Part shown: positions 1-64,000 of the stretch, one piece after another | Position numbering within the stretch: position 1 is the stretch's first letter | Layout: every line of letters starts with the position of its first letter | Assembly (NCBI GenBank): GCA_014695325.1 | Contig: JACJNZ010000029.1 | Location: 372,001 to 436,000, forward strand | DNA length: 64,000 nt | Source of the DNA: Cyanobacteria bacterium FACHB-502 | Lineage (GTDB): Bacteria; Cyanobacteriota; Cyanobacteriia; Elainellales; Elainellaceae | Direction: 5' to 3' | Notes under the pieces: model-generated | Told to the model about the DNA's origin: nothing | Databases searched by the model: none | What the model saw: only the letters and a program-made list of their open reading frames with translations | Translations under genes and position numbers: made by a program

Positions 1-52
1 AGCCGTTATTTAATGCCCATATTTAGTACACAGGCAATAGAGTTTGCTTCTC

Positions 53-1165
53 TTACCGCAGAAACGCCATTTGTTGACTCGGCGGCTCGTAGCCCAGATG
101 CTTCCAGGCCGCAGGGGTAGCAATTCGTCCGCGTGAGGTGCGCTGAAGGTAGCCGATTTGCAGCAGGTAGGGTTCGTAAACTTCTTCGATCGTCTGAGCG
201 TCCTCTCCTGTCGCAGCAGCCAGCGTTTCCAGGCCCACCGGACGACCCGCAAAATTTTCGATCATCACGGTCAGCAGACGGCGATCGGTCAGGTCTAATC
301 CGCAGGGATCGACCTTGAATAGTTCCAGCGCATCGGCGGCAAGGGGTTGATCGATCGTGGCTCCTTTGGCTCTGACTTCCACAAAATCTCGCACGCGGCG
401 CAGTAACCGATTGGCGATTCGGGGTGTGCCTCTGGCGCGGCGGGCAATTTCGCTGGCTCCCGCTTCAGTGGTGGGAGTGTTGAGAAGCTGGGCGGTTCGC
501 AAAACAATTTGCGTCAGTTCGTCTAGCTCGTAAAACTGGAGCCGCTGGATAATGCCGAAGCGATCGCGTAGTGGCGAGGAAAGTGCCCCCACCCTGGTCG
601 TTGCTCCGATTAGCGTAAACCGATGCAGCGGAATGCTTCGCATCCGGGCACTTTGTCCTTTGCCGACGGTGATATCTAGTCGGAAGTCTTCCATTGCCGG
701 ATAGAGAATTTCTTCGGTGACTCTGGGCAATCGGTGAATTTCGTCGATAAACAACACGTCGCCCGGTTTCAGCGTCACCAGTAGCCCAGCGATATCACGT
801 GGACGTTCCAAAGCCGGAGCGGTAGTAATTTTGCACTCCACACCCATTTCTGCCGCCAGAATCAGCGACATTGTAGTTTTGCCCAATCCGGGCGGACCGT
901 AAAGCAGCAGATGATCCAGTGCCTCTTGCCGTGCCTGAGCCGCTTTAATCGCAATCTCCAGCACTTCCTTCAGTGCCTTTTGTCCCACGTATTCTTTGAG
1001 CTTTTGGGGACGCAGGGTTTCTTCTTGCCGACCCGCTTCTTCTAGGCTGGCACTGGGCTGAAGCAGGTCATCCGGGGCAGCGACGACTCTGCCTCGGGTT
1101 TTGCCATTCGAGCCACCCGGCTTTGGGCTGTCTGGTGAAGGTTGCTTAGAGGAAATAATTGCCAT
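53..1165 (-). CDS. ruvB: Holliday junction branch migration DNA helicase RuvB
   Basis: RuvB is the hexameric AAA+ motor that, with RuvA, drives branch migration of Holliday junctions in recombination and fork repair. Visible in the 370-residue product: Walker A GPPGLGKT at residues 90-97, Walker B LFIDEIH around 138-144, the sensor motif LIGATTR with the arginine motif SPLRDRFG, and a C-terminal winged helix containing [16 protein letters not shown]. The N-terminus carries about 45 extra polar residues before the conserved [12 protein letters not shown], usual in cyanobacterial RuvB as far as I recall. ATG at 1165 is the start. The gene stands alone with no ruvA or ruvC nearby, typical for cyanobacteria. 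Family assignment is essentially certain. Confidence 0.97.
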
Positions 1166-1357
1166 AGGGCGAACTGCTGCTATCCGAGGGACACGCTGGA
1201 TTTAGTACATCTGGACTATTCCAGGCTTGACTGAATTCTATAGCGTTTTTAACAAAGTGAGAGAGGCTTTTCGCTAAATCTGCGGCATACCAATGTCTGC
1301 GGCATACAATGAAAGCTCCTGAGTGAGAAAGTTCCCGACTGATGAGGAAGCAACCCT

Positions 1358-1882
1358 ATGCTAGCCGTTCCTGCCAATATTTCCTTTCAGCAAGCGATCG
1401 AGCTAACTCAAGCTTTAGTGTCTCGCATGGAACAGGGTACACTATCTGACGCTGAAATTGCACAGACAATTGCGGCTTTGGTTCAGACGGTAGACGGCGC
1501 ACGCGGCTTTTTTGTGGGGTATCTGACGGACGATCGCTCCCTTGCCGACCATCCAACCGAAGCAGTAATCAGTGCCCTGCGAACGTCACCTGAAGTCGCT
1601 GCTGATTTGCTGGTGAAAAACCTGGCAATGTCCACCGCGGTGGCAATCACTCACCGTCGTAATGACAATTTAGATATGGCGCAGGGATCGGACCGGGTTC
1701 GATCGCGTACAACCGCCTTAATTCAAAAGCTTCAGCTTCCTGAAATTGAGCAAAAGGCGAAACAGCTCCGGGCAGCTACGGAAACGGGCGGCGGGGAGTA
1801 TGAGGATTTTTTGAATCGATGGAAGTATGACGCAGAGCAGCGGTTGGCGATTCGGGAGGCGATCGAGCAGGTGTCGGAGTAG
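1358..1882 (+). CDS. Conserved cyanobacterial hypothetical protein, soluble
   Basis: A 174-residue soluble protein of unknown function. It begins ATG after GAGGAAG about 7 nt upstream, a good ribosome site that fixes the start. It is largely helical by composition (repeated Ala/Glu/Gln stretches), with the segment GARGFFVGYLTDDRSLADHP in the middle and a charged, possibly coiled C-terminal third (residues 120-174). There are no transmembrane segments, signal peptide or cysteine pairs. It resembles short conserved proteins I have seen annotated as hypothetical in cyanobacteria, but I do not recognise a domain name. It is transcribed divergently from ruvB across about 190 bp, so the two promoters must lie there. 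Confidence 0.75.
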   Translation: MLAVPANISFQQAIELTQALVSRMEQGTLSDAEIAQTIAALVQTVDGARGFFVGYLTDDRSLADHPTEAVISALRTSPEVAADLLVKNLAMSTAVAITHRRNDNLDMAQGSDRVRSRTTALIQKLQLPEIEQKAKQLRAATETGGGEYEDFLNRWKYDAEQRLAIREAIEQVSE

Positions 1883-1984
1883 ATGGGTGAATGGCTGGAT
1901 GAGCGAGGAGATGAGGGGACAGGGTGTGGGGTGCGGCTTTAAACGACCTTTGTTAGATCGGCGGGTTAGGTCGGGGAGCAGAGA

Positions 1985-2437
1985 ATGGACTGGACGCAGG
2001 GATTGGGGAATCGGGCAGTTGAAGGGTTTTGGCGATCGCTGATTGCGCCGATTCAGGAATGGCTCGATCAGTATCCGTGGCTAGAATGGCTGTTGCAGCA
2101 TCCGTTGTGGCTAGTGGGGCTGTTTGTGCTGGTCGTTTTTTTGTTTGCCGGGCTGCTTCAGGCGATCGGGCGGCTGACGGAGAACATTTGGCTGACGCTG
2201 CTGGGGCTGCCATTTCGCTTGATAGGCTGGGTGGTCGTGGGGTTGGTTTGGCTGGTGCGGTTTGTCTTTGGCAAGCGTCCGTCGGAAGTGAAACCAATCT
2301 CAGAAGTGGAGTTAGCTGAAGTGAAGCCCGAAAATCGGCTGCAAGAATTGCTCGCTCGGCTAGATGCGATTCGCTCTGAAGAGGAAGCTTTGCTGCGGGA
2401 AGTAAAAGAGATTTTAGCGGCGAAGGAGGACAAGTAG
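1985..2437 (+). CDS. Small membrane protein, two transmembrane segments
   Basis: A 150-residue protein with GGGGAG just upstream of its ATG. Residues 1-40 are rich in Trp and may lie along the membrane; hydrophobic segments follow at about 41-62 and 68-96, then a basic GKRPSE and a charged C-terminal tail (about 100-150, many Glu/Lys/Arg with leucine spacing) that should form a cytoplasmic coiled coil. By the positive-inside rule (RFVFGKRPSE after the second segment) the tail faces the cytoplasm. No enzymatic motif is seen. It is convergent with the O-antigen ligase-like gene, 10 bp away. Function unknown. Confidence 0.7.
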   Translation: MDWTQGLGNRAVEGFWRSLIAPIQEWLDQYPWLEWLLQHPLWLVGLFVLVVFLFAGLLQAIGRLTENIWLTLLGLPFRLIGWVVVGLVWLVRFVFGKRPSEVKPISEVELAEVKPENRLQELLARLDAIRSEEEALLREVKEILAAKEDK

Positions 2438-2447
2438 GGGCACTCGA

Positions 2448-3788
2448 TCAGGATTGGGATGCAGGATTGCTTTTGGGGATAAGCGTGTAAAGCCCGCCCA
2501 GGGCCAGCCAGTTGAGCAAGTTTACGCGGATGTCGTGATAGGTGACATCAAACAGGGCAAAGGCACTGAAGGCGAGCACTGCCAGTAGATAGCCTGTGAG
2601 CAAGGCTTGACGGTTCGATCGAATCAGGTTTGGATCTTTTGCCGCGTCTGAGAAGATTGCCCGTCCTGCCCGAAAGCATAGCCAGCCAATAAACAGGGTG
2701 AATCCGATCGCCAGGGGAAACCCCGCTTCACTCGTCAGCAACAGCCAGAAATTGTGAGGATGAGTTGCATCGGCGCATTCGACCGGAATCACACGATAAA
2801 CGCGACGCTGAGCCACGCATTCAGGGAACTGAGCCAGCAGGCGATCGACATACAAAAACTTAAAGTTGCCCAGCCCCCAGCCGAGCCAGGAGCGATCGTG
2901 AATCAGTCCGCCTGCGATTTGCCAAATCCGTAAGCGGGAGTCATCGAGCCAGGTCAGGGAAAGCGATCGTCCGCCAATGCCAAAGCCGATCGCGCCTGCC
3001 ATGATTCCGGTGAGGCTAATCAGTCCAGCCATCAGGACAATTCGATTCGATCGATTCAGAATGCTATAGACCAGAATTAGCAGAATGGCGATTAGCAGAC
3101 CGTTGCGAGAACCCGAACTGAAGATGCCGAGCAGCGTGGAGTAAGTGCCGACATACAGCAGCCGTTGGCGGAGGGACGGCAATCGAGGCGGCGCAGTTTC
3201 TCCTGGAGAGCTATCAGGTTTGAATGACTGGCGAACGCTTTGGTAATACAACACCCCCAGCCCCAACGCTAGAATCACGACCAGATAAACCGCCAACGAA
3301 TTCGGGTGATTAAACATCAGCATTGCCCGACCTGCATGAGGCGCAGAGCGTATCCAACGCACAAAGGGAATTCGACGCAGCGATCGGGGTAATCCGTCTG
3401 CCTTGAGAACCGCCTCGACACCGGCATAAAGATTAATCGGAATCGTGGCAATGACCCAATCTGTCGTTAGGAGTGCTAACCGCTCTGCGTTCTTAAAAAA
3501 GTGGGGCAAGACGGCAAACAGCAGAAAAAAGGGCAGAAAGTGAATGAGCTGGAGGAAGGCTTCGCCGCGATCGTAGGCAAGCAAAGAACTGAGCATCAGC
3601 AGCCCACTCAAAATTAGTAAACTGTTGCGCGTTGGACGATCGATGGCTGATTTACCGTGAGTCAGCGCGTAGCCCATTGAGGCAGCAATGCCCGCCATGC
3701 TGATCACATACAGGTATAGAAAACCAGCCAGCGACCCGCGAAAAATGCGATCGAACAAACGGTTCTGCGAGGAAGGCGTTTCGGTCAT
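2448..3788 (-). CDS. O-antigen ligase / polysaccharide polymerase family membrane protein
   Basis: A 446-residue polytopic inner-membrane protein of the Wzy/WaaL (O-antigen ligase, Wzy_C) family, which joins lipid-linked sugar repeats into polymer or transfers glycans to an acceptor at the periplasmic face. About ten hydrophobic helices are visible. The diagnostic stretch FSSGSRNGLLIAILLILVY lies near residues 223-242, and a large loop follows with WLGWGLGNFKFLY and CADATHPHNFWLLLTSEAG, matching the conserved histidine loop of the family. It is the last gene of the minus-strand block 7360-2448, only 9 bp after the sugar transferase gene, so co-transcription is likely. Polymerase and ligase cannot be told apart from sequence alone. 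Confidence 0.85.
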   Translation of the reverse strand: MTETPSSQNRLFDRIFRGSLAGFLYLYVISMAGIAASMGYALTHGKSAIDRPTRNSLLILSGLLMLSSLLAYDRGEAFLQLIHFLPFFLLFAVLPHFFKNAERLALLTTDWVIATIPINLYAGVEAVLKADGLPRSLRRIPFVRWIRSAPHAGRAMLMFNHPNSLAVYLVVILALGLGVLYYQSVRQSFKPDSSPGETAPPRLPSLRQRLLYVGTYSTLLGIFSSGSRNGLLIAILLILVYSILNRSNRIVLMAGLISLTGIMAGAIGFGIGGRSLSLTWLDDSRLRIWQIAGGLIHDRSWLGWGLGNFKFLYVDRLLAQFPECVAQRRVYRVIPVECADATHPHNFWLLLTSEAGFPLAIGFTLFIGWLCFRAGRAIFSDAAKDPNLIRSNRQALLTGYLLAVLAFSAFALFDVTYHDIRVNLLNWLALGGLYTLIPKSNPASQS

Positions 3789-3797
3789 TCGTTCAGT

Positions 3798-5240
3798 CTA
3801 GTAGGCTCCTTCCCCAGTCACCACGACCCAGATCGTCCGCGCCAGAATGTAGACATCGAGCCAGACCGACCAGTTTCGCACGTAGTAGGCATCAAGGCTG
3901 ACCCGCTCTTCGTAAGTAATGTTATTGCGTCCCGATACTTGCCAGAGTCCGGTGAGCCCGGGGACGACTTTGGTATAAAGAGAGAATTTGTCTTTATAGC
4001 GTGGAATTTCTTCTTCAACGATCGGGCGAGGTCCAACCAAGCTCATTTCGCCTCGCAGGATATTCCAGAGTTGGGGCAGTTCGTCCAGGCTCGTGCGGCG
4101 CAAAAACCGTCCCACCCGAGTGACACGCGGGTCATAGCGCAATTTCTGATCGCGCTGCCATGCCTCGTTCATTTCAGGATGGGCTTCCAGGTAGTCCTTT
4201 AAAACCCGATCGGCGTTCTGAACCATTGTGCGAAACTTCCAGGCTTTGAACTCCTCTCCACGCTGACCGAGACGAGTCTGCCCATAAAAGATGGGTCCCG
4301 GTGAGTCGAGCTTGATCAACAGCGCAATGATCACAATCATCGGCAGCAGAATAAACCCGCCTAGCAGTGTGGCAATCAGATCGATCAAAAACTTGGCAAA
4401 TCTGGGTCCGGGCAACAACAATCGCTGCCGCACTTCCAGCCCCAAAACGCCGCCCATGTCTTTTGCCGAAACCCACAGACTTGCAAACTCAAACAGGTCA
4501 GGAATAATCAGCAAATGGGCAAAGCCGCTGCCGTATTGCTCAATCACATATAGCAGCCGATGTCGTGCCACTCCAGGCATCGCCACGATCGCATAAGGAA
4601 TATGTCGTTTGCGTGCCAGCTTAGGAGCCAGTGCCATTCCACCAATTACCGGAACGCCGTGCAGCAAACCATGCTTTTGCGGGTCGTCGTCCAGCACCAG
4701 GACAGGCTTCAGACCGATTCCGGGACGACGCTTCAGCGTCCGAATCACCATTTCCCCGGTTTTGCCTGCCCCCAGCACCACGACCGGATAGCCCCACCAA
4801 GGCTGTGGCGCAAAGATCGATCGCACCAGGCCGCGACACAGGGGAACCAGCACCAGCGAAAACATCCAGCCCAGCACAAACACGCCCCGGTCATATACTT
4901 CGCCTTCGCGCTGCATAAACAGGGTGGCTGCCAATGCCAGATAAATTAGCGTGGTAGACAGACTGAGCCAGCGCATTTCATCCACTGGGCTGATCGCAAC
5001 CGCCGGATACAAGCCGATCGTTGCATAAGCCAGCACAAATAGCCCCAGCGTCGGAAAGAGCTGCCAGTAGAGGGTAGGCTGCAACTGTCCTTCTAGAAAT
5101 AAATGCAGGTAGACGCTCAGTATTGCTGCAAAGCAGAGTGCCAGCACGTCTGAGGCAATCATCAGCGCAAACGTGGGTAACGATCGCGTCGAGAGCGATA
5201 GCGTCACTAAGGCAGGTCGTAACGTTCGGTTTAACTGCAT
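3798..5240 (-). CDS. Polyprenyl glycosylphosphotransferase (WbaP/CpsE-type priming sugar transferase)
   Basis: Starts exopolysaccharide repeat-unit synthesis by moving a sugar-1-phosphate from a nucleotide sugar onto undecaprenyl phosphate. The 480-residue product has four or five N-terminal transmembrane helices (residues about 15-145), a nucleotide-binding-like middle domain ([17 protein letters not shown] at about 153-169), a further hydrophobic helix near 285-310, and the C-terminal bacterial sugar transferase domain with [55 protein letters not shown] and [13 protein letters not shown]. These are the family's hallmark motifs, including the Asp-Glu pair in SLDELPQ. It lies between the GT4 gene (24 bp upstream) and the ligase-like gene (9 bp downstream). 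The exact sugar is not predictable. Confidence 0.95.
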
Positions 5241-5264
5241 TGCAATCGATTACTCCTCACGTCA

Positions 5265-6398
5265 CTACTCTAGGGCATCTCCTGCTGAATCTTGCTGAAA
5301 ATCTGACCATTTTTGCGCTACATACTCAGAAAATGCCTGACGAAAGCGATCGGTTGAGAAACGATCGGCATTTTGCTGTAAATCAGCAATCTCAAACGCA
5401 AATTTGCCCGATTCAAACAGACGCACGGCTGTCATTAAGCTTTCGACCGTTTGTTCAGCAAACAAAATCCCGGTTTTGCCTGGAATCACCGTTTCGACCG
5501 CTCCCCCTTTACCGTAGGCGATCACGGGTGCGCCTGCCGCCTGTGCCTCAACCAGCGAAATGCCAAAATCTTCTGCCGCCGCATAAACAAACGCCCTGCA
5601 TCGTTGCATATAGTGGACGATCGCTTCCTCCGATTGGTGTCCTAAAATTTCAACATTTCTGCCTGCGATCGCCCGGAGCTGTTTTTCGCCCGCTCCGCCC
5701 CCGATGACCACAAGCGGCAAGCCCAGACGGGTAAACGCCTCCACAATTACATCCACTCGCTTGTAGGGCACAAACCGGGACAAGGTGAAGTAAAAATCTT
5801 CTCTTTGGGACGGGGCACGAAATCGATCGATCGCGACGGGCGGATAAATCACGTCTGCCTGCCGCCGATAGGTTTTCCGGATCCGCTGCGCCACATAGCG
5901 CGAATTGGCAATAAAGTGATCGACCCGGTTAGCAGTCGCCAGATCCCACAGTCTGAGATAATGCAGCGTCAGGTTAGCAACTCCCGCCTTGACTCCCCTT
6001 TTCAGGTTTGCGCCTTGAAGATACTGCTGCTGCAAATCCCAGGCATAGCGGACGGGCGTATGCACATAAGACAAATGAAGCTGATCGGGGCGCGTTAAAA
6101 CGCCTTTCGCCACTGCATGATTGCTAGAAAAAATTAAATCGTAATTGGATAAATCAAACTGCTCGATCGCCAGAGGCATCAGGGGTAAATATTGCCGGAA
6201 GTGAGGATTGGCAAACGGAAGACGCTGGATAAACGAGGTCTTAACCGACTTGTTGCGAATAAAATACCGCAAATCTTCCGGCAGAAATTCGACCAGGCTA
6301 AATAAATCTGCCTCTGGATAGAGACTCAAAATCTGCTCGACGACTCGCTCCGATCCAGCGTGAGTCACTAGCCATTCATGCACGATCGCAACTTTCAC
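5265..6398 (-). CDS. Glycosyltransferase family 4
   Basis: A 377-residue GT-B fold glycosyltransferase that adds a sugar to the growing lipid-linked repeat. The start is taken as GTG at 6398: GGGAGG lies 6 bases upstream and the protein then begins VKVAIVHEWLVTHAGSE, the normal GT4 beginning. The longer frame up to 6566 would add 56 residues without homologous character and overlap the next gene. N-terminal acceptor domain: SYVHTPVRYAWD and the ANRVDHFIANS linker. C-terminal donor domain: SRFVPYKRVD and the E-x7-E motif EDFGISLVE followed by GAPVIAYGKGGAVETV. Part of the polysaccharide block; retaining mechanism expected from the family. Confidence 0.92.
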   Translation of the reverse strand: MKVAIVHEWLVTHAGSERVVEQILSLYPEADLFSLVEFLPEDLRYFIRNKSVKTSFIQRLPFANPHFRQYLPLMPLAIEQFDLSNYDLIFSSNHAVAKGVLTRPDQLHLSYVHTPVRYAWDLQQQYLQGANLKRGVKAGVANLTLHYLRLWDLATANRVDHFIANSRYVAQRIRKTYRRQADVIYPPVAIDRFRAPSQREDFYFTLSRFVPYKRVDVIVEAFTRLGLPLVVIGGGAGEKQLRAIAGRNVEILGHQSEEAIVHYMQRCRAFVYAAAEDFGISLVEAQAAGAPVIAYGKGGAVETVIPGKTGILFAEQTVESLMTAVRLFESGKFAFEIADLQQNADRFSTDRFRQAFSEYVAQKWSDFQQDSAGDALE

Positions 6399-6481
6399 TG
6401 CTGCCTCCCACCCCGACGCTCTGTTTAAAAATTGTCCCAGGTTGAAGGAGGTTTCAACAAGTTTTGTTGCTTTTCGATCGA

Positions 6482-7360
6482 TTACTGCATGCCCTGACGG
6501 CTGACGCTGGCTGCCTGCTGCTGATTGGCATACATTGCCCGAATTACAAGAGCCGGATCGACCCAATTGCTATCGTATTTCAAGCCCCAGTGCAGATGCG
6601 GCCCAGTGGTGCGTCCGGTCATGCCGACTCGTCCGATTCGGTCTCCTGCGCCGATGGTTTGACCCAGCTTGATTTGTAGTCCACCTTCGCGATCGAGCAA
6701 GTAGCGTCCGCTGCCGTCTTCTTCGACGTGACCTTGCATGTGACAGTAAATGTGCGTCCAGGGTCCAGATTCCACCACCACCGAACTGCCACAGTTGGTA
6801 TTGTCGGTGACTTCAACCACTTTGCCCGCCCACCAATTGCGAATATAGCTGCCTTCGGGAGCTGCCAGATCTAGCCCGTAGTGAAACTCCTGGCTGTAGC
6901 CACCCGTTGCAGACTGCCGATAGCCAAAAGGCGACGTATAAGCCTGGAAATTTTCGACCGGAAACGATGCGCCGTACCAGTTGCCCGTGGCGATCTGCTG
7001 CGGATTGACCTGAGCGACCTGCTGCGGTTCCCTAGCCGAGTTCAGGGCGATCACCCCTTTGGAGGACTGCGAAGCCGACTGCGATTGCGATCGGGACTGT
7101 GGCTGGGGTGATTGCGACTGCGATTGCGCGACTGTTGAACCCGAAGCAGGTCGCACCTCAAAATTTAGGGCAGTTTCCTGCGAGGGAGGAGCCGGAATTT
7201 GAATGGCAGGGGTGCGATTGTCTAAAGCAACATTCGGCTGATTGCTCAAGTCCCAAGCGTTGACCATTTTTTCGCCAAACTGGAGGGCGATCAGGGTACA
7301 GAGGCTAATTCCTGCCAGCAGAAAGAACCTGGCATAGCGTTTAACTGTTTTCTGCGTCAT
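6482..7360 (-). CDS. M23 family peptidoglycan metallopeptidase
   Basis: A 292-residue exported or membrane-anchored zinc peptidase of the LytM/M23 type, which cuts peptide bridges in peptidoglycan or activates amidases. Seen: an N-terminal hydrophobic segment (about residues 10-30) after a basic start, a long Ser/Gln-rich linker (about 70-105), then the M23 domain with the zinc motif HYGLD and the HLHWG motif; the GQTIGAGDRIGRVGMTGRTTG stretch leads into the latter. All zinc ligands look intact. It is the promoter-proximal gene of the minus-strand polysaccharide block, 83 bp before the GT4 gene. Its start codon lies in a perfect 13-bp tandem duplication (7348-7373), giving a second, out-of-frame ATG upstream. 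Confidence 0.93.
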   Translation of the reverse strand: MTQKTVKRYARFFLLAGISLCTLIALQFGEKMVNAWDLSNQPNVALDNRTPAIQIPAPPSQETALNFEVRPASGSTVAQSQSQSPQPQSRSQSQSASQSSKGVIALNSAREPQQVAQVNPQQIATGNWYGASFPVENFQAYTSPFGYRQSATGGYSQEFHYGLDLAAPEGSYIRNWWAGKVVEVTDNTNCGSSVVVESGPWTHIYCHMQGHVEEDGSGRYLLDREGGLQIKLGQTIGAGDRIGRVGMTGRTTGPHLHWGLKYDSNWVDPALVIRAMYANQQQAASVSRQGMQ

Positions 7361-7373
7361 TTTTCTGCGTCAT
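7348..7373. repeat. Perfect 13-bp tandem duplication over the M23 start codon
   Basis: The 13-mer TTTTCTGCGTCAT occurs twice head to tail (7348-7360 and 7361-7373). On the minus strand each copy holds an ATG followed by ACG CAG AAA. The upstream copy therefore opens a 10-codon reading frame that runs over the true start and stops at a TAA just inside the peptidase gene. Confidence 0.95.
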
Positions 7374-7983
7374 CAACTTTCTGCAATCTGGTCTGCAATC
7401 TGGATCTGCAAGGGCTTCCGGCACAGGGGGCTGGAATGGGTCAAAAATTCACGCACAAGGAAAAAGTTTCGATCGATCGCCTTTCAGCACATTCAGGCGG
7501 AAACGACTGCGATCGGTAAAATCCGAAGCGTCAACACAGTACCTTAGCAAAAATTGATTTCCGATGACACTAAAAGCTTAATCAGCCCCTAAAACTTTAA
7601 AGGCAGAAATCAAAGCAGAAATCAACTTAAGTGCTAGATGTGAGCATTGGCTCCGGTAAACAACGCTAGACTTGACTGGCTTTTACAAAGAATAGACAGA
7701 TTTTGACAAATTTTCCAGAGGTTGAGCAAGGTTGAAGCCGGTTGATTATTGCGACTGCCGTAACCCGATCGCTCGAATCACTCCGGTCGCAAATAAAGTC
7801 TTAGTGAACTCAGGGGATCTTCGGTTGACTGTCATCCAACAAAGAGGATTAATCAGTATGGATACGAACAGTTACTTAAAGCAAAAGAAAAGTAAAATTT
7901 TCCTTAAGTAGTTTTACAAGTAATTCTAGCTTTACAAGTAATTTGACGTTTTGCCTTTTCCCGCACCGCTGTGGTGATTAATA
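7374..7983. other. Divergent intergenic region, about 610 bp
   Basis: Lies between the divergent M23 and cyclase genes and must hold promoters for both. It is AT-rich toward the cyclase. Seen: the inverted pair TACTTAA ... TTAAGTA around 7872-7911, a direct repeat TTTACAAGTAATT around 7911-7942, and a purine-rich GTGGTGA about 10 bases before the cyclase ATG as ribosome site. I find no convincing CRP-type (TGTGA-N6-TCACA) or NtcA-type (GTA-N8-TAC) site and no gene. Confidence 0.6.
7380..7403. repeat. Perfect 12-bp tandem duplication
   Basis: TCTGCAATCTGG is repeated twice head to tail, immediately upstream of the M23 gene, with a partial third copy (ATCTGCAAGG) following. It lies in the leader or promoter of the polysaccharide block. 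Confidence 0.9.
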
Positions 7984-10449
7984 ATGGTCATGAGTGACGT
8001 TTCCCCCAGCTTACTGACTGCCCTCGCTCAGGTCGATCGGGCGCACGGGCTAACCGAGCGGATGCAGGCATTGCCCCTGGAGCAATTCCAAAAGCTTCTG
8101 GAGCGCATTACTGGGGAGTTTCAGCACTTTCTCAAGGCAATCGAGCTAATCAACGACGAAACGCTAGAAACGCTGCTGGAGCAAATTCTAGAAGCATTTA
8201 CGCTGAAGATCGGGCAGCTTCTAAACGCAGACCGCACCACCATTTTTCTGGTTGATCGAGAGAAGGAGCAGCTCTGGTCAAAAGTTGCTCAGGGCGCAGA
8301 CGGAGAGCTGATCGAGATCCGCGTTCCCCTACGAGCTGGGATTGCAGGTCAGGTGGCAGTGACCGGAGAATGCCTCAATATCCCTGATGCCTACGAACAT
8401 CCGCTGTTTAACCCCGAAGTCGATCGCCAGACCGGATACCGCACCCGCACTATTCTCTGTATGCCCGTGCTGAGCATGAGCGGTCAGGTGGTTGCTGTTG
8501 TGCAGCTCCTCAATAAGCAAAGCGACGCTCCATTTGATGCTCAGGACGAACGTCTGTTTGGCGAGTTTGCTAAATCAATAGGCATTATTCTCGAAAGCTG
8601 TAATTCTTTCTACATCGCAGCTCGAAATCAGCGCGGCGTATCAGCTTTGCTGAAGGCAACTTCTTCGCTAGGGCAAAGCCTCGACCTCGAAAAAACCCTG
8701 CGCGTTGTCATGACCGAAGCCCGCATCCTGATGCAGGCAGACCGCAGTACCCTGTTTTTGCTCGATCGCGAAAGCAACGAACTCTGGTCAAAGGTAGCAA
8801 AAGCAGACGGCGAAACCCTACTCGAAATTCGCATTCCAGCCGATCGGGGGATCGTGGGTTTTGTTGCCTCCACCGGACAATCGCTCAACGTTCCCAATGC
8901 CTACGAAGATCCCCGGTTTGATTCCACCGTCGATCGTCAGACCGGATACCGCACCCGTACCATTCTCTGTATGCCCGTCTATAACTCTGAGGGCAAACTG
9001 ATTGGTGTAACTCAGCTCATCAACAAACTCCAGGGCACGTTTAACGCCTCAGACGAAAAGTTTATGCAGGCGTTCAATATTCAAGCCGGGGTCGCGCTGG
9101 AAAACGCCCAACTCTTCGAGCGAGTGCTGCTGGAAAAGCAATATCAAAAAGACATTTTGCAGAGCCTTTCGGATGCGGTGATTTCAACCAATACTAAAGG
9201 CGAAGTTGTCACAATTAACGAGGCAGCTCTGCGACTACTGGGCTGTGGTGCTCCTAAGCAGGAATCCGCCCAGAGCGATCGATCGCGGCAAAACCATGAA
9301 CGGCAGGAACACCAGGCATGGCAGCAACGGTTGAGTGGTCAGCTCGTCTGGGAGGTTGTGCCGATCGATCACCTTCAGATGCGCCTGCACGATAGCCTCA
9401 CCTACGGAGCGAAGCACTACGTCCCCGAACAAACGCTGAACCTGGGCAATAGCCCGTTCTGGCAACAGTTTGAATCACAGGGGCATCAGCCGATCGAACA
9501 CAGCATTAATTTAACAGTGAATCCGCTCACTAACCCGGAAGGACAGGTGCGGGGCGGGCTAATTGTGCTGGAAGACATCAGCCAGGAAAAGCGCATGAAG
9601 GCAACGATGTATCGCTACATGACGCCGAGCGTGGCAGAACGAGTAATCACGCTGGGCGAAAACGCGCTGCTGGGTGGCGAACGCAAAGAAGTCACAATCC
9701 TCTTCTCGGACATTCGGGGCTATACCTCCCTGACTGAAAAGATGGAGGCGGCTGCAGTGGTGTCGCTGCTAAACCACTACTTTGAGACGATGGTGGAAGC
9801 GGTGTTTAACTTTGAAGGCACACTCGATAAATTTATTGGCGATGCGCTGATGGCCGTGTTTGGCGCACCCCTGCCGATCGAAAACCATGCCTGGAAAGCT
9901 GTTCAGTCTGCCCTCGATATGCGCCGACGACTGGCAGAGTTGAACCGCGCTCGCACTCAAGCAGGGAATCCGCCCCTCCGCATTGGCATTGGCATCAGCT
10001 CTGGGGAAGTCGTTTCGGGCAGCATTGGCTCCCAACGCTTGATGAATTACACGGTCATCGGCGACGGCGTGGATGTCAGCTCTCGTCTAGAAGGAACCAC
10101 GAAAGAATACGGCTGCGATATTATCCTCAGCGAATACACCTATCGCCTCTGCGCGGATAAAATCTGGGCACGCGAACTCGATCGGATTCGGGTAAAAGGC
10201 AAAACCAAACCTGTTTTGATCTACGAGCTGTTAGGCGATCGGCGATCGCCCCTTGATACCAACACACAGGAATTTCTGCATTTTTATCAGGCAGGGCGCA
10301 CTGCCTACAGCAACGGCTGCTTTGGACAGGCGATCGACTACTTTAGACACGCAAAACGGCTGAGGAGCTTTGATCCGGCAACCGATTTATATCTGCAGCG
10401 ATCGCAAAAACACTTGACCAACCCCTCCGCAGCCTGGGAAGCGGGCTAA
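7984..10449 (+). CDS. Adenylate cyclase with tandem GAF, PAS and class III catalytic domain (CyaB1/CyaB2-like)
   Basis: An 821-residue cytoplasmic signalling enzyme expected to make cAMP from ATP under control of tandem GAF domains, the architecture of Anabaena CyaB1/CyaB2. Order: helical N-terminus, GAF-A (about 62-205) and GAF-B (about 225-380), each with its NKFDE motif (NK...F..QDE; NK...F..SDE), PAS (about 385-530), cyclase domain (about 565-750), then a short TPR-like tail (about 760-810). Catalytic residues seen: metal ligands D576 (FSDIRG) and D620 (FIGDA), and purine-recognising K616 with T690 (Lys/Thr is the CyaB1 pairing, favouring ATP). Odd: the transition-state Asn that normally precedes the conserved Arg by four residues is Asp here (D697, R701). 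An alternative start is the ATG two codons downstream. Confidence 0.93.
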   Translation: MVMSDVSPSLLTALAQVDRAHGLTERMQALPLEQFQKLLERITGEFQHFLKAIELINDETLETLLEQILEAFTLKIGQLLNADRTTIFLVDREKEQLWSKVAQGADGELIEIRVPLRAGIAGQVAVTGECLNIPDAYEHPLFNPEVDRQTGYRTRTILCMPVLSMSGQVVAVVQLLNKQSDAPFDAQDERLFGEFAKSIGIILESCNSFYIAARNQRGVSALLKATSSLGQSLDLEKTLRVVMTEARILMQADRSTLFLLDRESNELWSKVAKADGETLLEIRIPADRGIVGFVASTGQSLNVPNAYEDPRFDSTVDRQTGYRTRTILCMPVYNSEGKLIGVTQLINKLQGTFNASDEKFMQAFNIQAGVALENAQLFERVLLEKQYQKDILQSLSDAVISTNTKGEVVTINEAALRLLGCGAPKQESAQSDRSRQNHERQEHQAWQQRLSGQLVWEVVPIDHLQMRLHDSLTYGAKHYVPEQTLNLGNSPFWQQFESQGHQPIEHSINLTVNPLTNPEGQVRGGLIVLEDISQEKRMKATMYRYMTPSVAERVITLGENALLGGERKEVTILFSDIRGYTSLTEKMEAAAVVSLLNHYFETMVEAVFNFEGTLDKFIGDALMAVFGAPLPIENHAWKAVQSALDMRRRLAELNRARTQAGNPPLRIGIGISSGEVVSGSIGSQRLMNYTVIGDGVDVSSRLEGTTKEYGCDIILSEYTYRLCADKIWARELDRIRVKGKTKPVLIYELLGDRRSPLDTNTQEFLHFYQAGRTAYSNGCFGQAIDYFRHAKRLRSFDPATDLYLQRSQKHLTNPSAAWEAG

Positions 10450-10565
10450 AGCTCGTTTGGGGAAGAATGCTCTTTTACGTGAATCGGAAGGCATCATGCT
10501 AAAGCTGGATGTTTTTCGTCCATTTAATAAATTATTCTTATTTTGATACATACAAGCATTACAGC

Positions 10566-10690
10566 CTTTTTCACTCACTTAAGGTATGGGGAGTGTGGAG
10601 GCTTCGCACCCATCCAAGGGTAAAACTTCTGCACCCCATTTTTTATACTTCTTTTGTACTTCATCAGCCTGAAAACGGCTGTATTGCTTC
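10566..10690. repeat. Degenerate copy of a GC-rich double-hairpin dispersed repeat
   Basis: This stretch aligns over about 120 bp with 21842-21965: both read TTTTTCACTC, TAAGGTA, GGGG.GTGTGG.GGCTTCG, C.AGGG, TGCACCCCATTTTTT, a TACTTC, and end near GAA.A.GGCTGTA. This copy has lost several stem base pairs (TATGGGGAGTGTGGAGG versus a perfect stem in the other), so it looks older. It lies upstream of the alpha/beta hydrolase gene. Confidence 0.75.
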
Positions 10691-10728
10691 ATCACAGCAC
10701 TATTGCGAAACACGGCTTAAGCAATCGA

Positions 10729-11532
10729 ATGAAAGACCAACTCAGAGGACACTCTATTCAGCTCGGACAGGGCAAGCTGTTCTATCGAGCGGCGGGCAAT
10801 CTAAATCAGCAGACCCCCATTTTCTTTTTACATGGTTGGGGCATCTCGACGGAACCTTATCAGGAAGTGCTGTCGCTATTTGCGCGTTCCCATGCGCTGG
10901 TTGCGCCAGATTTGCCTAGTTTTGATCAGTCCAGCGATCCCCGGCTGTTTACCAGTTATCAGAGCTTTGCCGATCGCCTGATCGAACTGCTCGATCTGCT
11001 GAAGCTGGAATCGGTGCATTTAGTCGGCCATTCACTGGGTGGCGGGATTAGCATTTGGCTGGCAGCGCACTATCCCGATCGCGTCAAAAGCCTTAGTTTG
11101 ATAGACAGTACCGGAGTTCCGTCAGGTTCGGTTCCCGAAGTGCTGCTGAGGCGATCGATCGAGATGCCGTTGCAGCTTTCATTGCCCAAGCTGAAGCTTC
11201 AGTTTGTGGACATTCCTCAAGTGTTTGCCAACAATCTGCTGATGAATTTGCCAAATGTGATCAGCGCACTGCTGATTTCGCTAATGGAAGACATCACGCC
11301 TCTACTGCCCCGGATTCAAGCTCCCAGTCTTATTTTATGGTCTAAAAAAGACCTGACCACGTTGCTGCCCTGCGCTGAAACGATGACGAAAATGATTCCT
11401 GATTCTCGTCAGGTTCTCGTGGAGGAAGGCTATCACGAATGGGGACTGCTCTATCCCGAAAAAATGACGACGATCGTGCTGAATTTCATTCATGAAATTG
11501 AAGCTTGTGCTGCGGTGGGCAGCGTGAAATAA
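10729..11532 (+). CDS. Alpha/beta hydrolase fold protein
   Basis: A 267-residue serine hydrolase of the alpha/beta fold. Seen: the oxyanion segment FFLHGWGIS, the nucleophile elbow VGHSLGGG, the acid in WSKKDLTTLL, and the catalytic histidine in GYHEWGLLYPE near the C-terminus, so the triad is intact. The start is set at ATG 10729 (MKDQLRGHSIQLGQGKLFY). The frame extends upstream to a TTG at 10654, but that part lies in the degenerate dispersed repeat and has no family character. Substrate unknown; no co-directional partner is close. The 3' end abuts the antisense remains of a histidine kinase. Confidence 0.85.
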   Translation: MKDQLRGHSIQLGQGKLFYRAAGNLNQQTPIFFLHGWGISTEPYQEVLSLFARSHALVAPDLPSFDQSSDPRLFTSYQSFADRLIELLDLLKLESVHLVGHSLGGGISIWLAAHYPDRVKSLSLIDSTGVPSGSVPEVLLRRSIEMPLQLSLPKLKLQFVDIPQVFANNLLMNLPNVISALLISLMEDITPLLPRIQAPSLILWSKKDLTTLLPCAETMTKMIPDSRQVLVEEGYHEWGLLYPEKMTTIVLNFIHEIEACAAVGSVK

Positions 11533-11926
11533 AACGAGGTTCCCTAGTTGGGGCAGCTCTTCAGGACGCGAAAATTTAATCGCATTGCTAATAAGATTCT
11601 GAAAAAGCTGAACGAGCAGCGTTTCATTTCCGCTCCCCGTTGGCAGCAGATTTCTATCAAGGGTTGTTTGTTCTGCCAGGATTGAACTGCGTAAATTTTC
11701 GATCGCCTGCTGTATAACCGGATTTCAGTAAACTAATTCAAAAAACTAATTCAAAAATCTGTGCTTCAGGCTGAGTTCTGCCATACTTCAGCGTATCCAC
11801 GATGGTTTTTTGCATTCGATGGGTTGCCGTTGCGATCGATCCCAAACATTGTTTCGCATCTTCATCCAGCGATGCCTAATATTTCACTGTTGTGATTTGC
11901 TTAAAGAGCTTCAAATGGGTTGAGTA
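11533..11926 (-). pseudogene. Decayed histidine kinase (DHp domain and start of ATPase domain)
   Basis: No open frame survives, but on the minus strand one can read THLKLFKQITTVKY, a TAG, then ASLDEDAKQCLG, IATATHRMQKTIVDTLKYG, RTQPEAQIFELV, and after a frame change QQAIENLRSSILAEQTTLD, LLVQLFQNLISNAIKFS. This is the second helix of a cyanobacterial/phytochrome-type dimerisation domain followed by the N-box of the ATPase domain; the phosphorylated His and the G boxes are missing. The frame change coincides exactly with a perfect 13-bp tandem duplication (11730-11755): removing one copy restores a single frame with only two point stops (TAG and TGA). It lies just upstream of, and divergent from, an orphan receiver gene that may have been its partner. 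Confidence 0.8.
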
Positions 11927-12085
11927 CAAAGCTTGAGGTGGAAGGACACGCTCAATCGTTAGCCCTCAATCACGATAAAAGGCTAACCAATCTGGGTACT
12001 CTACCCCTGCTCCTCGTCGTTAACAAACGATCGCCGGAACACAAGCCATAACAGAATTGCTAGAAAGGATTTTGAGTGGAAGCTG

Positions 12086-12469
12086 ATGAACGCGAAGCGA
12101 ATTTTAATCATCGATGACGAAGAAGACATTCGAGAAATTGCACAAGTAAGTTTGAACCTTATGAAAGCATGGGATGTTGTCACCGCCGCTTCGGGTGAAG
12201 AAGGTACGAAACTAGCAATCCTGACCCAGCCCGACGCCATTCTTCTAGATGCAATGATGCCTGAGGTAGATGGAGTCGAGACGTTAAAACGGCTCCAGAC
12301 GCACCCCGCAACGCGAGTAATTCCAGTCATCATGCTAACAGGGGCAACGCAACCTTCAAAGCGGCAAATTTATCTTCAGGCAGGAGCCAGAGCGATTGTG
12401 CAGAAACCCTTCGATCCGGCTCAGCTTGGCTGTCAGATTGCGGCTGCTCTGGAGTGGGCACAGACATAG
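12086..12469 (+). CDS. Single-domain response regulator (CheY-like)
   Basis: A 127-residue stand-alone receiver domain. Acid pair in LIIDDEEDIRE (D10, D11), phospho-acceptor D55 in AILLDAMMPEVDG, T85 and K107 (QKPFDP) are all present, so it should be phosphorylatable. There is no output domain, so it must act by protein contact or as a phosphate relay. The nearest upstream signalling gene is a decayed histidine kinase on the opposite strand; the next gene downstream is an ABC exporter 113 bp away with its own ribosome site. Cognate kinase unknown. Confidence 0.93.
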   Translation: MNAKRILIIDDEEDIREIAQVSLNLMKAWDVVTAASGEEGTKLAILTQPDAILLDAMMPEVDGVETLKRLQTHPATRVIPVIMLTGATQPSKRQIYLQAGARAIVQKPFDPAQLGCQIAAALEWAQT

Positions 12470-12582
12470 GACGATAAGACGGTAGCTATTTGCCCCGATC
12501 GATTTCCCCATTGATTCTTGGCATTGATTCCCCGCATCAGGACGGCACAATAGAACAATGTCTTTAAGGAACGCTGATTGTA

Positions 12583-14457
12583 ATGAAGCCTCGCCGTCCT
12601 GCTACTGATTTGTCTGCCTTGCATCCTGCCCCTGCCGTTCATCCACTTCGCCGTCTGCTGGACTATGGGCGACCCTATCGATCGCAGATGCGACTGGCAA
12701 CGCTCTGTTCAATTTTGAATAAATTTTTTGATCTGGCTCCTCCTGTCCTGATCGGTGTGGCGGTGGATGTGGCAGTGAATCAGCAAAACTCCTGGCTGGC
12801 AAATCTGGGGATAGTGAACATTCGATCGCAGTTTGTGATTTTGGCGATTCTCACGTTTATCATCTGGAGTCTGGAGTCAATTTTTGAATATGCCTACGGG
12901 TGGCTATGGCGCAACCTGGCACAGAAGCTTCAACACGACATGAGACTCAATGCCTACCAGCATTTGCAGGAGCTAGAGCTAGAGTATTTTGAGGCGAGAG
13001 ACAGCGGCAGATTGATGTCAATTCTCAACGACGATATCAACCAGCTAGAGCGGTTTCTTGACTTTGGCGCGAACGATATTTTGCAGGTGCTTACAACAGT
13101 GCTTGTGATTGGGGCGGGCTTTTTTATCCTGGCTCCCAGTGTGGCGTGGATGGCAATGCTGCCGATTCCGTTTATTTTGTGGGGGTCGATCGCTTTTCAA
13201 AAACTGCTTGCGCCGAGATATGCAGACGTGCGCGAGAAAGTGAGCCTACTCAGTAGCCGCTTGTCGAATAATCTGGGCGGCATTGTCACGATCAAAAGCT
13301 TCACCACCGAAGCGTATGAGGTCGATCGTCTGCGTCAAGAAAGTGAGGCATATCAGCAAAGCAACCGCCGCGCCATTGCCCTCAGTGCTGCCTTTGTACC
13401 GCTGATTCGGATCATTATTTTGCTGGGATTTACGGCTTTGCTGGTGTTTGGTGGTCTGCAAACGGTGGAAGGCAAGCTGGCAGTGGGAACTTATAGCGTC
13501 CTGGTCTTCATGATTCAGCGATTGCTGTGGCCCCTCACCCGGCTGGGCGAAACGCTCGATCAGTATCAGCGGGCAATGGCTTCGATCAATCGCGTTATGG
13601 GCTTGCTCGATACCCCAATCGCCATTCATTCTGGCGAAATTGCCCTCAATCGCAACGGTTCCACGCCACCTGCCCCAAGCCTGCATCCGGCCAACGGCTT
13701 CCATGCCTCAACGTCCACGGTACGCGGTGAACTGGTGCTAAAAGACGTAACCTTTGGCTACCGCGATCGTCCTCCGGTGATTCAAGACCTGTCGCTGCAT
13801 ATTCCTGCCGGAAAAACAATCGCGATCGTTGGCTCTACCGGATCGGGCAAAAGTACGCTGGTAAAGCTCTTGCTGCGGCTTTATGAAATCCAGTCGGGCA
13901 GCATCACTCTGGACGGCATCGATATTCGCGATCTGGAACTGCATAGTCTGCGGCAGGCGATCGGCTGGGTCAGTCAGGATGTGTTTCTATTTCACGGCTC
14001 TGTTCTGGAAAATATTATCTACGGCGACCCCAGCGCAAGCTTGTCAGAAGCGATCGCCGCTGCCAAAATTGCCGAAGCCCATGACTTTATCGAACAGTTG
14101 CCCCAGGGCTACGACACGATCGTCGGTGAACGGGGACAAAAGCTTTCCGGTGGTCAGCGGCAGCGACTCGCCATCGCCCGTGCTGTGCTGAAAAATCCGC
14201 CGATCCTGATCCTGGACGAAGCCACCTCTGCCGTTGATAACGAAACCGAAGCCGCCATTCAGCGATCGCTCGACCAGATCACCCAAAACCGCACAACGAT
14301 CGCGATCGCCCACCGCCTCTCGACCATCCGCAACGCCGATCGAATCTACGTGATGGAATACGGCAGGCTGATCGAACAGGGCAAACACGAGGAATTGATC
14401 GATCGACAGGGCGTGTATGCAAGCTTATGGCGGGTGCAGTCCGGGATTCGATCGTAG
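12583..14457 (+). CDS. ABC transporter, fused permease and ATP-binding protein (exporter type)
   Basis: A 624-residue half-transporter expected to dimerise in the inner membrane and export a lipid, peptide or drug. Six transmembrane helices fall in residues about 40-320, with a [14 protein letters not shown]-type linker. The nucleotide-binding domain has Walker [10 protein letters not shown] (417-425), the Q-loop in [10 protein letters not shown], signature LSGGQRQR (starting at 521), Walker [13 protein letters not shown] and the H-loop IAHRLSTI, all intact. AAGGA lies about 12 bases before the ATG at 12583. A Pro/Ser-rich insert (about 360-380) separates the two halves. It is convergent with the methyltransferase gene (4 bp gap). 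Substrate not predictable. Confidence 0.95.
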
Positions 14458-14461
14458 TGGA

Positions 14462-15103
14462 TCAATTGCGCTGAGCAATTACCGCATAAAAAGGGTCAGT
14501 TCCGCCAATCCCCAACATTTGCAGGAAACTGGGAACGTTGCCCTGCCGCATCACCACTTCGGGTTCGCTGAAACCGGGAATCGCTTTGAAATAGCGTTTC
14601 ACTAGCTCCACGCGATCGTCTTCAGAGCCATCTCGCCACGCCTGAATCGCCTTCTGGTAAAACATCCGATTCGAGAAGCTGACGATCGCAATCCCACCCG
14701 GTTTCAAAACGCGGTGAATCTCCGCAAACACCGCTTCGGGACGCTGAAGATACTGCACGGAAACCGTATTCAGCACGGCATCAAAGGACTGATCAGGCAG
14801 GGGAAAAAGCTGATTGTCGTTCAAATTCTGCACAAAGTAGTGATCCAGACGCGGATTGCGGGCAAGCTCCTCGGCGTTGAGTCCGTGTCCTTCGACGTGA
14901 GCAAACTTCATCTCGTCCGGCAGATGGGAAACCCAGCTACTCATCATGTCAAAAATGCGCGTATCAGGCTTCAGCCGTTCCCGGTACAGGTCGGTCAACT
15001 GCTGAATAAAATGCTCATCGACGTGGGTGACAAATCGCGGCACGCTGTAAAACTCGCGATCGTCCGATTCATCCAGCTTGGTGCGTTGAGGGGGTTGCAG
15101 CAT
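14462..15103 (-). CDS. Class I SAM-dependent methyltransferase
   Basis: A 213-residue methyltransferase of the Methyltransf_11 type. Seen: a degenerate SAM-binding region (RIFDMMSSWVSHLP), the LPDQSFDAVLNTVSVQYL segment (motif IV region), and HRVLKPGGIAIVSFSNRMF (motif V/VI). The canonical motif I glycine cluster is replaced by MMSSWVSH; I recall this in a family of cyanobacterial methyltransferases, so it may be normal for the group. The start is placed at ATG 15103; an in-frame TTG three codons upstream is possible. Ends 4 bp from the convergent ABC gene. Substrate unknown. Confidence 0.85.
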   Translation of the reverse strand: MLQPPQRTKLDESDDREFYSVPRFVTHVDEHFIQQLTDLYRERLKPDTRIFDMMSSWVSHLPDEMKFAHVEGHGLNAEELARNPRLDHYFVQNLNDNQLFPLPDQSFDAVLNTVSVQYLQRPEAVFAEIHRVLKPGGIAIVSFSNRMFYQKAIQAWRDGSEDDRVELVKRYFKAIPGFSEPEVVMRQGNVPSFLQMLGIGGTDPFYAVIAQRN

Positions 15104-15355
15104 CGGGGGCAATAATCATGACTCTACTCTTCCTAGTTTAGAAAACTTATTGCAGGAAACGAGTTGAGCAAAGGCTTGTCCCAAGCGGCTTGTCAGGAAG
15201 GCTATCAGATTTGAGCTAAGCAATTTCACGGGCTGAAGCGTTTTGCACCAGAAGCAGCAACGCCAAAAAAACGAGTACATTTACATACCCGCTGACAGGA
15301 ATTTACTTGATATGGTGTAGGCGAATTAATTTTATTCTTAACCTTAGCATAACCT

Positions 15356-16264
15356 ATGAAACGACGCAACTTTATTGTTTGTTCTACGTTGTTCGTCGTC
15401 TCCAGTTGCACAGCCGCAACAACACAGCCAAACCGCACGAGTGGCAACCCATCTGCTGGAACTCAGATGAGCAAGCCTGAAAAACTGCGCTTTGCGGTGT
15501 CTGATGTCAAAGGTATCGAGGATCTGCAAAAGGACTATGAAGCACTGCGAGTTGTCCTGGAACAAACGCTGGCAACCCAGGTTGAGTTTTTCCCGGTTGA
15601 GAGCTACATCGCGGCGGCTTCGGCTTTGCAGCAGGATCAGGTCGATCTGGTGTTCACGGGTCCGTCGGAATATGTGGTGATGCGTGCCCGCACGAATGCG
15701 GTTCCGGTTGCCGCCATTAAACGCGACAGGTACTACCCGGTGGTTGCGGTTTTGGCAAATCGTAATATTCAGTCGCTGAATGACTTGAAGGGTAAGACGA
15801 TCGCGATGTGGGAAGTGGGTTCGACCAGCGGCTATCTGGGTCCAACAAAGCTGTTAATCGATGCCGGGCTAGACCCTAAAACCGATGTCAAAATCGAGCT
15901 GATCGGCAAGAAAGGACTTCCAGCCCTCAAAGACGGCAAAGTAGATGCTTGGGCAGGCTCAATTCGGCGATACGAGCAGTTTCTAGAATCTGAACAACTG
16001 ACTCCAAACAATTTGCCGCTATTAACCAAAGGAGCCGATTTACCCGCTGATCCCTTTGTGGTGAGCAGTAAGCTGGATGCCGAATTTGTCGCAGAAATGC
16101 GGAAACAGTTGTTTCAGAACCAGGACAAGCTTTTAGAAGCGATCGCCCCGGCGGATGGTGCAAAGTTTACTGGAGCCAAATTAATTGAGGCGCAGGATGT
16201 CGATTACGACATGATTCGCGAAGTCTATCGAGCGATCGGACAGGGTGCGTTTTTGCAGGGCTAA
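15356..16264 (+). CDS. PhnD-like periplasmic binding lipoprotein (phosphate/phosphite/phosphonate type)
   Basis: A 302-residue substrate-binding protein. The N-terminus MKRRNFIVCSTLFVV followed by SSC is a lipoprotein signal with the acylated Cys at 18. The mature part has the PhnD/SsuA-like pattern: LRFAVSDVKGIEDLQKDYE, the SYIAAASALQQDQVDLVFTG strand-helix, NDLKGKTIAMWEVGSTSGYL and KDGKVDAWAGSIRRYEQF, and the C-terminal EVYRAIGQGAFLQG. There is no permease or ATPase gene nearby. Instead a membrane histidine kinase follows by 24 bp in the same direction, so this may be a ligand-presenting sensor subunit rather than a transporter component. Ligand identity is not provable from sequence. Confidence 0.9.
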   Translation: MKRRNFIVCSTLFVVSSCTAATTQPNRTSGNPSAGTQMSKPEKLRFAVSDVKGIEDLQKDYEALRVVLEQTLATQVEFFPVESYIAAASALQQDQVDLVFTGPSEYVVMRARTNAVPVAAIKRDRYYPVVAVLANRNIQSLNDLKGKTIAMWEVGSTSGYLGPTKLLIDAGLDPKTDVKIELIGKKGLPALKDGKVDAWAGSIRRYEQFLESEQLTPNNLPLLTKGADLPADPFVVSSKLDAEFVAEMRKQLFQNQDKLLEAIAPADGAKFTGAKLIEAQDVDYDMIREVYRAIGQGAFLQG

Positions 16265-16288
16265 TTTGAATGGCGTTAGTTTTTGGTT

Positions 16289-18205
16289 ATGCATAAATTT
16301 TGGGAACCGGGTAGAGCCAACTCCCCCAACGAGGTAACTGCTTCACATCGTTCTGACCCCTGCGCTGATTCGAGTTCACCAGAAATCACGCAGAATGCGC
16401 TTTGTAAATGGTGGGCTAGAGTGTCGCAACCGGGTATTGCCAGAAAAATTGGCTATGGCTATATGCTGGCGATTGGGGTTGCTACACTGGGAGCAACGAT
16501 CGGCTTGATCGTGGGTGACTATTACCAGAAACAGGCGCAGACCCAGCTTGCGATCGCCCGTAAGCAACAATCGCTCCTGACGAATCTGGAACACGAAATT
16601 TTAGAACTTCGATCGCATCCCCAACGCCTGGTGATGGTGTTTGGAGACTCAATCTGGTTTGATTTTGAGCGAACAGCATTTCTGACTCGCGTTCGCGAAG
16701 CACAGGAGTTGGTCGCTGAACTCAACGCCTTTATTGAACGCAATCCCCATAATCTGGCGATCGGGGCGACTGGATCAAAAAAGCTGGCAGAAGAATACGA
16801 AACGAACACAGAAGCCTATGCTGACTGGGTGCGAACGATTTGGCAGCAGCTCAACCCAGGCAGCCTGACTCAGCCGGAAATTCCAATTGCTCAACAAAGC
16901 CTCCTGGCATCTCTGCGGCAAGAACCCGCGATCAGGCTGGATGTCAAGTTTGAGCAGCTTGCAGAGCAATTACATCAAGCCCTGGAAACCGCGCAGAAGC
17001 AGCAGGATGATGCCGACATCCAGCTACAAACTGCGGAAGCCCTGCGGCTGCAAATTATCCTGACGGGTCTGGCAGTTGCAGCCGCCATCGCAGCTCTGCT
17101 AGCACTCTACACCAGCCGTGCCATTGCTCGACCAATCGAAGCCGTCACTCAGGTTGCACAGCGAGTCAGCCGTGAGTCAGATTTTCAGTTGCAGGCTCCA
17201 GTTCTCAGCCAGGATGAAGTGGGGGTTTTGGCAATTGCTTTTAACAATCTGATTCGGAAAGTGGCTGAGTACACCCATGCGCTCGAACTCAGCCGTCAAA
17301 CGCTAGAAGACCGTGTAGAGGAGCGAACCCAGGAACTTCAGCAGGCACTTGACCATGTGAAGAAAGCCCAGTTGCAGCTCGTGCAGGCAGAAAAAATGTC
17401 CAGTTTGGGGCAGCTTGTGGCGGGCGTTGCCCACGAAATTAACAATCCAGTGAACTTCATTCACGGGAATCTCAGCCACGCCAGTCAATACACCCAGGAT
17501 TTGCTGGAACTGCTGGATCTTTACCAGTGCCAACTGCCCAATCTCCCGTCGGCAATTCAGGACAAAGAAGAGGACATTGATCTGGCTTTTTTGCGCCACG
17601 ACTTACCTAAACTGCTGCAATCGATGAAGGTTGGGGCGGAGCGAATTCGAGAAATTGTTCAATCGCTGCGAACTTTTTCCCGGCTGGATGAAGCCGCAAT
17701 CAAAGAAGTGGATATTCATGAAGGACTGGACAGTACGCTGATGATTCTGCAAAATCGCCTGAAGGGGAAATCCGATTATCCAGCAATCAAGGTTATCAGG
17801 GAGTATGGCGTTTTGCCCCTGGTTGAATGCTACGCCGGACAGCTCAATCAGGTATTTATGAATATTTTGAGCAATGCGATCGATGCTCTAGAAGAACGGA
17901 ATATTCAGCAATCGCTCGTTGAAATCGCAGCCCCGCCCCGCACAATTACCATCCGCACTCAGGCGATCGATCGCACTCAAGTTGCCGTTTGGATCAAAGA
18001 CAATGGACCGGGTATGACTTCGGAAGTTCAACAGCAGTTATTTAATCCGTTTTTTACAACAAAGCCTGTGGGTAAAGGAACAGGAATGGGGATGTCAATT
18101 AGCTATCAGATCATTACTGAACGTCACCGAGGAAGTTTAGAGTGTATTTCTGAGCTGGGGAAAGGGACGGAATTTGTGATAACGATTCCAATTCGATCCA
18201 TGTAA
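16289..18205 (+). CDS. Membrane sensor histidine kinase with HAMP domain
   Basis: A 638-residue kinase. Start at ATG 16289 (an in-frame TTG lies two codons upstream). Layout: cytoplasmic N-terminus, transmembrane helix (about 50-72), periplasmic helical sensor of about 190 residues, second helix (about 258-282), HAMP (SRAIARPIEAVTQVAQRV), coiled coil, dimerisation domain with phospho-acceptor H382 in VAGVAHEINNPVNF, and ATPase domain with FMNILSNAIDAL, DNGPGM and GKGTGMGMSI. No receiver domain, so it should phosphorylate a separate regulator, none of which is adjacent. It follows the PhnD-like lipoprotein by 24 bp and probably shares its transcript, suggesting that the loaded binding protein is read by the periplasmic domain. 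Confidence 0.93.
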   Translation: MHKFWEPGRANSPNEVTASHRSDPCADSSSPEITQNALCKWWARVSQPGIARKIGYGYMLAIGVATLGATIGLIVGDYYQKQAQTQLAIARKQQSLLTNLEHEILELRSHPQRLVMVFGDSIWFDFERTAFLTRVREAQELVAELNAFIERNPHNLAIGATGSKKLAEEYETNTEAYADWVRTIWQQLNPGSLTQPEIPIAQQSLLASLRQEPAIRLDVKFEQLAEQLHQALETAQKQQDDADIQLQTAEALRLQIILTGLAVAAAIAALLALYTSRAIARPIEAVTQVAQRVSRESDFQLQAPVLSQDEVGVLAIAFNNLIRKVAEYTHALELSRQTLEDRVEERTQELQQALDHVKKAQLQLVQAEKMSSLGQLVAGVAHEINNPVNFIHGNLSHASQYTQDLLELLDLYQCQLPNLPSAIQDKEEDIDLAFLRHDLPKLLQSMKVGAERIREIVQSLRTFSRLDEAAIKEVDIHEGLDSTLMILQNRLKGKSDYPAIKVIREYGVLPLVECYAGQLNQVFMNILSNAIDALEERNIQQSLVEIAAPPRTITIRTQAIDRTQVAVWIKDNGPGMTSEVQQQLFNPFFTTKPVGKGTGMGMSISYQIITERHRGSLECISELGKGTEFVITIPIRSM

Positions 18206-18237
18206 GTAGCTGGGCGCAATTAAACGATGGATGAAGA

Positions 18238-18290
18238 TGGGGGTGGAGGGGGCACAATCCCCTCCTTGGGGCTTCGCCTCAAACCCCGCT
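18238..18290. repeat. Possible third copy of the GC-rich double hairpin
   Basis: Reading GGGGGTGGAGGGGGCACAAT then CCCCTCC, TTGGGGCTTCGCC and CAAACCCC, this stretch has the same two-stem architecture as 21842-21965 when reverse complemented, though the loops are inverted. It may work as a terminator-like structure between the convergent histidine kinase and acyltransferase genes. Relationship to the other copies is less sure. Confidence 0.45.
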
Positions 18291-18331
18291 TAATCTGCCA
18301 TTTAATTACTCTGCCATTTAATGGCAATGAC

Positions 18332-19822
18332 CTACTTAGTACGGATTTGCTCTGCTGATATAAACGATTCGTCCTGCGAGAAAATCATTTGTTCCAGAGC
18401 ATTCTGTAAATCCTGAGTCAGGGTGGCGACGGCTTGGCGGCGATTGGTTTGATAGCCTGACCATCGATCGCTGATCGAAATGGGTTCGCCGATCGTGATA
18501 AAGGCTTTTTGTTTACCCAGGCGAGGACGGGGGAACGGAAATTTTCCTTTCAGGCGAGTGACCGTATCCCAGACGAGCAGCAGCATTTCGGCAAAGCGTT
18601 CGGCGGTGGGCTTTTCGAGAACATAGCGTCCGGTGACGCTGACGAAGGTTTCGACTAAGCGCATGTGCCACAGCCGCAAATCGGATTCTTCAGCAATGCG
18701 ATCGGCTAGACCTCGCTCCACAGGCGGCAACTGCTCAATATCTTTAATGTCTTCGCGATAGATCCAGTCCCAGCCAGCCTGCTCCAGACGGCGACAGCGA
18801 TCGGTCAACGTTCCTTTGGGAAGGACTTTGAAGAATTCCTCGGCGACAGAAAGAGCCGTATTCAACAGGGTTTGCAGCCGCATGGCAAGCCGTATATTCG
18901 CTGGATCGCTTGCCTCGATCGCGCTAGGCGTAGGAATCATGCCTGTTCCCGCTTCGAGCGTCGTCGGGGCTTTCAGTTCCCGGTGATAAAAGCGGATGTA
19001 AAACTGCTCCATCTGCGTCAGCAAATGCTCTCCCAGGCGAATCAGCCTGCGATACTGACGTTCCTGAGCGGGAGTGAGTTTAGCCTCATCCGGGAGAGGA
19101 ACGCTCTTAGCCTCCACTTCGCCCGCTAGCCCGCAGTCTGTCTCCAATTCCGTCATCAAGCGATCGATCGCTTCCCACGGTTCCGAGACGTAGTGATACT
19201 GAATGCCGATCGGCAAAATCACCACTCGCTCGGTGCGTCCGGCTTTGTGCAAATCTTCCTGACACCAGAAGCCAAACTGGGCAACACCGGGTTCGATCGG
19301 GCTAACGATTTCGTTGTGTCCGTTGGTTGCGCCTTCGGGAGCAGCGGCGATCGGGAATTGTCCTTCCGCAAAAAGCTGTCGTGCCGATCGCAGTCCGGGG
19401 AGATCCACTTTGCCGCGTCGAATCGGCGTGCCGCCCAGCCGGGGATAGAGCCAGGAGACGAGCGAACCTGCCCAGAGGGGAATGCCGCGATCGTAAATAA
19501 AGTGCGAGTGAACCGGAGCCTGAAGCCGAATGCCCATTGTTGCCGCCGTTCGGGGAACGCAGCGCGAAACGAGATGAAACATACAGAGCGGGTCATTCGA
19601 GCTGGGATGCCGGAACGCCATCATAAAGCGCACCTTACCCGCCTGAAATTCTTCGTAGAGCTTCACCAGTGTTTCGACCTGGTTTGCCTCTATGTCTACC
19701 ACCTGCTCACGCCAGCGTATCCAGGAAGGCGCAGCAAGATGAGTCATTTGACGTACCAGAGGATCGTAGTTTGGCGGCAGAAACTCAAGCGGTGGCTGAG
19801 CCTGGGTGATGAAGTTCGGCAA
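18332..19822 (-). CDS. Glycerol-3-phosphate/1-acylglycerol acyltransferase family protein
   Basis: A 496-residue PlsC-family acyltransferase, presumably adding an acyl chain to a lysophospholipid or related acceptor. Motif I appears as HPSSND (the H-x4-D catalytic motif), motif III as APEGATNG, and the phosphate-binding region as IEPGVAQFGFW. Residues 250-496 form a long extra C-terminal part rich in helices, seen in large cyanobacterial members of the family as far as I recall. Start: no ATG precedes the conserved region; TTG at 19822 has GGAG about 9 bases upstream and gives LPNFITQAQPPLEFLPP, matching how related proteins begin. A further TTG at 19870 would add 16 residues. Substrate specificity is not predictable. 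Confidence 0.85.
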   Translation of the reverse strand: MPNFITQAQPPLEFLPPNYDPLVRQMTHLAAPSWIRWREQVVDIEANQVETLVKLYEEFQAGKVRFMMAFRHPSSNDPLCMFHLVSRCVPRTAATMGIRLQAPVHSHFIYDRGIPLWAGSLVSWLYPRLGGTPIRRGKVDLPGLRSARQLFAEGQFPIAAAPEGATNGHNEIVSPIEPGVAQFGFWCQEDLHKAGRTERVVILPIGIQYHYVSEPWEAIDRLMTELETDCGLAGEVEAKSVPLPDEAKLTPAQERQYRRLIRLGEHLLTQMEQFYIRFYHRELKAPTTLEAGTGMIPTPSAIEASDPANIRLAMRLQTLLNTALSVAEEFFKVLPKGTLTDRCRRLEQAGWDWIYREDIKDIEQLPPVERGLADRIAEESDLRLWHMRLVETFVSVTGRYVLEKPTAERFAEMLLLVWDTVTRLKGKFPFPRPRLGKQKAFITIGEPISISDRWSGYQTNRRQAVATLTQDLQNALEQMIFSQDESFISAEQIRTK

Positions 19823-19945
19823 GGGACAATCTCCAGCAGTGCGGTCTTTAGTGCTGTCTTTATTGTGCAAGCTGGTTTTGCTTCTGGGGCAATCTTTGTG
19901 CCGCGATCGATCACTGTCTCAATTTGTTGTTCATTCCCTTCCGAC

Positions 19946-20254
19946 CTACCCCTTGCCCAAATTCAGCCCAACCCTGCCGATCGTAATTAGCGCAATACAA
20001 CTTACTTTTCCCAGCCCCATTCCTTCGCCAAACAGCAGCACACTTAGAATGGATATACCCGTCACGCCAATCCCAGACCACACTGCATAGACAACGCTAA
20101 TTTCAATTTCTTTTAAGAACAAACTAAAACAGAAAAAAGAGAGCGGATAGCCGATCGCCGAGCCAATTCAATAAACAGGCTTGATGAATCCATTCGCAAG
20201 TTTGAGACAGACCATTGCAAAAATTTCGGACGCGATCGCCAGACTGATTTGCAA
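19946..20254 (-). pseudogene. SMR-family (EmrE/QacE type) multidrug exporter, interrupted by one stop
   Basis: On the minus strand a single frame reads LAIASEIFAMVCLKLANGF, IKPVY, a TGA (20170-20168), IGSAIGYPLSFFCFSLFLKE, IEISVVYAVWSGIGVTGIS, ILSVLLFGEGMGLG and ends GLNLGKG with TAG at 19946. This is nearly the whole of a small multidrug resistance protein (usual length about 105-110): the essential membrane Glu in LAIASE and the AVWSG motif of helix 3 are there. It is broken by one in-frame TGA in helix 2 and has no clear ATG start (TTG at 20254 at best). It is divergent from the AraC gene. Could be a recent pseudogene or a sequencing error at one base. Confidence 0.8.
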
Positions 20255-20317
20255 TTCGGTCTGCGATAGTATGAAAACCAAAAACTATCTATCTCTGTAC
20301 TCGGATATTAGTAGGCG

Positions 20318-21148
20318 ATGAGTTATCGAATTCAGCAAAGCACAAAACTTTTATCATTTTCAGAGTTCGACCACCTAGACCTATTTCAGGCACAGGCACT
20401 TCACTATCGCTATGCGCGTCATTCTCACCCTACCTATTCGATCGGCTTAATCGAAGCAGGACTTGGAGGCAATTATTACCGAGGTGCGACTCATCTGGCT
20501 CCGCCCCAAAGCATGATTTTAATGAATCCAGAAGAGGTTCATACAGGCTATTCTGCCGAGGGATTACCGCTCACCTATCAGATGCTTTATCCCAGTGTGC
20601 AGTTAATGGAGCAAATTGCAGGTGAACTTCAAGGCGATCGATTTCCTGATTTCAGAATTCCTGTCGCTCAAAATCAGTCTTTAGCAGAAAAATTCGCTTC
20701 GCTGCTGCACAGCCTTGAATGTTCAAAGGATAAGTTCACTCAGCAGTGTTTATTGATTGATGTTCTATCGCTGATCATTACTCAGCATGCAGGTATCAAA
20801 TCTCGATCGATTCAATCGAATCAGGAACATCAGGCGATCGGTTTAATTAAGGAATATCTACACGATCAGTACAACACCAATATTTCCTTAGAACAGCTTG
20901 CGGAACTTACTCATCTCAACCGTTCTTATCTGATTCGAGTGTTTAGTAAAGCAGTCGGAATGCCCCCTTATACTTATCTAACTCAGGTGCGGGTAGAAAA
21001 AGCAAAAGAGCTGCTTCGGCAGGGAATGTCGGCAGCAGAAACAGCGATCGCGGTTGGAATGGCAGACCAGAGCCACCTAAATCGCCACTTTAAGCGAATC
21101 GTAGGGGTAACGCCGGGACAGTATCGCCATATTTATTCTCAGCAATAG
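20318..21148 (+). CDS. AraC family transcriptional regulator
   Basis: A 276-residue regulator: an N-terminal AraC-binding cupin (HYRYARHSHPTYSIGLIEAG at about 30-49, then LMNPEEVHTGYSAEG) for a small ligand, and a C-terminal pair of helix-turn-helix motifs (about 175-275) with ISLEQLAELTHLNRSYLIRV, FSKAVGMPPYTYLTQVRVEK, AKELL and MADQSHLNRHFKRIVGVTPG. ATG at 20318 follows AGTAGG. It is divergent from the broken SMR exporter, the usual arrangement for a regulator of its neighbour, and 165 bp upstream of the DUF3291 gene, which it might also control. Ligand unknown. Confidence 0.93.
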   Translation: MSYRIQQSTKLLSFSEFDHLDLFQAQALHYRYARHSHPTYSIGLIEAGLGGNYYRGATHLAPPQSMILMNPEEVHTGYSAEGLPLTYQMLYPSVQLMEQIAGELQGDRFPDFRIPVAQNQSLAEKFASLLHSLECSKDKFTQQCLLIDVLSLIITQHAGIKSRSIQSNQEHQAIGLIKEYLHDQYNTNISLEQLAELTHLNRSYLIRVFSKAVGMPPYTYLTQVRVEKAKELLRQGMSAAETAIAVGMADQSHLNRHFKRIVGVTPGQYRHIYSQQ

Positions 21149-21149
21149 G

Positions 21150-21189
21150 TTTCGGAATGGGTTTCAGGAATGGGCTTCAGGAATAGAGC
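21150..21189. repeat. Three imperfect 13-bp tandem units
   Basis: GGTTTCGGAATG, GGTTTCAGGAATG and GGCTTCAGGAATA follow each other directly after the AraC stop codon. Same scale as the other 12-13 bp duplications in the window. Confidence 0.75.
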
Positions 21190-21313
21190 AATCAATTTCA
21201 GGGCAGCAATTCACGTCTAAAAAGATACTGAAAGCAGATGTCAATATCGTTCAAGATGGTTTTCTGAAAGGGTTTAATACTGAGGTCATCGTTCATTACA
21301 CTTCACTCAACCG

Positions 21314-21793
21314 ATGGCTTCTCAAGATTCATCCCAGGCTTATTATCTTGCCCAAATCAACATTGCCCTGATGAAAGCTCCACTTCACGACCCAATCATG
21401 GCCGAATTTGCAAATGCTCTGAATGCAGTCAACGCGATCGCCGATCAGAGCCAGGGATTTGTATGGCGGTTAAAAGACGGGGATGGAAATGCAACGAATA
21501 TTCGCGCCTTTGATGATCCCCAGATTCTGGTGAACCTATCAGTTTGGCAAAATGTAGAGTCGCTTAAAACCTATGTTTATCAGAGTCTCCACGGTAGTTT
21601 TTTTGTGCGCCGCCGCGCCTGGTTTGAAAAATATCCAGGGGCACATTTCGCAATGTGGTGGATTCCCGCAGGTCACATTCCTTCAGTCGAGGAAGCCAAA
21701 GCCAAGCTAGACCATCTCTGGCTGCACGGAGACTCAGAAACCGCCTTCACTTTTGCCAAACCCCATCCGCAGCCGATCGTTTCACATTACTGA
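21314..21793 (+). CDS. DUF3291 domain protein
   Basis: A 159-residue soluble protein matching the DUF3291 pattern: an N-terminal YYLAQINIALMKAPLHDP strand, GFVWRLKDGDGNATNIRAFD, LVNLSVWQNVESLKTYVYQS, FVRRRAWFEKYPGAHFAMWW and PAGHIPSVEEAKAKLDHL. The fold is expected to be a dimeric ferredoxin-like (ABM/monooxygenase-like) barrel by analogy, but no catalytic function is established to my knowledge. It lies downstream of the AraC regulator in the same direction and may be its target; the spacing of 165 bp leaves room for its own promoter. Confidence 0.85.
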   Translation: MASQDSSQAYYLAQINIALMKAPLHDPIMAEFANALNAVNAIADQSQGFVWRLKDGDGNATNIRAFDDPQILVNLSVWQNVESLKTYVYQSLHGSFFVRRRAWFEKYPGAHFAMWWIPAGHIPSVEEAKAKLDHLWLHGDSETAFTFAKPHPQPIVSHY

Positions 21794-21841
21794 TTTCCAT
21801 TCACTTCACTCATCTCCATTAACTTCTAACTTCTCAGAGAT

Positions 21842-21965
21842 ACGGCGTTTTTCACTCCCGTAAGGTACGGGGGGTGTGGGGGCTTCGCCCCCACGCAGGG
21901 GCACAGCCCCTGCACCCCATTTTTTGTACTTCAATAGCTTGAACAAGGCTGTAACTTCCAAGACC
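21842..21965. repeat. GC-rich double-hairpin dispersed repeat, best copy
   Basis: Contains two perfect GC stems: GTGGGGGCTTCGCCCCCAC (stem GTGGGGG, loop CTTCG) and AGGGGCACAGCCCCT, enclosed by an outer GGGGTG ... CACCCC pairing and followed by a T run (CATTTTTTG). A homologous but decayed copy lies at 10566-10690. The T run suggests it can also terminate transcription after the DUF3291 gene. Confidence 0.8.
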
Positions 21966-22063
21966 ACGGCATTCTCTACGCCCGCCTTCGTACTATCCGA
22001 TCGCCCCAAAGCCCTGGTCTGAGTGAGAATAGAACTACATTTCTCATCTCGATCGCCTTTCCT

Positions 22064-23506
22064 ATGGAAACGCCCCGTTCTTCTGCTGACTCTGCTCAAT
22101 CGTCTGCCAGTTCTCATACCAGGCTGGTTCCGGCTCGGCTGCAAGATTTTCACTTCGATCGCGCCCATACAAGCTTGAAGCAGGCAATTAGCCGCTATGC
22201 CCAGCAGTTGCGAATTCGCAGACCCGGAACTCCCGTGGAGCTACAGGCAGCCCTGAAGACGGATCTCGATCGCCTCACGGCCAGTCTGGAAAAGCTGGAT
22301 CAAGGGTTGATTCGGATTGCGGTGTTTGGGCTAGTGAGTCGCGGCAAGTCGGCGGTGGTAAATGCGCTACTGGGGCAAAAGGTGCTGCAAACGGGACCGA
22401 TCAACGGCGTAACGCAATATCCGCGATCGGTGTACTGGTCGGTTCGAGAGGGAATGCCCGTTGAGCTAATTGACACGCCCGGATTAGATGAAGTGGGTGG
22501 CGAATCGCGGGCAAGCATGGCGCGACAGGTGGCAGACCAGGCGGATCTCATTCTGTTTGTGGTGGCAGGCGACATTACTCGCACCGAATACCGGGCACTG
22601 ACTGATCTACAGCAGGCAAATAAGCCGATCGTCCTCGTATTTAACAAGGTAGATCTGTATCCGCGAGTCGATCGCCAGTCAATCTTCCAAAAGCTGCAAA
22701 CCCTCTTTGTCCAAAGCGGTGACAGCGACGAGTTTAGACCCCGACTCAGTCCGCAAGACGTTGTCCTTGTTTCGGCAGAACCCGCACCGATGGAAGTTCG
22801 GGTCGAGTATCCTGACGGACGGGTCGAGTATGAGTGGGACGCACCAGAACCGCAAATTGACCCACTGCGCGAAAAGCTGCTGGAAATTCTCAATCGCGAA
22901 GGCAAATCCCTGCTGGCACTCAACGCACTGCGGCAAGCCAGCGAAACTGAAGGCTCGATCGCTCGCAAAACAGTGAAATTGCACGAGCAAGCCACTGAAG
23001 ATCTGATTTGGCAGTTCGCTAAGTGGAAAGCGATCGCCATTGGCGCAAACCCGATCGCCGTTTTGGATCTAATGGGCGGAGCCGTCACTGATCTGCTAAT
23101 GATCCGCGCGCTCGCTAAGCTCTACGGTCTACCTATGACCAGCTACGAAGCGGGGAAACTGCTGAAGGCAATTCTGTTTAGTTCGGGTGGCTTGCTGTTG
23201 GGTGAAGTGGGGAGCGGAGTGCTGCTCGGCATGGGCAAAAGCGGGGCTGCAGTGGCAACGGCATTTGATAGCGTCAATGGCATTATGACCTACGGCACAA
23301 CAGCAGTCGCGCAGGCAACGCTGGCAGGTTTCGGCTCTTATCGCGTGGGTAAGGCGGCTCAGGTTTATCTGGAGCAAGGCTGCACCTGGGGACCGCTGGG
23401 CGCGGATACGGTGATTCAGGAGATTTTGAATCAGGTCGATCGCGAAACGGTGATTTATCGTCTGCGGCAGGAACTCCTTCAGAACGAACCGTTGAACAGG
23501 CTTTAA
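22064..23506 (+). CDS. Dynamin/Era-like GTPase with C-terminal DUF697-type membrane domain
   Basis: A 480-residue GTPase. G1 is GLVSRGKSAVVNALLG (about residues 87-102), G3 is DTPGLDEVGGE and G4 is NKVDLYP. Note RGKS in the P-loop, the loop order G-x4-GKS being kept. The C-terminal part (about 320-440) is hydrophobic, with KAIAIGANPIAVLDLMGGAV and LLKAILFSSGGLLLGEVGSG, as in the DUF697 family of membrane-associated GTPases. Likely role: a membrane-bound regulatory GTPase; the exact process is unknown. ATG at 22064 is preceded by no strong ribosome site. It stands alone between the dispersed repeat and the next intergenic region. Confidence 0.88.
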   Translation: METPRSSADSAQSSASSHTRLVPARLQDFHFDRAHTSLKQAISRYAQQLRIRRPGTPVELQAALKTDLDRLTASLEKLDQGLIRIAVFGLVSRGKSAVVNALLGQKVLQTGPINGVTQYPRSVYWSVREGMPVELIDTPGLDEVGGESRASMARQVADQADLILFVVAGDITRTEYRALTDLQQANKPIVLVFNKVDLYPRVDRQSIFQKLQTLFVQSGDSDEFRPRLSPQDVVLVSAEPAPMEVRVEYPDGRVEYEWDAPEPQIDPLREKLLEILNREGKSLLALNALRQASETEGSIARKTVKLHEQATEDLIWQFAKWKAIAIGANPIAVLDLMGGAVTDLLMIRALAKLYGLPMTSYEAGKLLKAILFSSGGLLLGEVGSGVLLGMGKSGAAVATAFDSVNGIMTYGTTAVAQATLAGFGSYRVGKAAQVYLEQGCTWGPLGADTVIQEILNQVDRETVIYRLRQELLQNEPLNRL

Positions 23507-23813
23507 TCGGGCTTAGATTGCGGTGGGTTTCCGAGTGTTTCCGCTGCCAAAACCATTGCTTCGGCAGCAAATTCAGCAGAGGGAATTTTGAGAAGCTGTA
23601 CAATTCTTAATATTCCTTTGAGGAAGCAGACCTTTCCCGCTGAGTTCAGCAGAGAATCCGGTCACACACAATCTATTTGACATACCCGAGAAGTGATGGA
23701 AAAAGCTGTGATTTGAGTACCTAGATCTGACAGTTTCGATAGAAATTGTTTGCCTTTAAAAGTTTTTGCGACCCAACCTTCAGTAGACATACATTCACTA
23801 TCAGCCAAACAAC
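23507..23813. other. Intergenic region, about 300 bp, convergent gene ends
   Basis: Separates the GTPase gene from the 3' end of the signalling pair on the opposite strand. It holds the left copy of the 28-nt inverted repeat (23710-23737). The distal half is AT-rich. I see no gene and no strong stem-and-T terminator. Confidence 0.6.
23710..23737 (-). repeat. Left copy of 28-nt inverted repeat flanking the signalling genes
   Basis: Read on the minus strand it begins GAAACTGTCAGAT and ends GGTACTCAAATC. It matches 32625-32652 on the plus strand at 26 of 28 positions, in inverted orientation, 8.9 kb apart. The core is itself partly palindromic around GGTAC. Confidence 0.85.
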
Positions 23814-26183
23814 CTAATTTCCTGCTTCTACAGGTTGTTCTAATACAGCCCGTAACGTTCCTAGCAAATCTTGAATGGTATAGGGCTTATCAATAAAGTC
23901 CTTAACTTCGCTAGCTTCTCTCAATTTATCGTTAGACATAAATCCACTCATGGCAATCACTTTGATCCTCGGATTAATTCTCCGAAGGTTCTGAATCGTT
24001 GTTGGACCATCCATAGATGGCATCATCATATCCACTAAGGCAACAGTAATCTTATGTTTGTATTGAGCACAGAGCGAAATTGCTTCAATTCCATTATTCG
24101 CTATCAGCACACGGTAGTTATAGGCTTCTAATGAAGCTTTCGTTATTGCTAAAATTTCTGTTTCGTCATCTACAACAAGAATCCATTCTTCATTTCCATT
24201 AGGCGGATTAGAAGGTTCTACTCGTGGGGAAACGGATGCTCCTATCGCTGGTAAGAATACTTTAAATTCAGTGCCCTCTCCCAGCTTGCTAACCACATCA
24301 ATGAACCCTCCGTGGCTTTTAACAATGCCTCTCACCGTAGAAAGTCCTAACCCTGTCCCTTTACCAATTTCTTTAGTTGTAAAAAACGGTTCAAAAATTC
24401 TATCCGTAATTTCAGCTGACATTCCGGTCCCTGTATCTTTGACTGTAAGTCCAATGTAGGAACCAATGGATGCATCAAGATTCATGCGGGCATAATGTTC
24501 ATCTACAATCACGTTTGCAGCAGAGATGATGAGCGTACCGCCATTTGGCATCGCATCACGAGCATTAACGACCAGATTCATCAGCACTTGATGTAAGTGA
24601 GTTGCATCCCCAGAAACTGACCAAAGCCCCGGTTCCACATAGGCTAGCAACTCAATCGATTTTGGAAATGTCTTCTCAGCAATTTGCTTAACTTCGTAGA
24701 CCAGATGCTTCACCTGCACGCTCGTCCGTTTCCCTTCCACGCCACGGGCAAATTGGAGGACTTGCTTGACGAGAGCAGCCCCACGTCTAGTATTCATTTC
24801 AATGATTTTAAATAAATGCTGGCTCTGCTCGTCGGCACTGGGAAACTTGTACTGTAACAATTGTGCTGTAGCTAGAACAGGGGTCAGGATGTTGTTGAGA
24901 TCATGAGCAATGCCGCCTGCAAGGGTACCCAAACTCTCAAGCCGTTGAGTTCGCAGGAATTGGCTTTCGAGCTGTTTCTTTTCAGTGATGTCTGTATTAA
25001 CTGTCAAGAAAGATTTGGGTTGCCCCTGGGCATCATGCATTAAGGTCCAACGGCTGGTGACAATAATTTCTTTGCCCTGCTTATTGACTTGATGCAATTC
25101 GCCTTGCCAAGTACCACATTCAATTAAACTTCTTTGAGCAACCTCGAGTTGCTTGAGTGAGTCTGGTCGATACAACAGTTGAGTCGCATTTTGGTCGATC
25201 GCCTCTTCAGCGTTCCATCCATAGAGATGCTCTGCACCCTTGTTCCAATACTGAATTTTGTTATCCAAATCTCGTACTAGAATGGCATCGGTTGTAATGT
25301 TGAGTAGAGCCGCCTGTTCCCGAATCTTGTCTTCTGCCTGCTTGTGCTGAGTTAGGTTAAGGACAAAACCAACGATTGCCTGAGATTCATCGAGCAAAGC
25401 CCCGCCAACCATGACAGGAATGCGGTATCCATCCTTGTGAAAATATTCCTTTTCAAAGGCACTAAACGCTCCAGTATTGGTTAATTCTGCCAGTGCGGCT
25501 TCATGGAGGTGGACATATCCTGGAGGTGTCATTGCGTGCCAATTTAACTTCCCAGCTTTCAAGTCAGCGCGATCGTATCCAACGATTTGGAGGAAGGCAT
25601 CATTGGCGTCTGTAATACTGCCATCTGCCAGGCTAAAAATAATGCCAATCACATTGGATTCGATTAAACGTCTGAACCGGGCGTCACTGCGCTGCAGTGC
25701 TCTAAACGCTTGCTCACGTTCTTCTTCTACCCGCTGACGCTGTTGAATTTCCTTTTCTAGCCGCTCATTCTGCTCTGTTAATCGCTTGGTCAAGTTTTGC
25801 AGCCGAAAGTGAGTATTGATTCGCGCTAAAACTTCTTCATGATCTAGCGGTTTAGTGATGTAATCAACTGCCCCAAGATTTAAACCTTTGACCTTATCAA
25901 CGTTATCGCTAACAGCGGTTAGAAAAATGATCGGGATCTCTTGCGTAGTTGAGTTTGCCTTTAGGCGACGGCACGTTTCAAACCCATCTATTCCGGGCAT
26001 GAGAATGTCTAGCAAAATCAAGTCGGGTGGAGCATATTCTGCTAGAGCAATCGCTCTTTCCCCATCTTCAGCGATCACCACTTTGAAACCATCGGCTTCC
26101 AGCAAGTCGAGCAGCACATCTAGATTTGTGGGCGTATCATCCACGATTAAAATAACGCCTTTCTCAGCAATTCCTGTATTCAT
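23814..26183 (-). CDS. Hybrid histidine kinase: receiver-PAS-PAS-kinase-receiver
   Basis: A 789-residue cytoplasmic kinase. Start at ATG 26183: AGGAGGTG sits just upstream and overlaps the TAG of the preceding gene, so the two are translationally linked. Order: receiver (D59 in [10 protein letters not shown]), coiled coil, PAS (about 170-285), PAS (about 290-410), dimerisation domain with H427 in [13 protein letters not shown], ATPase domain ([31 protein letters not shown]) and a C-terminal receiver ([10 protein letters not shown]). No membrane segment, so it senses a cytoplasmic signal, perhaps through PAS, or relays phosphate from the partner encoded upstream. It is closely similar in order and wording to the kinase at 52208-54205. 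Confidence 0.94.
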   Translation of the reverse strand: MNTGIAEKGVILIVDDTPTNLDVLLDLLEADGFKVVIAEDGERAIALAEYAPPDLILLDILMPGIDGFETCRRLKANSTTQEIPIIFLTAVSDNVDKVKGLNLGAVDYITKPLDHEEVLARINTHFRLQNLTKRLTEQNERLEKEIQQRQRVEEEREQAFRALQRSDARFRRLIESNVIGIIFSLADGSITDANDAFLQIVGYDRADLKAGKLNWHAMTPPGYVHLHEAALAELTNTGAFSAFEKEYFHKDGYRIPVMVGGALLDESQAIVGFVLNLTQHKQAEDKIREQAALLNITTDAILVRDLDNKIQYWNKGAEHLYGWNAEEAIDQNATQLLYRPDSLKQLEVAQRSLIECGTWQGELHQVNKQGKEIIVTSRWTLMHDAQGQPKSFLTVNTDITEKKQLESQFLRTQRLESLGTLAGGIAHDLNNILTPVLATAQLLQYKFPSADEQSQHLFKIIEMNTRRGAALVKQVLQFARGVEGKRTSVQVKHLVYEVKQIAEKTFPKSIELLAYVEPGLWSVSGDATHLHQVLMNLVVNARDAMPNGGTLIISAANVIVDEHYARMNLDASIGSYIGLTVKDTGTGMSAEITDRIFEPFFTTKEIGKGTGLGLSTVRGIVKSHGGFIDVVSKLGEGTEFKVFLPAIGASVSPRVEPSNPPNGNEEWILVVDDETEILAITKASLEAYNYRVLIANNGIEAISLCAQYKHKITVALVDMMMPSMDGPTTIQNLRRINPRIKVIAMSGFMSNDKLREASEVKDFIDKPYTIQDLLGTLRAVLEQPVEAGN

Positions 26184-26192
26184 AAACACCTC

Positions 26193-29100
26193 CTAAAATT
26201 GCTTTAAAAATTCCAAAATTTGTCGCCCTTTAAATCCTTTGGCAAGCTGCCGCAAGTGGGTAGCAAAAGGGCTCCATTGCTGGTTTGACTCCTCCAACTG
26301 GGTTACTCGTTTGGCGATGGCTCGTAAATCTCCTCGCATGGCTAAATCCAGAAGAATAGCAACCTCTTCTGCTGGCGGAATCGAAAAATCAACTGAAAGG
26401 TTAGGGACAGCTGAGGCAGAACTCACTTGGCTATTTTCCTGCTGGTCCCTCTCTTTAAAGGGTTCTTGAATGTCGCTCTCATTTTCGTAAATCCATTCCA
26501 ATTTCAGGTGTTCTTGCAATTTCTGGAGGAGGTCGGCCTCTCGAATTGGTTTCGACAGAAAATCATTGCAGCCTACCTTGAGACTCTGTTGCTGATCGAA
26601 TTCAAAGACACTAGCCGAGACTGCAATCACAACGGTATCTTTTAGGGCTGGCATTAACCTGAGTTGTCGGGTTGCCTCAAAGCCGTCTAGATTCGGCATC
26701 ACTAAGTCAATCAGAACAGCATCGGGCTGAAAATCCTGTGCTTTATTCAATCCGTCTTCACCATCCACAGCGTCTATGACGTCAAATCCGATCGGCTCTA
26801 AGAGATTCACAAGGATAGAGCGATTTGTCGGTTTGTCGTCCACCACTAAAATTTTCCGCCTGTCGCCTGTGAACCCAGTAATTGTGCGCTTTGAGGTAGC
26901 AGCATCTGTCGATGAATGGACCGCCACTAGGTCTAAATCAAACCAGAAAGTGCTACCTACACCCAAGGTACTCTTGACCTGAAGCGTTCCTCCCATCATC
27001 TCAACCAGCTGACAGCTGATGGCTAGCCCTAACCCCGTTCCTTCTGTCTTACGGCTATTTTCGCCCACCTGTTGAAACGGCTTGAAGATCTCATCAAGCT
27101 GATCAGCAGCAATGCCAACACCGGAATCTTCGACTTGAAAGCGAATCTTCTGCTCGTGATAACCCACCTTAAAAACAACCGTTCCCGTTTCAGTGAATTT
27201 GACGGCATTGCCAAGCAGGTTTAGCAGGACCTGGCGCAAGCGTTTGTCATCCGCCCGAATCACCTTAGGCAGAGAAGATGGTGTCTGATAGGTTAACGAA
27301 ATGCCTTTTTGTTCAGCTTTAATTTTGCAGATCTCTACGATGCTTTGTAAGAATTCCGCAAAATGAAACTCTCTTGAATACAGCTCCATCTTACGGGCTT
27401 CAATTTTAGAAAGATCTAAAACATCATTGATCAGCGTTAGTAGGTGCTCTCCACATTGGTGAATGATTGCAATGCGATTCTTTTGCAGTTCGGATAAAGA
27501 GCGGTCTTTTTGACAAATTTGTGTATATCCTAAGATGCCATTCAGTGGCGTACGAAGTTCATGGCTCATGTTTGCCAGAAATTCACTCTTCGCTCGGTTG
27601 GCAGACTGGGCTATTTCTTCTGCCTGTTGGCGATCGCGAACCTCTTGCTGAAGCTGTAGGGTTCGCTCTTCTACTTTCATTTCCAGAGTTTTACTGTAAT
27701 TCTCTAACTGTTCATGCGATCGTTTTAGATCAGTGTTGGCGGCTGCCAAATCTTGATAAAGACGGGCGTTTTCAAGGGAGATCGCCGCTTGGGAGGATAA
27801 AAGCTGCAAAACTTCTACTCGCTCTGCTGTAAAAGCACCCGTTGTTAAATTGTTTTCCAAATAGAGAATGCCAATGAGCTTACCTTGATGAACGATCGGC
27901 ACACACAAAACGGATTTGGGCTGACGATCAAGAATATAGTCATCCGTTGTGAAAATTCCCTCACGGGTCGCTTCATTCAGAACCACATTCTCCTGCGTTT
28001 GCCGCACATAATTGATGATGGATAGCGGTAGCTGACTTGCCTCTACAGGAATAAATTGTTGAACGATGATTTCATGTTGATTAACCTGCCCAGTGGCTTC
28101 GATAAAGAGTTTCGAGTCTTTTTCTAGAATTAATATCCCTGTTTCTGCACCTGCATTTTCAAGCAGAATTTGCATCAACGTGGTTAGCAAATTGCTTAAA
28201 ACAATTTCACCTGAAAGAGCTTGCGCGGCTTTCATGACGGTGGCTAAGTCCAGGTTGTGATTAGCTTCAGGATAATTTGTTGTTCTTTGAGGAATTGTCG
28301 CTTTTGTGCCGCTTTTAGCTGAAGTTCTGGTTAAAAATTGAGGGTATTTTTCTTCTAAATGCTCAACTTTAGCTTGAGCACCCCAAACCTGATAAGCATA
28401 ATGCGCCTTTTGTAGATAGAGTTGAGCGATCGCATCTCTCCCCCATCCTAAATAACACTTACCTGCCAACTCATACGCCAATGCTTCTTCATTCAAATAT
28501 TCGTTTTCTTTAGCCAAAGCAATAGCTTGATCATACCGTTCCATTGCTTGTTCTTTTTCATCTAAAACTCGATGCCGTTCTGCCTCTACTAAATAGAATT
28601 TGTGCAGGTAATTCATAGGGGCATGATGCGCCCAATTCTGCATTTTTTCTTGATTAGCTTTTACTCTGCCAAGAATTTCTTGCTGTTCGGACTGGAGGGC
28701 ATCAGAATATACTGCCAGCTTAATTAAAGAATCATAGAAATGGAAGAGAGAAATATGGGGTGTTGCGATAACTGCGTCTAAATAGTCTTCTTCGATTACG
28801 GCATTTTCGATCGCTTCTGAGTAATTTTCAAATAAATAACAAAGTAAAAGTTTATTCAAATAGGTGTAAGCAATTGCTGCTCTATCGTTTGCTTGCTCGT
28901 GTAGTGGTAGCCCTATTTGTTCATCGTAGGCTTGACCTTGGAGACGGCAAGGATTTTCACTTTGCCCCAGCAGGTTTAAGGTAGCCTGCCAATAGATTTC
29001 GTGATAATTGAGTGCTGTTTTTTGCTTGATTTTATCAATTGCATCTCTATTGATTGACATCTCTCTTGCAAGGGCAGTCAATTCTTTGCTGCTGTAGTAA

Positions 29101-32100
29101 GCAAAATAGGAGTTTACTAATAGACCAAAAGCACCAAATTCCAAATCTCCTGTCTCCATCCCAATAGAATAAGCCGACATCAAAGGCTCTAACGTTTTTC
29201 TCAGATGTTCTTTCCAGGGTCGGATAAAGATATTGACAATAACGATCGTTTTAGCTTTAATTTCTTGAGTATTTAATCTTGACAGCAGATCTAAAGCTAA
29301 TTGACCAAACTGATAGCCCGAGTCAATATCTCCCACAATTCCGCAAAGTAGAAGACCATAATTGGCATAAGCAGTAGGAGAAACGGGAGCATTACCGTGT
29401 TGGACTGATAGATCGACTTGTTTGCACACCGCCAATGGTAACAGTGCAGGAGCAGCAATATAGGCGGGAGCAAAGATACTTGCTAAAAGTTTAATGGCTG
29501 CTAGTTTGCAGGGATCACTCATTTGAGGCAGATCGACTAAATCCTCAATTCGTCTCCCATTCAAAATCACCGCAGTTTCGGAGAGTGCTTGTCCAATATC
29601 AAATGGAACTGGGTTTTCGGGAAAATTCACTCCCAACAGCTTTAAGGCTTGTAGTGCCGTATTAATTGCTTCTAGCAGTTTGTTCTGCAATACATGAGCT
29701 TGAATCTGAATCTCATATACTTTCACTTTTTCCAATAAAGTTTTAGCGCAGTTTTGCACAATGTCAACGAATCGCTGTACTGCTTCAAAATCACTGCTTA
29801 AATATGCCGACTCTGCTGCTTCAGTGTGCAGTGCTAATGCTAATTCGTACTGATCAGTCCAGCTATCTTCAACTAACAATTCAATCCCTGCTTGCAAATA
29901 TTCAACAGCTGCAACATAAGCCATTGCTATCTTTGCTTTCTGTCCTGCTATCAAATTAAGCTGAGAAATTCTGTCTCGTTCTACTGGATCGGTAACTAGC
30001 TCAATTCCTAAGTTGAGGTGATCAACAATCTCAAATATCTTTTCTGATAACGTCTCTGATGACGTGTTTTGCCAAAGCAAACGCCCAATTTGCAAGTGAG
30101 TCGCTTGCTTAAAACTTTGATCAATCAGTGCATACGCGGCTTGTTGCACCCGATCGTGGAGAAATCTAAATTCCAGACTTACTAGATGTGTATCAATCAG
30201 GTCTTCAGATGCAAGCGTTAATTCAGAGGTTGGTAATACTAAGCCTTCTTCAATAGCTGGCAAAAGATCTTGATGGGTGTCAACTGGCGATCGCTTATAA
30301 ATAATTGAAAGCGTCTGCAAGTCAAACGTATTACCCATACAAGCCGCCAACTGCAACACCTGCTGAGTAGATTCAGGTAATTTTCGCAACTTCTGAATCA
30401 TCAACTCAATAACATTATCAGTAATATCAAGTGCCTCAATTTGGGTAATATTCCATTGCCAGCAAGGTTTATCTGCATTCAATGGAGTTGTGAAAGTTAA
30501 CAGGCTTTCTTGATATAGCGTCTGGAGAAATTGGTTGACAAAGAAGGGGTTGCCAGATGTCTTGCGGATGACTAATTCGGCCAACGGTTGAACAGAACTT
30601 ACATTACTGTGCAGCGTGTCAGCAATGAGATGGCTAATATCTGCGAGGGCTAAAGGAGCTAAGGTAATTTCATGAATGACAACGGCTTTAGAGCGTAGTA
30701 AATCAAGCGCCATCATCAAGGGATGACTTGGACTGACTTCATTATCTCGGTACGCTCCAATTAAAAACAAATAGCCTGTTTCTGCATCGTCTAGAATCAC
30801 AGCAAGCAGTTTAAGCGTGGCAGAATCAGCCCATTGCAAATCGTCCAGAAACAGAACTAACGGGTGCTCTGGTGAGCAGAAAACACGGATAAAGTTTTGA
30901 AAAACAAGATTAAATCGGTTTTGTGCTTCCGTTGGTGCCAGCTCTACAGCAGCGGGTTGCTTGCCCACAATCAATTCCACGTCTGGAACAACATCAATAA
31001 TGACTTGCGCATTGTTACCCAGAACATCTAAAAGTTTAGTTCGCCATTGCGCCAGTTGGGTTTCGCTTTCAGTCAGCAGTTGTTTCACTAATAACTGAAA
31101 GGCAGTAATAATCGCAGAGTAAGGAACATTGCGTTGAAATTGGTCAAATTTACCGGAGATGAAGTATCCTCTCGCACCAACGATCGGTCTGCGGATTTCG
31201 TTCACCAACGATGATTTACCAATGCCAGAGTAACCCTTAACCAGTATGGCTTCCGCTTTGCCAGTACTAACGCGATCGAAAGTGCTCATTAACAAACTCA
31301 CTTCCCGATCGCGCCCATACAGCTTTTCTGGAATTGAAAATTGGCTAAATAAATCAAACTCTCCCACCTTGAAGTGGGAAATCGCACCAGAGGCTTCCAG
31401 CATCTTTAGACAAATCTCTAAGTCAGCCTTCAGCCCGAGTGCACTTTGATAACGGTCTTCTGCTGTTTTGGCGAGTAACTTCATGACAATATCGGACACT
31501 GCCTCTGGAATGTCCGAATTGACAAGATAAGGCGGGACTGGCGTTTTAGCAATGTGGCAGTGAATGATCTCTAAGGCATCGGTTGCTGGAAACGGCAACT
31601 GTCCAGTCAGCATTTCATAGAAAGTAACGCCTAGAGAATAAAAATCGGTGCGGTAGTCGATCGATCGGTTCATTCTCCCAGTCTGTTCTGGAGACATATA
31701 GGAGAGCGTTCCTTCGAGAACGTTGACGTGGTTAATCGTTGATTTTTCTCTTGTTAAATGTGTAGCAATACCAAAATCAATCAGCCTAACTGCACCTGTT
31801 GTTGTGTTAACCAGAATATTGTCAGCTTTAATATCTTTGTGAATAATGTGTTGCTGATGAATCTGTGCCAGAACTGAGGATAAGTGAATTATAATCTGTA
31901 AAGAAATATCTAAGTTGAGTTGTCGTGTGGCGATCGCTCTAGCTAACGACTCACCATCAAAATCAGCCAGAATCAGGGCTAGCCCGTTACCATTATTTTC
32001 TAACGCTAAAGGCTTAACAATTCCTTCAGGTTCTAGGTCTTGCAGAATCTGGTATTCATGTCTTAATCGAGTCAATTGCTCAACTGTTGGATACTCAGCT

Positions 32101-32231
32101 CTCAGTGTTTTTATAATGACAGAGGTAGGTTCTAGATCGCTCTTAGACACTGTCTTAGCTCGGTAAACGCGGTTAGTGTCTCCTTCATATAGAACTTCGA
32201 GCAAGTGGTAGCCAGCGATCGTAGTACTCAT
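26193..32231 (-). CDS. Giant Ser/Thr kinase-AAA-GAF-histidine kinase-receiver protein
   Basis: A 2012-residue signalling protein. Residues about 8-275: Ser/Thr kinase with K41, catalytic loop [10 protein letters not shown] (D133, N138) and IDFG (D152), APE-like SPEQTGR. About 300-570: AAA_16-type ATPase (KLYGRDREV; Walker A GYSGIGKS near 333-340; [11 protein letters not shown]). About 600-1300: long helical repeat region, TPR-like. About 1330-1500: GAF ([20 protein letters not shown]). Then coiled coil, dimerisation domain with H1557 ([12 protein letters not shown]), ATPase, receiver with D1842 ([11 protein letters not shown]) and a conserved tail ending ILEFLKQF. This is the cyanobacterial HstK-type multi-kinase architecture. 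All kinase residues look intact. It precedes the hybrid kinase gene, whose ribosome site overlaps this stop codon. Confidence 0.95.
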
Positions 32232-32700
32232 CTTCTTCTTTGTACTGATGATATGAGTAGATGATTAGTGCTCGAGTTTTATCTGTACCCAACGCAGCAA
32301 AGGTAGTTTGATTAGCCTTTAGACGCAATGAAATCAGTTGCAGAGCGGTCATTTCTATTCCTACGATAGATGGCATACCTTGGAGCTGTAGTGGGAGCAA
32401 TAATACTTTACTTGTTAATCCTTAATACAGAGTTATGCCCTGAAGATAATAGGGTGAGAAGGCTATACGTTGGTATGCCTTAAACAAGTGTGAGATAGGT
32501 GGTGAGGGCATTCCAAGGAGACTGTAAATTAGAGTGGGTCAAAGGTCGGAAATGAGATCTACTGGATTACTGAAACTGAGACATAAGACTTCGCATCCCA
32601 GAGCAATTGACGAGGAATTGGGAAGAAACTGTCAGATTTAGGTACCCAAATCTGGGTTGTGCGCTAAACAAGTGTGGATAGATAGAATAAAAGCAATGCC
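32232..32700. other. Upstream region of the signalling operon, about 470 bp, with repeats
   Basis: Must contain the promoter of the minus-strand signalling operon. No open frame of note. It holds the right copy of the 28-nt inverted repeat (32625-32652) and a 12-nt direct repeat TAAACAAGTGTG at 32481-32492 and 32665-32676, 184 bp apart. No clear ribosome site precedes the ATG at 32231. Confidence 0.6.
32625..32652 (+). repeat. Right copy of 28-nt inverted repeat flanking the signalling genes
   Basis: Reads GAAACTGTCAGAT, TAGGTACCCAAATC; 26 of 28 positions match the left copy at 23710-23737. In this copy the palindrome is longer: CAGATTTAGG pairs with CCCAAATCTG around TAGGTACCCA. Confidence 0.85.
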
Positions 32701-32708
32701 GTGATAGT

Positions 32709-32843
32709 GTGTCTGCTATACGCTGTCCCTTCTGCGACCATAGCAAAATCTATCAACACGGTCGGACTCGTAAGGGTGCCCAACGCTTCAAATGCCCAAC
32801 CTGCCAACAAACGTTTACGGAAACGTTCGACACGCTTTATTAC
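32709..32843 (+). mobile_element. Transposase N-terminal zinc-ribbon remnant (IS1-like)
   Basis: In this frame the DNA encodes RCPFCDHSKIYQHGRTRKGA then QRFKCPTCQQTFTETFDT, stopping at TAA 32847-32849. The two CxxC pairs, the HGRTRKG basic patch and the QRFKCPTC spacing match the amino-terminal zinc ribbon of IS1-type and related transposases. Nothing of the catalytic domain follows, so this is a fragment of about 45 codons. It ends where a different frame, that of a membrane protein, begins. No intact terminal repeats were identified. Confidence 0.7.
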
Positions 32844-32844
32844 C

Positions 32845-33237
32845 TATAAGTGGATTATTCAGGAAGAACTGCGTCGCTACCACGGCACGGGCTGGTCGGG
32901 AACGCTTTGCTTGCTGCCGTTTGTGCTGGGGATGGCAGTGCCTCAACTCTTGCGAATGTTTGACCCCAATGTGTCGGGCGAGTTTGGCTGGTTTTCGCTG
33001 CTGGGCATTGCGTGGATCTATATTGTGCAGTTTCGCCTCTACCACACCGTGAACCGGATTTATCAGGATGCAGGCATGAAGAAACCGCTCGCCGTCTGGT
33101 GGATTGCAATTCCCGGACTGAATCTGGTGGTTGGCTTGCGGCAAATTCACCTTCTCAGCGAGTTTTGGGCACAGCAGCAGGGTGTGGAAGGGAATGACCC
33201 GATCGCCAAATTCTTCCCGTTTTTATCTCAGCTCTAA
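32845..33237 (+). pseudogene. 5'-truncated small membrane protein (DUF4234-like)
   Basis: About 130 residues survive: YKWIIQEELRRYHGTGW, then hydrophobic segments SGTLCLLPFVLGMAVPQLL, WFSLLGIAWIYIVQFRLY and AVWWIAIPGLNLVVGLRQIH, ending FFPFLSQL. The pattern of an aromatic, basic start and short paired helices recalls DUF4234-type membrane proteins. An open frame runs back to a GTG at 32701, but the first 47 codons are the transposase remnant read out of frame, so the natural 5' end appears to be lost. It may still be translated as a chimera, and is convergent with the next gene. Function unknown. Confidence 0.6.
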
Positions 33238-33309
33238 CATCGCAGGTTGAATGGATAGCTTGAATCAGCATCGCTCCGCCCTACAGGGGTTCCCTTTTCT
33301 AACCGATGC

Positions 33310-33897
33310 CTAACTCTTTACCGATCGTCGGCTGATGCGTTCTCGCAGTGCCCAAAGACTAATCATTGCTGCAAACCCTGCGCCTAAACTATCCATAATT
33401 AAATCTGTGACCGTATCGTTCACGTCGCCAATCACTTCAGTATTAAAAATAAATCCGGCTGACCATTCCATAATTTCCCAGATCGCACCGATCGCAATTC
33501 CAAAACTGGCAACGGTCAACACATAAAGCCAGGGATGTTGGCGAAACACGGACAGCATCGATCGATACACCAAAAACCCCAGTGCCAGCGTAATCGCAAA
33601 GGTAGTGAAGGCATGGGTAATTTCATCATAGGGTCCAGGCTGATAAAACAATCGCCACACCCAACCGCCTGCATTCAACAGGGCAGCAATCACAAACAGG
33701 AAATCAAACAGGGTCGGCAGCTTATCATCGGTGAGAATAAACACCAGAGCCGCAATCCAGAATCCTGCCAGCGCGATCGCATTGTTCCACTGCCCCTGAG
33801 CGATCGCCGCAATAATTGCAATGAACAGCACAAGCTCTCCAAGCCACGCTGCAATTCGATATCCTCGCCAGTTTGTTCTCATCATTTTACTGAACAC
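33310..33897 (-). CDS. YjdF/DUF2238-like integral membrane protein
   Basis: A protein of up to 195 residues with about five or six transmembrane helices. The conserved polar motifs of the YjdF (DUF2238) family are visible: YDEITHAFTTFAITLALGF, IAIGAIWEIMEWSAG and NDTVTDLIMDSLGAGFAA, i.e. D/H and E/E and D/D pairs lying in or near the membrane. Function of the family is not established to my knowledge. The start may be GTG at 33897 or ATG at 33885 or 33882; none has a clear ribosome site. Convergent with the truncated membrane gene to the left, and 216 bp from the CPBP gene upstream. Confidence 0.8.
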   Translation of the reverse strand: MFSKMMRTNWRGYRIAAWLGELVLFIAIIAAIAQGQWNNAIALAGFWIAALVFILTDDKLPTLFDFLFVIAALLNAGGWVWRLFYQPGPYDEITHAFTTFAITLALGFLVYRSMLSVFRQHPWLYVLTVASFGIAIGAIWEIMEWSAGFIFNTEVIGDVNDTVTDLIMDSLGAGFAAMISLWALRERISRRSVKS

Positions 33898-34113
33898 TGC
33901 TTAATCAAGATAGCGATCGTCTGCATGATATCAATTCCTGGCCGCTCAACGATCCATAAACTCTGCTGAAAGGGTGGTTTGTGAAAGCGGTTTGCAATTT
34001 AACAGCTCAGACGACAGATTGCGTGTGGGCTCGGTATCTTGCCTGCCCAATTTGGGCAAGACGACCATTCCACAAGCCAGCTGAGAAGATTGCCCATGGC
34101 GTAAAGCCGATTT

Positions 34114-34941
34114 CTACAGGAACAGAGGCGCAATTCCGTGTAGAACGATATCTGCAACAAAGTGAGACAGCATCGCCGCCTCTAATCCAAACGTGAAGTA
34201 GAGATAGCCAAACCCAATCCCGGCTAATCCATTCAGCAAGATGGCTCGTGTAATCACTAGCGGCGTAAGCGGCAAAATCGCGGCGGTTGCGGGCAGGTGT
34301 CCTAAGCCAAACAGAATGGCTGCACTGATCGTCGCAATCCACAAAATCGATCGCGTCGGATGACCATTGGCACGATGAGCAATAAACTTGCCAATGAACG
34401 CAATCAACGAAAGAACAAACAGCCGCAGATAAATTTCTTCGTTAATGCCGCCGTAGAACGATGCAAGAAACCCTTGCCATACAGGAGGCTGAATCGCCGC
34501 TGCAACAGGACTGCTTGCCTGCCCCAATTGCTGAGCTAAAGCAGGCGCAAACACAAACGCATCAAGTCCCAACACCGCCAGCGATGCCACAATGCCCCAA
34601 CCGATCGCCGGAAGCACAAACGCTTTGACCCGCTCACTCACTGACTCTCTTTCTGATTCTCCTTGAAGCAGAGCGCGTAAGATGGGTGTCCCTAGCCCTA
34701 TGCGATTGGCAAAGAATAAGCCTGCGGCGATCGTAATTGCCAGCACGATCGCGGATTGTCCGATTTGTAGCGCAACGACAACAGGCAGCGAAAACGGAAG
34801 TTGAATCGTTGCCAAATTAGCAGATTGAAGGGTCAGTGCATAGGGAATTAGAGCGATCGAGCCCAGAATTCCGGCAAGCCAGAGCGTCAGAAAAATCCGT
34901 CGGTTCAAGGGTTTCGATTTTGATGGAACAGTTGCAACCAT
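34114..34941 (-). CDS. CPBP family intramembrane metalloprotease (Abi/Rce1-like)
   Basis: A 275-residue membrane protein with about seven hydrophobic helices and the three family motifs: EExxxR as GGINEEIYLRLF, FxxxH as LFGLGHLPATA, and HxxxD as LSHFVADIVLHG. These are the glutamate/histidine residues of the CAAX-protease and bacteriocin-processing group; in bacteria substrates are usually unknown. Start ATG at 34941. It stands alone on the minus strand, 125 bp after the RecD2 gene that runs in the same direction further right. Confident in the family, not in the role. Confidence 0.9.
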   Translation of the reverse strand: MVATVPSKSKPLNRRIFLTLWLAGILGSIALIPYALTLQSANLATIQLPFSLPVVVALQIGQSAIVLAITIAAGLFFANRIGLGTPILRALLQGESERESVSERVKAFVLPAIGWGIVASLAVLGLDAFVFAPALAQQLGQASSPVAAAIQPPVWQGFLASFYGGINEEIYLRLFVLSLIAFIGKFIAHRANGHPTRSILWIATISAAILFGLGHLPATAAILPLTPLVITRAILLNGLAGIGFGYLYFTFGLEAAMLSHFVADIVLHGIAPLFL

Positions 34942-35066
34942 TGCAATAAATCTTCTCTAGCGCGATAGATTCTGTCAAGATTCTGCTCTATTCAAGCTTC
35001 GGCAAAGCCGCCTCCACCCAAAACGTAATCTTGCTCAAATTTCCCCTCATTTTCCCACTTCCCCAC

Positions 35067-37343
35067 CTACGTCTGCAATCGTTCCGTCAGCAGCGTATAT
35101 CGTTCTCGATCTTTTACTTGCCGCACCGCATAGCCGATCGCCTTTTGAGGTCCAACAAAGATCGCCAGTTTCCGAGCGCGGGTGAGTCCGGTGTAGATCA
35201 AGTTGCGCGACAGCAAGAGATAGTGCTGCATATACACGGGCAGGATCACGACCGGATATTCGCTGCCCTGAGATTTGTGGATACTGATGGCAAAGGCGAG
35301 AGCAATTTCATTCAAATCTGCGTAATCATAGCTGACGAGCCGATCGCCAAACAAAACCGTCACTTCCTGCTGATCGGTATCGATCGCCTCAATCACGCCC
35401 AAGTCCCCGTTAAACACTTCCCGGTTGTAGTCGTTGACCTGCTGAATAATGCGATCGCCGACTCGAAGCGTTGTGCCGCCGCGCGTGAGTTCTGCTTTGC
35501 CGAGTCCGGGCGGGTTGATGAGCTGCTGCAAGACCTGATTCAGGTTGCGAGTTCCCACTTCGCCGCGAGTCATCGGGCTAAGGATCTGCACCTCTTTGGG
35601 CTCAAAGCCAAGCGGGGGAATCAGGTGGGTAATCAAATCGCGGATTGCCTGCACCCCGTCTGGCGGTTCAGGTGCGTTGAGCGAAAGACAGTCCGATCGC
35701 GGCTGATTGGAAACTCGCTCGACTTGCGGCATCTGTCCCTGGTTGATGCGGTGGGCGTTCATCACAATCTGGCTGGTTTGCGCCTGCCGGAACACCTGAG
35801 TCAGTCGCACTACGGGAATTTCGCCAGAATGAATCAGATCGGACAGCACATTGCCTGCACCCACGCTGGGCAACTGATCAATATCGCCCACCAGCAACAC
35901 CTGCGCCTCTGGGTCGATCGCCTTCATCAGCGAATTCGCCAGAAAGATATCGAGCATCGACGCTTCATCCACCACGATCGCCTCTGCCGGAATCGGGTTA
36001 TCGCGATCGCGCTTGAAGCCCATTGTCGATGGGTCAAACTCCAGCAAACGGTGAATCGTTTTGGCTTCCTGTCCGGTCATTTCGCTCAGGCGTTGGGCGG
36101 CGCGTCCGGTGGGAGATGCTAAGGCGATCGATTTTCCCATTGCTTTCCAGAGGGCGACGATCGTGCGCGTGCAAAAGGTCTTTCCGGTTCCGGGTCCGCC
36201 TGTGAGAATCAGAACGCGCTGCTGGGCTGCCATCTCGACTGCCTGACGCTGCTGCTCTGAGAGCTGAAGCCCGTTTTTTTCGGTAAAGCGATCGATCCAA
36301 CGCTGCACACGCGGCAGGTCTACCTGAACCGGCTCGATCAGCAGTCGCCGCGATCGCTCCGCTAAGCCAAACTCAGCGCCGTAAAAGGTGGGCAAATAGC
36401 ACAAATACCCCCGGTCTAAACTGTCTTGAATCACCAGTTCGCCGTCCTGTGCCAACTGCGCGACCAGGGGCGCGATTTCTTCGGGAACAGGCTGGTGGTC
36501 AGCAATTGCCAATCGCTTTACCGTGCGATCGACCAATTCATCCTGCGGCAAAAAACAGTGACCCTCGTCCGCCGCTTCCCGCAAAACGTGCAAAATGCCA
36601 CTGCGATAGCGATACGTGGAACCTGGAGGAATGCCCAGATTGCGGGCGATCGTGTCTGCCGTGACAAAGCCAATACCGTAAATGTCGCTGGCAAGCTGAT
36701 AGGGGTTTTCTGTCACCACCTCGATCGATCGATCGCCGTACTGCTTAAAGATCTTCACTGCGTAGGTCGTCGAAACGCCGTGCCCCTGCAGGAACAGCAT
36801 CACTTCTTTAATCGACTTTTGCTCGACCCAGGCTGCCTGGATGAGTTTGACCCGCTTCAGTGCAATTCCCGGCACTTCCACCAAGCGATCGATCTGATGT
36901 TCGATAATTTCCAGCGTCTCCAAGCCAAAGTGAGCCACGATCCGCTTTGCCGTCACGGGTCCAACGCCCTTGATCAGCCCACTTCCCAAATACTTCTCGA
37001 TTCCCGTTAGCGTTGCAGGCTTGGTTTCTCGATACTGCATCACCTGAAACTGCTGCCCGAACTTCGGATGATCGCGCCAAATGCCTTGAAGCTGAAGCGT
37101 CTGCCCCGCCTGAATATTGGCAAAGCTGCCGACGATCGTAATCAGCTCACTGGTGCGGGGAACCTTCATTCGCGCCACGGTATAGCCCGTCTCCTCGGAG
37201 TGAAAGGTCAGCCGCTCCACCACGCCCTGCAACGCTTCTGTGGGCGCACGATACGAACCCGCTTCGTCTTTTGCTTTAGCGGCTGAAGGATTCCCGGCTG
37301 AAGTGTTCCCGGTGGAATGATAGGAGGTCTGAGGATCAGTCAC
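35067..37343 (-). CDS. recD2: RecD2-type ATP-dependent DNA helicase
   Basis: A 758-residue superfamily 1B 5'-3' helicase, the RecD2 form that works without RecBC. N-terminal domain with OB-like start (VVERLTFHSEETGYTVARMK), helix-hairpin-helix region (GSGLIKGVGPVTAKRIVAHF, then VPGIALKRVKLIQAAW), the RecA-like core with Walker A GGPGTGKT from residue 382, VDEASMLD (motif II), VGDIDQLPSVGAGNVL (motif III) and the C-terminal UvrD-like end AISIHKSQGSEYPVVILPV, NLIYTGLTRARKL. The start is GTG at 37343, the only candidate before the conserved region. Role: DNA repair or fork processing. No recB or recC nearby. Confidence 0.95.
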   Translation of the reverse strand: MTDPQTSYHSTGNTSAGNPSAAKAKDEAGSYRAPTEALQGVVERLTFHSEETGYTVARMKVPRTSELITIVGSFANIQAGQTLQLQGIWRDHPKFGQQFQVMQYRETKPATLTGIEKYLGSGLIKGVGPVTAKRIVAHFGLETLEIIEHQIDRLVEVPGIALKRVKLIQAAWVEQKSIKEVMLFLQGHGVSTTYAVKIFKQYGDRSIEVVTENPYQLASDIYGIGFVTADTIARNLGIPPGSTYRYRSGILHVLREAADEGHCFLPQDELVDRTVKRLAIADHQPVPEEIAPLVAQLAQDGELVIQDSLDRGYLCYLPTFYGAEFGLAERSRRLLIEPVQVDLPRVQRWIDRFTEKNGLQLSEQQRQAVEMAAQQRVLILTGGPGTGKTFCTRTIVALWKAMGKSIALASPTGRAAQRLSEMTGQEAKTIHRLLEFDPSTMGFKRDRDNPIPAEAIVVDEASMLDIFLANSLMKAIDPEAQVLLVGDIDQLPSVGAGNVLSDLIHSGEIPVVRLTQVFRQAQTSQIVMNAHRINQGQMPQVERVSNQPRSDCLSLNAPEPPDGVQAIRDLITHLIPPLGFEPKEVQILSPMTRGEVGTRNLNQVLQQLINPPGLGKAELTRGGTTLRVGDRIIQQVNDYNREVFNGDLGVIEAIDTDQQEVTVLFGDRLVSYDYADLNEIALAFAISIHKSQGSEYPVVILPVYMQHYLLLSRNLIYTGLTRARKLAIFVGPQKAIGYAVRQVKDRERYTLLTERLQT

Positions 37344-37949
37344 AGTGTCTTATCGCGTCTTGATCAAGTCATGTCCCTTCTCTATCCTGCCACTGATTTT
37401 TAGAGGCGATCGAGATTGGGGAATCAAGAAGACGGTTCGGTTCAGATTCGGTTCAGAATCCAGTTCACAATCCAGTTCACAATCAATTCCTTTGGAACAT
37501 TTTCGATCGCAAGAAGGTCAAGGCAAGCGGATGAGGACGAACGCGGTTAAATTTTCTGCTAATCTCCATCATCAGCTTGATTTCTTCTCAATGAGTTACT
37601 GATCCATCATTCGATCGCAAAAGCATTAGGAAACAAACCAAATCTTTCTGCGTCTTCGACTGATTTAACAGAAATTCAGATTTCCCTCCAGGCTATAGTT
37701 CATCTCATTTTCGATACAGAATTAGGGAACTTTTGATTTGATTTCCGTCTTTGATTTTGTGAGCTGAATTTACCGCTAAAGCGATCGTCTTTTGATTCCT
37801 TAGCTAGTTTGTTGAAATCGGAAGAATGTAGAAAAGGGCTGATTCAAACTGCAATTTTTTTAGTTCCAGACGGTCCTTTTATTCCAATCCTTTTTGCTAT
37901 CGCAATTGTCATCATCGGTCTTTCATTCATTCGTCTTCGAGGTGTTCCT
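37344..37949. other. Intergenic region and SLH-gene leader, about 600 bp
   Basis: Divergent region between recD2 and the SLH gene. A perfect 12-bp tandem duplication TCCAGTTCACAA lies at 37459-37482, preceded by two imperfect CGGTTCAGA units. An open frame runs in from 37809 into the SLH gene but encodes a non-conserved hydrophobic stretch and has no ribosome site, so it is read here as leader. No other gene seen. Confidence 0.55.
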
Positions 37950-39203
37950 ATGAAGTCTACTTTTCGTCGCCTTGCTGCCGTTGCCGCTGTCACCACCACT
38001 GCTGTTGCAAGTGCATTAACCGCCATTCCTTCGATCGCCGGACAGTTTGGGCAAAAAGAAGTGGATCAAAGTAAGTTTGTTGCGGTTGCAGCTCCGCTTC
38101 AGGGCGGCAGTAACCACCAGCTTTTGGTACTGGAACAGGTTTCTAGTGCGCGTCCTTGCTGGAGCGAATCGGGAGCAGCTCCGGTGGTCGTTGATCCGCT
38201 GCTGGTTCAGTTTGACTTCACAGGAATTTGCGGACGCAGCACCGACAGCAACGGCTACTCGATTCGAGTGAATGGCGAAGACCTGGGCTTGCAGTACAGC
38301 CTGCGCGTCGTGAAAAAAGATAACGATATGCTGCTGGTTGGTGCGTCGCGCGATCGTTCTAAGCCAATGCTGCTGCTGGGGCAAACTGACGGCGTCACCA
38401 ATAACTTTGCCAAAATCAACCTGAATTCGGGCTGGCGGTTCACCAAGCGGATGTATGGCGAAAGCGTGCTGGGCCACGTTTATCTTACTTATGAAGGTGC
38501 AGCCGTGCCGACGATCGGGGCAGTTGGCGGCGGTACAGGAGCGGCTCCGGTGGTCACGCCTCCGAATCCGGGCACGGGTCAACCGACTTCTCGCTTCCGC
38601 GATACCGTGGGCGACATTTATCTGGCAGAGATCGATCGCGCCGTTCAGGTCGGCTTTATCTCTGGCTTTGAAGACAGCACCTTCCGCCCGCAGGCGGAGT
38701 TGACTCGTGAGCAGTTGGTTTCAATGGTGTTGGGGGCGATCGATAGCCTACCTAACGTGAATCTGAACGTTCCGGCTCAGGCAGGCGGCAACCCTTATTC
38801 CGATGTGGAAGCGTCGCGCTGGAGCGCAGCCCGGATTCAGTTTGCGAAGCAAAACAACCTGATCAGCGGCTACGAAGACGGCACATTCCGACCGGCTCAG
38901 CCTGTGACTCGTGCAGAGCTAATGGCAGTTCTGCGTCGGGCAGGTGAATATGCTAAGTCGCTTCAAGGTCAGCAGCCTCAGCTTCAGGGCAACCGTCCCG
39001 CGACTGCCTTCTCCGATACCAACGGTCACTGGGCAAACGGACTGATCAGCCAGATGTCCTCAGTGTGTAATGTAGCTTCTCCAGTGAATGAGCGCGGCAC
39101 TGCCTTCTCGCCCAATAGCGCAGCTCAGCGAAACTATGCGGCGGCGGCAACCCTGCGAATGCTCAACTGTGTTAACCCTCAGCAAACTGCTGCTCAGCCG
39201 TAG
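37950..39203 (+). CDS. DUF3747 and S-layer homology domain protein
   Basis: A 417-residue exported envelope protein. The start is ATG 37950, with GAGGTG about 6 bases upstream, giving a signal peptide (MKSTFRRLAAVAAVTTTAVA, cleavage near SIAG). Residues about 30-190 form the cyanobacterial DUF3747 domain (FGQKEVDQSKFVAVAAPLQG, two Cys in SSARPCWSES and FTGICGRS). Then a Pro/Gly linker and three SLH repeats: FRDTVGD...GFEDSTFRPQAELTREQ, PYSDVEASRW...GYEDGTFRPAQPVTRAE, and a degenerate third (AFSDTNGHWANGL without the TRAE end). SLH repeats bind peptidoglycan-linked polymer, so the protein should sit on the cell wall under the outer membrane. A terminator follows at 39276. Confidence 0.9.
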   Translation: MKSTFRRLAAVAAVTTTAVASALTAIPSIAGQFGQKEVDQSKFVAVAAPLQGGSNHQLLVLEQVSSARPCWSESGAAPVVVDPLLVQFDFTGICGRSTDSNGYSIRVNGEDLGLQYSLRVVKKDNDMLLVGASRDRSKPMLLLGQTDGVTNNFAKINLNSGWRFTKRMYGESVLGHVYLTYEGAAVPTIGAVGGGTGAAPVVTPPNPGTGQPTSRFRDTVGDIYLAEIDRAVQVGFISGFEDSTFRPQAELTREQLVSMVLGAIDSLPNVNLNVPAQAGGNPYSDVEASRWSAARIQFAKQNNLISGYEDGTFRPAQPVTRAELMAVLRRAGEYAKSLQGQQPQLQGNRPATAFSDTNGHWANGLISQMSSVCNVASPVNERGTAFSPNSAAQRNYAAAATLRMLNCVNPQQTAAQP

Positions 39204-39275
39204 CAAAACTTTTGCAGGCATCGGGAAACAGGGTTTTCTGGAAACGCTTGAGGTAAATACTTGACGCTGTCTACG

Positions 39276-39307
39276 GGTGGGTCTTTCGAGGCTCACCTGT
39301 TTTTTTG
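39276..39307 (+). terminator. Rho-independent terminator after the SLH gene
   Basis: GGTGGGTCT and GGCTCACC pair with two G-U wobbles around a short TTCGA-containing loop, followed by a run of seven T. It lies 73 bp after the SLH stop codon. Confidence 0.7.
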
Positions 39308-40022
39308 TATTGGAGAGGTTTTGTGCTGAAGTTGAGGTTGCAGACCGTAGTAAGGGGGCTGACGCATTCTTACAAGCTGCTATGTCTTCCGAGATATTTT
39401 ACGAGACATAGAACCTATCCTTAATAGCGTCTCTGATTCGTTCCCAGAACAGCACAAAAATCTGTGCTCACTTATCAAACAAACGCTTTGTTTATATCAT
39501 TACCTTTGCATCAATTTATGAAAGCTCAGCCTTGCGTATGTCTTGTCTGAGGAATTGTAAATAATTGTACGAAAGAATATCAAGGGATATTACAAGTCAT
39601 GGACTTTCTCCCTGCTGCTGGCTAGTATTAATACATAGATAAATAAAGCCGTCAGCGAGAAACTCAGTATAAATACGCTGGCATTTAATAAATCAAACCC
39701 AGGCTGCTATAGTCTGGGTTTATTTTTGTTTCTTGTCTGAGTAATTTATCGCGTCATGTCTCAAACGATCGATTTTTCGTCGGGTTAGGCATCTTATCGA
39801 CTCAATCTAAGTTGGGCAGGGCGTTCTCTAAGCAGCGATTTGAGAAGTCTTTGAGATGCTCCCTCAATGCTCCATAACTGGGGACTTCAAGGGGGGACTT
39901 TAACTGAGGACTTGGAAATTGCCTTCACCCTTCCTTTTAAGAAGATTGTCTTGAAGAAAAAATTTGAGGCAGAATACGGCAGGGAAGAAAAACTCGACAA
40001 CTCAAATCCCTGAGGAGCAACA
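39308..40022. other. Intergenic region, about 715 bp, possible small RNA
   Basis: No convincing reading frame on either strand. It holds a perfect 8-bp hairpin (CTATGTCT 39381-39388 with AGACATAG 39405-39412) and a strong second terminator at 39695-39728 that no annotated gene uses; the two together suggest an unannotated transcript ending near 39728. Short G-rich repeats (GGGGACTT twice, 39880-39913) precede the next gene. Confidence 0.5.
39695..39728 (+). terminator. Strong rho-independent terminator without an annotated gene before it
   Basis: AAACCCAG (39695-39702) pairs perfectly with CTGGGTTT (39714-39721) around an 11-base loop, then ATTTTTG. The nearest upstream coding gene already has its own terminator almost 400 bp earlier, so this one probably ends a small RNA. 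On the minus strand the A-rich left side (AATAAATC) is weaker. Confidence 0.8.
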
Positions 40023-41000
40023 GTGAAACGTTGGTGGCTTGTTGGACTACTGCTTGTGGGGCTGGAAGTGCTGCTGTTTCAGGTAACGCATCGGGCCCAA
40101 ACGCCCCCGCGCTCAGCCTCTACTGCTCAAATGCCTGCTTTTTCCGTTAATCCATCGGGCGATCCGTCGGGCAACCCATCTGTTGGTGAGATGGCTTCTC
40201 CTACTCCTAATCCAGCAGAGACAGTTCGCTATGAAACTTATACGCTGCCCCAAGCAACGGCTCATGTGCTGACGATTCCGAGCGGAAGTGGAGCGATCGT
40301 CCGAGTGGGGGTTGCGTCGGGCGCAGATTCCCTCGAAAACTTTGTCAAGTCTAGTGGGGCGATTGGGGCAATCAACGGTGGATATTTTGACCCGGAAAAT
40401 TTGCTCTCCACTTCCTATGTAGTGCAGCAGGGGCAGCTTGTTGCCGATCCAAAACTGAACGATCGCCTGATGCAAAACCCGAATCTGGCTCCCTATATGG
40501 ACAAGATTTTGAATCGATCGGAGTTTCGCCGCTATCAGTGTGAGGACGGAGTGCGCTATGCAATCACGCCGCAAAATGAAGCCACCCCTGCTGGATGCCA
40601 GCTTATCGATGGGCTGGGGGCAGGTCCGCAGCTTTTGCCCGCGCTCACCCTGGAACAAGAAGGCTTTCTGGCAGTGGAAAACGGGACAGTGATTCGAGAC
40701 GCGATCGGCTACAGTCAGCCCAATGCGCGATCGGCGATCGGACTCACCGAGCAGGGAGACGTGGTGCTGGTCATGGTGGCAAAGCAGCCCAATAATCCCT
40801 CAAACTCTGGCATTTCCCTGCCTGCACTGGCGGAGTTTATGAAAACCCTGGGCGTGACACAGGCATTGAACCTGGACGGAGGCGGATCGTCTTCTCTGTA
40901 CTATGACGGCAAAACGATCTTAGGTTCTGTGGATAACGCAGGAAACCCAGTGGGTCGATCGGTCAAGTCCGTGCTGCTGGTTGTGCCACCGACTCCTTAG
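40023..41000 (+). CDS. Phosphodiester glycosidase family protein (NAGPA/DUF2233)
   Basis: A 325-residue exported protein. GTG start at 40023 follows GAGGAGCAACA, a good ribosome site. A signal anchor (RWWLVGLLLVGLEVLLFQV) is followed by a Pro/Ser-rich linker (about 25-60, with PSGDPSGNPS). The NAGPA domain carries AIGAINGGYFDPEN, the SAIGLTEQGDVVLVMV strand and ALNLDGGGSSSLYYDGK, its hallmarks. Members remove N-acetylglucosamine from phosphodiesters in animals; in bacteria they are thought to act on cell-wall or exopolysaccharide phosphodiesters. It stands alone on the plus strand. Substrate not predictable. Confidence 0.92.
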   Translation: MKRWWLVGLLLVGLEVLLFQVTHRAQTPPRSASTAQMPAFSVNPSGDPSGNPSVGEMASPTPNPAETVRYETYTLPQATAHVLTIPSGSGAIVRVGVASGADSLENFVKSSGAIGAINGGYFDPENLLSTSYVVQQGQLVADPKLNDRLMQNPNLAPYMDKILNRSEFRRYQCEDGVRYAITPQNEATPAGCQLIDGLGAGPQLLPALTLEQEGFLAVENGTVIRDAIGYSQPNARSAIGLTEQGDVVLVMVAKQPNNPSNSGISLPALAEFMKTLGVTQALNLDGGGSSSLYYDGKTILGSVDNAGNPVGRSVKSVLLVVPPTP

Positions 41001-41048
41001 AGGTGTTTGTTGAAAGGGTATTTGGGGAGTGTGAGAGGGACTACACTA

Positions 41049-41083
41049 CCCCCTAAATCCCCCAAAAATGGCGGACTTTGAAT
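41049..41083. repeat. Dispersed short palindromic repeat, CCCCCTAAATCCCCCA type
   Basis: Reads CCCCCTAAATCCCCCAAAAA then TGGCGGACTTTGAA. The left half pairs partly with the right (CCCCCA / TGGCGG). The same element, in reverse complement and with a few changes, lies at 48394-48428. I know this as a common intergenic repeat in filamentous cyanobacteria. Confidence 0.8.
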
Positions 41084-41122
41084 TCCAGAAGTAAGTCATG
41101 GGATCTGTACTTCCGGCAGTGA

Positions 41123-42019
41123 TTACAGCCCCAGCTTTTCCAGCACCGGACGAGTCGAAACCACATGGCGTTCTAAGCCGAGCCGCTTGGGTTCGATGCC
41201 AACCGCTAAGCCAATGAGCTGCGGCAAGTGCAGCACGGGCAAACCGAGCTTGCGACCGATCGTATCCGCAACTTCGGGCTGACGCGAATCCAGGTTTAGA
41301 TGGCACAAGGGACAGGGCGTCACCATACAGTCTGCGCCAGAGTCGATCGCGTCCTGGATATGATTTCCTGCCATTTGAAACGCCTGAGACGGAGCATAGC
41401 TGGAAAGGGGCCAGCCACAGCACTGGGTTCTGCCCCGATAGAAAATGGGCGTTGCGCCGATCGTCTCGAACACGCGCTCCATCGACTGAGGATTGTAGGG
41501 ATCGTCGTAAGGCAAATGCTTTTGTGCCCGCAGCAGGTAGCAGCCGTAGAAAGCCGCACACTTCAAGCCGGAGAGCTGGCGCGTCACTTTTTCCGAGAGG
41601 GCATCCAGCCCGTAGTCACCCACCAGTGCCCAGAGCAGATGCTTCACTTCAGACGTGCCTTTGTAGGGAGAGCAGCCTTCGTCTTTCAGTAAACCGTTGA
41701 CCTTATCAAAATAAGCCGTATCCGATTCCTTCGCCTCCTTCAGCCGCTCATCGACGTGACCCAGCACCCCCTGACAGGTACTGCAATGAGTGAGCAAGGG
41801 CAGGTTGAGCGATTCGGCGAGGGCAATATTGCGGGCGTTGACGGTGTCCTCCATGAGCTGCGAGTCTTCCTTAAACGTCCCAGAGCCACAGCAGGACGCT
41901 TTTTTAAGCTCGATCAGCTCGATTCCCAGGGCTTCGGTCAGTGCCCCAGTGGACTGGTAAAGTTCCCGACAGGCGCCCTGTGCCACACATCCCGGAAAAT
42001 AGGCGTACTTTAAAGTCAT
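41123..42019 (-). CDS. HdrB-like CCG-domain iron-sulfur protein
   Basis: A 298-residue protein of the heterodisulfide reductase subunit B type, with two CCG (cysteine-rich) domains that bind an unusual iron-sulfur centre. First: FPGCVAQGACRELY, KKASCCGSG, THCSTCQG. Second: AAFYGCYLLRAQ, GRTQCCGWPL, TPCPLCHLN. All ten or so cysteines are there. In cyanobacteria such proteins are usually annotated as heterodisulfide reductase B-like, though no methanogenesis exists; a role in electron transfer with a quinone- or thiol-linked partner is inference. Start ATG 42019. Divergent from dnaX across 207 bp. Confidence 0.88.
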   Translation of the reverse strand: MTLKYAYFPGCVAQGACRELYQSTGALTEALGIELIELKKASCCGSGTFKEDSQLMEDTVNARNIALAESLNLPLLTHCSTCQGVLGHVDERLKEAKESDTAYFDKVNGLLKDEGCSPYKGTSEVKHLLWALVGDYGLDALSEKVTRQLSGLKCAAFYGCYLLRAQKHLPYDDPYNPQSMERVFETIGATPIFYRGRTQCCGWPLSSYAPSQAFQMAGNHIQDAIDSGADCMVTPCPLCHLNLDSRQPEVADTIGRKLGLPVLHLPQLIGLAVGIEPKRLGLERHVVSTRPVLEKLGL

Positions 42020-42226
42020 GGACAGCAGTATAAATGATCTAACATTTGCTCACTTCCATCATCTCTTTTTTAATGGGCGATCGTCCGAAGTTGACGCACT
42101 CCCTTAACATTGGTTGACTGAATCTCACCACAAGATTTCCCGCTCACCCCAAGCCAAACTTGCTAAAATCTTGACTCTCCCAGTCCCTCCCCTACCCATT
42201 CACTCATTCCCTCACCCCCCTCCCTC

Positions 42227-44398
42227 ATGGTGACGACCCCGACCCCGCCCCTGCCCTACGAGCCGCTTCATCATAAATATCGTCCTCAAACCTTTGCTGA
42301 ACTGGTTGGACAGGAGGCGATCGCCACCACATTGACCTATGCCCTGCGTCAGCAAAAAATCGCGCCTGCCTATCTCTTCACCGGAGCCAGGGGAACGGGA
42401 AAAACATCGAGTGCCAGGATTCTGGCAAAATCGCTCAACTGTCTGCAAAGCAATGTGCCTACTGAGACACCCTGCGGACGCTGCGAAGTTTGCCGATCGA
42501 TCGCCAACGGCTCTGCCCTGGATGTGATCGAGATTGACGCCGCCAGCAACACAGGGGTAGATAACATTCGGGAGTTAATCGAACGCGCCCAGTTTGCCCC
42601 GGTTCAGTGTCGCTACAAAGTGTACGTGATTGACGAATGCCACATGTTGTCGACGGCATCCTTCAACGCCTTACTAAAGACTTTAGAAGAACCGCCCGAT
42701 CGCGTTGTATTTGTATTAGCCACCACCGATCCGCAAAGAGTTTTACCGACGATTATTTCACGCTGCCAGCGATTCGATTTTCGGCGGATTGAATTAGGCG
42801 CGATGGTGAACCATTTGAGATCGATCGCTGCTAAAGAATCGATTCAAATTAACCCAGAAGCGCTTCAGTTGGTGGCGCAACTTTCCCAGGGCGGGCTGCG
42901 TGATGCTGAAAGTTTGCTGGATCAGTTGAGCTTGCTCGAAGGCGAAATTACTGCCGATCGCGTTTGGGATTTGGTGGGTGCGGTTCCAGAACGAGAGCTG
43001 CTGGCACTGGTGCAGGCAATGGCGGCAGATGATGGCGTGGGAGTGCTCGATCGGTCGCGGGCATTGCTCGATCGGGGTCGGGAACCGCTGGTGGTGCTGC
43101 AAAATCTGACCAGCTTTTATCGGGATATGCTGATTGCTAAAACCAGTCCCGATCGCCATGACTTAGTAGCAATCACGCCGCAGACTTGGGCAGAGCTGTG
43201 TGCCTTTGTCCAGCCCCTCGACCTGAGCCTGATTTTATCTGGACAGCAGCATCTCCGCACCTGTGAACCCCAGGTGAAAAACACCACGCAGCCACGCCTG
43301 TGGTTGGAAGTAACGCTGCTCGGGCTACTGCCTGCGGCAATGCAAAGCAGGTTTCCCGCTGGGGCGATCGGCAATATTACAGGCAATCTGGGAAGTTCAA
43401 CGACCGTTCCCAAAATTACGATGCCTCCTCGTCCGGTTGCTCCGCCTGTTCAGCCTGCGTCTGAAGGAGCGCCTCCGCCAGTTCAAAAACCTGCGCCTGA
43501 AGCCAGCCCTGCTCAACCTGCGATCGAAGAAACCCGGCAAAACGCGACTCCGACCCGTAACCCTGCGGCAGCCCAAGCCGGAGCAAGCGGCAATGGTAAT
43601 GGCAACGGCAATGGTAATGGCAACGGCAATGGTCATACGGCGATCGGCTCCAGCAACGGAACGCCCAAACCAGAATCCCCTGATCGGTCGCCTGCTCCCC
43701 CGATCGAGCCACAGCAGGACTGGTCTGAACTGTGGGAAAAAGTTCTGGGTCTGGTTCAGCCTTTTTCTACGCAAACCATGCTGCGGCAGCAGTGCCAGCT
43801 CATTCACTTCACAGGACAGGAAGCCCGGATTGGGGCACGATCGCAAAATCTGTTCAAGATGGCAAAAGATCGGCTGCCCAACATCGAAGCTGCGTTTGCA
43901 AAACTCTATCCACAGCCCATTAAAGTGACGCTGGAAGTGCTGGTGCGCAACGAGATAACGCCTGCGACCAGTGCCCCCATGCCTGCCCCGCCGACCCCCC
44001 TGTATCCTCCGGCTCCGCCTGCTGCTCCCCGCCAGGTCAAAGAAGAATCTCCTCCTGCGAAGGCGTTTGAATCAGCGAATGTTCCGCCAACTCAGAGCAG
44101 TTCTCCCAACGGAGTTAACCCGTCTCGGCTGCCGGTGCGCCCCTCTGAAACGGCGTTACCTACTGCTTCAGCGATGCCTGCCAGTGATTTTGTTGAACCT
44201 GCTGCAAGCTGGACTGCCGAAGATGAAGTTACTCGCGCTGCCAAAAGTTTGGCTCAAATGTTTAATGGTCAAATTGTGTGTTGGGATGATGAAACCGAGG
44301 GCGAATCGGTGAATGCCCTACCGGAGGAACCGTTGCCTGGAGGACAGCCTGTTTTAGAAACCCTGGATTCAGACCCGGATGGCGATGTCCCCTTTTAA
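42227..44398 (+). CDS. dnaX: DNA polymerase III subunit gamma/tau
   Basis: The 723-residue clamp-loader ATPase of the replicative polymerase. Start KYRPQTFAELVGQEAI, Walker A GARGTGKT (53-60), zinc module (C..C..C.RCEVC around 72-90), VIDECHMLSTASFNALLKTL (motif II) and the sensor ATTDPQRVLPTIISRCQRF. Residues about 385-500 form a Pro/Ala-rich linker with a Gly-Asn run (GNGNGNGNGNGNGNG) encoded by a 12-bp tandem repeat near 43590-43635. The tau-like end (WSELWEKVLGLVQPFSTQTM) follows. No intein is present, unlike in some other cyanobacteria, and I saw no A-rich slippery site for a shortened gamma form. The leader is a pyrimidine-rich tract with no ribosome site. Confidence 0.97.
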   Translation: MVTTPTPPLPYEPLHHKYRPQTFAELVGQEAIATTLTYALRQQKIAPAYLFTGARGTGKTSSARILAKSLNCLQSNVPTETPCGRCEVCRSIANGSALDVIEIDAASNTGVDNIRELIERAQFAPVQCRYKVYVIDECHMLSTASFNALLKTLEEPPDRVVFVLATTDPQRVLPTIISRCQRFDFRRIELGAMVNHLRSIAAKESIQINPEALQLVAQLSQGGLRDAESLLDQLSLLEGEITADRVWDLVGAVPERELLALVQAMAADDGVGVLDRSRALLDRGREPLVVLQNLTSFYRDMLIAKTSPDRHDLVAITPQTWAELCAFVQPLDLSLILSGQQHLRTCEPQVKNTTQPRLWLEVTLLGLLPAAMQSRFPAGAIGNITGNLGSSTTVPKITMPPRPVAPPVQPASEGAPPPVQKPAPEASPAQPAIEETRQNATPTRNPAAAQAGASGNGNGNGNGNGNGNGHTAIGSSNGTPKPESPDRSPAPPIEPQQDWSELWEKVLGLVQPFSTQTMLRQQCQLIHFTGQEARIGARSQNLFKMAKDRLPNIEAAFAKLYPQPIKVTLEVLVRNEITPATSAPMPAPPTPLYPPAPPAAPRQVKEESPPAKAFESANVPPTQSSSPNGVNPSRLPVRPSETALPTASAMPASDFVEPAASWTAEDEVTRAAKSLAQMFNGQIVCWDDETEGESVNALPEEPLPGGQPVLETLDSDPDGDVPF

Positions 44399-44521
44399 GC
44401 TGGCAAACTTCAGGAATAATCGTGCGCTGAGCGGGGTGAACGGCTGCGCTTATTGCCCAAGACGTATGAAATCCAAGAGATTTCCGTAGATAATCGATCT
44501 GCACTGGGTAAAGCAGGCTTT

Positions 44522-45535
44522 ATGAACGGAGACGATCGGCTGAACCTACCATTTGTGAACGATCTGTCTCAGCTTCCCCGAACCTTTGCCGAAACGATCG
44601 CTCAAATCGAAAAAGCTGCCCTGCAACGGCTGGCTGAAGAAGCAGATCGAAAAAAGCTCTATTACCATACCGAAACCCACATCAGGAACGTTCAGCGACG
44701 ATCGCACCAAATTTTTGACGCAATTTACCCGGCTTTAACCCAGGAAGCCGCAGCCAAGTCCACACCGATCGATCTGGAGCGAATGCGGCGATTGCTGAAT
44801 CTGTGTGCGGTGGCGCATGATATGGTGCAGCTCTTTGAACACAATCCTCAAGGCCACATGGCGCGGCGGCGAACGCCCGGGGTCAGCGAAATTGCCACGA
44901 TCGAGGAGCTTGTCGCCTATATTCATCAGACCAATCAGCAGCTAGAGCAGCAAAATTCCAGCCATGCCAGATTGACCGAGACCGATATTGCCATTATTCG
45001 AGAAGCAATCCACGCCACGATCTGCGCTTATGATTCTCAGGAGCAGGCGATTTATCAGCCGTTGCTTTATGACCCCCAGCAGTCTCCGGCCATCGTCACT
45101 CGGATTCTTGCCCTGGCAGATATCGGTGCGCTGGGAATGGACGGCATCGAGGTGTATAACCAGGAGGGCAGCCTGCTATTTTTGGAAGAAAATCCTGACG
45201 TGATTTCGCTCCTGCAAGACGGCACCCTCTATCAGCTCGAAGAAACCAATCCAGCCTTGGCGCAAAACATTCGGCAACGTTTATTAAGTCGCTGTCGCTT
45301 TCAGGTGAATTTTGCAAAAAGTCGGCTGGCGCGTATCGAGCCAGAGCTGCAAGGCTTTCCAGAAGCAGCAATTCCAGTTTTGAGGCATGAAATATTCAAA
45401 TACCTGACTCCTGAGACCGTTCGGCGCGTTGAAGCCATTACGCCAACTGATAACGGAACTGGCTTGGGAAAGCTGCTTCAGTTTTTTCGATTTGAACAGT
45501 ATCTCGATCTTGAGATTGAGGAGCTTGAGGTTTAG
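44522..45535 (+). CDS. HD-domain-like protein
   Basis: A 337-residue soluble protein. The motif set YYHTETHIRNVQRRS (about residues 45-60), LCAVAHDMVQLFEHNP (His-Asp pair) and IIREAIHATICAYD fits an HD-type metal-dependent phosphohydrolase, perhaps on nucleotides. Later motifs (RILALADIGALGMDG) give the last conserved Asp. The C-terminal part (about 240-337) is helical. Start ATG 44522 is chosen; the frame extends to TTG 44453 without family character. Follows dnaX by 124 bp in the same direction. Substrate unknown; no cyclic-nucleotide or ppGpp synthesis domain is fused. Confidence 0.75.
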   Translation: MNGDDRLNLPFVNDLSQLPRTFAETIAQIEKAALQRLAEEADRKKLYYHTETHIRNVQRRSHQIFDAIYPALTQEAAAKSTPIDLERMRRLLNLCAVAHDMVQLFEHNPQGHMARRRTPGVSEIATIEELVAYIHQTNQQLEQQNSSHARLTETDIAIIREAIHATICAYDSQEQAIYQPLLYDPQQSPAIVTRILALADIGALGMDGIEVYNQEGSLLFLEENPDVISLLQDGTLYQLEETNPALAQNIRQRLLSRCRFQVNFAKSRLARIEPELQGFPEAAIPVLRHEIFKYLTPETVRRVEAITPTDNGTGLGKLLQFFRFEQYLDLEIEELEV

Positions 45536-45651
45536 CAGGAGCTTGAAATTTAGATTGAGTCCGCCGAAACGAAATGGTTTGAGCGAAGAAACGGATAAAG
45601 ACAAGCTGTACCTCTAGAGGGGCGTTTTGCAAACTGGGTTTCATTACGCTG

Positions 45652-45783
45652 AACAATACGGCGTAACAATACGGCTGGTTAATTATTCCAGCACAATGCG
45701 TCCAACGTAGTAATTCCAGCGCAGTGATTCCAGCCAGTGATTCCAGCGCAGTGATTACACCTGATTCCACCTGATTACACCTT
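45652..45783. repeat. Cluster of 10-13 bp tandem duplications
   Basis: AACAATACGGCGT then AACAATACGGCTG (13-bp period, 45652-45677), followed by several CAGTGATTCCAG units and CTGATTACAC / CTGATTCCAC / CTGATTACAC (about 45727-45783). All lie in the 254-bp gap before the pentapeptide repeat gene. No open frame of note. Confidence 0.8.
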
Positions 45784-45789
45784 GGCGAG

Positions 45790-46356
45790 ATGGATACGGA
45801 GCGATCGGAAATGAATGCAGAAGAACTGATGCGGCGATACGAGGCAGGAGAACGGGACTTTAGCATTGCTGATCTGAGTCAGGCAAGTCTGGAAGGAGTG
45901 AACCTCAGCGGTGCAGTGTTGCATGGCGCAATGCTCGATCGGGCAAACCTGCGGGGCGCAAACTTGAGTCAAGCGGTGTTGAGCGGAGCCACGCTAAAAG
46001 GAGCGGATCTACGAGAAGCAGACCTGCGAGAAGCGGATCTGAGTGATGCAGTGCTAGATGAGGCACGGCTCACCGGAGCGAATCTGGAAGGGGCGATTCT
46101 AGATCAAGCCGACCTCACCAGTGCCAATCTGGAAGGCGCAGATCTGACCGGTGCAGACTTGAGCGAAGCGGAAATGTATGCAGCTGACCTGACGGGAGCA
46201 GAGCTAGACTATGCCAACCTGCAGCAGGCAAACCTGACGAAAGCCGAATTGGATAAAACGAATCTGAAAGGCGCAAATCTAGAAGACGCTAACCTGAAGG
46301 ATGCGATTCTGGATGAGGCGATCGTAGAGGGCACAATTCTCGAAGGCAGGTTGTAG
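45790..46356 (+). CDS. Pentapeptide repeat protein
   Basis: A 188-residue protein whose residues about 25-185 are a continuous run of roughly 32 pentapeptides of the A(D/N)LxG type (NLSGAVLHGAMLDRANLRGA is typical), which fold as a right-handed square beta helix. The N-terminus (EELMRRYEAGERDFSIADL) is the short cap seen in many cyanobacterial members, where the frame usually begins MNAEEL; that would put the start at ATG 45811 rather than 45790. No signal peptide, so probably cytoplasmic. No catalytic residues; such proteins act by binding. Its neighbour DUF2243 follows by 22 bp and may share its transcript. Confidence 0.88.
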   Translation: MDTERSEMNAEELMRRYEAGERDFSIADLSQASLEGVNLSGAVLHGAMLDRANLRGANLSQAVLSGATLKGADLREADLREADLSDAVLDEARLTGANLEGAILDQADLTSANLEGADLTGADLSEAEMYAADLTGAELDYANLQQANLTKAELDKTNLKGANLEDANLKDAILDEAIVEGTILEGRL

Positions 46357-46378
46357 CAAGGGATTTTATGAGGTAGCC

Positions 46379-46915
46379 ATGACCCTTAACCCTCCTTCCG
46401 CCTCCTCGGTTCAGCAATCTGCGGCGATCGATCGTTTGGTGGCGCGTCCCCTGATCATTGCCGGAGTTGTGCTGGGCTTGGGCATCGGCGGATTTTTTGA
46501 CGGCATTATTCTGCATCAGCTTTTGCAGTGGCATCATATGTTTTCCAGCGTGGAAACCGATATGACTGTTGCTGGACTGGAGCTGAATACGCTGGGCGAC
46601 GGGCTGTTTCACCTGCTCGATTATGGGCTGACGCTAACCGGGATTTATCTGCTGTGGCGTGCCGGACGTGCTGCCGATCGCTTCTGGTCGGGGCGGGTTC
46701 TGCTGGGGGCAATGCTGGCAGGCTTTGGACTGTTCAACCTGGTCGAAGGCGTGATTGATCACCATCTGCTGCAAATTCACCATGTGCGGTCGGGTCCGAA
46801 CGAGCTGCTGTGGGATCTGGGCTTTTTAGCTTCTGGCGTTGTGCTGTTCGCGATCGGCTGGCTGCTGATACGAGCAGGTCAGAAACAGGGGGATCCACAG
46901 GCAGAGGTTCGCTAG
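46379..46915 (+). CDS. DUF2243 membrane protein
   Basis: A 178-residue protein with four transmembrane helices (about 22-45, 70-92, 103-125, 140-165). DUF2243 hallmarks are visible: GGFFDGIILHQLLQWHHM, GLFHLLDYGLTLTGIYLLW, LVEGVIDHHLLQIHHVR and a WDLGFLASG end. The many His residues at helix ends (HQ..WHH; IDHHLLQIHH) look like metal or heme ligands, a guess. Found near oxidase or copper genes in some bacteria, as far as I recall; here it follows the pentapeptide gene by 22 bp. ATG at 46379 with TGAGGT upstream. Confidence 0.85.
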   Translation: MTLNPPSASSVQQSAAIDRLVARPLIIAGVVLGLGIGGFFDGIILHQLLQWHHMFSSVETDMTVAGLELNTLGDGLFHLLDYGLTLTGIYLLWRAGRAADRFWSGRVLLGAMLAGFGLFNLVEGVIDHHLLQIHHVRSGPNELLWDLGFLASGVVLFAIGWLLIRAGQKQGDPQAEVR

Positions 46916-46993
46916 GCTGGTAAGCCGAATCTTGACCCAGACCTCTGGCTCGATCGTTATAGTGGAAAAGTTGCTCACAGGCAGGGTCAGGCA

Positions 46994-48181
46994 ATGCCTC
47001 AGTTTTCGCGGGTTATTTTGCGCCGCTCGAAGGAAGACGCAGTGAAGCGGTTTCATCCCTGGATTTTTTCGGGGGCGATCAAGCAAGCCGAGGCACAGGA
47101 CGGCGATATCGTTGAAGTGTACAGCGACAGCGGCGAGTATTTGGCAACCGGGCTGTATCACGACAGCAATATTGCCGTTAAAATTCTTGCCTTTCATCCG
47201 GTCACTAACCTGGATGAGCTGTTTGCTAATCGCATTCAACAGGCGGTTCAGGTTCGCTCGCAGCTCGGCTTAACCGGGAGCGAAACCACTAACTGTTATC
47301 GATTAATTAATGCAGAAGGCGATAATCTACCCGGTCTGATTGTGGACTGGTACAACGGCACAGCGGTGATCCAGGCATACTCGATCGGGATGTATGGGCA
47401 GCGTCAGCGTATTCTTGCTGGACTGCAAGCGGTTTATGGAGAAAGCCTGAGAGCCGTTTATGACAAAAGTGCGTCAGTGCTGCCCCGATCGCTTGGCGCA
47501 ACGCCAGAATATCTGCTGGGCGAAAAAACTGACGAGCCGGTGCGGGAATACGGGCATCACTTTCAGGTGGACTGGGAAACCGGACAAAAAACTGGATTTT
47601 TCCTTGACCAGCGCGAGCATCGCCAACTGCTGACCCGCTATGCTTCCGGGAAGCAGGTCTTAAACACCTTTAGCTATTCGGGCGGATTCTCGGTCTACGC
47701 GCTGCAAGCCGGAGCCACAACCGTGCATTCTGTTGATAGTTCCACAAAGGCGATCGATCTCACGAAACAGAATGTTGCCCTCAATCCGCTTCAAACGGGC
47801 ACACCCGAAGGCACACACGAAGCCTTTACCGACGATGTGTTTGTCTTTCTCAAAACCTGCGATCGGCAGTATGACGTGATTGTGCTCGATCCGCCTGCTT
47901 TTGCCAAAAACGTGTCTGCTCGACATCAGGCAGTAATGGCATACAAGCGGCTCAATCTGCAAGCATTCAACAGGCTGCGATCGGGCGGGGTGCTGATGAC
48001 GTTTTCCTGTTCTCAAGTCGTGCAGCGCGATCATTTCCAGGGGGCAGTTCTGGCAGCGGCGATCGAATCAGGCAGGTCAGTGCGAATTTTGCACCATCTG
48101 ACGCAACCTGCGGATCATCCAGTGAATTTGTTTCACCCGGAGGGGCTGTATCTGAAGGGGTTAGTGTTGTGGGTGGAGTAG
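46994..48181 (+). CDS. Class I SAM-dependent rRNA methyltransferase, RlmI-like with PUA domain
   Basis: A 395-residue 23S rRNA m5C methyltransferase-like protein (the RlmI/YccW type). PUA domain at the N-terminus (RVILRRSKEDAVKRFHPWIF, FSGAIKQAEA, EYLATGLYHDSNI), then the Rossmann domain with KTGFFLDQREHRQLL, NTFSYSGGFSVYALQAGA (motif I), IVLDPPAFAKN (motif IV), LMTFSCSQVVQ (motif VI, with the catalytic Cys in SCS). The stop leads into a low-complexity purine tract. ATG at 46994; 78 bp after DUF2243. The exact target base in this organism is inference. Confidence 0.92.
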   Translation: MPQFSRVILRRSKEDAVKRFHPWIFSGAIKQAEAQDGDIVEVYSDSGEYLATGLYHDSNIAVKILAFHPVTNLDELFANRIQQAVQVRSQLGLTGSETTNCYRLINAEGDNLPGLIVDWYNGTAVIQAYSIGMYGQRQRILAGLQAVYGESLRAVYDKSASVLPRSLGATPEYLLGEKTDEPVREYGHHFQVDWETGQKTGFFLDQREHRQLLTRYASGKQVLNTFSYSGGFSVYALQAGATTVHSVDSSTKAIDLTKQNVALNPLQTGTPEGTHEAFTDDVFVFLKTCDRQYDVIVLDPPAFAKNVSARHQAVMAYKRLNLQAFNRLRSGGVLMTFSCSQVVQRDHFQGAVLAAAIESGRSVRILHHLTQPADHPVNLFHPEGLYLKGLVLWVE

Positions 48182-48636
48182 GTGTGGGTGGAGTAGGTGA
48201 AGAAGGGATGGCTGAGGAGATGAAAGGGTAAAGGAATGGGGCGATCGGGGGGTGCTATTAAGTTTGGTTTGGTTTGGGTTGATTCACGGGGCTGCCTTCT
48301 AAGATTGACATAGAAGAGGTTTGAGAAGTCCTGCTCCTGACTGGAACCCCCTCCCTAACCCCACGATTTGGGGGAACCGAGCCGCCTCCTACTCTTAAAG
48401 CCCTCCATTTATGGGAGATTTAGGGGGCAATTAGAACCCCCTTATACGCCTCAAACCCCTTCTTAAAACCTCATACCCCCTTCTCATGCCAGTTAAGTAC
48501 CGAGAAGTGGCATCGCCTCTGCACCCTCGTGCCTTTATTGGGTGAGAAACGCTGTAAATCAGCTGTAAATCAATGGTAATTTTTCAGTGGCGATCGTTCG
48601 CTTGTCCTTTTACTCTCTGCCAACGAAATTTATCTG
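48182..48636. other. Intergenic region, about 455 bp, repeat-rich
   Basis: Begins with a purine-rich low-complexity tract (48182-48250: GTGGGTGGAGTAGGTG, GGATGGCTGAGGAGATG), then a CCCTCCCTAACCCC / GGGGGAACC inverted pair (48349-48378) and the reverse-complement copy of the CCCCCTAAATCCCCCA-type repeat (48394-48428), followed by further runs (ACCCCCTT three times, 48436-48483). No gene seen. The promoter of the RsbQ-kinase operon must lie in the last 100-150 bp. Confidence 0.6.
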
Positions 48637-48645
48637 GTGCAGGCG

Positions 48646-49458
48646 ATGGTTATGTTAAGCAGTGTATTGAAGCGAAATAATGTTGAGATGCTGGGGCAGG
48701 GAAAGCAAACCATCATTTTTGCTCATGGGTTCGGTTCAGACCAGACCGCGTGGCGGCATCAAGTTGCGGCATTTGAATCGGATTACCGAATTGTATTGTT
48801 TGACCATGTGGGAGCAGGAAATTCGGACATGGCTGCCTATAGCCCCCGCCGATATAGTTCGCTTTATAGCTATGCGGAAGATCTGCTAGAGCTGTGTACT
48901 GAGTTAAAGCTATCGCAGGTGATTCTTGTGGGGCACTCGGTCAGCGGCATGGTGAGTTTGCTGGCTGCGCTGGTTGATCCGAGTCGCTTTAGCCAGCTCT
49001 TTTTTATTGGGGCATCGCCTCGCTATGTGAATGATGCTGCCACTCACTACATCGGCGGGTTTGAGCAGTCTGATCTGGATGCGCTGTACGAAGCAATGTC
49101 TTCTAATTACTATGCCTGGGTCAGTGGCTTTGCGCCGATCGCGATGGGCAACCCCGAGCGTCCTGAACTGGCAACCGAGTTTGCCAATACGCTGTCTGCG
49201 ATTCGTCCTGATATTGCTCAGGCAGTGGCGCGGGTCATTTTTCAGTCTGACCACCGGGCAGAATTGCCCCGGCTGAAAGTGCCGACTACGATTCTACAGT
49301 CGAACAATGACATTGCTGTGCCGCGAGTGGTCGGAGAATATTTGGCGCAACATATTCCCCACGCTCGCTTGATCAACATCCATGCTCAGGGACATTTTCC
49401 CCATATCAGTGCGCCTGAGGTCGTGACCCAAACTATTTCAGAATGTTTAGCCGCCTGA
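48646..49458 (+). CDS. RsbQ-like alpha/beta hydrolase
   Basis: A 270-residue alpha/beta hydrolase of the RsbQ/KAI2/DAD2 group. Seen: IIFAHGFGSDQTAWRHQVAA, FDHVGAGNSD, nucleophile VGHSVSGMVSLLAALVDP, FIGASPRYVND (the group's typical SPRY stretch), catalytic Asp in QSNNDIAVP and His in AQGHFPHIS. In Bacillus subtilis RsbQ partners the PAS phosphatase RsbP in energy-stress signalling; here the partner seems to be the sensor kinase downstream, whose ATG lies 16 nt inside this gene. Start ATG 48646 (a GTG 9 bp and an ATG 6 bp away are alternatives). Substrate unknown; a small hydrophobic cofactor is the RsbQ precedent. Confidence 0.9.
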   Translation: MVMLSSVLKRNNVEMLGQGKQTIIFAHGFGSDQTAWRHQVAAFESDYRIVLFDHVGAGNSDMAAYSPRRYSSLYSYAEDLLELCTELKLSQVILVGHSVSGMVSLLAALVDPSRFSQLFFIGASPRYVNDAATHYIGGFEQSDLDALYEAMSSNYYAWVSGFAPIAMGNPERPELATEFANTLSAIRPDIAQAVARVIFQSDHRAELPRLKVPTTILQSNNDIAVPRVVGEYLAQHIPHARLINIHAQGHFPHISAPEVVTQTISECLAA

Positions 49459-52211
49459 CTCTGCTGCGCGATTACTTGATGGGAAAACGATGGAGCAACC
49501 GTTTCCTGAGCCACAAGCATCCTCCAATGCCAGACTGCCATCCAGAGCGACTGCCCAGCTTTGAACCTTTGCTGCTGGCTTTGACGACGGTTTTGCTGGG
49601 GCTGCAAGTGTTGAGCGGCTGTGCTCCGGTGCTGTGGCTGGCTCCCGTGATTTTTACCGGGTTTGTGCTGCGTCCTCCGACGCGATCGATCGTCCTGGCA
49701 AGTCTCGCGCTGGAAGGAATTTTGCTGCTGCTAAGCTGGGATGAGATGATGACCCGGCAACTGCTGACTGTGGGAATCGCTGGGCTGCTGAGTTCTTTTG
49801 TGCGGCGCGCTTTGCTGAAGCGAGAATGGCAAACGGCTACCCGCATCACCCTGGCAAGCCTGATCCAGCAAGAAACCGCCGCCAGTCCAGAGCAGACAAT
49901 TGCCTTTGCCCTCACCACGCTTAAAACCTTTGCTTGCTCCGATGGGGCGATCGTGCTGCGTCAGCTTGATAATGTGACTGCGGAGGCACTCGTGTCGCTG
50001 CCTGACAACGCGCTTCCCGATCGGCTGACCACGCCCGCGCTGTTTGCCGAGGCAATTGCTCAAAATCAATGTATTTATCACACCGACTATCCGGCAACAC
50101 CGAATGCGGCGGCGGTGCTAGTGGGACAGGGCGTTCAATCAGTTGCAGTGCTGCCTTTATCTGAAGTAGGGCAGGGGCAGGGAGCGATCGTGCTGTTCTG
50201 GTATCGATCGGTTCAGTTCTCGTCGGAGCTTCAGCAGTTTTTAGCGTCTTTGCTAAGCGGAATGCGAAACCTGCTGCGGTTTCAGGATATGACGCTGCGG
50301 CTCGAAAATTTGCAGGCGCGGCTGCGTGCCATCTTAGAAACCATTCCACAGGGCGTAGTGTTTGTGGATGAAAGCGGCGAACAGGGCTGGCTTAACTACA
50401 TCGCAGCGATGCAGCTTGGATTACCGCAGGGAATGGCAGAACCAATGGCGATCGCCCAGGCTATGACCAGCCTCCGGCTAAAGGCAGACAACCAGCAAGA
50501 CATCACCCAGCAGGCAGCCCAATTTTTTACCCAACCTCAGATCGAAATTCGCGACTGGCGATGGTTTTTTACCCAACCTCAGCCTCAGGTTTTAAGCCTT
50601 TCCAGTACACCAATTAATTTGCGCCATGTTCCTGGTCGCCTCTGGGTCATTGACGATATCACTGAACGCTGGCAAGCGGATGTCGTAACGCAGCAAGCAA
50701 AAGATATGGCAGAAGCGGCAAATCGGGCAAAAAGCGAGTTTTTAGCCAACATGAGCCACGAGCTGCGAACCCCCCTCAACGGCATTCTCGGCTACGCGCA
50801 GATCCTCAAAAAATCAACAAACTTGACCGAACAGCAGCGAAACGGGCTAGAAATTATTCACTACAGCGGCGAGCATTTACTAACCCTGATTAACGACGTT
50901 TTAGATTTATCGAAAATTGAAGCCCGAAAAATGGAACTGCATCCGCACGACTTTCATTTTTCTACATTTCTAGAAAATCTGGTGCAGATGTTTAAGGTTC
51001 GCACCCGTCAAGATGTTGCTTTTTTGTATGAACCCGTTGCCCCACTCCCTACTTTTGTACGAGCAGACGAAAAGCGGCTGCGTCAGGTTCTGCTGAATCT
51101 GTTAGGCAATGCGATTAAGTTTACCGAGCGGGGATGGATTACGTTTCGGGTTCAACCCGTTGACCATGCCCTGCAACCCGGTCTTTCCCGGCTGCGGTTT
51201 GAGGTGGAGGATACCGGGATCGGCATTTCGGCTGAGCAGCTAGAGCAGATTTTTCTACCGTTTCAGCAAGCTGGGGAAAATCGGCGACAATCCGAGGGAA
51301 CCGGACTGGGGCTAACCATTACCCGGCAACTTGTGCAGCTAATGGGCAGCGAAATTCAGGTGAAAAGCCAGTTCGGGCTGGGCAGCAAGTTTTGGTTTGA
51401 GATTGTGCTTCCCGAAATTACAGACCAGAGTGGGATGTCCGCTGTCCTTCCGCCTGTTATTGTGGGCTACCACGGTGATCGTCGTAGGGTTCTGGTGGTC
51501 GATAACCAGTGGGAAAACCGCGCAGTGCTGCTGGGACTATTGCAACCGTTAGGATTTGAAACAATGGAAGCAGTAGACGGAAAAGACGGACTGGACAAGG
51601 CGCACGAGTTTCGCCCCGATGCCATTTTGATGGATCTGGTGATGCCCGTGATGGACGGGTTTGAGGCAATTCGGCAGCTACGATCGTCTCCAACGCTCAA
51701 AGATATTGCGATTATTGCCGTCTCTGCCAGCACCCTGGACTTTGACCAGGAAACCAGTCGGCGGGCAGGCTGTAATGGATTTCTCCCCAAGCCTGTGCGC
51801 GAAGTAGACCTGCTAGAGCATCTGCAAACTTACTTGAATTTAGCGTGGATTTGTCAGCCGTCCGAGGAGCCATTGCAGAAAGTCGAAACCCCTCAGGGCA
51901 CGATGAAAGGCACGATGCGAAGCAGTTCCTCCTTCGGGGAAATTGTGCCTGATGCGCCCAATGGCATTTCCACTGGCATTCCCGCTAGCATTCCCGCTGC
52001 CCTTAAAATGCCGTCTGCCCAGGCTGAACTGAATACCCTCTTCGACCTTGCGATGCAGGGTGACTTGCAAGGCATTATGGATCACATCACTAACCTGGAA
52101 CAGACGGACGATCGCTGGCTTTGCCTGACTCGTCCCCTGGCTCAGTTGGTTCGAGGATTTGAAGAACAGCAGATTTTAGAGCTTATTCGTCAGTATCGAG
52201 CACAGTTATGA
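49443..52211 (+). CDS. Membrane hybrid histidine kinase with receiver and conserved tail
   Basis: A 922-residue kinase overlapping the RsbQ-like gene by 16 nt. Residues about 38-120: three or four membrane helices; about 140-280: GAF-like domain; about 285-410: PAS-like domain; dimerisation domain with H439 ([12 protein letters not shown]); ATPase domain ([25 protein letters not shown]); receiver with phospho-acceptor D731 ([11 protein letters not shown]); then a linker and a tail of about 60 residues ending [12 protein letters not shown]. Odd: the receiver's acid pair is VVDN (D687, N688) rather than VVDD, which could weaken magnesium binding. It shares the kinase-receiver-tail plan with the 2012-residue protein at 26193-32231. 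Its stop overlaps the next kinase start by 4 nt. Confidence 0.94.
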
Positions 52212-54205
52212 ACACTGTCACCCCAACGACAAGCCTGCCAGCGACAATTCTACCGGCGACAATTCTAATTGTTGACGATACTCCTACTAACCTGAACCTC
52301 CTGTTTGATTTTTTGCGAAATTCGGGGTTTAAGGTACTGGTTGCCCAAAGCGGCAAGAGCGCCCTGCAAAAGGTGGAATATGCCAAACCTGACTTAATCC
52401 TGCTGGATATTTTAATGCCGGAAATGGATGGGTTTGAAACCTGCCGCATCTTGAAATCTCAGGCATCGACGAAAGATACACCAATTATCTTCATGACTGC
52501 CCTTTCAGACACTGTGGATAAAGTCAGAGGACTACAGCTGGGAGCGGTAGACTACATCACCAAACCCTTTCAGCAAGAAGAGGTGCTTGCTCGAATTCAG
52601 CTTCACCTGAACCTGCGAAACCTCACCTGCCAAGTGCAGGAACAAAACGCTCGGCTCGAACAGGAAATTCAGGAGCGCATCCAGGCAGAAGCAATGGTAC
52701 GGCGGCGCGAGGCACACCTGCGGCTGATCACCGATGCGCTACCCGTGATGATCTCTTATATCGATCGCGACCACTACTATCGCTTTGTCAATCGCGGCTA
52801 TGAAGAGTGGTTTCAGCTTCCCCGGGAGGAACTCGAAAATCGACATTTGCGCGACCTGATGGGCGAAGCCCTGTATGAGGAATTGCTGCCAAAACTGACG
52901 CTGGCACTGTCGGGGCAAACCGTCATGTTTGAAAACACGATGCCTCGTCAGAATAAGTTACATCATCTTGAAATTACCTATGTTCCTCATTTTGATGGGG
53001 AAGTTGATGGAGAAGAAGTTCGAGGAACTTATGTTCTGACCCAGGATGTGACCGAACGCAAACAGCTTGAACGACAGCTTTTGCGATCGCAGCGTATGGA
53101 AAGTCTGGGTACTTTAGCAAGCGGCATTGCCCATGACCTGAACAATGTACTAACACCAATTCTGATGTCAGTTCAACTGCTAGCAATGAAATATCAGGAT
53201 GAACAAAGTCAACGATGGCTAGAGCTACTCGAAACAAATACAAAACGCGGTGCAGATTTGATACGTCAGGTGATGTTGTTTGTACGAGGAATTGAAGGCG
53301 AGCACACTCTGATTCAAGCAGAGCAGTTGCTTAAGGAAATCAAGCCGATTGTGGAAGAAACGTTCCCCAAATCCATTACCATCTCTAGCTACATTGATCC
53401 AGATCTAGGGGTAGTTTCAGGAGATCTCACTCAACTGCATCAAGTGTTAATGAATCTCTGTATCAATGCGCGAGATGCTATGCCAAATGGGGGACAGCTC
53501 AAGCTCTCGGCTGAAAACTTAGAGGTTGATCCGGCATTTGCTCAGGCTCACCCAGAAGCTAGAATAGGTCGCTATATTCGGTTGACCGTCGCCGATACAG
53601 GTGAAGGCATTCCGCCAGAGGTGATAGATCGCATCTTTGAGCCCTTCTTTACCACAAAGGAATTTGGCAAGGGCACAGGGCTGGGGTTATCAACCGTAAT
53701 TGGCATTGTTAAAAGCCACGAGGGGTTTATCACCGTTTCAAGCGAGATCAACCAGGGCACCCAGTTCAATATTTTTTTACCTACGATCGCCTCCAGCGTA
53801 ACCCCAAACCCGGAAGAGAGCGACCTGCTTAGGGGACATGGAGAAATGGTCCTGGTTGTAGATGATGAAGCTGCCATTCGGGAAATCACCCAAACCTTGC
53901 TAGAAGCCCATGGCTATCAAACCTTAGTCGCTCGTGATGGCGTAGAAGCAATTTCGCTGTATATCCAGCATCCCGAAACCATTCATCTTGTTATTGTGGA
54001 TATGATGATGCCGTCAATGGATGGGTCATTAGCCATTCGTGCGCTCAAAGAGATCAATCCTGACGTACGAATTATAGCGATGAGCGGCTTATCCCCAAGC
54101 GAACTGTGTCTAGACGTAATCGATGCAGACTTTCTCGCCTTCCTGCCAAAACCATTTACCACAAAGGATCTGTTGACTACGCTCAGTGAGATTGCAAAAC
54201 GCTGA
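52208..54205 (+). CDS. Hybrid histidine kinase: receiver-PAS-kinase-receiver
   Basis: A 665-residue cytoplasmic kinase whose ATG overlaps the preceding stop as ATGA, so translation is coupled. Layout: short Pro/Thr-rich start with a 15-bp duplication ([13 protein letters not shown]), receiver (D67 in [13 protein letters not shown]), coiled coil, PAS (about 170-285), dimerisation domain with H309 ([13 protein letters not shown]), ATPase domain ([27 protein letters not shown]), C-terminal receiver (D598 in [11 protein letters not shown]). It is the clear counterpart of the kinase at 23814-26183, with one PAS fewer. It probably forms a phosphorelay with the preceding membrane kinase; the final output is unknown. 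Confidence 0.94.
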
Positions 54206-54436
54206 ATCGCCCTGATCCCCTTTAAGACTTTTTCTGCGGCTCGCTCTAGTCTAAAAACCCTGGGTCAGGAGATTGTGTGAGAACTCTGGCAGGGTTAACG
54301 ATGCTGGAAATGGGCTGAAGGGTGGTTTGAAGATAACCGAGAATTTAAATCGCCCATCCACTCATCCACCTACTCGCCCACCTTCAAAAAGACTTAATAT
54401 TTCTTTAAGAATCTCTCTTCCAAGCTGGAGGGCGCA

Positions 54437-54931
54437 ATGTTAGAGCAATTCGCTGCACGGTTAAGTGATCTGTTAGAGCCGATCGCGGCATTCTTTCGTG
54501 GGTTGAATCTTCCAGAGCCGATCGTTCATTGGGGACATCCGGCAATGATGGGCATTGTGGTGCTAGTGATGGGAAGCTATGTGGCTTATGCAGGCTGGCG
54601 TGGACGGCTGGCAACCGATCCAGAAGTTGCTGCAAAAAACTGGATGGATCACAAGAAACTGGCTCCGCTGATGTTTTTGTTTATCGCGCTGGGCTACACG
54701 GGCGGCGTGCTGTCGCTGGTGATGCAAAAGCAGCCTATTCTCAGCAGCACCCACTTCTGGACGGGATCGATCGCCCTGCTGCTGCTGACGCTGAATGGTC
54801 TGTTCATTGCGCTCAGCTTTGGGAAAGCTAAATCTGTTCTAAGAACAGTTCACGCTTATGTGGGCAGTGCTGCTTTTGTGTTGCTGTTGCTGCACGGAGT
54901 GTTTGGCTTGAAGCTGGGGCTTTCGATTTAG
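54437..54931 (+). CDS. DUF4079 membrane protein
   Basis: A 164-residue protein with four hydrophobic helices (about 35-55, 75-97, 108-128, 140-160). The family pattern is seen: EPIVHWGHPAMMGIVVLVMG, GWRGRL, NWMDHKKLAPLMFLFIALGY, SSTHFWTGSIALLLLTLNG and HAYVGSAAFVLLLLHGVFGL. Histidines at the ends of the helices (HWGHP, DHK, STHFW, HAYVG, LLHG) suggest heme ligation like that in cytochrome b561-type folds, an inference. ATG at 54437 follows GGAGG. Cyanobacteria-specific to my knowledge; role unestablished. Confidence 0.9.
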   Translation: MLEQFAARLSDLLEPIAAFFRGLNLPEPIVHWGHPAMMGIVVLVMGSYVAYAGWRGRLATDPEVAAKNWMDHKKLAPLMFLFIALGYTGGVLSLVMQKQPILSSTHFWTGSIALLLLTLNGLFIALSFGKAKSVLRTVHAYVGSAAFVLLLLHGVFGLKLGLSI

Positions 54932-55029
54932 CGATCGATTGCTGCTCAGATTATTGTTCAGGTCATCAATCTCGATCGCAGAAACAGCTTTACAGAACAG
55001 TTTTACAGAGCTGACTGCGATCTTTATTT

Positions 55030-57447
55030 ATGACTCAAATCAGCGGTGCGATCATCGGTCTGGCCTATCTGCTGGGCTTACTAGCCACAGGGATTCCGGG
55101 AACCGTTCGCGGGATCCCCATCGGTTCTATTCTGTTGCTGTTTGCGGGAGTTGGCGCAGGGTTTATTGTTCCGCGCTGGAACCGATCGGCTCCCAAGCTA
55201 AAAATTTGGCTAATTGCGGCTCTGGTCGGGTTTACGGCAGGACTATATTTTGGCTGGCGAATGCCGGAGGCGACGGATACCGATATTAGCCGCTATGCCT
55301 CGTCGGCGTCTTCGGTAACGGTTACGGGTGAAATTATTAGTACCCCACGTTTGACGCGCAGCGAGAAGGTTCAGTTTGAGCTTGAGGTTTCTGACCTGCT
55401 CCCAGTTTCCCAGATGCAGACGGCAGATGAACACAGCAAAAGGGAACACAGCAAAAGGAACAGTTTGGGTAAGGGAAATTCGGGTAACGGAAATTCGGGT
55501 AACCGCACTTCGCAACCCGTTCCCATAGGGTCTATCACCCTTGATAATCGCCCTGTCACAGGCAGAATTTATGTCACCGTTCCCAACGATCGCCAAACGC
55601 CCTTTTATCCCGATCGCATCTATCCCGGTCAAACGATCGCCGTCACCGGTTCGCTGTATCTCCCTCGAACTGCGGGAAATCCAGGTGGGTTCAACTTTCG
55701 GCAGTATTTGCGGCGAAACGGCATCTTTACAGGGCTTCGAGGCGAAACAGTCAGAATTACCGAAAGTTCCTCACCGCCATTTTTTTGGTCGATTCGGCGG
55801 CGGATTGTCTCGGCTCAAGCGGCAGGGGCAGGAAGTCGAACCGGTGCTCTGCTAAGTGCGATCGTGGTTGGGCGGCGCGGGGTCGATGTGCCGTTTGGCA
55901 TTCAAGATGCTTTTTCCCGGGTCGGATTAGCGCATGTTTTAGCGGCTTCGGGATTTCAAGTGACGCTGCTGGTTGGGGTGATTTTGTCGCTGGCAAAGCG
56001 ATCGCAGCCTTGGACTCGATTTGGAATCGGACTCGCTGCCCTGATTTTCTATGTCGGTCTGACCGGGGCAGAGGCTCCCGCAGTTCGAGCAGGGGTCATG
56101 GGGGTCGTGGTGCTGCTGGCAATGACGATCGACCGCCGGGTGAAAATTTTGCCCGTCCTCCTGTTTGCGGCAACAGGGATGCTGCTATTCGATCCTTTAG
56201 CCATCTGGGATCTGGGCTTCCAGATGAGCTTTCTGGCAACCCTGGGGCTGATCGTAACCGTTCCCGTGCTGGACAAGTGGCTAGATTGGTTGCCGCCGCG
56301 CCTGACAAGCTGGATCACTGTTCCCACGGCGGCCTATTTGTGGCTACTGCCGCTTCAGCTAGGCGCGTTTGGGATCGTTTCGCCCTATAGTATTCCGATT
56401 AATGTGATTGCCAGCCCGATCGTGGCTCTGGTCAGTATCGGCGGCATGATCAGCGCAGGAGCGGGATTGATTTTGCCAGTTGTCGGAAGCGGGATGGCGT
56501 GGCTACTGTCTTTTCCAACGGAGTGGCTGATCTGGCTTGCAGAGAAGGGGGCTCAGCTTCCGGGAAGCGCGTATGCGGCGGGTTCAATCAATGCACTGCA
56601 AATTTTGCTTCTTTACGCTCTGGTTCTGCTGGTGTGGTGGAGTTCTCCTTGGCGGCAAAACTGGTGGCTGGCGGGAGTTTTGGCAATTTTGCTGGTGGCG
56701 GTTCCGGCTACGTATGCCTCAACCCAGCTGCGGCTGACCGTACTCCAGGCAAACGCTCCAGTGCTGCTGGTGCAAAATCAGGGGCAAACCGGACTGGTGA
56801 ATCTTGGTCGGCAAAAAGATGTGCAATATACAGTTTTGCCACTGCTTCAGCGCCAGGGAATTAATCATCTCGATTGGGCGATCGATCTCAACCTGAATCA
56901 AGACTCGATCGCTGCCTGGAACGACTTGCTAAACCAGATGCCGATTTCTATGTTTTTCAGTCGCACTGCCGGGGCAGAATCAACCGCAGACTATCAGGAT
57001 CTCAATCGCGCCATTCGATTGCAGCAGGGACAGGCAATTGCCCTAGCCGTCGGTCAACCAATCGATCTTGGCTCCGTTCAGCTTAAGCTGCTGAGTTTTC
57101 GTCCGATCGCCCTTCAGATGCAGGTGCAGGATAAAACCTGGCTACTGCTGCAAGACCTGATGCCCCGCAGTGAGAAACTTTCTGCGCTGATTCCTGCCCT
57201 ACCGCAGGCGCACGTTTTATGGTGGTCGGGTGACTGGACAGACTCTCGTTTGTTGAAACAGGTGCAGCCCCAAACGGCGATCGTTTCCGGCGATGCCCCA
57301 CGGCTCCAAGACCAACTCAACGCCCAACAAATCACGACTTACGTGACCGAGCAAGACGGAGCCGTGCAGTGGATTAGCGATGCCAAGCGATTTCCCTTCT
57401 GGAGCGATCGAGGATTTCGCCGATTTGCAGGGGATGCAGTACAATAA
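55030..57447 (+). CDS. comEC: ComEC/Rec2 family DNA uptake channel protein
   Basis: An 805-residue membrane protein of the ComEC/Rec2 family, the inner-membrane channel for single-stranded DNA in natural transformation. Residues about 1-70: membrane helices; 90-230: OB-like DUF4131-type domain; about 270-540: competence domain with GLAHVLAASGFQVTLLVGVI, APAVRAGVMGVVVLLAM and PLAIWDLGFQMSFLATLGL; about 560-805: a beta-lactamase-like remnant without the HxHxDH metal motif that I can see. The DUF4131 region carries two 15-bp tandem duplications (EHSKREHSKR; NSGNGNSGN). Only 30 bp separate its stop from the tRNA-Ser gene. The missing metal motif suggests the nuclease part is inactive or very divergent. 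Confidence 0.9.
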   Translation: MTQISGAIIGLAYLLGLLATGIPGTVRGIPIGSILLLFAGVGAGFIVPRWNRSAPKLKIWLIAALVGFTAGLYFGWRMPEATDTDISRYASSASSVTVTGEIISTPRLTRSEKVQFELEVSDLLPVSQMQTADEHSKREHSKRNSLGKGNSGNGNSGNRTSQPVPIGSITLDNRPVTGRIYVTVPNDRQTPFYPDRIYPGQTIAVTGSLYLPRTAGNPGGFNFRQYLRRNGIFTGLRGETVRITESSSPPFFWSIRRRIVSAQAAGAGSRTGALLSAIVVGRRGVDVPFGIQDAFSRVGLAHVLAASGFQVTLLVGVILSLAKRSQPWTRFGIGLAALIFYVGLTGAEAPAVRAGVMGVVVLLAMTIDRRVKILPVLLFAATGMLLFDPLAIWDLGFQMSFLATLGLIVTVPVLDKWLDWLPPRLTSWITVPTAAYLWLLPLQLGAFGIVSPYSIPINVIASPIVALVSIGGMISAGAGLILPVVGSGMAWLLSFPTEWLIWLAEKGAQLPGSAYAAGSINALQILLLYALVLLVWWSSPWRQNWWLAGVLAILLVAVPATYASTQLRLTVLQANAPVLLVQNQGQTGLVNLGRQKDVQYTVLPLLQRQGINHLDWAIDLNLNQDSIAAWNDLLNQMPISMFFSRTAGAESTADYQDLNRAIRLQQGQAIALAVGQPIDLGSVQLKLLSFRPIALQMQVQDKTWLLLQDLMPRSEKLSALIPALPQAHVLWWSGDWTDSRLLKQVQPQTAIVSGDAPRLQDQLNAQQITTYVTEQDGAVQWISDAKRFPFWSDRGFRRFAGDAVQ

Positions 57448-57461
57448 TTTGAGCAACCTCA

Positions 57462-57546
57462 GGAGAGGTGGCAGAGCGGTTGAATGCGCTTGACTCGAAA
57501 TCAAGTTTGGGGCAACTCAACGGGGGTTCGAATCCCCCCCTCTCCG
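57462..57546 (+). tRNA. tRNA-Ser (anticodon CGA)
   Basis: The class II fold is complete: acceptor GGAGAGG pairs with CCTCTCC, discriminator G (57546), D-arm GCAGAGCGGTTGAATGC, anticodon arm CTTGA-CTCGAAA-TCAAG giving anticodon CGA (reads UCG), long variable arm TTTGGGGCAACTCAA, T-arm CGGGGGTTCGAATCCCCCC. The CCA end is not encoded. Length 85 nt. Confidence 0.95.
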
Positions 57547-57990
57547 TCCAAGTATAAATTCAAAGAATCCGGCTATGAAGCGGAAGTTTTAGAGGCATTG
57601 CAACCGCTGCATTTAGAGACGTTTGTGATTACGTCTTTTCGGCTTGAGGTGATCGATCGGGTTAAACAGCTCAGTCCCCAAATCACCATCGGTTTTTTGA
57701 TAGATGCGAAGACGATCGATTTATTGCCCGATGCAAATTCGCTAAACGAAAAACTGAACGCGATCGCAGTTGATTTCCTGGCTCCAAATTGGCAGATTCT
57801 CGATCATCCGATCGTAGCTCAGCTCTCGCCGCAAATCTTTTGGGTGTGGACGGTGAATGAGGCGATCGTCATGCAGCAGCTTATTGCAGAAGCACGCTCT
57901 CGCGATCGACAAATTGCTGCCATCATTACCGATGAACCAGAAATGGGATTCGCAATGGCATCGAGTAGAAATGCAGCTAACCCTGATTAG
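57547..57990 (+). pseudogene. C-terminal fragment of a glycerophosphodiester phosphodiesterase
   Basis: Directly behind the tRNA, the frame reads YEAEVLEALQPLHLETFVIT, SFRLEVIDRVKQLSPQITIG, FLIDAKT, FLAPNWQIL, IFWVWTVNEAIVMQQLIAEA and IAAIITDEPEMG. This is the second half of the GDPD TIM barrel, including the W-T-V-N strand and the final IIT-DEP segment. The first half with the His/Glu catalytic metal site is absent, and the open frame only exists by reading into the tRNA. So it is a truncated gene fused to the 3' side of a tRNA, as left by integration or deletion. Its end overlaps the topA stop by 14 bp in convergent orientation. Confidence 0.8.
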
Positions 57991-60286
57991 AGGGACTTGA
58001 ATTCTTTACAGTTTTCCTGGTGCGTGTTGAACTCCCTTTTCGCCTTGACCCTTTCTGCTGCCTTTGCGGACTGTTTTTTACAGGAGTCTTTGATGCAGGA
58101 TCGGGGCCGCCATTCAGTTCACCATTCAGTTCACCGTTGAGGTCGCCAAACTTGGGACTCCAGAAACTTCCCTTTGCTGTGTAGAAATACACTGCATCTT
58201 TGTGCTTGCTGTCTTGCCTTTGAGTGCGATCGGAACATCGCAGCATGATTTTTTGCTGTCCGTCTTTTTGGTAGGTGTGTTCTTCCAGCGGCTGACGACA
58301 AACCGGACAGGGATAGGAAGTAAGTTTGTCGCTTGAGGATTGGGCTGAATTGGATGCAGATTGCCTTCTGGGCAATTCCCACTGCTGCGTTCGATCGCTC
58401 CAGAACAAAACGCTATCGCCGCATTGCTGGCACTTCAGGAAAAACCCCTTTGTCAGTTTACGACTCGGAATTCTTGCCATCTCGTGCTGACACTGAGGAC
58501 AGGGAACATCGGTTAACTCGATAGGCTTACTGGGCATGGACTCAGCAATGTAGCTCAACATCTGCTTTTGTGCCTGGTCGATCGCAGGGGTAAAGTAGCC
58601 CTGATTCCAGTTCAGTAGCCATTCTTCCCAGCCGACTTCGCCTTGAGCAATGCGATCGAGTGCCTGCTCCATTTCTGCGGTAAACACCGGATCAACGAGT
58701 TTGGTGAGCAGCTTTTCCAGAGCGGCATCGAGTTCCAGTCCGAGTTCCGTAGGCTGGAGTTTACCCTTCTCGACATAAACATAGTTGCGCTGTTTCAGCG
58801 TTTTGATCGTGGGGGCATAGGTAGAAGGTCGTCCAATGCCTTTGCGCTCCATCAGCTGTACGAGTTTCGGCTCAGAATAGCGGGGGGGCGGCTGCGTTTG
58901 CTTTTGGTCTGCCTGCGATCGCTCCAGGGTGAGTGCCTGTCCTTCAGTAAGCAGCGGCAGTTGAGCGTCTGCCTGAAGGTTTTGCCAGTAGCGGGTATAC
59001 CCTGCAAACTCCACCACCTGTCCTCTGGCTTCCCAATAGAGCGGTCCCGACTGGGTGATCACCCGAGTTTTGCGTAAGCGGGCAGGATTGCACTGAGACG
59101 CAACCGATCGCTTCCAGACCATCACATACAGATCAAACTCATCGGTTGATAATTCGGTTCTAAGCTGTGCCGAAGGACGACTAATATCTGTCGGGCGAAT
59201 TGCCTCGTGTGCTTCTTGTGCCCCTTTGCGGCTGCGGTGCTGCGTCACTCGTTTGGGAACGTTGTCTGGGTCGCGGCCTTCGAGCCATTGCCGCACTGCC
59301 TGACAAAACTCAGGACTGAGGCTGACGCTGTCGGTTCGCATATAGGTAATCAGCCCCTTCTCGTAAAGGGATTGGGCAACCTGCATGGTTTTATCTGGGC
59401 TGAATCGCAGCTTTGCCCCGGCTGCCTGCTGCAGTGTGGAAGTGGTAAAGGGCGGCGGCGGAGACTGATAAGCAATTTTGCCCTCAACCGAAACGACCTG
59501 ATGCGGATGCGCTTGAGCAACGGCAACCAATCGATCGGCTTCCGCCTGAGAGAGGACTTGATCTGAATCGATCGCCGCTTTGGGTTCTCCGGTATCGTCA
59601 GTGGAATTGGCGGCTTCGGCTTCAGTTTGACCTGTCTGAGCCGAGGCATTGAGCCTGACCCGATAAAATGCCCGGAAGCCCTCGGCATACTCCACCCAGA
59701 CTGACCAGTAATCGTGGGGCTGAAACACCCGAATTTCTCGCTCGCGCTGGCAAAGCAGATGCAGGGTTGCGCTCTGAACTCGCCCCATTGATTTCGCGCC
59801 AATGTTGAGCTTCCAGACCACATACTTGCTGCCCCGATAGCCCACCAGCTTATCCAGACAGTCCCGCGCCCGCCCTGCCGCAATCAAATTGGTATCGAGC
59901 GGACGGGGATGTGCGATCGCCTGCCGCACTGCCTGGGGAGTAATTTCGTGGTAAACCACCCGCTGAGGATTTTTGAGGCGCAACTCCTGTGCCAGATGCC
60001 AGCTAATCACCTCGCCTTCTCGGTCTTCGTCACAGCCTAAAAAAACGCGATCGGCTTGCTTGACGGCTTGACGCAAATCAGAAAGCACTTTTTTGGCTTT
60101 CGCATCACGGGGAACATAGCGACACTGCACCGTTTTGTCGGTAAACTCAAAGCCGAGCGCGTCTTCACCTTCGTCTGCCAGTTCTCGCACATGCCCCATA
60201 CTGGCTTTGACAAGCCAGCCATCACCAAGAATCTGCTTCAGTTTGGCAATTTTTCCCGGAGATTCAATCAAGAGAAGATTGGGCAT
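57977..60286 (-). CDS. topA: DNA topoisomerase I
   Basis: The type IA topoisomerase that relaxes negative supercoils, 769 residues. Start ATG 60286 (MPNLLLIESPGKIAKLKQIL); a TTG 21 bp upstream is the only longer option. Toprim motifs: LIESPGK, LGCDEDREGEVISWH; catalytic tyrosine Y315 in GLITYMRTDS; the RKGAQEAHEAIRPTD stretch; GIGRPSTYAPTIKTLKQRNY. The C-terminus has zinc-ribbon-like repeats (PCPQCQHEMAR...KCQQCGD; YPCPVCRQPL...MLRCSD), then a basic, Ser-rich tail with a 12-bp tandem duplication (GELNGELNG). Gene stands alone. Complete and typical for a cyanobacterium. Confidence 0.97.
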   Translation of the reverse strand: MPNLLLIESPGKIAKLKQILGDGWLVKASMGHVRELADEGEDALGFEFTDKTVQCRYVPRDAKAKKVLSDLRQAVKQADRVFLGCDEDREGEVISWHLAQELRLKNPQRVVYHEITPQAVRQAIAHPRPLDTNLIAAGRARDCLDKLVGYRGSKYVVWKLNIGAKSMGRVQSATLHLLCQREREIRVFQPHDYWSVWVEYAEGFRAFYRVRLNASAQTGQTEAEAANSTDDTGEPKAAIDSDQVLSQAEADRLVAVAQAHPHQVVSVEGKIAYQSPPPPFTTSTLQQAAGAKLRFSPDKTMQVAQSLYEKGLITYMRTDSVSLSPEFCQAVRQWLEGRDPDNVPKRVTQHRSRKGAQEAHEAIRPTDISRPSAQLRTELSTDEFDLYVMVWKRSVASQCNPARLRKTRVITQSGPLYWEARGQVVEFAGYTRYWQNLQADAQLPLLTEGQALTLERSQADQKQTQPPPRYSEPKLVQLMERKGIGRPSTYAPTIKTLKQRNYVYVEKGKLQPTELGLELDAALEKLLTKLVDPVFTAEMEQALDRIAQGEVGWEEWLLNWNQGYFTPAIDQAQKQMLSYIAESMPSKPIELTDVPCPQCQHEMARIPSRKLTKGFFLKCQQCGDSVLFWSDRTQQWELPRRQSASNSAQSSSDKLTSYPCPVCRQPLEEHTYQKDGQQKIMLRCSDRTQRQDSKHKDAVYFYTAKGSFWSPKFGDLNGELNGELNGGPDPASKTPVKNSPQRQQKGSRRKGSSTRTRKTVKNSSPSNQG

Positions 60287-60400
60287 AGCTAGAACGTCCA
60301 CCGACAATAGCTGGCAGTATTTTTGTACTAATTATACCGCTTCAGCTTAAATCTGGGATAGTCCTTGAAACGCCGCCAGAAGGCAACCCCTGTTTAACAA

Positions 60401-60441
60401 GCTTTAATAGCCTTTAATAGGCTTTGATAGGCGTTTAATGG
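60401..60441. repeat. Four 10-bp tandem units
   Basis: GCTTTAATAG, CCTTTAATAG, GCTTTGATAG and GCGTTTAATG follow one another in the 160-bp gap between topA and the glycosylase gene. Confidence 0.85.
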
Positions 60442-60446
60442 CAAGT

Positions 60447-61127
60447 TTACTCAGGAAGCACCTGAGCAAAATCCAGACTGCGCCAGAGATACCAGGAGGC
60501 GATCGTGCAGTAAGGCTGCCAGGACTGCCCCAATTCTCGGACGGCTTTCTGCGTTGGCAGGTCGGTTAGATGGTAAGCGCGTCGAACGGCTGCCCGAATG
60601 CCCAAATCATCTACAGGCAGCACATTCCAGCGATGCAGCCGAAAGATCAGCAGCATTTGCACCGTCCAGCGTCCAATTCCTTTAACAGGGGTGAGCGTTT
60701 GAATAATCGCTTCATCCTCCATTGCGTCCAGTTCAGTCAGGGTCGGTAGCCCGTCCTGTATTTTTTGTGCCAGGTCTTTGAGGTAAGCAATTTTGGGGCG
60801 AGAGATTCCCACTTCGCGCAGCACTTCGTCGGGCGTATCAAGCACCTGCTCTGGCGAAAGCGACTCAGGATAAAGCGCAACAAACCGTTTATGAATTGCG
60901 GCAGCGGCTTTAGTCGAAATCTGCTGCGACAAAATTGATTTGCTCAGCACCGAAAACAAATCGCCCGTGTGCTGTTCACGATCGAGCCTGCATTCCCCCA
61001 CGCGATCGATTAAATCTGCCAAAACTGGATCAGCTTGTTTGAGCGCAGTCAGGGCGATCGGATAGGTTGGGGAGGCAAAGACAGAAGACATGGGTGAATC
61101 GATCCATGAGGACAATAGTTCTATCAT
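60447..61127 (-). CDS. AlkA-like DNA-3-methyladenine glycosylase (HhH-GPD)
   Basis: A 226-residue base-excision glycosylase of the helix-hairpin-helix GPD superfamily that removes alkylated bases. Seen: SKSILSQQISTKAAAAIHKR, the hairpin LTPVKGIGRWTVQMLLIF and the catalytic Asp in VLPVDDLGIRAAVRRAY. No iron-sulfur Cys loop, as expected for the AlkA group. ATG 61127 is used; ATG 61091 (MSSVFASPTYPIA) is also plausible and neither has a ribosome site. Lies between topA and the polyamine transporter genes, all on the minus strand. Confidence 0.9.
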   Translation of the reverse strand: MIELLSSWIDSPMSSVFASPTYPIALTALKQADPVLADLIDRVGECRLDREQHTGDLFSVLSKSILSQQISTKAAAAIHKRFVALYPESLSPEQVLDTPDEVLREVGISRPKIAYLKDLAQKIQDGLPTLTELDAMEDEAIIQTLTPVKGIGRWTVQMLLIFRLHRWNVLPVDDLGIRAAVRRAYHLTDLPTQKAVRELGQSWQPYCTIASWYLWRSLDFAQVLPE

Positions 61128-61159
61128 GGCGCGATCGATCGGGCTTCTGCGGCTCAGCG

Positions 61160-61969
61160 TTATTCTCGCTGCTTTCTTAAGAAAAACTGATAAGCCGTCA
61201 GCGCACTGGCAATCACCGCAAACGAAAACGCTGTGGTTAGCGTTCCCAAGGCATAGAGCGCAGGCGAAGTCACGTTCGTGGTCATCCCGAAGATTTCCAG
61301 CGGCAGCGTGTTGTACTGTCCTGAAACCAGCGACGTGCGGGTGAATTCATCGTAGGACAGCGTGAATGCCAGCAAGCCCACCCCGATTAGCGTTGGGGCG
61401 ATCAGCGGCAGCACCACTTCGCGAAACGTTCTAAAATTACCCGCACCCAGATCTCGCGCCGCTTCTTCGTAGGACGGATTAAAACGGTTAAACACGCCGA
61501 TCATAATCAGGAACGCAAACGGCACTGTCCAGGTGAGCTGTGCGCCCAGACCCGAAGAAAACCAGTCGGTTTGCAGCCCCAATACCTGAAACGCGATCCC
61601 AATGCCCAGCGACACCAGCACACTCGGCACGACTAGACTGGAAATCGTCAGATAAAACAGCACCGTTGACCCGGTAAAGCGACGACGAAATGCCAGTCCT
61701 GCCATCACACTGACGCCGATCGACACCAGCAGCACGATCAGACTGAGCAAAAACGATCGCCCAAACGCATCGGTAAAGTTGCCGACTCGCTGTTCCTGAA
61801 ACACCTGCCCCAGCCAGTAAAAGCTAAAGCCTTTCATGGGAAACGTCAGTCCGCCATCCGGTCCCTGAAGCGACAGGATAAAAATGGCGAACATCGGTCC
61901 GTAAAGGAACAGCACAAACAGGACAAAAAAAGCAGCCAGCAGATAAAACGAAAGCGATCGACGTTTCAT
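61160..61969 (-). CDS. potC: ABC transporter permease (PotC-like, spermidine/putrescine type)
   Basis: A 269-residue permease with six membrane helices and the EAA loop SYEEAARDLGAGNFRTFREV near residues 160-180, contacting the ATPase. With the upstream potB-like gene (27 bp) and the potD-like binding protein it forms a polyamine-type importer, transcribed leftward from beyond 64000. No ATPase gene (potA) is in the window. Substrate class inferred from the binding protein's and permeases' family; other small cations are possible. Confidence 0.88.
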   Translation of the reverse strand: MKRRSLSFYLLAAFFVLFVLFLYGPMFAIFILSLQGPDGGLTFPMKGFSFYWLGQVFQEQRVGNFTDAFGRSFLLSLIVLLVSIGVSVMAGLAFRRRFTGSTVLFYLTISSLVVPSVLVSLGIGIAFQVLGLQTDWFSSGLGAQLTWTVPFAFLIMIGVFNRFNPSYEEAARDLGAGNFRTFREVVLPLIAPTLIGVGLLAFTLSYDEFTRTSLVSGQYNTLPLEIFGMTTNVTSPALYALGTLTTAFSFAVIASALTAYQFFLRKQRE

Positions 61970-61996
61970 GATTTCCTACCTATCTCTTACCAGTTC

Positions 61997-62854
61997 CTAC
62001 AGTTCCTTGCGAATATCCACCACGCGCAAAATGCCCGCTACCAGAATCAGCGTCACAATCAGCAAAATCACCGCATTCGCCGCCGCCAAGGGATACTGCA
62101 AACTGCCAATCTGGGTCTGAATCAGCTTGCCCACCGAAGCCGCCTGCCCGCCGCCCATCAGCTGCACCGTAACAAACTCGCCCATCACCAGCGTCACTAC
62201 AAAAATCGAGCCGATCGCAATTCCCGGAGCCGCTAGCGGCAAAACCACTTCCTTTAACACCTGCGTTCCTGACGCACCCATATCCAGCGCAGCCGCGATT
62301 AGATTGCGATCAATCCGCATCAGGCTGTTAAAGATTGGCGCAATCATAAAAAACGTATAGAGATGCACCATCGCCAGCACGATCGCAAAATCGGAATAAA
62401 GCAGAAACTCAAGCGGTGCATTCACGATTCCCAAATTGATCAAAAATTGATTCACCAGCCCTTCTTTTCCTAGCAGCGGAATCCAGGAAATCATCCGAAT
62501 AATATTCGATGTCCAAAATGGAATGGTGCAGATCAAAAACAACACAATTTGCCACGTCTGACTTTCAATATAGAACGCCAAAAAATATGCCACTGGAAAG
62601 GCGATCGCCAAACAAAAAAACCAGACCAGCAAAACATATTTGAACGTATTCAGGTACGTCGCAAACGAAACCTTAGACGTAAAAATTGATAAATAATTCT
62701 CAAACGAAAACGCCGGAGTCATCGAATAGCCGTTGAACTGCCAAAAGCTAACGATGAAAATCAAGGCGATCGGAAACACCAGAAACAGCAAAAACACCAG
62801 CGTTTGGGGTGTAACAAGGAAGTAAGGAGAGAGGGATTTCCAGAGTTTGGACAT
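61997..62854 (-). CDS. potB: ABC transporter permease (PotB-like, spermidine/putrescine type)
   Basis: A 285-residue permease, six membrane helices, EAA loop AAALDMGASGTQVLKEVVLP at about 188-207 followed by LAAPGIAIG. N-terminus PYFLVTPQTLVFLLFLVFPI is typical of PotB. It precedes the potC-like gene by 27 bp and follows the potD-like gene after about 280 bp of low-complexity sequence, so a separate promoter or a processed transcript is possible. ATG 62854. Confidence 0.88.
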   Translation of the reverse strand: MSKLWKSLSPYFLVTPQTLVFLLFLVFPIALIFIVSFWQFNGYSMTPAFSFENYLSIFTSKVSFATYLNTFKYVLLVWFFCLAIAFPVAYFLAFYIESQTWQIVLFLICTIPFWTSNIIRMISWIPLLGKEGLVNQFLINLGIVNAPLEFLLYSDFAIVLAMVHLYTFFMIAPIFNSLMRIDRNLIAAALDMGASGTQVLKEVVLPLAAPGIAIGSIFVVTLVMGEFVTVQLMGGGQAASVGKLIQTQIGSLQYPLAAANAVILLIVTLILVAGILRVVDIRKEL

Positions 62855-63136
62855 GGGAGGGTGAATGAGTGGAAGGGTGCAATGAGTGGGAGGATGGGGA
62901 GATGCGTGAGGGGATAGGTGAGGAAATGAGGAGGAAATGGGCAGAAGAGCGAATGGGATGATTGACGATCGTCCTGTCTAGAATTGCAATCCTTAAGGAG
63001 CGTGAGTGCCTCGCGCAGGTCTGATGCCAGGCGCTTCCCTAGCGGCGATCGCTTCAATCACCGATATGCCTGCGCTCCTATTCATCCACTTATCCACTCA
63101 TCTGCTCATCCACTTATCCACCCATCCACCCACTAA
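62855..63136. other. Low-complexity intergenic region, about 280 bp
   Basis: Two tracts: a purine-rich one (about 62855-62950: GTGAATGAGTGG, AATGAGTGGGAGGATGGGG, GAGGAAATGAGGAGG) and a pyrimidine-rich run of ATCCACTT/CATCCAC units at about 63080-63135. Between them is ordinary sequence with the palindrome-like GCGCAGG...CCAGGCGC near 63013-63034. No gene. The same kind of tract occurs at several other gene ends in the window. Confidence 0.6.
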
Positions 63137-64000
63137 CTACGACGCAATAAACTCATTCCACTTCTGCACCAAATAAGTGTTTTCCTGCATCGTGGAGTTC
63201 CAGACAACAATGTTGCCAAACCGCTCTTCAAAGGAGCCGCCGTCTCGTTTCGCACCCTGCTTTTCCAGGGTTTTGCCGAAGGGATCAACCATGTTAGTTG
63301 CAGCAGTTTTGCCTTCGTACCAGAAGTCCCACTCTTCCGGTTTCATAAACTTGCGTGCCGTTTCGGGAGCCGCGCTGTAGTAGCCCTGCCGTCCCAGAAA
63401 CGCGCCCACCCAGCCGTCCAGCATCCAGTTCATGTAGTCATAAGCCGCATCGAGGGCAACGCCTGACAGGTTTTTCGACAAACCGATGCCGCCGCCCCAG
63501 CCGCGATAGCCTTCTTTCAGCGGAGCATAAACGCACTCAGTTCCCTTTGCTTTCACAGCCGTCACCGCAGGCGACCACATCGATTGCAGCACCACCTCAC
63601 CGGACGACATCAGGTTGACCGATTCATCAAAGGTTTTCCAGAAGGCGCGAAACTGCCCGGCTTGCTTCTGCTCGATCAGGATATTGGTGATTTGGTCGAT
63701 TTCTGCACGGGTCATGTTGCCCTTGTCGCCGAATTTCATCAGTCCGCCCGCTTCTGCCACCATTGCCGCGTCCATAATGCCGATCTGGGGAATGTCCAGA
63801 ATCGACGTTTTGCCTTTATATTTCGGGTCAAATAGCTCTGCCCAGCTTTGGATCTGGGTTCCCACTAGGTCGGGACGATAGCCCAGCGTGTCGGCATTGT
63901 ACTGAAACGGAATCATCGTCGCAAAATCAGTCGGAGTCGGCGAAAACTCCTTGGAGTCTGCGGCGGTCAGGTATTGCACCCTGTAGGGAGCCGTGCCCTG
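63137..64000 (-). CDS. potD: Extracellular solute-binding protein, PotD-like (5' end outside window)
   Basis: The C-terminal 287 residues of a polyamine-type periplasmic binding protein; its N-terminus and signal lie beyond the right edge. Visible: IPFQYNADTLGYRPDLVG, SWAELFDPKYKGKTSILD, TNILIEQKQAGQFRAFWKT, VNLMSSGEVVLQSMW, CVYAPLKEGYRGWGGGIGLS and YDYMNWMLDGWVGAFLG. This is the PotD/PotF (SBP_bac_1/8 type) pattern with the tryptophan-rich C-terminal lobe. It is upstream of the potB- and potC-like genes on the same strand. Confidence 0.88.
   Translation of the reverse strand, partial: QGTAPYRVQYLTAADSKEFSPTPTDFATMIPFQYNADTLGYRPDLVGTQIQSWAELFDPKYKGKTSILDIPQIGIMDAAMVAEAGGLMKFGDKGNMTRAEIDQITNILIEQKQAGQFRAFWKTFDESVNLMSSGEVVLQSMWSPAVTAVKAKGTECVYAPLKEGYRGWGGGIGLSKNLSGVALDAAYDYMNWMLDGWVGAFLGRQGYYSAAPETARKFMKPEEWDFWYEGKTAATNMVDPFGKTLEKQGAKRDGGSFEERFGNIVVWNSTMQENTYLVQKWNEFIAS

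Follow-up and report, generated by a model that had tools for sequence, protein, structure and literature searches.

A PhnD-superfamily substrate-binding lipoprotein and the membrane histidine kinase encoded downstream of it are likely to form a conserved two-gene extracytoplasmic sensor, in which the lipoprotein would receive the ligand and the kinase would transduce the signal (a prediction drawn from gene order, domains and folds). Because this gene pair is kept intact in many cyanobacteria, the lipoprotein most likely reports on an extracellular small molecule rather than importing it. Pairs of a binding protein and a kinase are already known (AioX-AioS, TorT-TorS) and, by analogy, the present pair would work like these; no description of this lipoprotein-kinase clade in cyanobacteria was found in the open-licence PubMed Central literature.

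The locus and its conservation in cyanobacteria

The analysed DNA (hereafter the window, i.e. the whole stretch of 64,000 nucleotides) covers positions 372001-436000 of contig C23 in a 6.6 Mb genome. Its open reading frames and their Pfam domains confirmed the original prediction of a PhnD-like lipoprotein gene followed, after 24 bp, by a HAMP histidine kinase gene (Table 1): both genes are on the same strand, and the gap (16265-16288) runs from the lipoprotein stop to the kinase ATG at 16289 (a TTG at 16283 is also a possible start). No terminator-like site was listed within these 24 bp, and the promoter and terminator scans returned no more matches than in shuffles. The pair is flanked by a methyltransferase gene and by a gene without a Pfam match, neither of which is a response regulator, and two genes intervene between the pair and the nearest receiver protein seen in the window (12086-12469). 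At the G040 pair (74% identical) PPK2 takes the place of the window's divergent methyltransferase (14462-15112). The claim that no permease or ATPase gene is near held in part: no importer genes lie beside the pair, but an exporter-type ABC gene (12583-14457; fused ABC_membrane and ABC_tran by Pfam) is the nearest ABC gene seen. This exporter was also the sole window match of a genome-wide PhnC search (150 of 164 candidates scored), and a genome-wide search for PhnE gave no match inside the window.

Table 1. Features of the lipoprotein-kinase pair (positions in the window)
Feature	Position	Strand	Basis
PhnD-superfamily substrate-binding lipoprotein, 302 aa	15356..16264	+	Pfam Phosphonate-bd E 3.8e-37, 128 bits
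Signal peptide with twin Arg (residues 3-4), lipobox VSSC at Cys18	15356..15409	+	Sequence
Membrane histidine kinase, 638 aa	16289..18205	+	Pfam HAMP, HisKA, HATPase_c
Predicted periplasmic helical sensor part of kinase	16517..17044 (limits approximate)	+	AlphaFold2 model
HAMP domain, kinase residues 275-323	17111..17257	+	Pfam
HisKA and HATPase_c kinase core, residues 373-400 and 518-636	17405..18196	+	Pfam

Lipoprotein matches at E <= 1e-15 were present in 13/60 relatives (weak and fragmentary matches included), and a contig scan with alignment A1 recovered 44 loci, all of them cyanobacterial by record title (L092, L108, L110 and L114 are also among the genome stretches that were read separately). 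In 39 of the 44 named loci the kinase was the next same-strand ORF (of at least 100 aa), including L086, L106 and L108, where a second, tandem lipoprotein gene precedes the kinase, and L083 and L103, where the kinase frame is split; the five exceptions comprised a kinase lying upstream (L101), one opposite-strand gene in between (L114), contig edges (L088 and L095) and an importer operon (L092). The distance between lipoprotein and kinase varied across the 44 loci from overlap (as given by the ORF-caller starts) to approximately 1 kb, and tight co-translation is therefore not general. A phylum sample of 244 genomes yielded 22 lipoprotein matches at E <= 1e-60 (in 21 genomes and 16/109 genera), of which 19 were paired, one was at a contig end (G289, 306 bases from it) and two were in PhnC/PhnE operons (the importer operons of G131 and G120); a sensor-domain match was found directly downstream in 18/22, and the nineteenth pair (G198:C10) was found by reading the locus. 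Conservation of the pair across genomes, the check proposed with the original prediction, is thus borne out in both sets. Furthermore, the lipoprotein and sensor distance matrices were correlated (r 0.65 over 31 pairs, reached by 0/5000 permutations), a value from which species relatedness was not removed. A candidate fusion of binding protein and kinase in G057 (a 1117-aa open frame) was rejected, since the binding-protein gene stops ahead of the kinase gene.

Fold, pocket and clade of the lipoprotein

The lipoprotein scored just above the cut-off of the NCBIfam model for phosphate/phosphite/phosphonate binding (TIGR01098: 115.6 bits, cut-off 112) and far under that of the PhnD equivalog model (100 bits, cut-off 261). 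Its signal residues are conserved in alignment A2 (R3 and R4 in 41/42 rows each, lipobox C18 in 40/42), which includes the importer-side protein L094:2664-3581 and was used for the lipoprotein model, the solved-structure profile search and the phylum survey. The top structural match of the model (pLDDT 90.6) was apo PtxB (5o2k: Z 24.5, rmsd 3.2, 253 aligned), with further matches to XAC2383 of Xanthomonas citri (5ub3: Z 22.6), HtxB D206N (Z 22.4) and ArrX (Z 22.1); PhnD and AioX ranked lower, and structural-alignment identity to the lipoprotein was 22% for ArrX and 18% for AioX. XAC2383, which we regard as the binding partner in a receptor-diguanylate cyclase pair, differs in its output enzyme.

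Pocket residues were matched through sequence alignment and not through superposed coordinates. In this comparison the lipoprotein has in common with PtxB, HtxB and PhnD the fold, the STS helix (in A2, Ser156 39/42, Thr157 41/42 and Ser158 32/42) and the equivalent of Tyr126 (42/42), the other pocket positions being Tyr84 (25/42), Glu105 (41/42) and Asp232 (42/42). Asp232 replaces, in all 42 rows, the Tyr that caps the P-H bond in PtxB and aligns with the cap Asp206 of HtxB, a cap Asp being present in both HtxB and PhnD, whereas Trp52, Asn128 and Phe158 of the HtxB pocket correspond to Tyr84, Ser156 and Lys186 in the window lipoprotein (P0001). As in HtxB, the His of the STS-H anion motif is absent from the window lipoprotein, in which the STS is kept. 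Its position is occupied in A2 by Glu (16), Lys (8), Asp (7) and His (1 of 42 rows), the sole row with the motif His being the L094 importer-side protein, which falls outside the lipoprotein clade; in the 54-row tree alignment, a His at columns 182-190 was found in 0/49 clade rows vs 5/5 outside rows. Published structural work attributes coordination of the third oxygen in PtxB, PhnD and GpxB to the motif His and describes HtxB as devoid of it (PMC5700983, PMC6629693, PMC12718374), and AioX uses a pocket His as well (PMC5908839). The missing residue counts (as evidence, not proof) against a standard three-oxygen site for phosphonate or phosphite in the lipoprotein, and because the third-oxygen His is absent from the clade, phosphite, phosphate or phosphonate bound by the customary three oxygens is an improbable ligand.

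The clade is also used by importers. In L165 (G131), L166 (G120) and L092/L044 (Cyanothece sp. SIO2G6) the genes for lipoprotein, ATPase, permease and methyltransferase follow one another on one strand, with the ATPases of L165, L166 and L092 passing the PhnC cut-off of 266.1 bits (284.8, 284.7 and 278.6, respectively) and the permeases passing the PhnE cut-off of 216.7 bits (266, 259.7 and 269.1). The methyltransferases of these operons gave sub-cut-off scores against many families and differ between the loci. In the 54-row tree (midpoint root, branching order within the clade resolved in part) kinase-linked and importer-linked lipoproteins form one clade of 49 (support 100/99) on a long stem, and the genome's own importer proteins, the L094 importer-side protein and another lipoprotein-kinase type (L045, L053) lie outside it. 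The use of this clade by PhnC/PhnE operons with a SAM methyltransferase suggests a ligand that can also be transported, as a nutrient or a toxicant, and such operons would offer a direct route to the ligand via the compound imported.

It is possible, if rather unlikely, that the pair senses a carboxylate- or amine-bearing small molecule (a zwitterion), which would be carried by a PhnC/PhnE-type importer in related genomes. The loss of the His removes the third-oxygen site with the acidic Asp232 and Glu105 kept, the importer binding proteins of L165, L166 and L092 fall within the clade and have the same pocket, and Asp205 of E. coli PhnD, to which Asp232 aligns, contacts the ligand amine according to PMC5700983, PMC12718374 and PMC5908839; on the other hand, HtxB, which is also without the His and has the Asp, binds hypophosphite (PMC6629693).

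Neighbouring genes and rival readings

An AioX/ArrX-type oxyanion sensor, which would report arsenate or a phosphorus oxyanion and control phosphatase or arsenic genes, is an unlikely reading of the pair, although the fold is the same (see ArrX and PtxB above) and phosphorus and arsenic genes recur in its vicinity. In G019 the neighbours of the pair are an alkaline phosphatase and an arsenic island (ArsH, ArsJ, ArsR-family and ACR3) whose ACR3, 5.5 kb from the kinase, is the only one found in that genome. The G006 pair has, at a distance of 1-4 kb, a 5'-nucleotidase domain protein and an ACR3 (this ACR3 is partial, with an in-frame TGA, at the contig end, and a full one is found elsewhere in the genome). 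The pair of Okeania SIO2B3 is near a 5'-nucleotidase, ArsC, ArsI and an ACR3 fragment, L088, L090 and L096 each have a divergently oriented 5'-nucleotidase gene at the pair, PPK2 is near the pair in G040 (see above), and ArsC- and ArsH-like genes are approximately 7 kb off in M. vaginatus (L079); the NCBIfam cut-offs were passed by ArsH, ArsJ, ArsC and ArsI in G019 or Okeania. The genome that contains the window carries its arsenic island on a different contig from the pair.

Phosphatase references were found in 6/48 lipoprotein loci (L037, L038, L088, L090, L096 and L098) vs 0/52 controls (Fisher p 0.010, uncorrected), four of the six being from the close relatives Okeania, Hydrocoleum and one Microcoleaceae MAG, and arsenic genes in 5/48 (L037, L038, L079, L096 and L098) vs 1/52 (Fisher p 0.10); in both counts the reference genes were picked after the loci had been seen, relatedness was uncorrected and the controls were shorter on average (500 kb in 52 vs 695 kb in 48). 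L092, as an importer locus, and the duplicates L039, L042, L044 and L114 were dropped from the first set of loci, an ArsR-like match in L085 was not counted as arsenic, and most references were taken only above 40% coverage in one neighbour scan, the other being unfiltered with the PhnC and MTase rows left out. As a pointer to the ligand, the phosphatase and arsenic genes near the pairs are thus suggestive only, and the attempt to derive the ligand from gene neighbours was given up with these p values and post hoc references.

The pocket speaks further against the AioX/ArrX type, as the STS-H His is absent throughout the clade. An AioX-type arsenite sensor was rejected: the only Cys residues of the window lipoprotein are at positions 9 and 18, and therefore it has no AioX-type arsenite site (the pocket Cys106 of AioX is absent), and Lys186 stands where AioX has its pocket His192. 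The pair is accordingly not classed as an AioX member, because these pocket features are lacking. Moreover, a response regulator gene (XSR) belongs to the cluster of AioX, ArrX and ArxX, whereas none adjoins the window pair, and no Aio/Arx/Arr molybdoenzyme was present among the 10 Pfam-scanned window proteins. The oxyanion named in the original prediction is therefore not established as the ligand: the fold is that of PtxB, HtxB and ArrX, but the clade is without the His that PtxB, PhnD, GpxB and AioX use.

PhnE-type permeases scoring above 50 bits occur at two loci of the window's genome (C71 and C32, the latter with a fused double permease), each with its own binding protein and ATPase, so that no PhnC/PhnE pair devoid of a binding protein was found elsewhere in the genome (in the PhnC search with 150 of 164 candidates scored). 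PhnC and PhnE, which adjoin the importer proteins PtxB and PhnD, are not beside the window lipoprotein, though they do adjoin its relatives in L092, L165 and L166. Together with the conserved adjacency across cyanobacteria, these genomic observations support a sensing pair rather than an importer; the gene order leaves room for the lipoprotein to feed, in addition, an importer encoded elsewhere, as it may do. That the lipoprotein instead serves one of the two PhnC/PhnE-type importers of the genome as an alternative binding protein, with a non-functional kinase adjacency, is highly improbable: some importers share several binding proteins and importer-linked proteins fall in the same clade, but the same kinase type adjoins across cyanobacterial families while other neighbours change, and both importers of the genome have a binding protein of their own.

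The kinase sensor domain and known systems

In the sensing pair that we favour, the lipoprotein would be anchored in the membrane through Cys18, close over a small ligand and dock, in its closed (or open) form, on the periplasmic helix bundle of the kinase, which would alter autophosphorylation via HAMP (with the direction of the signal and the output presumed). For the ligand we propose a small anion or zwitterion that the STS helix and Tyr126 would grip by its acid group, under a conserved acidic cap (Asp232 and Glu105).

The AlphaFold2 model of window:16400-17260 is all helical (pLDDT 81.7, pTM 0.63), with a helical part of approximately 175 residues (limits by eye; approximately 190 in the original prediction) set between two long helices of membrane type. 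Pfam gave no sensor family for the periplasmic part at E 0.001, and Foldseek no match to the sensor at E <= 0.001. The best structural rows were four-helix receptor domains and designed bundles, among them PcaY_PP (Z 13.5), Tsr and a designed bundle (both 13.2), TorS (12.5) and QseE-QseG (11.7), all of them in the range (Z <= 13.5) where unrelated helical bundles score too, which makes this weak evidence.

Among the known systems, AioX-AioS-AioR and ArrX/ArxX are alike in that a PhnD-fold binding protein is encoded beside a histidine kinase and serves sensing and not import (PMC5908839). TorT-TorS likewise joins a binding protein to a kinase with a helical periplasmic sensor (the TorS score lying within the unrelated-bundle range), and TorT is described as differing from AioX in both structure and phylogeny (PMC5908839). 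In QseG-QseE, by the title of the structure entry, a lipoprotein is bound to a helical kinase sensor, QseG being an outer-membrane lipoprotein.

More distant relatives of the sensor were found at 37 loci, in 3 of which (L048, L049 and L050) an SBP_bac_3 lipoprotein gene directly follows the kinase, as one would predict for a sensor domain on which binding proteins dock; the other 34 were without an adjoining binding protein (by reading of the loci), and the sensor domain therefore also occurs without one. Thirteen further unpaired-kinase loci (L150-L162) gave a binding-protein-like next ORF in L156 alone (0.65 kb downstream; no NCBIfam model matched it at E 1e-20), the 12 others having no binding-protein gene next, as judged from ORF starts. 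We tentatively consider, as a possibility somewhat short of even, that one kinase sensor-domain family is coupled to unrelated classes of binding lipoproteins (PhnD-like and SBP_bac_3), that one His-less clade serves either a kinase or a PhnC/PhnE-methyltransferase importer, and that its ligand is new to the PhnD superfamily. If the docking reading is true, binding proteins would have in the unnamed sensor domain of the kinase a plug that can be recognised.

Pfam found no receiver domain in the window kinase. A receiver domain was carried by the kinase in 10/10 of the long relatives tested (L038, L085, L089, L093, L099, L100, L104, L109, L111 and L114), and in L100 the kinase is followed by an additional receiver-kinase gene.

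Methyltransferase genes and importer operons

A methyltransferase gene is encoded next to the lipoprotein-kinase pair of the window, divergently from the lipoprotein gene and separated from it by 243 bp, and is absent from the corresponding place beside the 74%-identical pair of the relative G040. In the cyanobacterial relatives represented by L165, L166 and L092 (the last from Cyanothece sp. SIO2G6), a SAM methyltransferase adjoins the PhnC/PhnE-type importer operons, the binding protein of which is of the His-less type.

Other binding protein arrangements

A second class of cyanobacterial PhnD-like lipoprotein and kinase, distinct from that of the window, was observed in L045 and L053, and its lipoproteins retain the STS-H anion motif. 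Within the window's own genome, a PhnD-like lipoprotein adjoins a Tll0287-like HAMP membrane protein (devoid of a kinase domain), two DctP (TRAP-type) binding proteins in tandem are followed by a CHASE3-HAMP histidine kinase, and a further pair is formed by overlapping genes for an NMT1-type lipoprotein and a histidine kinase. The arsenic island of this genome (ArsR-like, GAPDH, ArsJ-like and ACR3) is adjoined by an NMT1-type binding protein region.

Positions of the features described (contigs of the window's genome in brackets)
Feature	Locus	Position	Strand
Methyltransferase gene	window	14462-15112	-
Importer operon	L165	1697-5659	
Importer operon	L166	1905-5315	
Importer operon	L092	1096-4265	
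Second-class lipoprotein and kinase	L045	6116-8898	
Second-class lipoprotein and kinase	L053	5210-7998	
Lipoprotein and Tll0287-like protein	L058 (C52)	4993-6826	
DctP tandem and kinase	L070 (C55)	2547-7144	
NMT1-type lipoprotein and kinase	L063 (C76)	5432-8247	
Arsenic island	L064 (C67)	7455-10999
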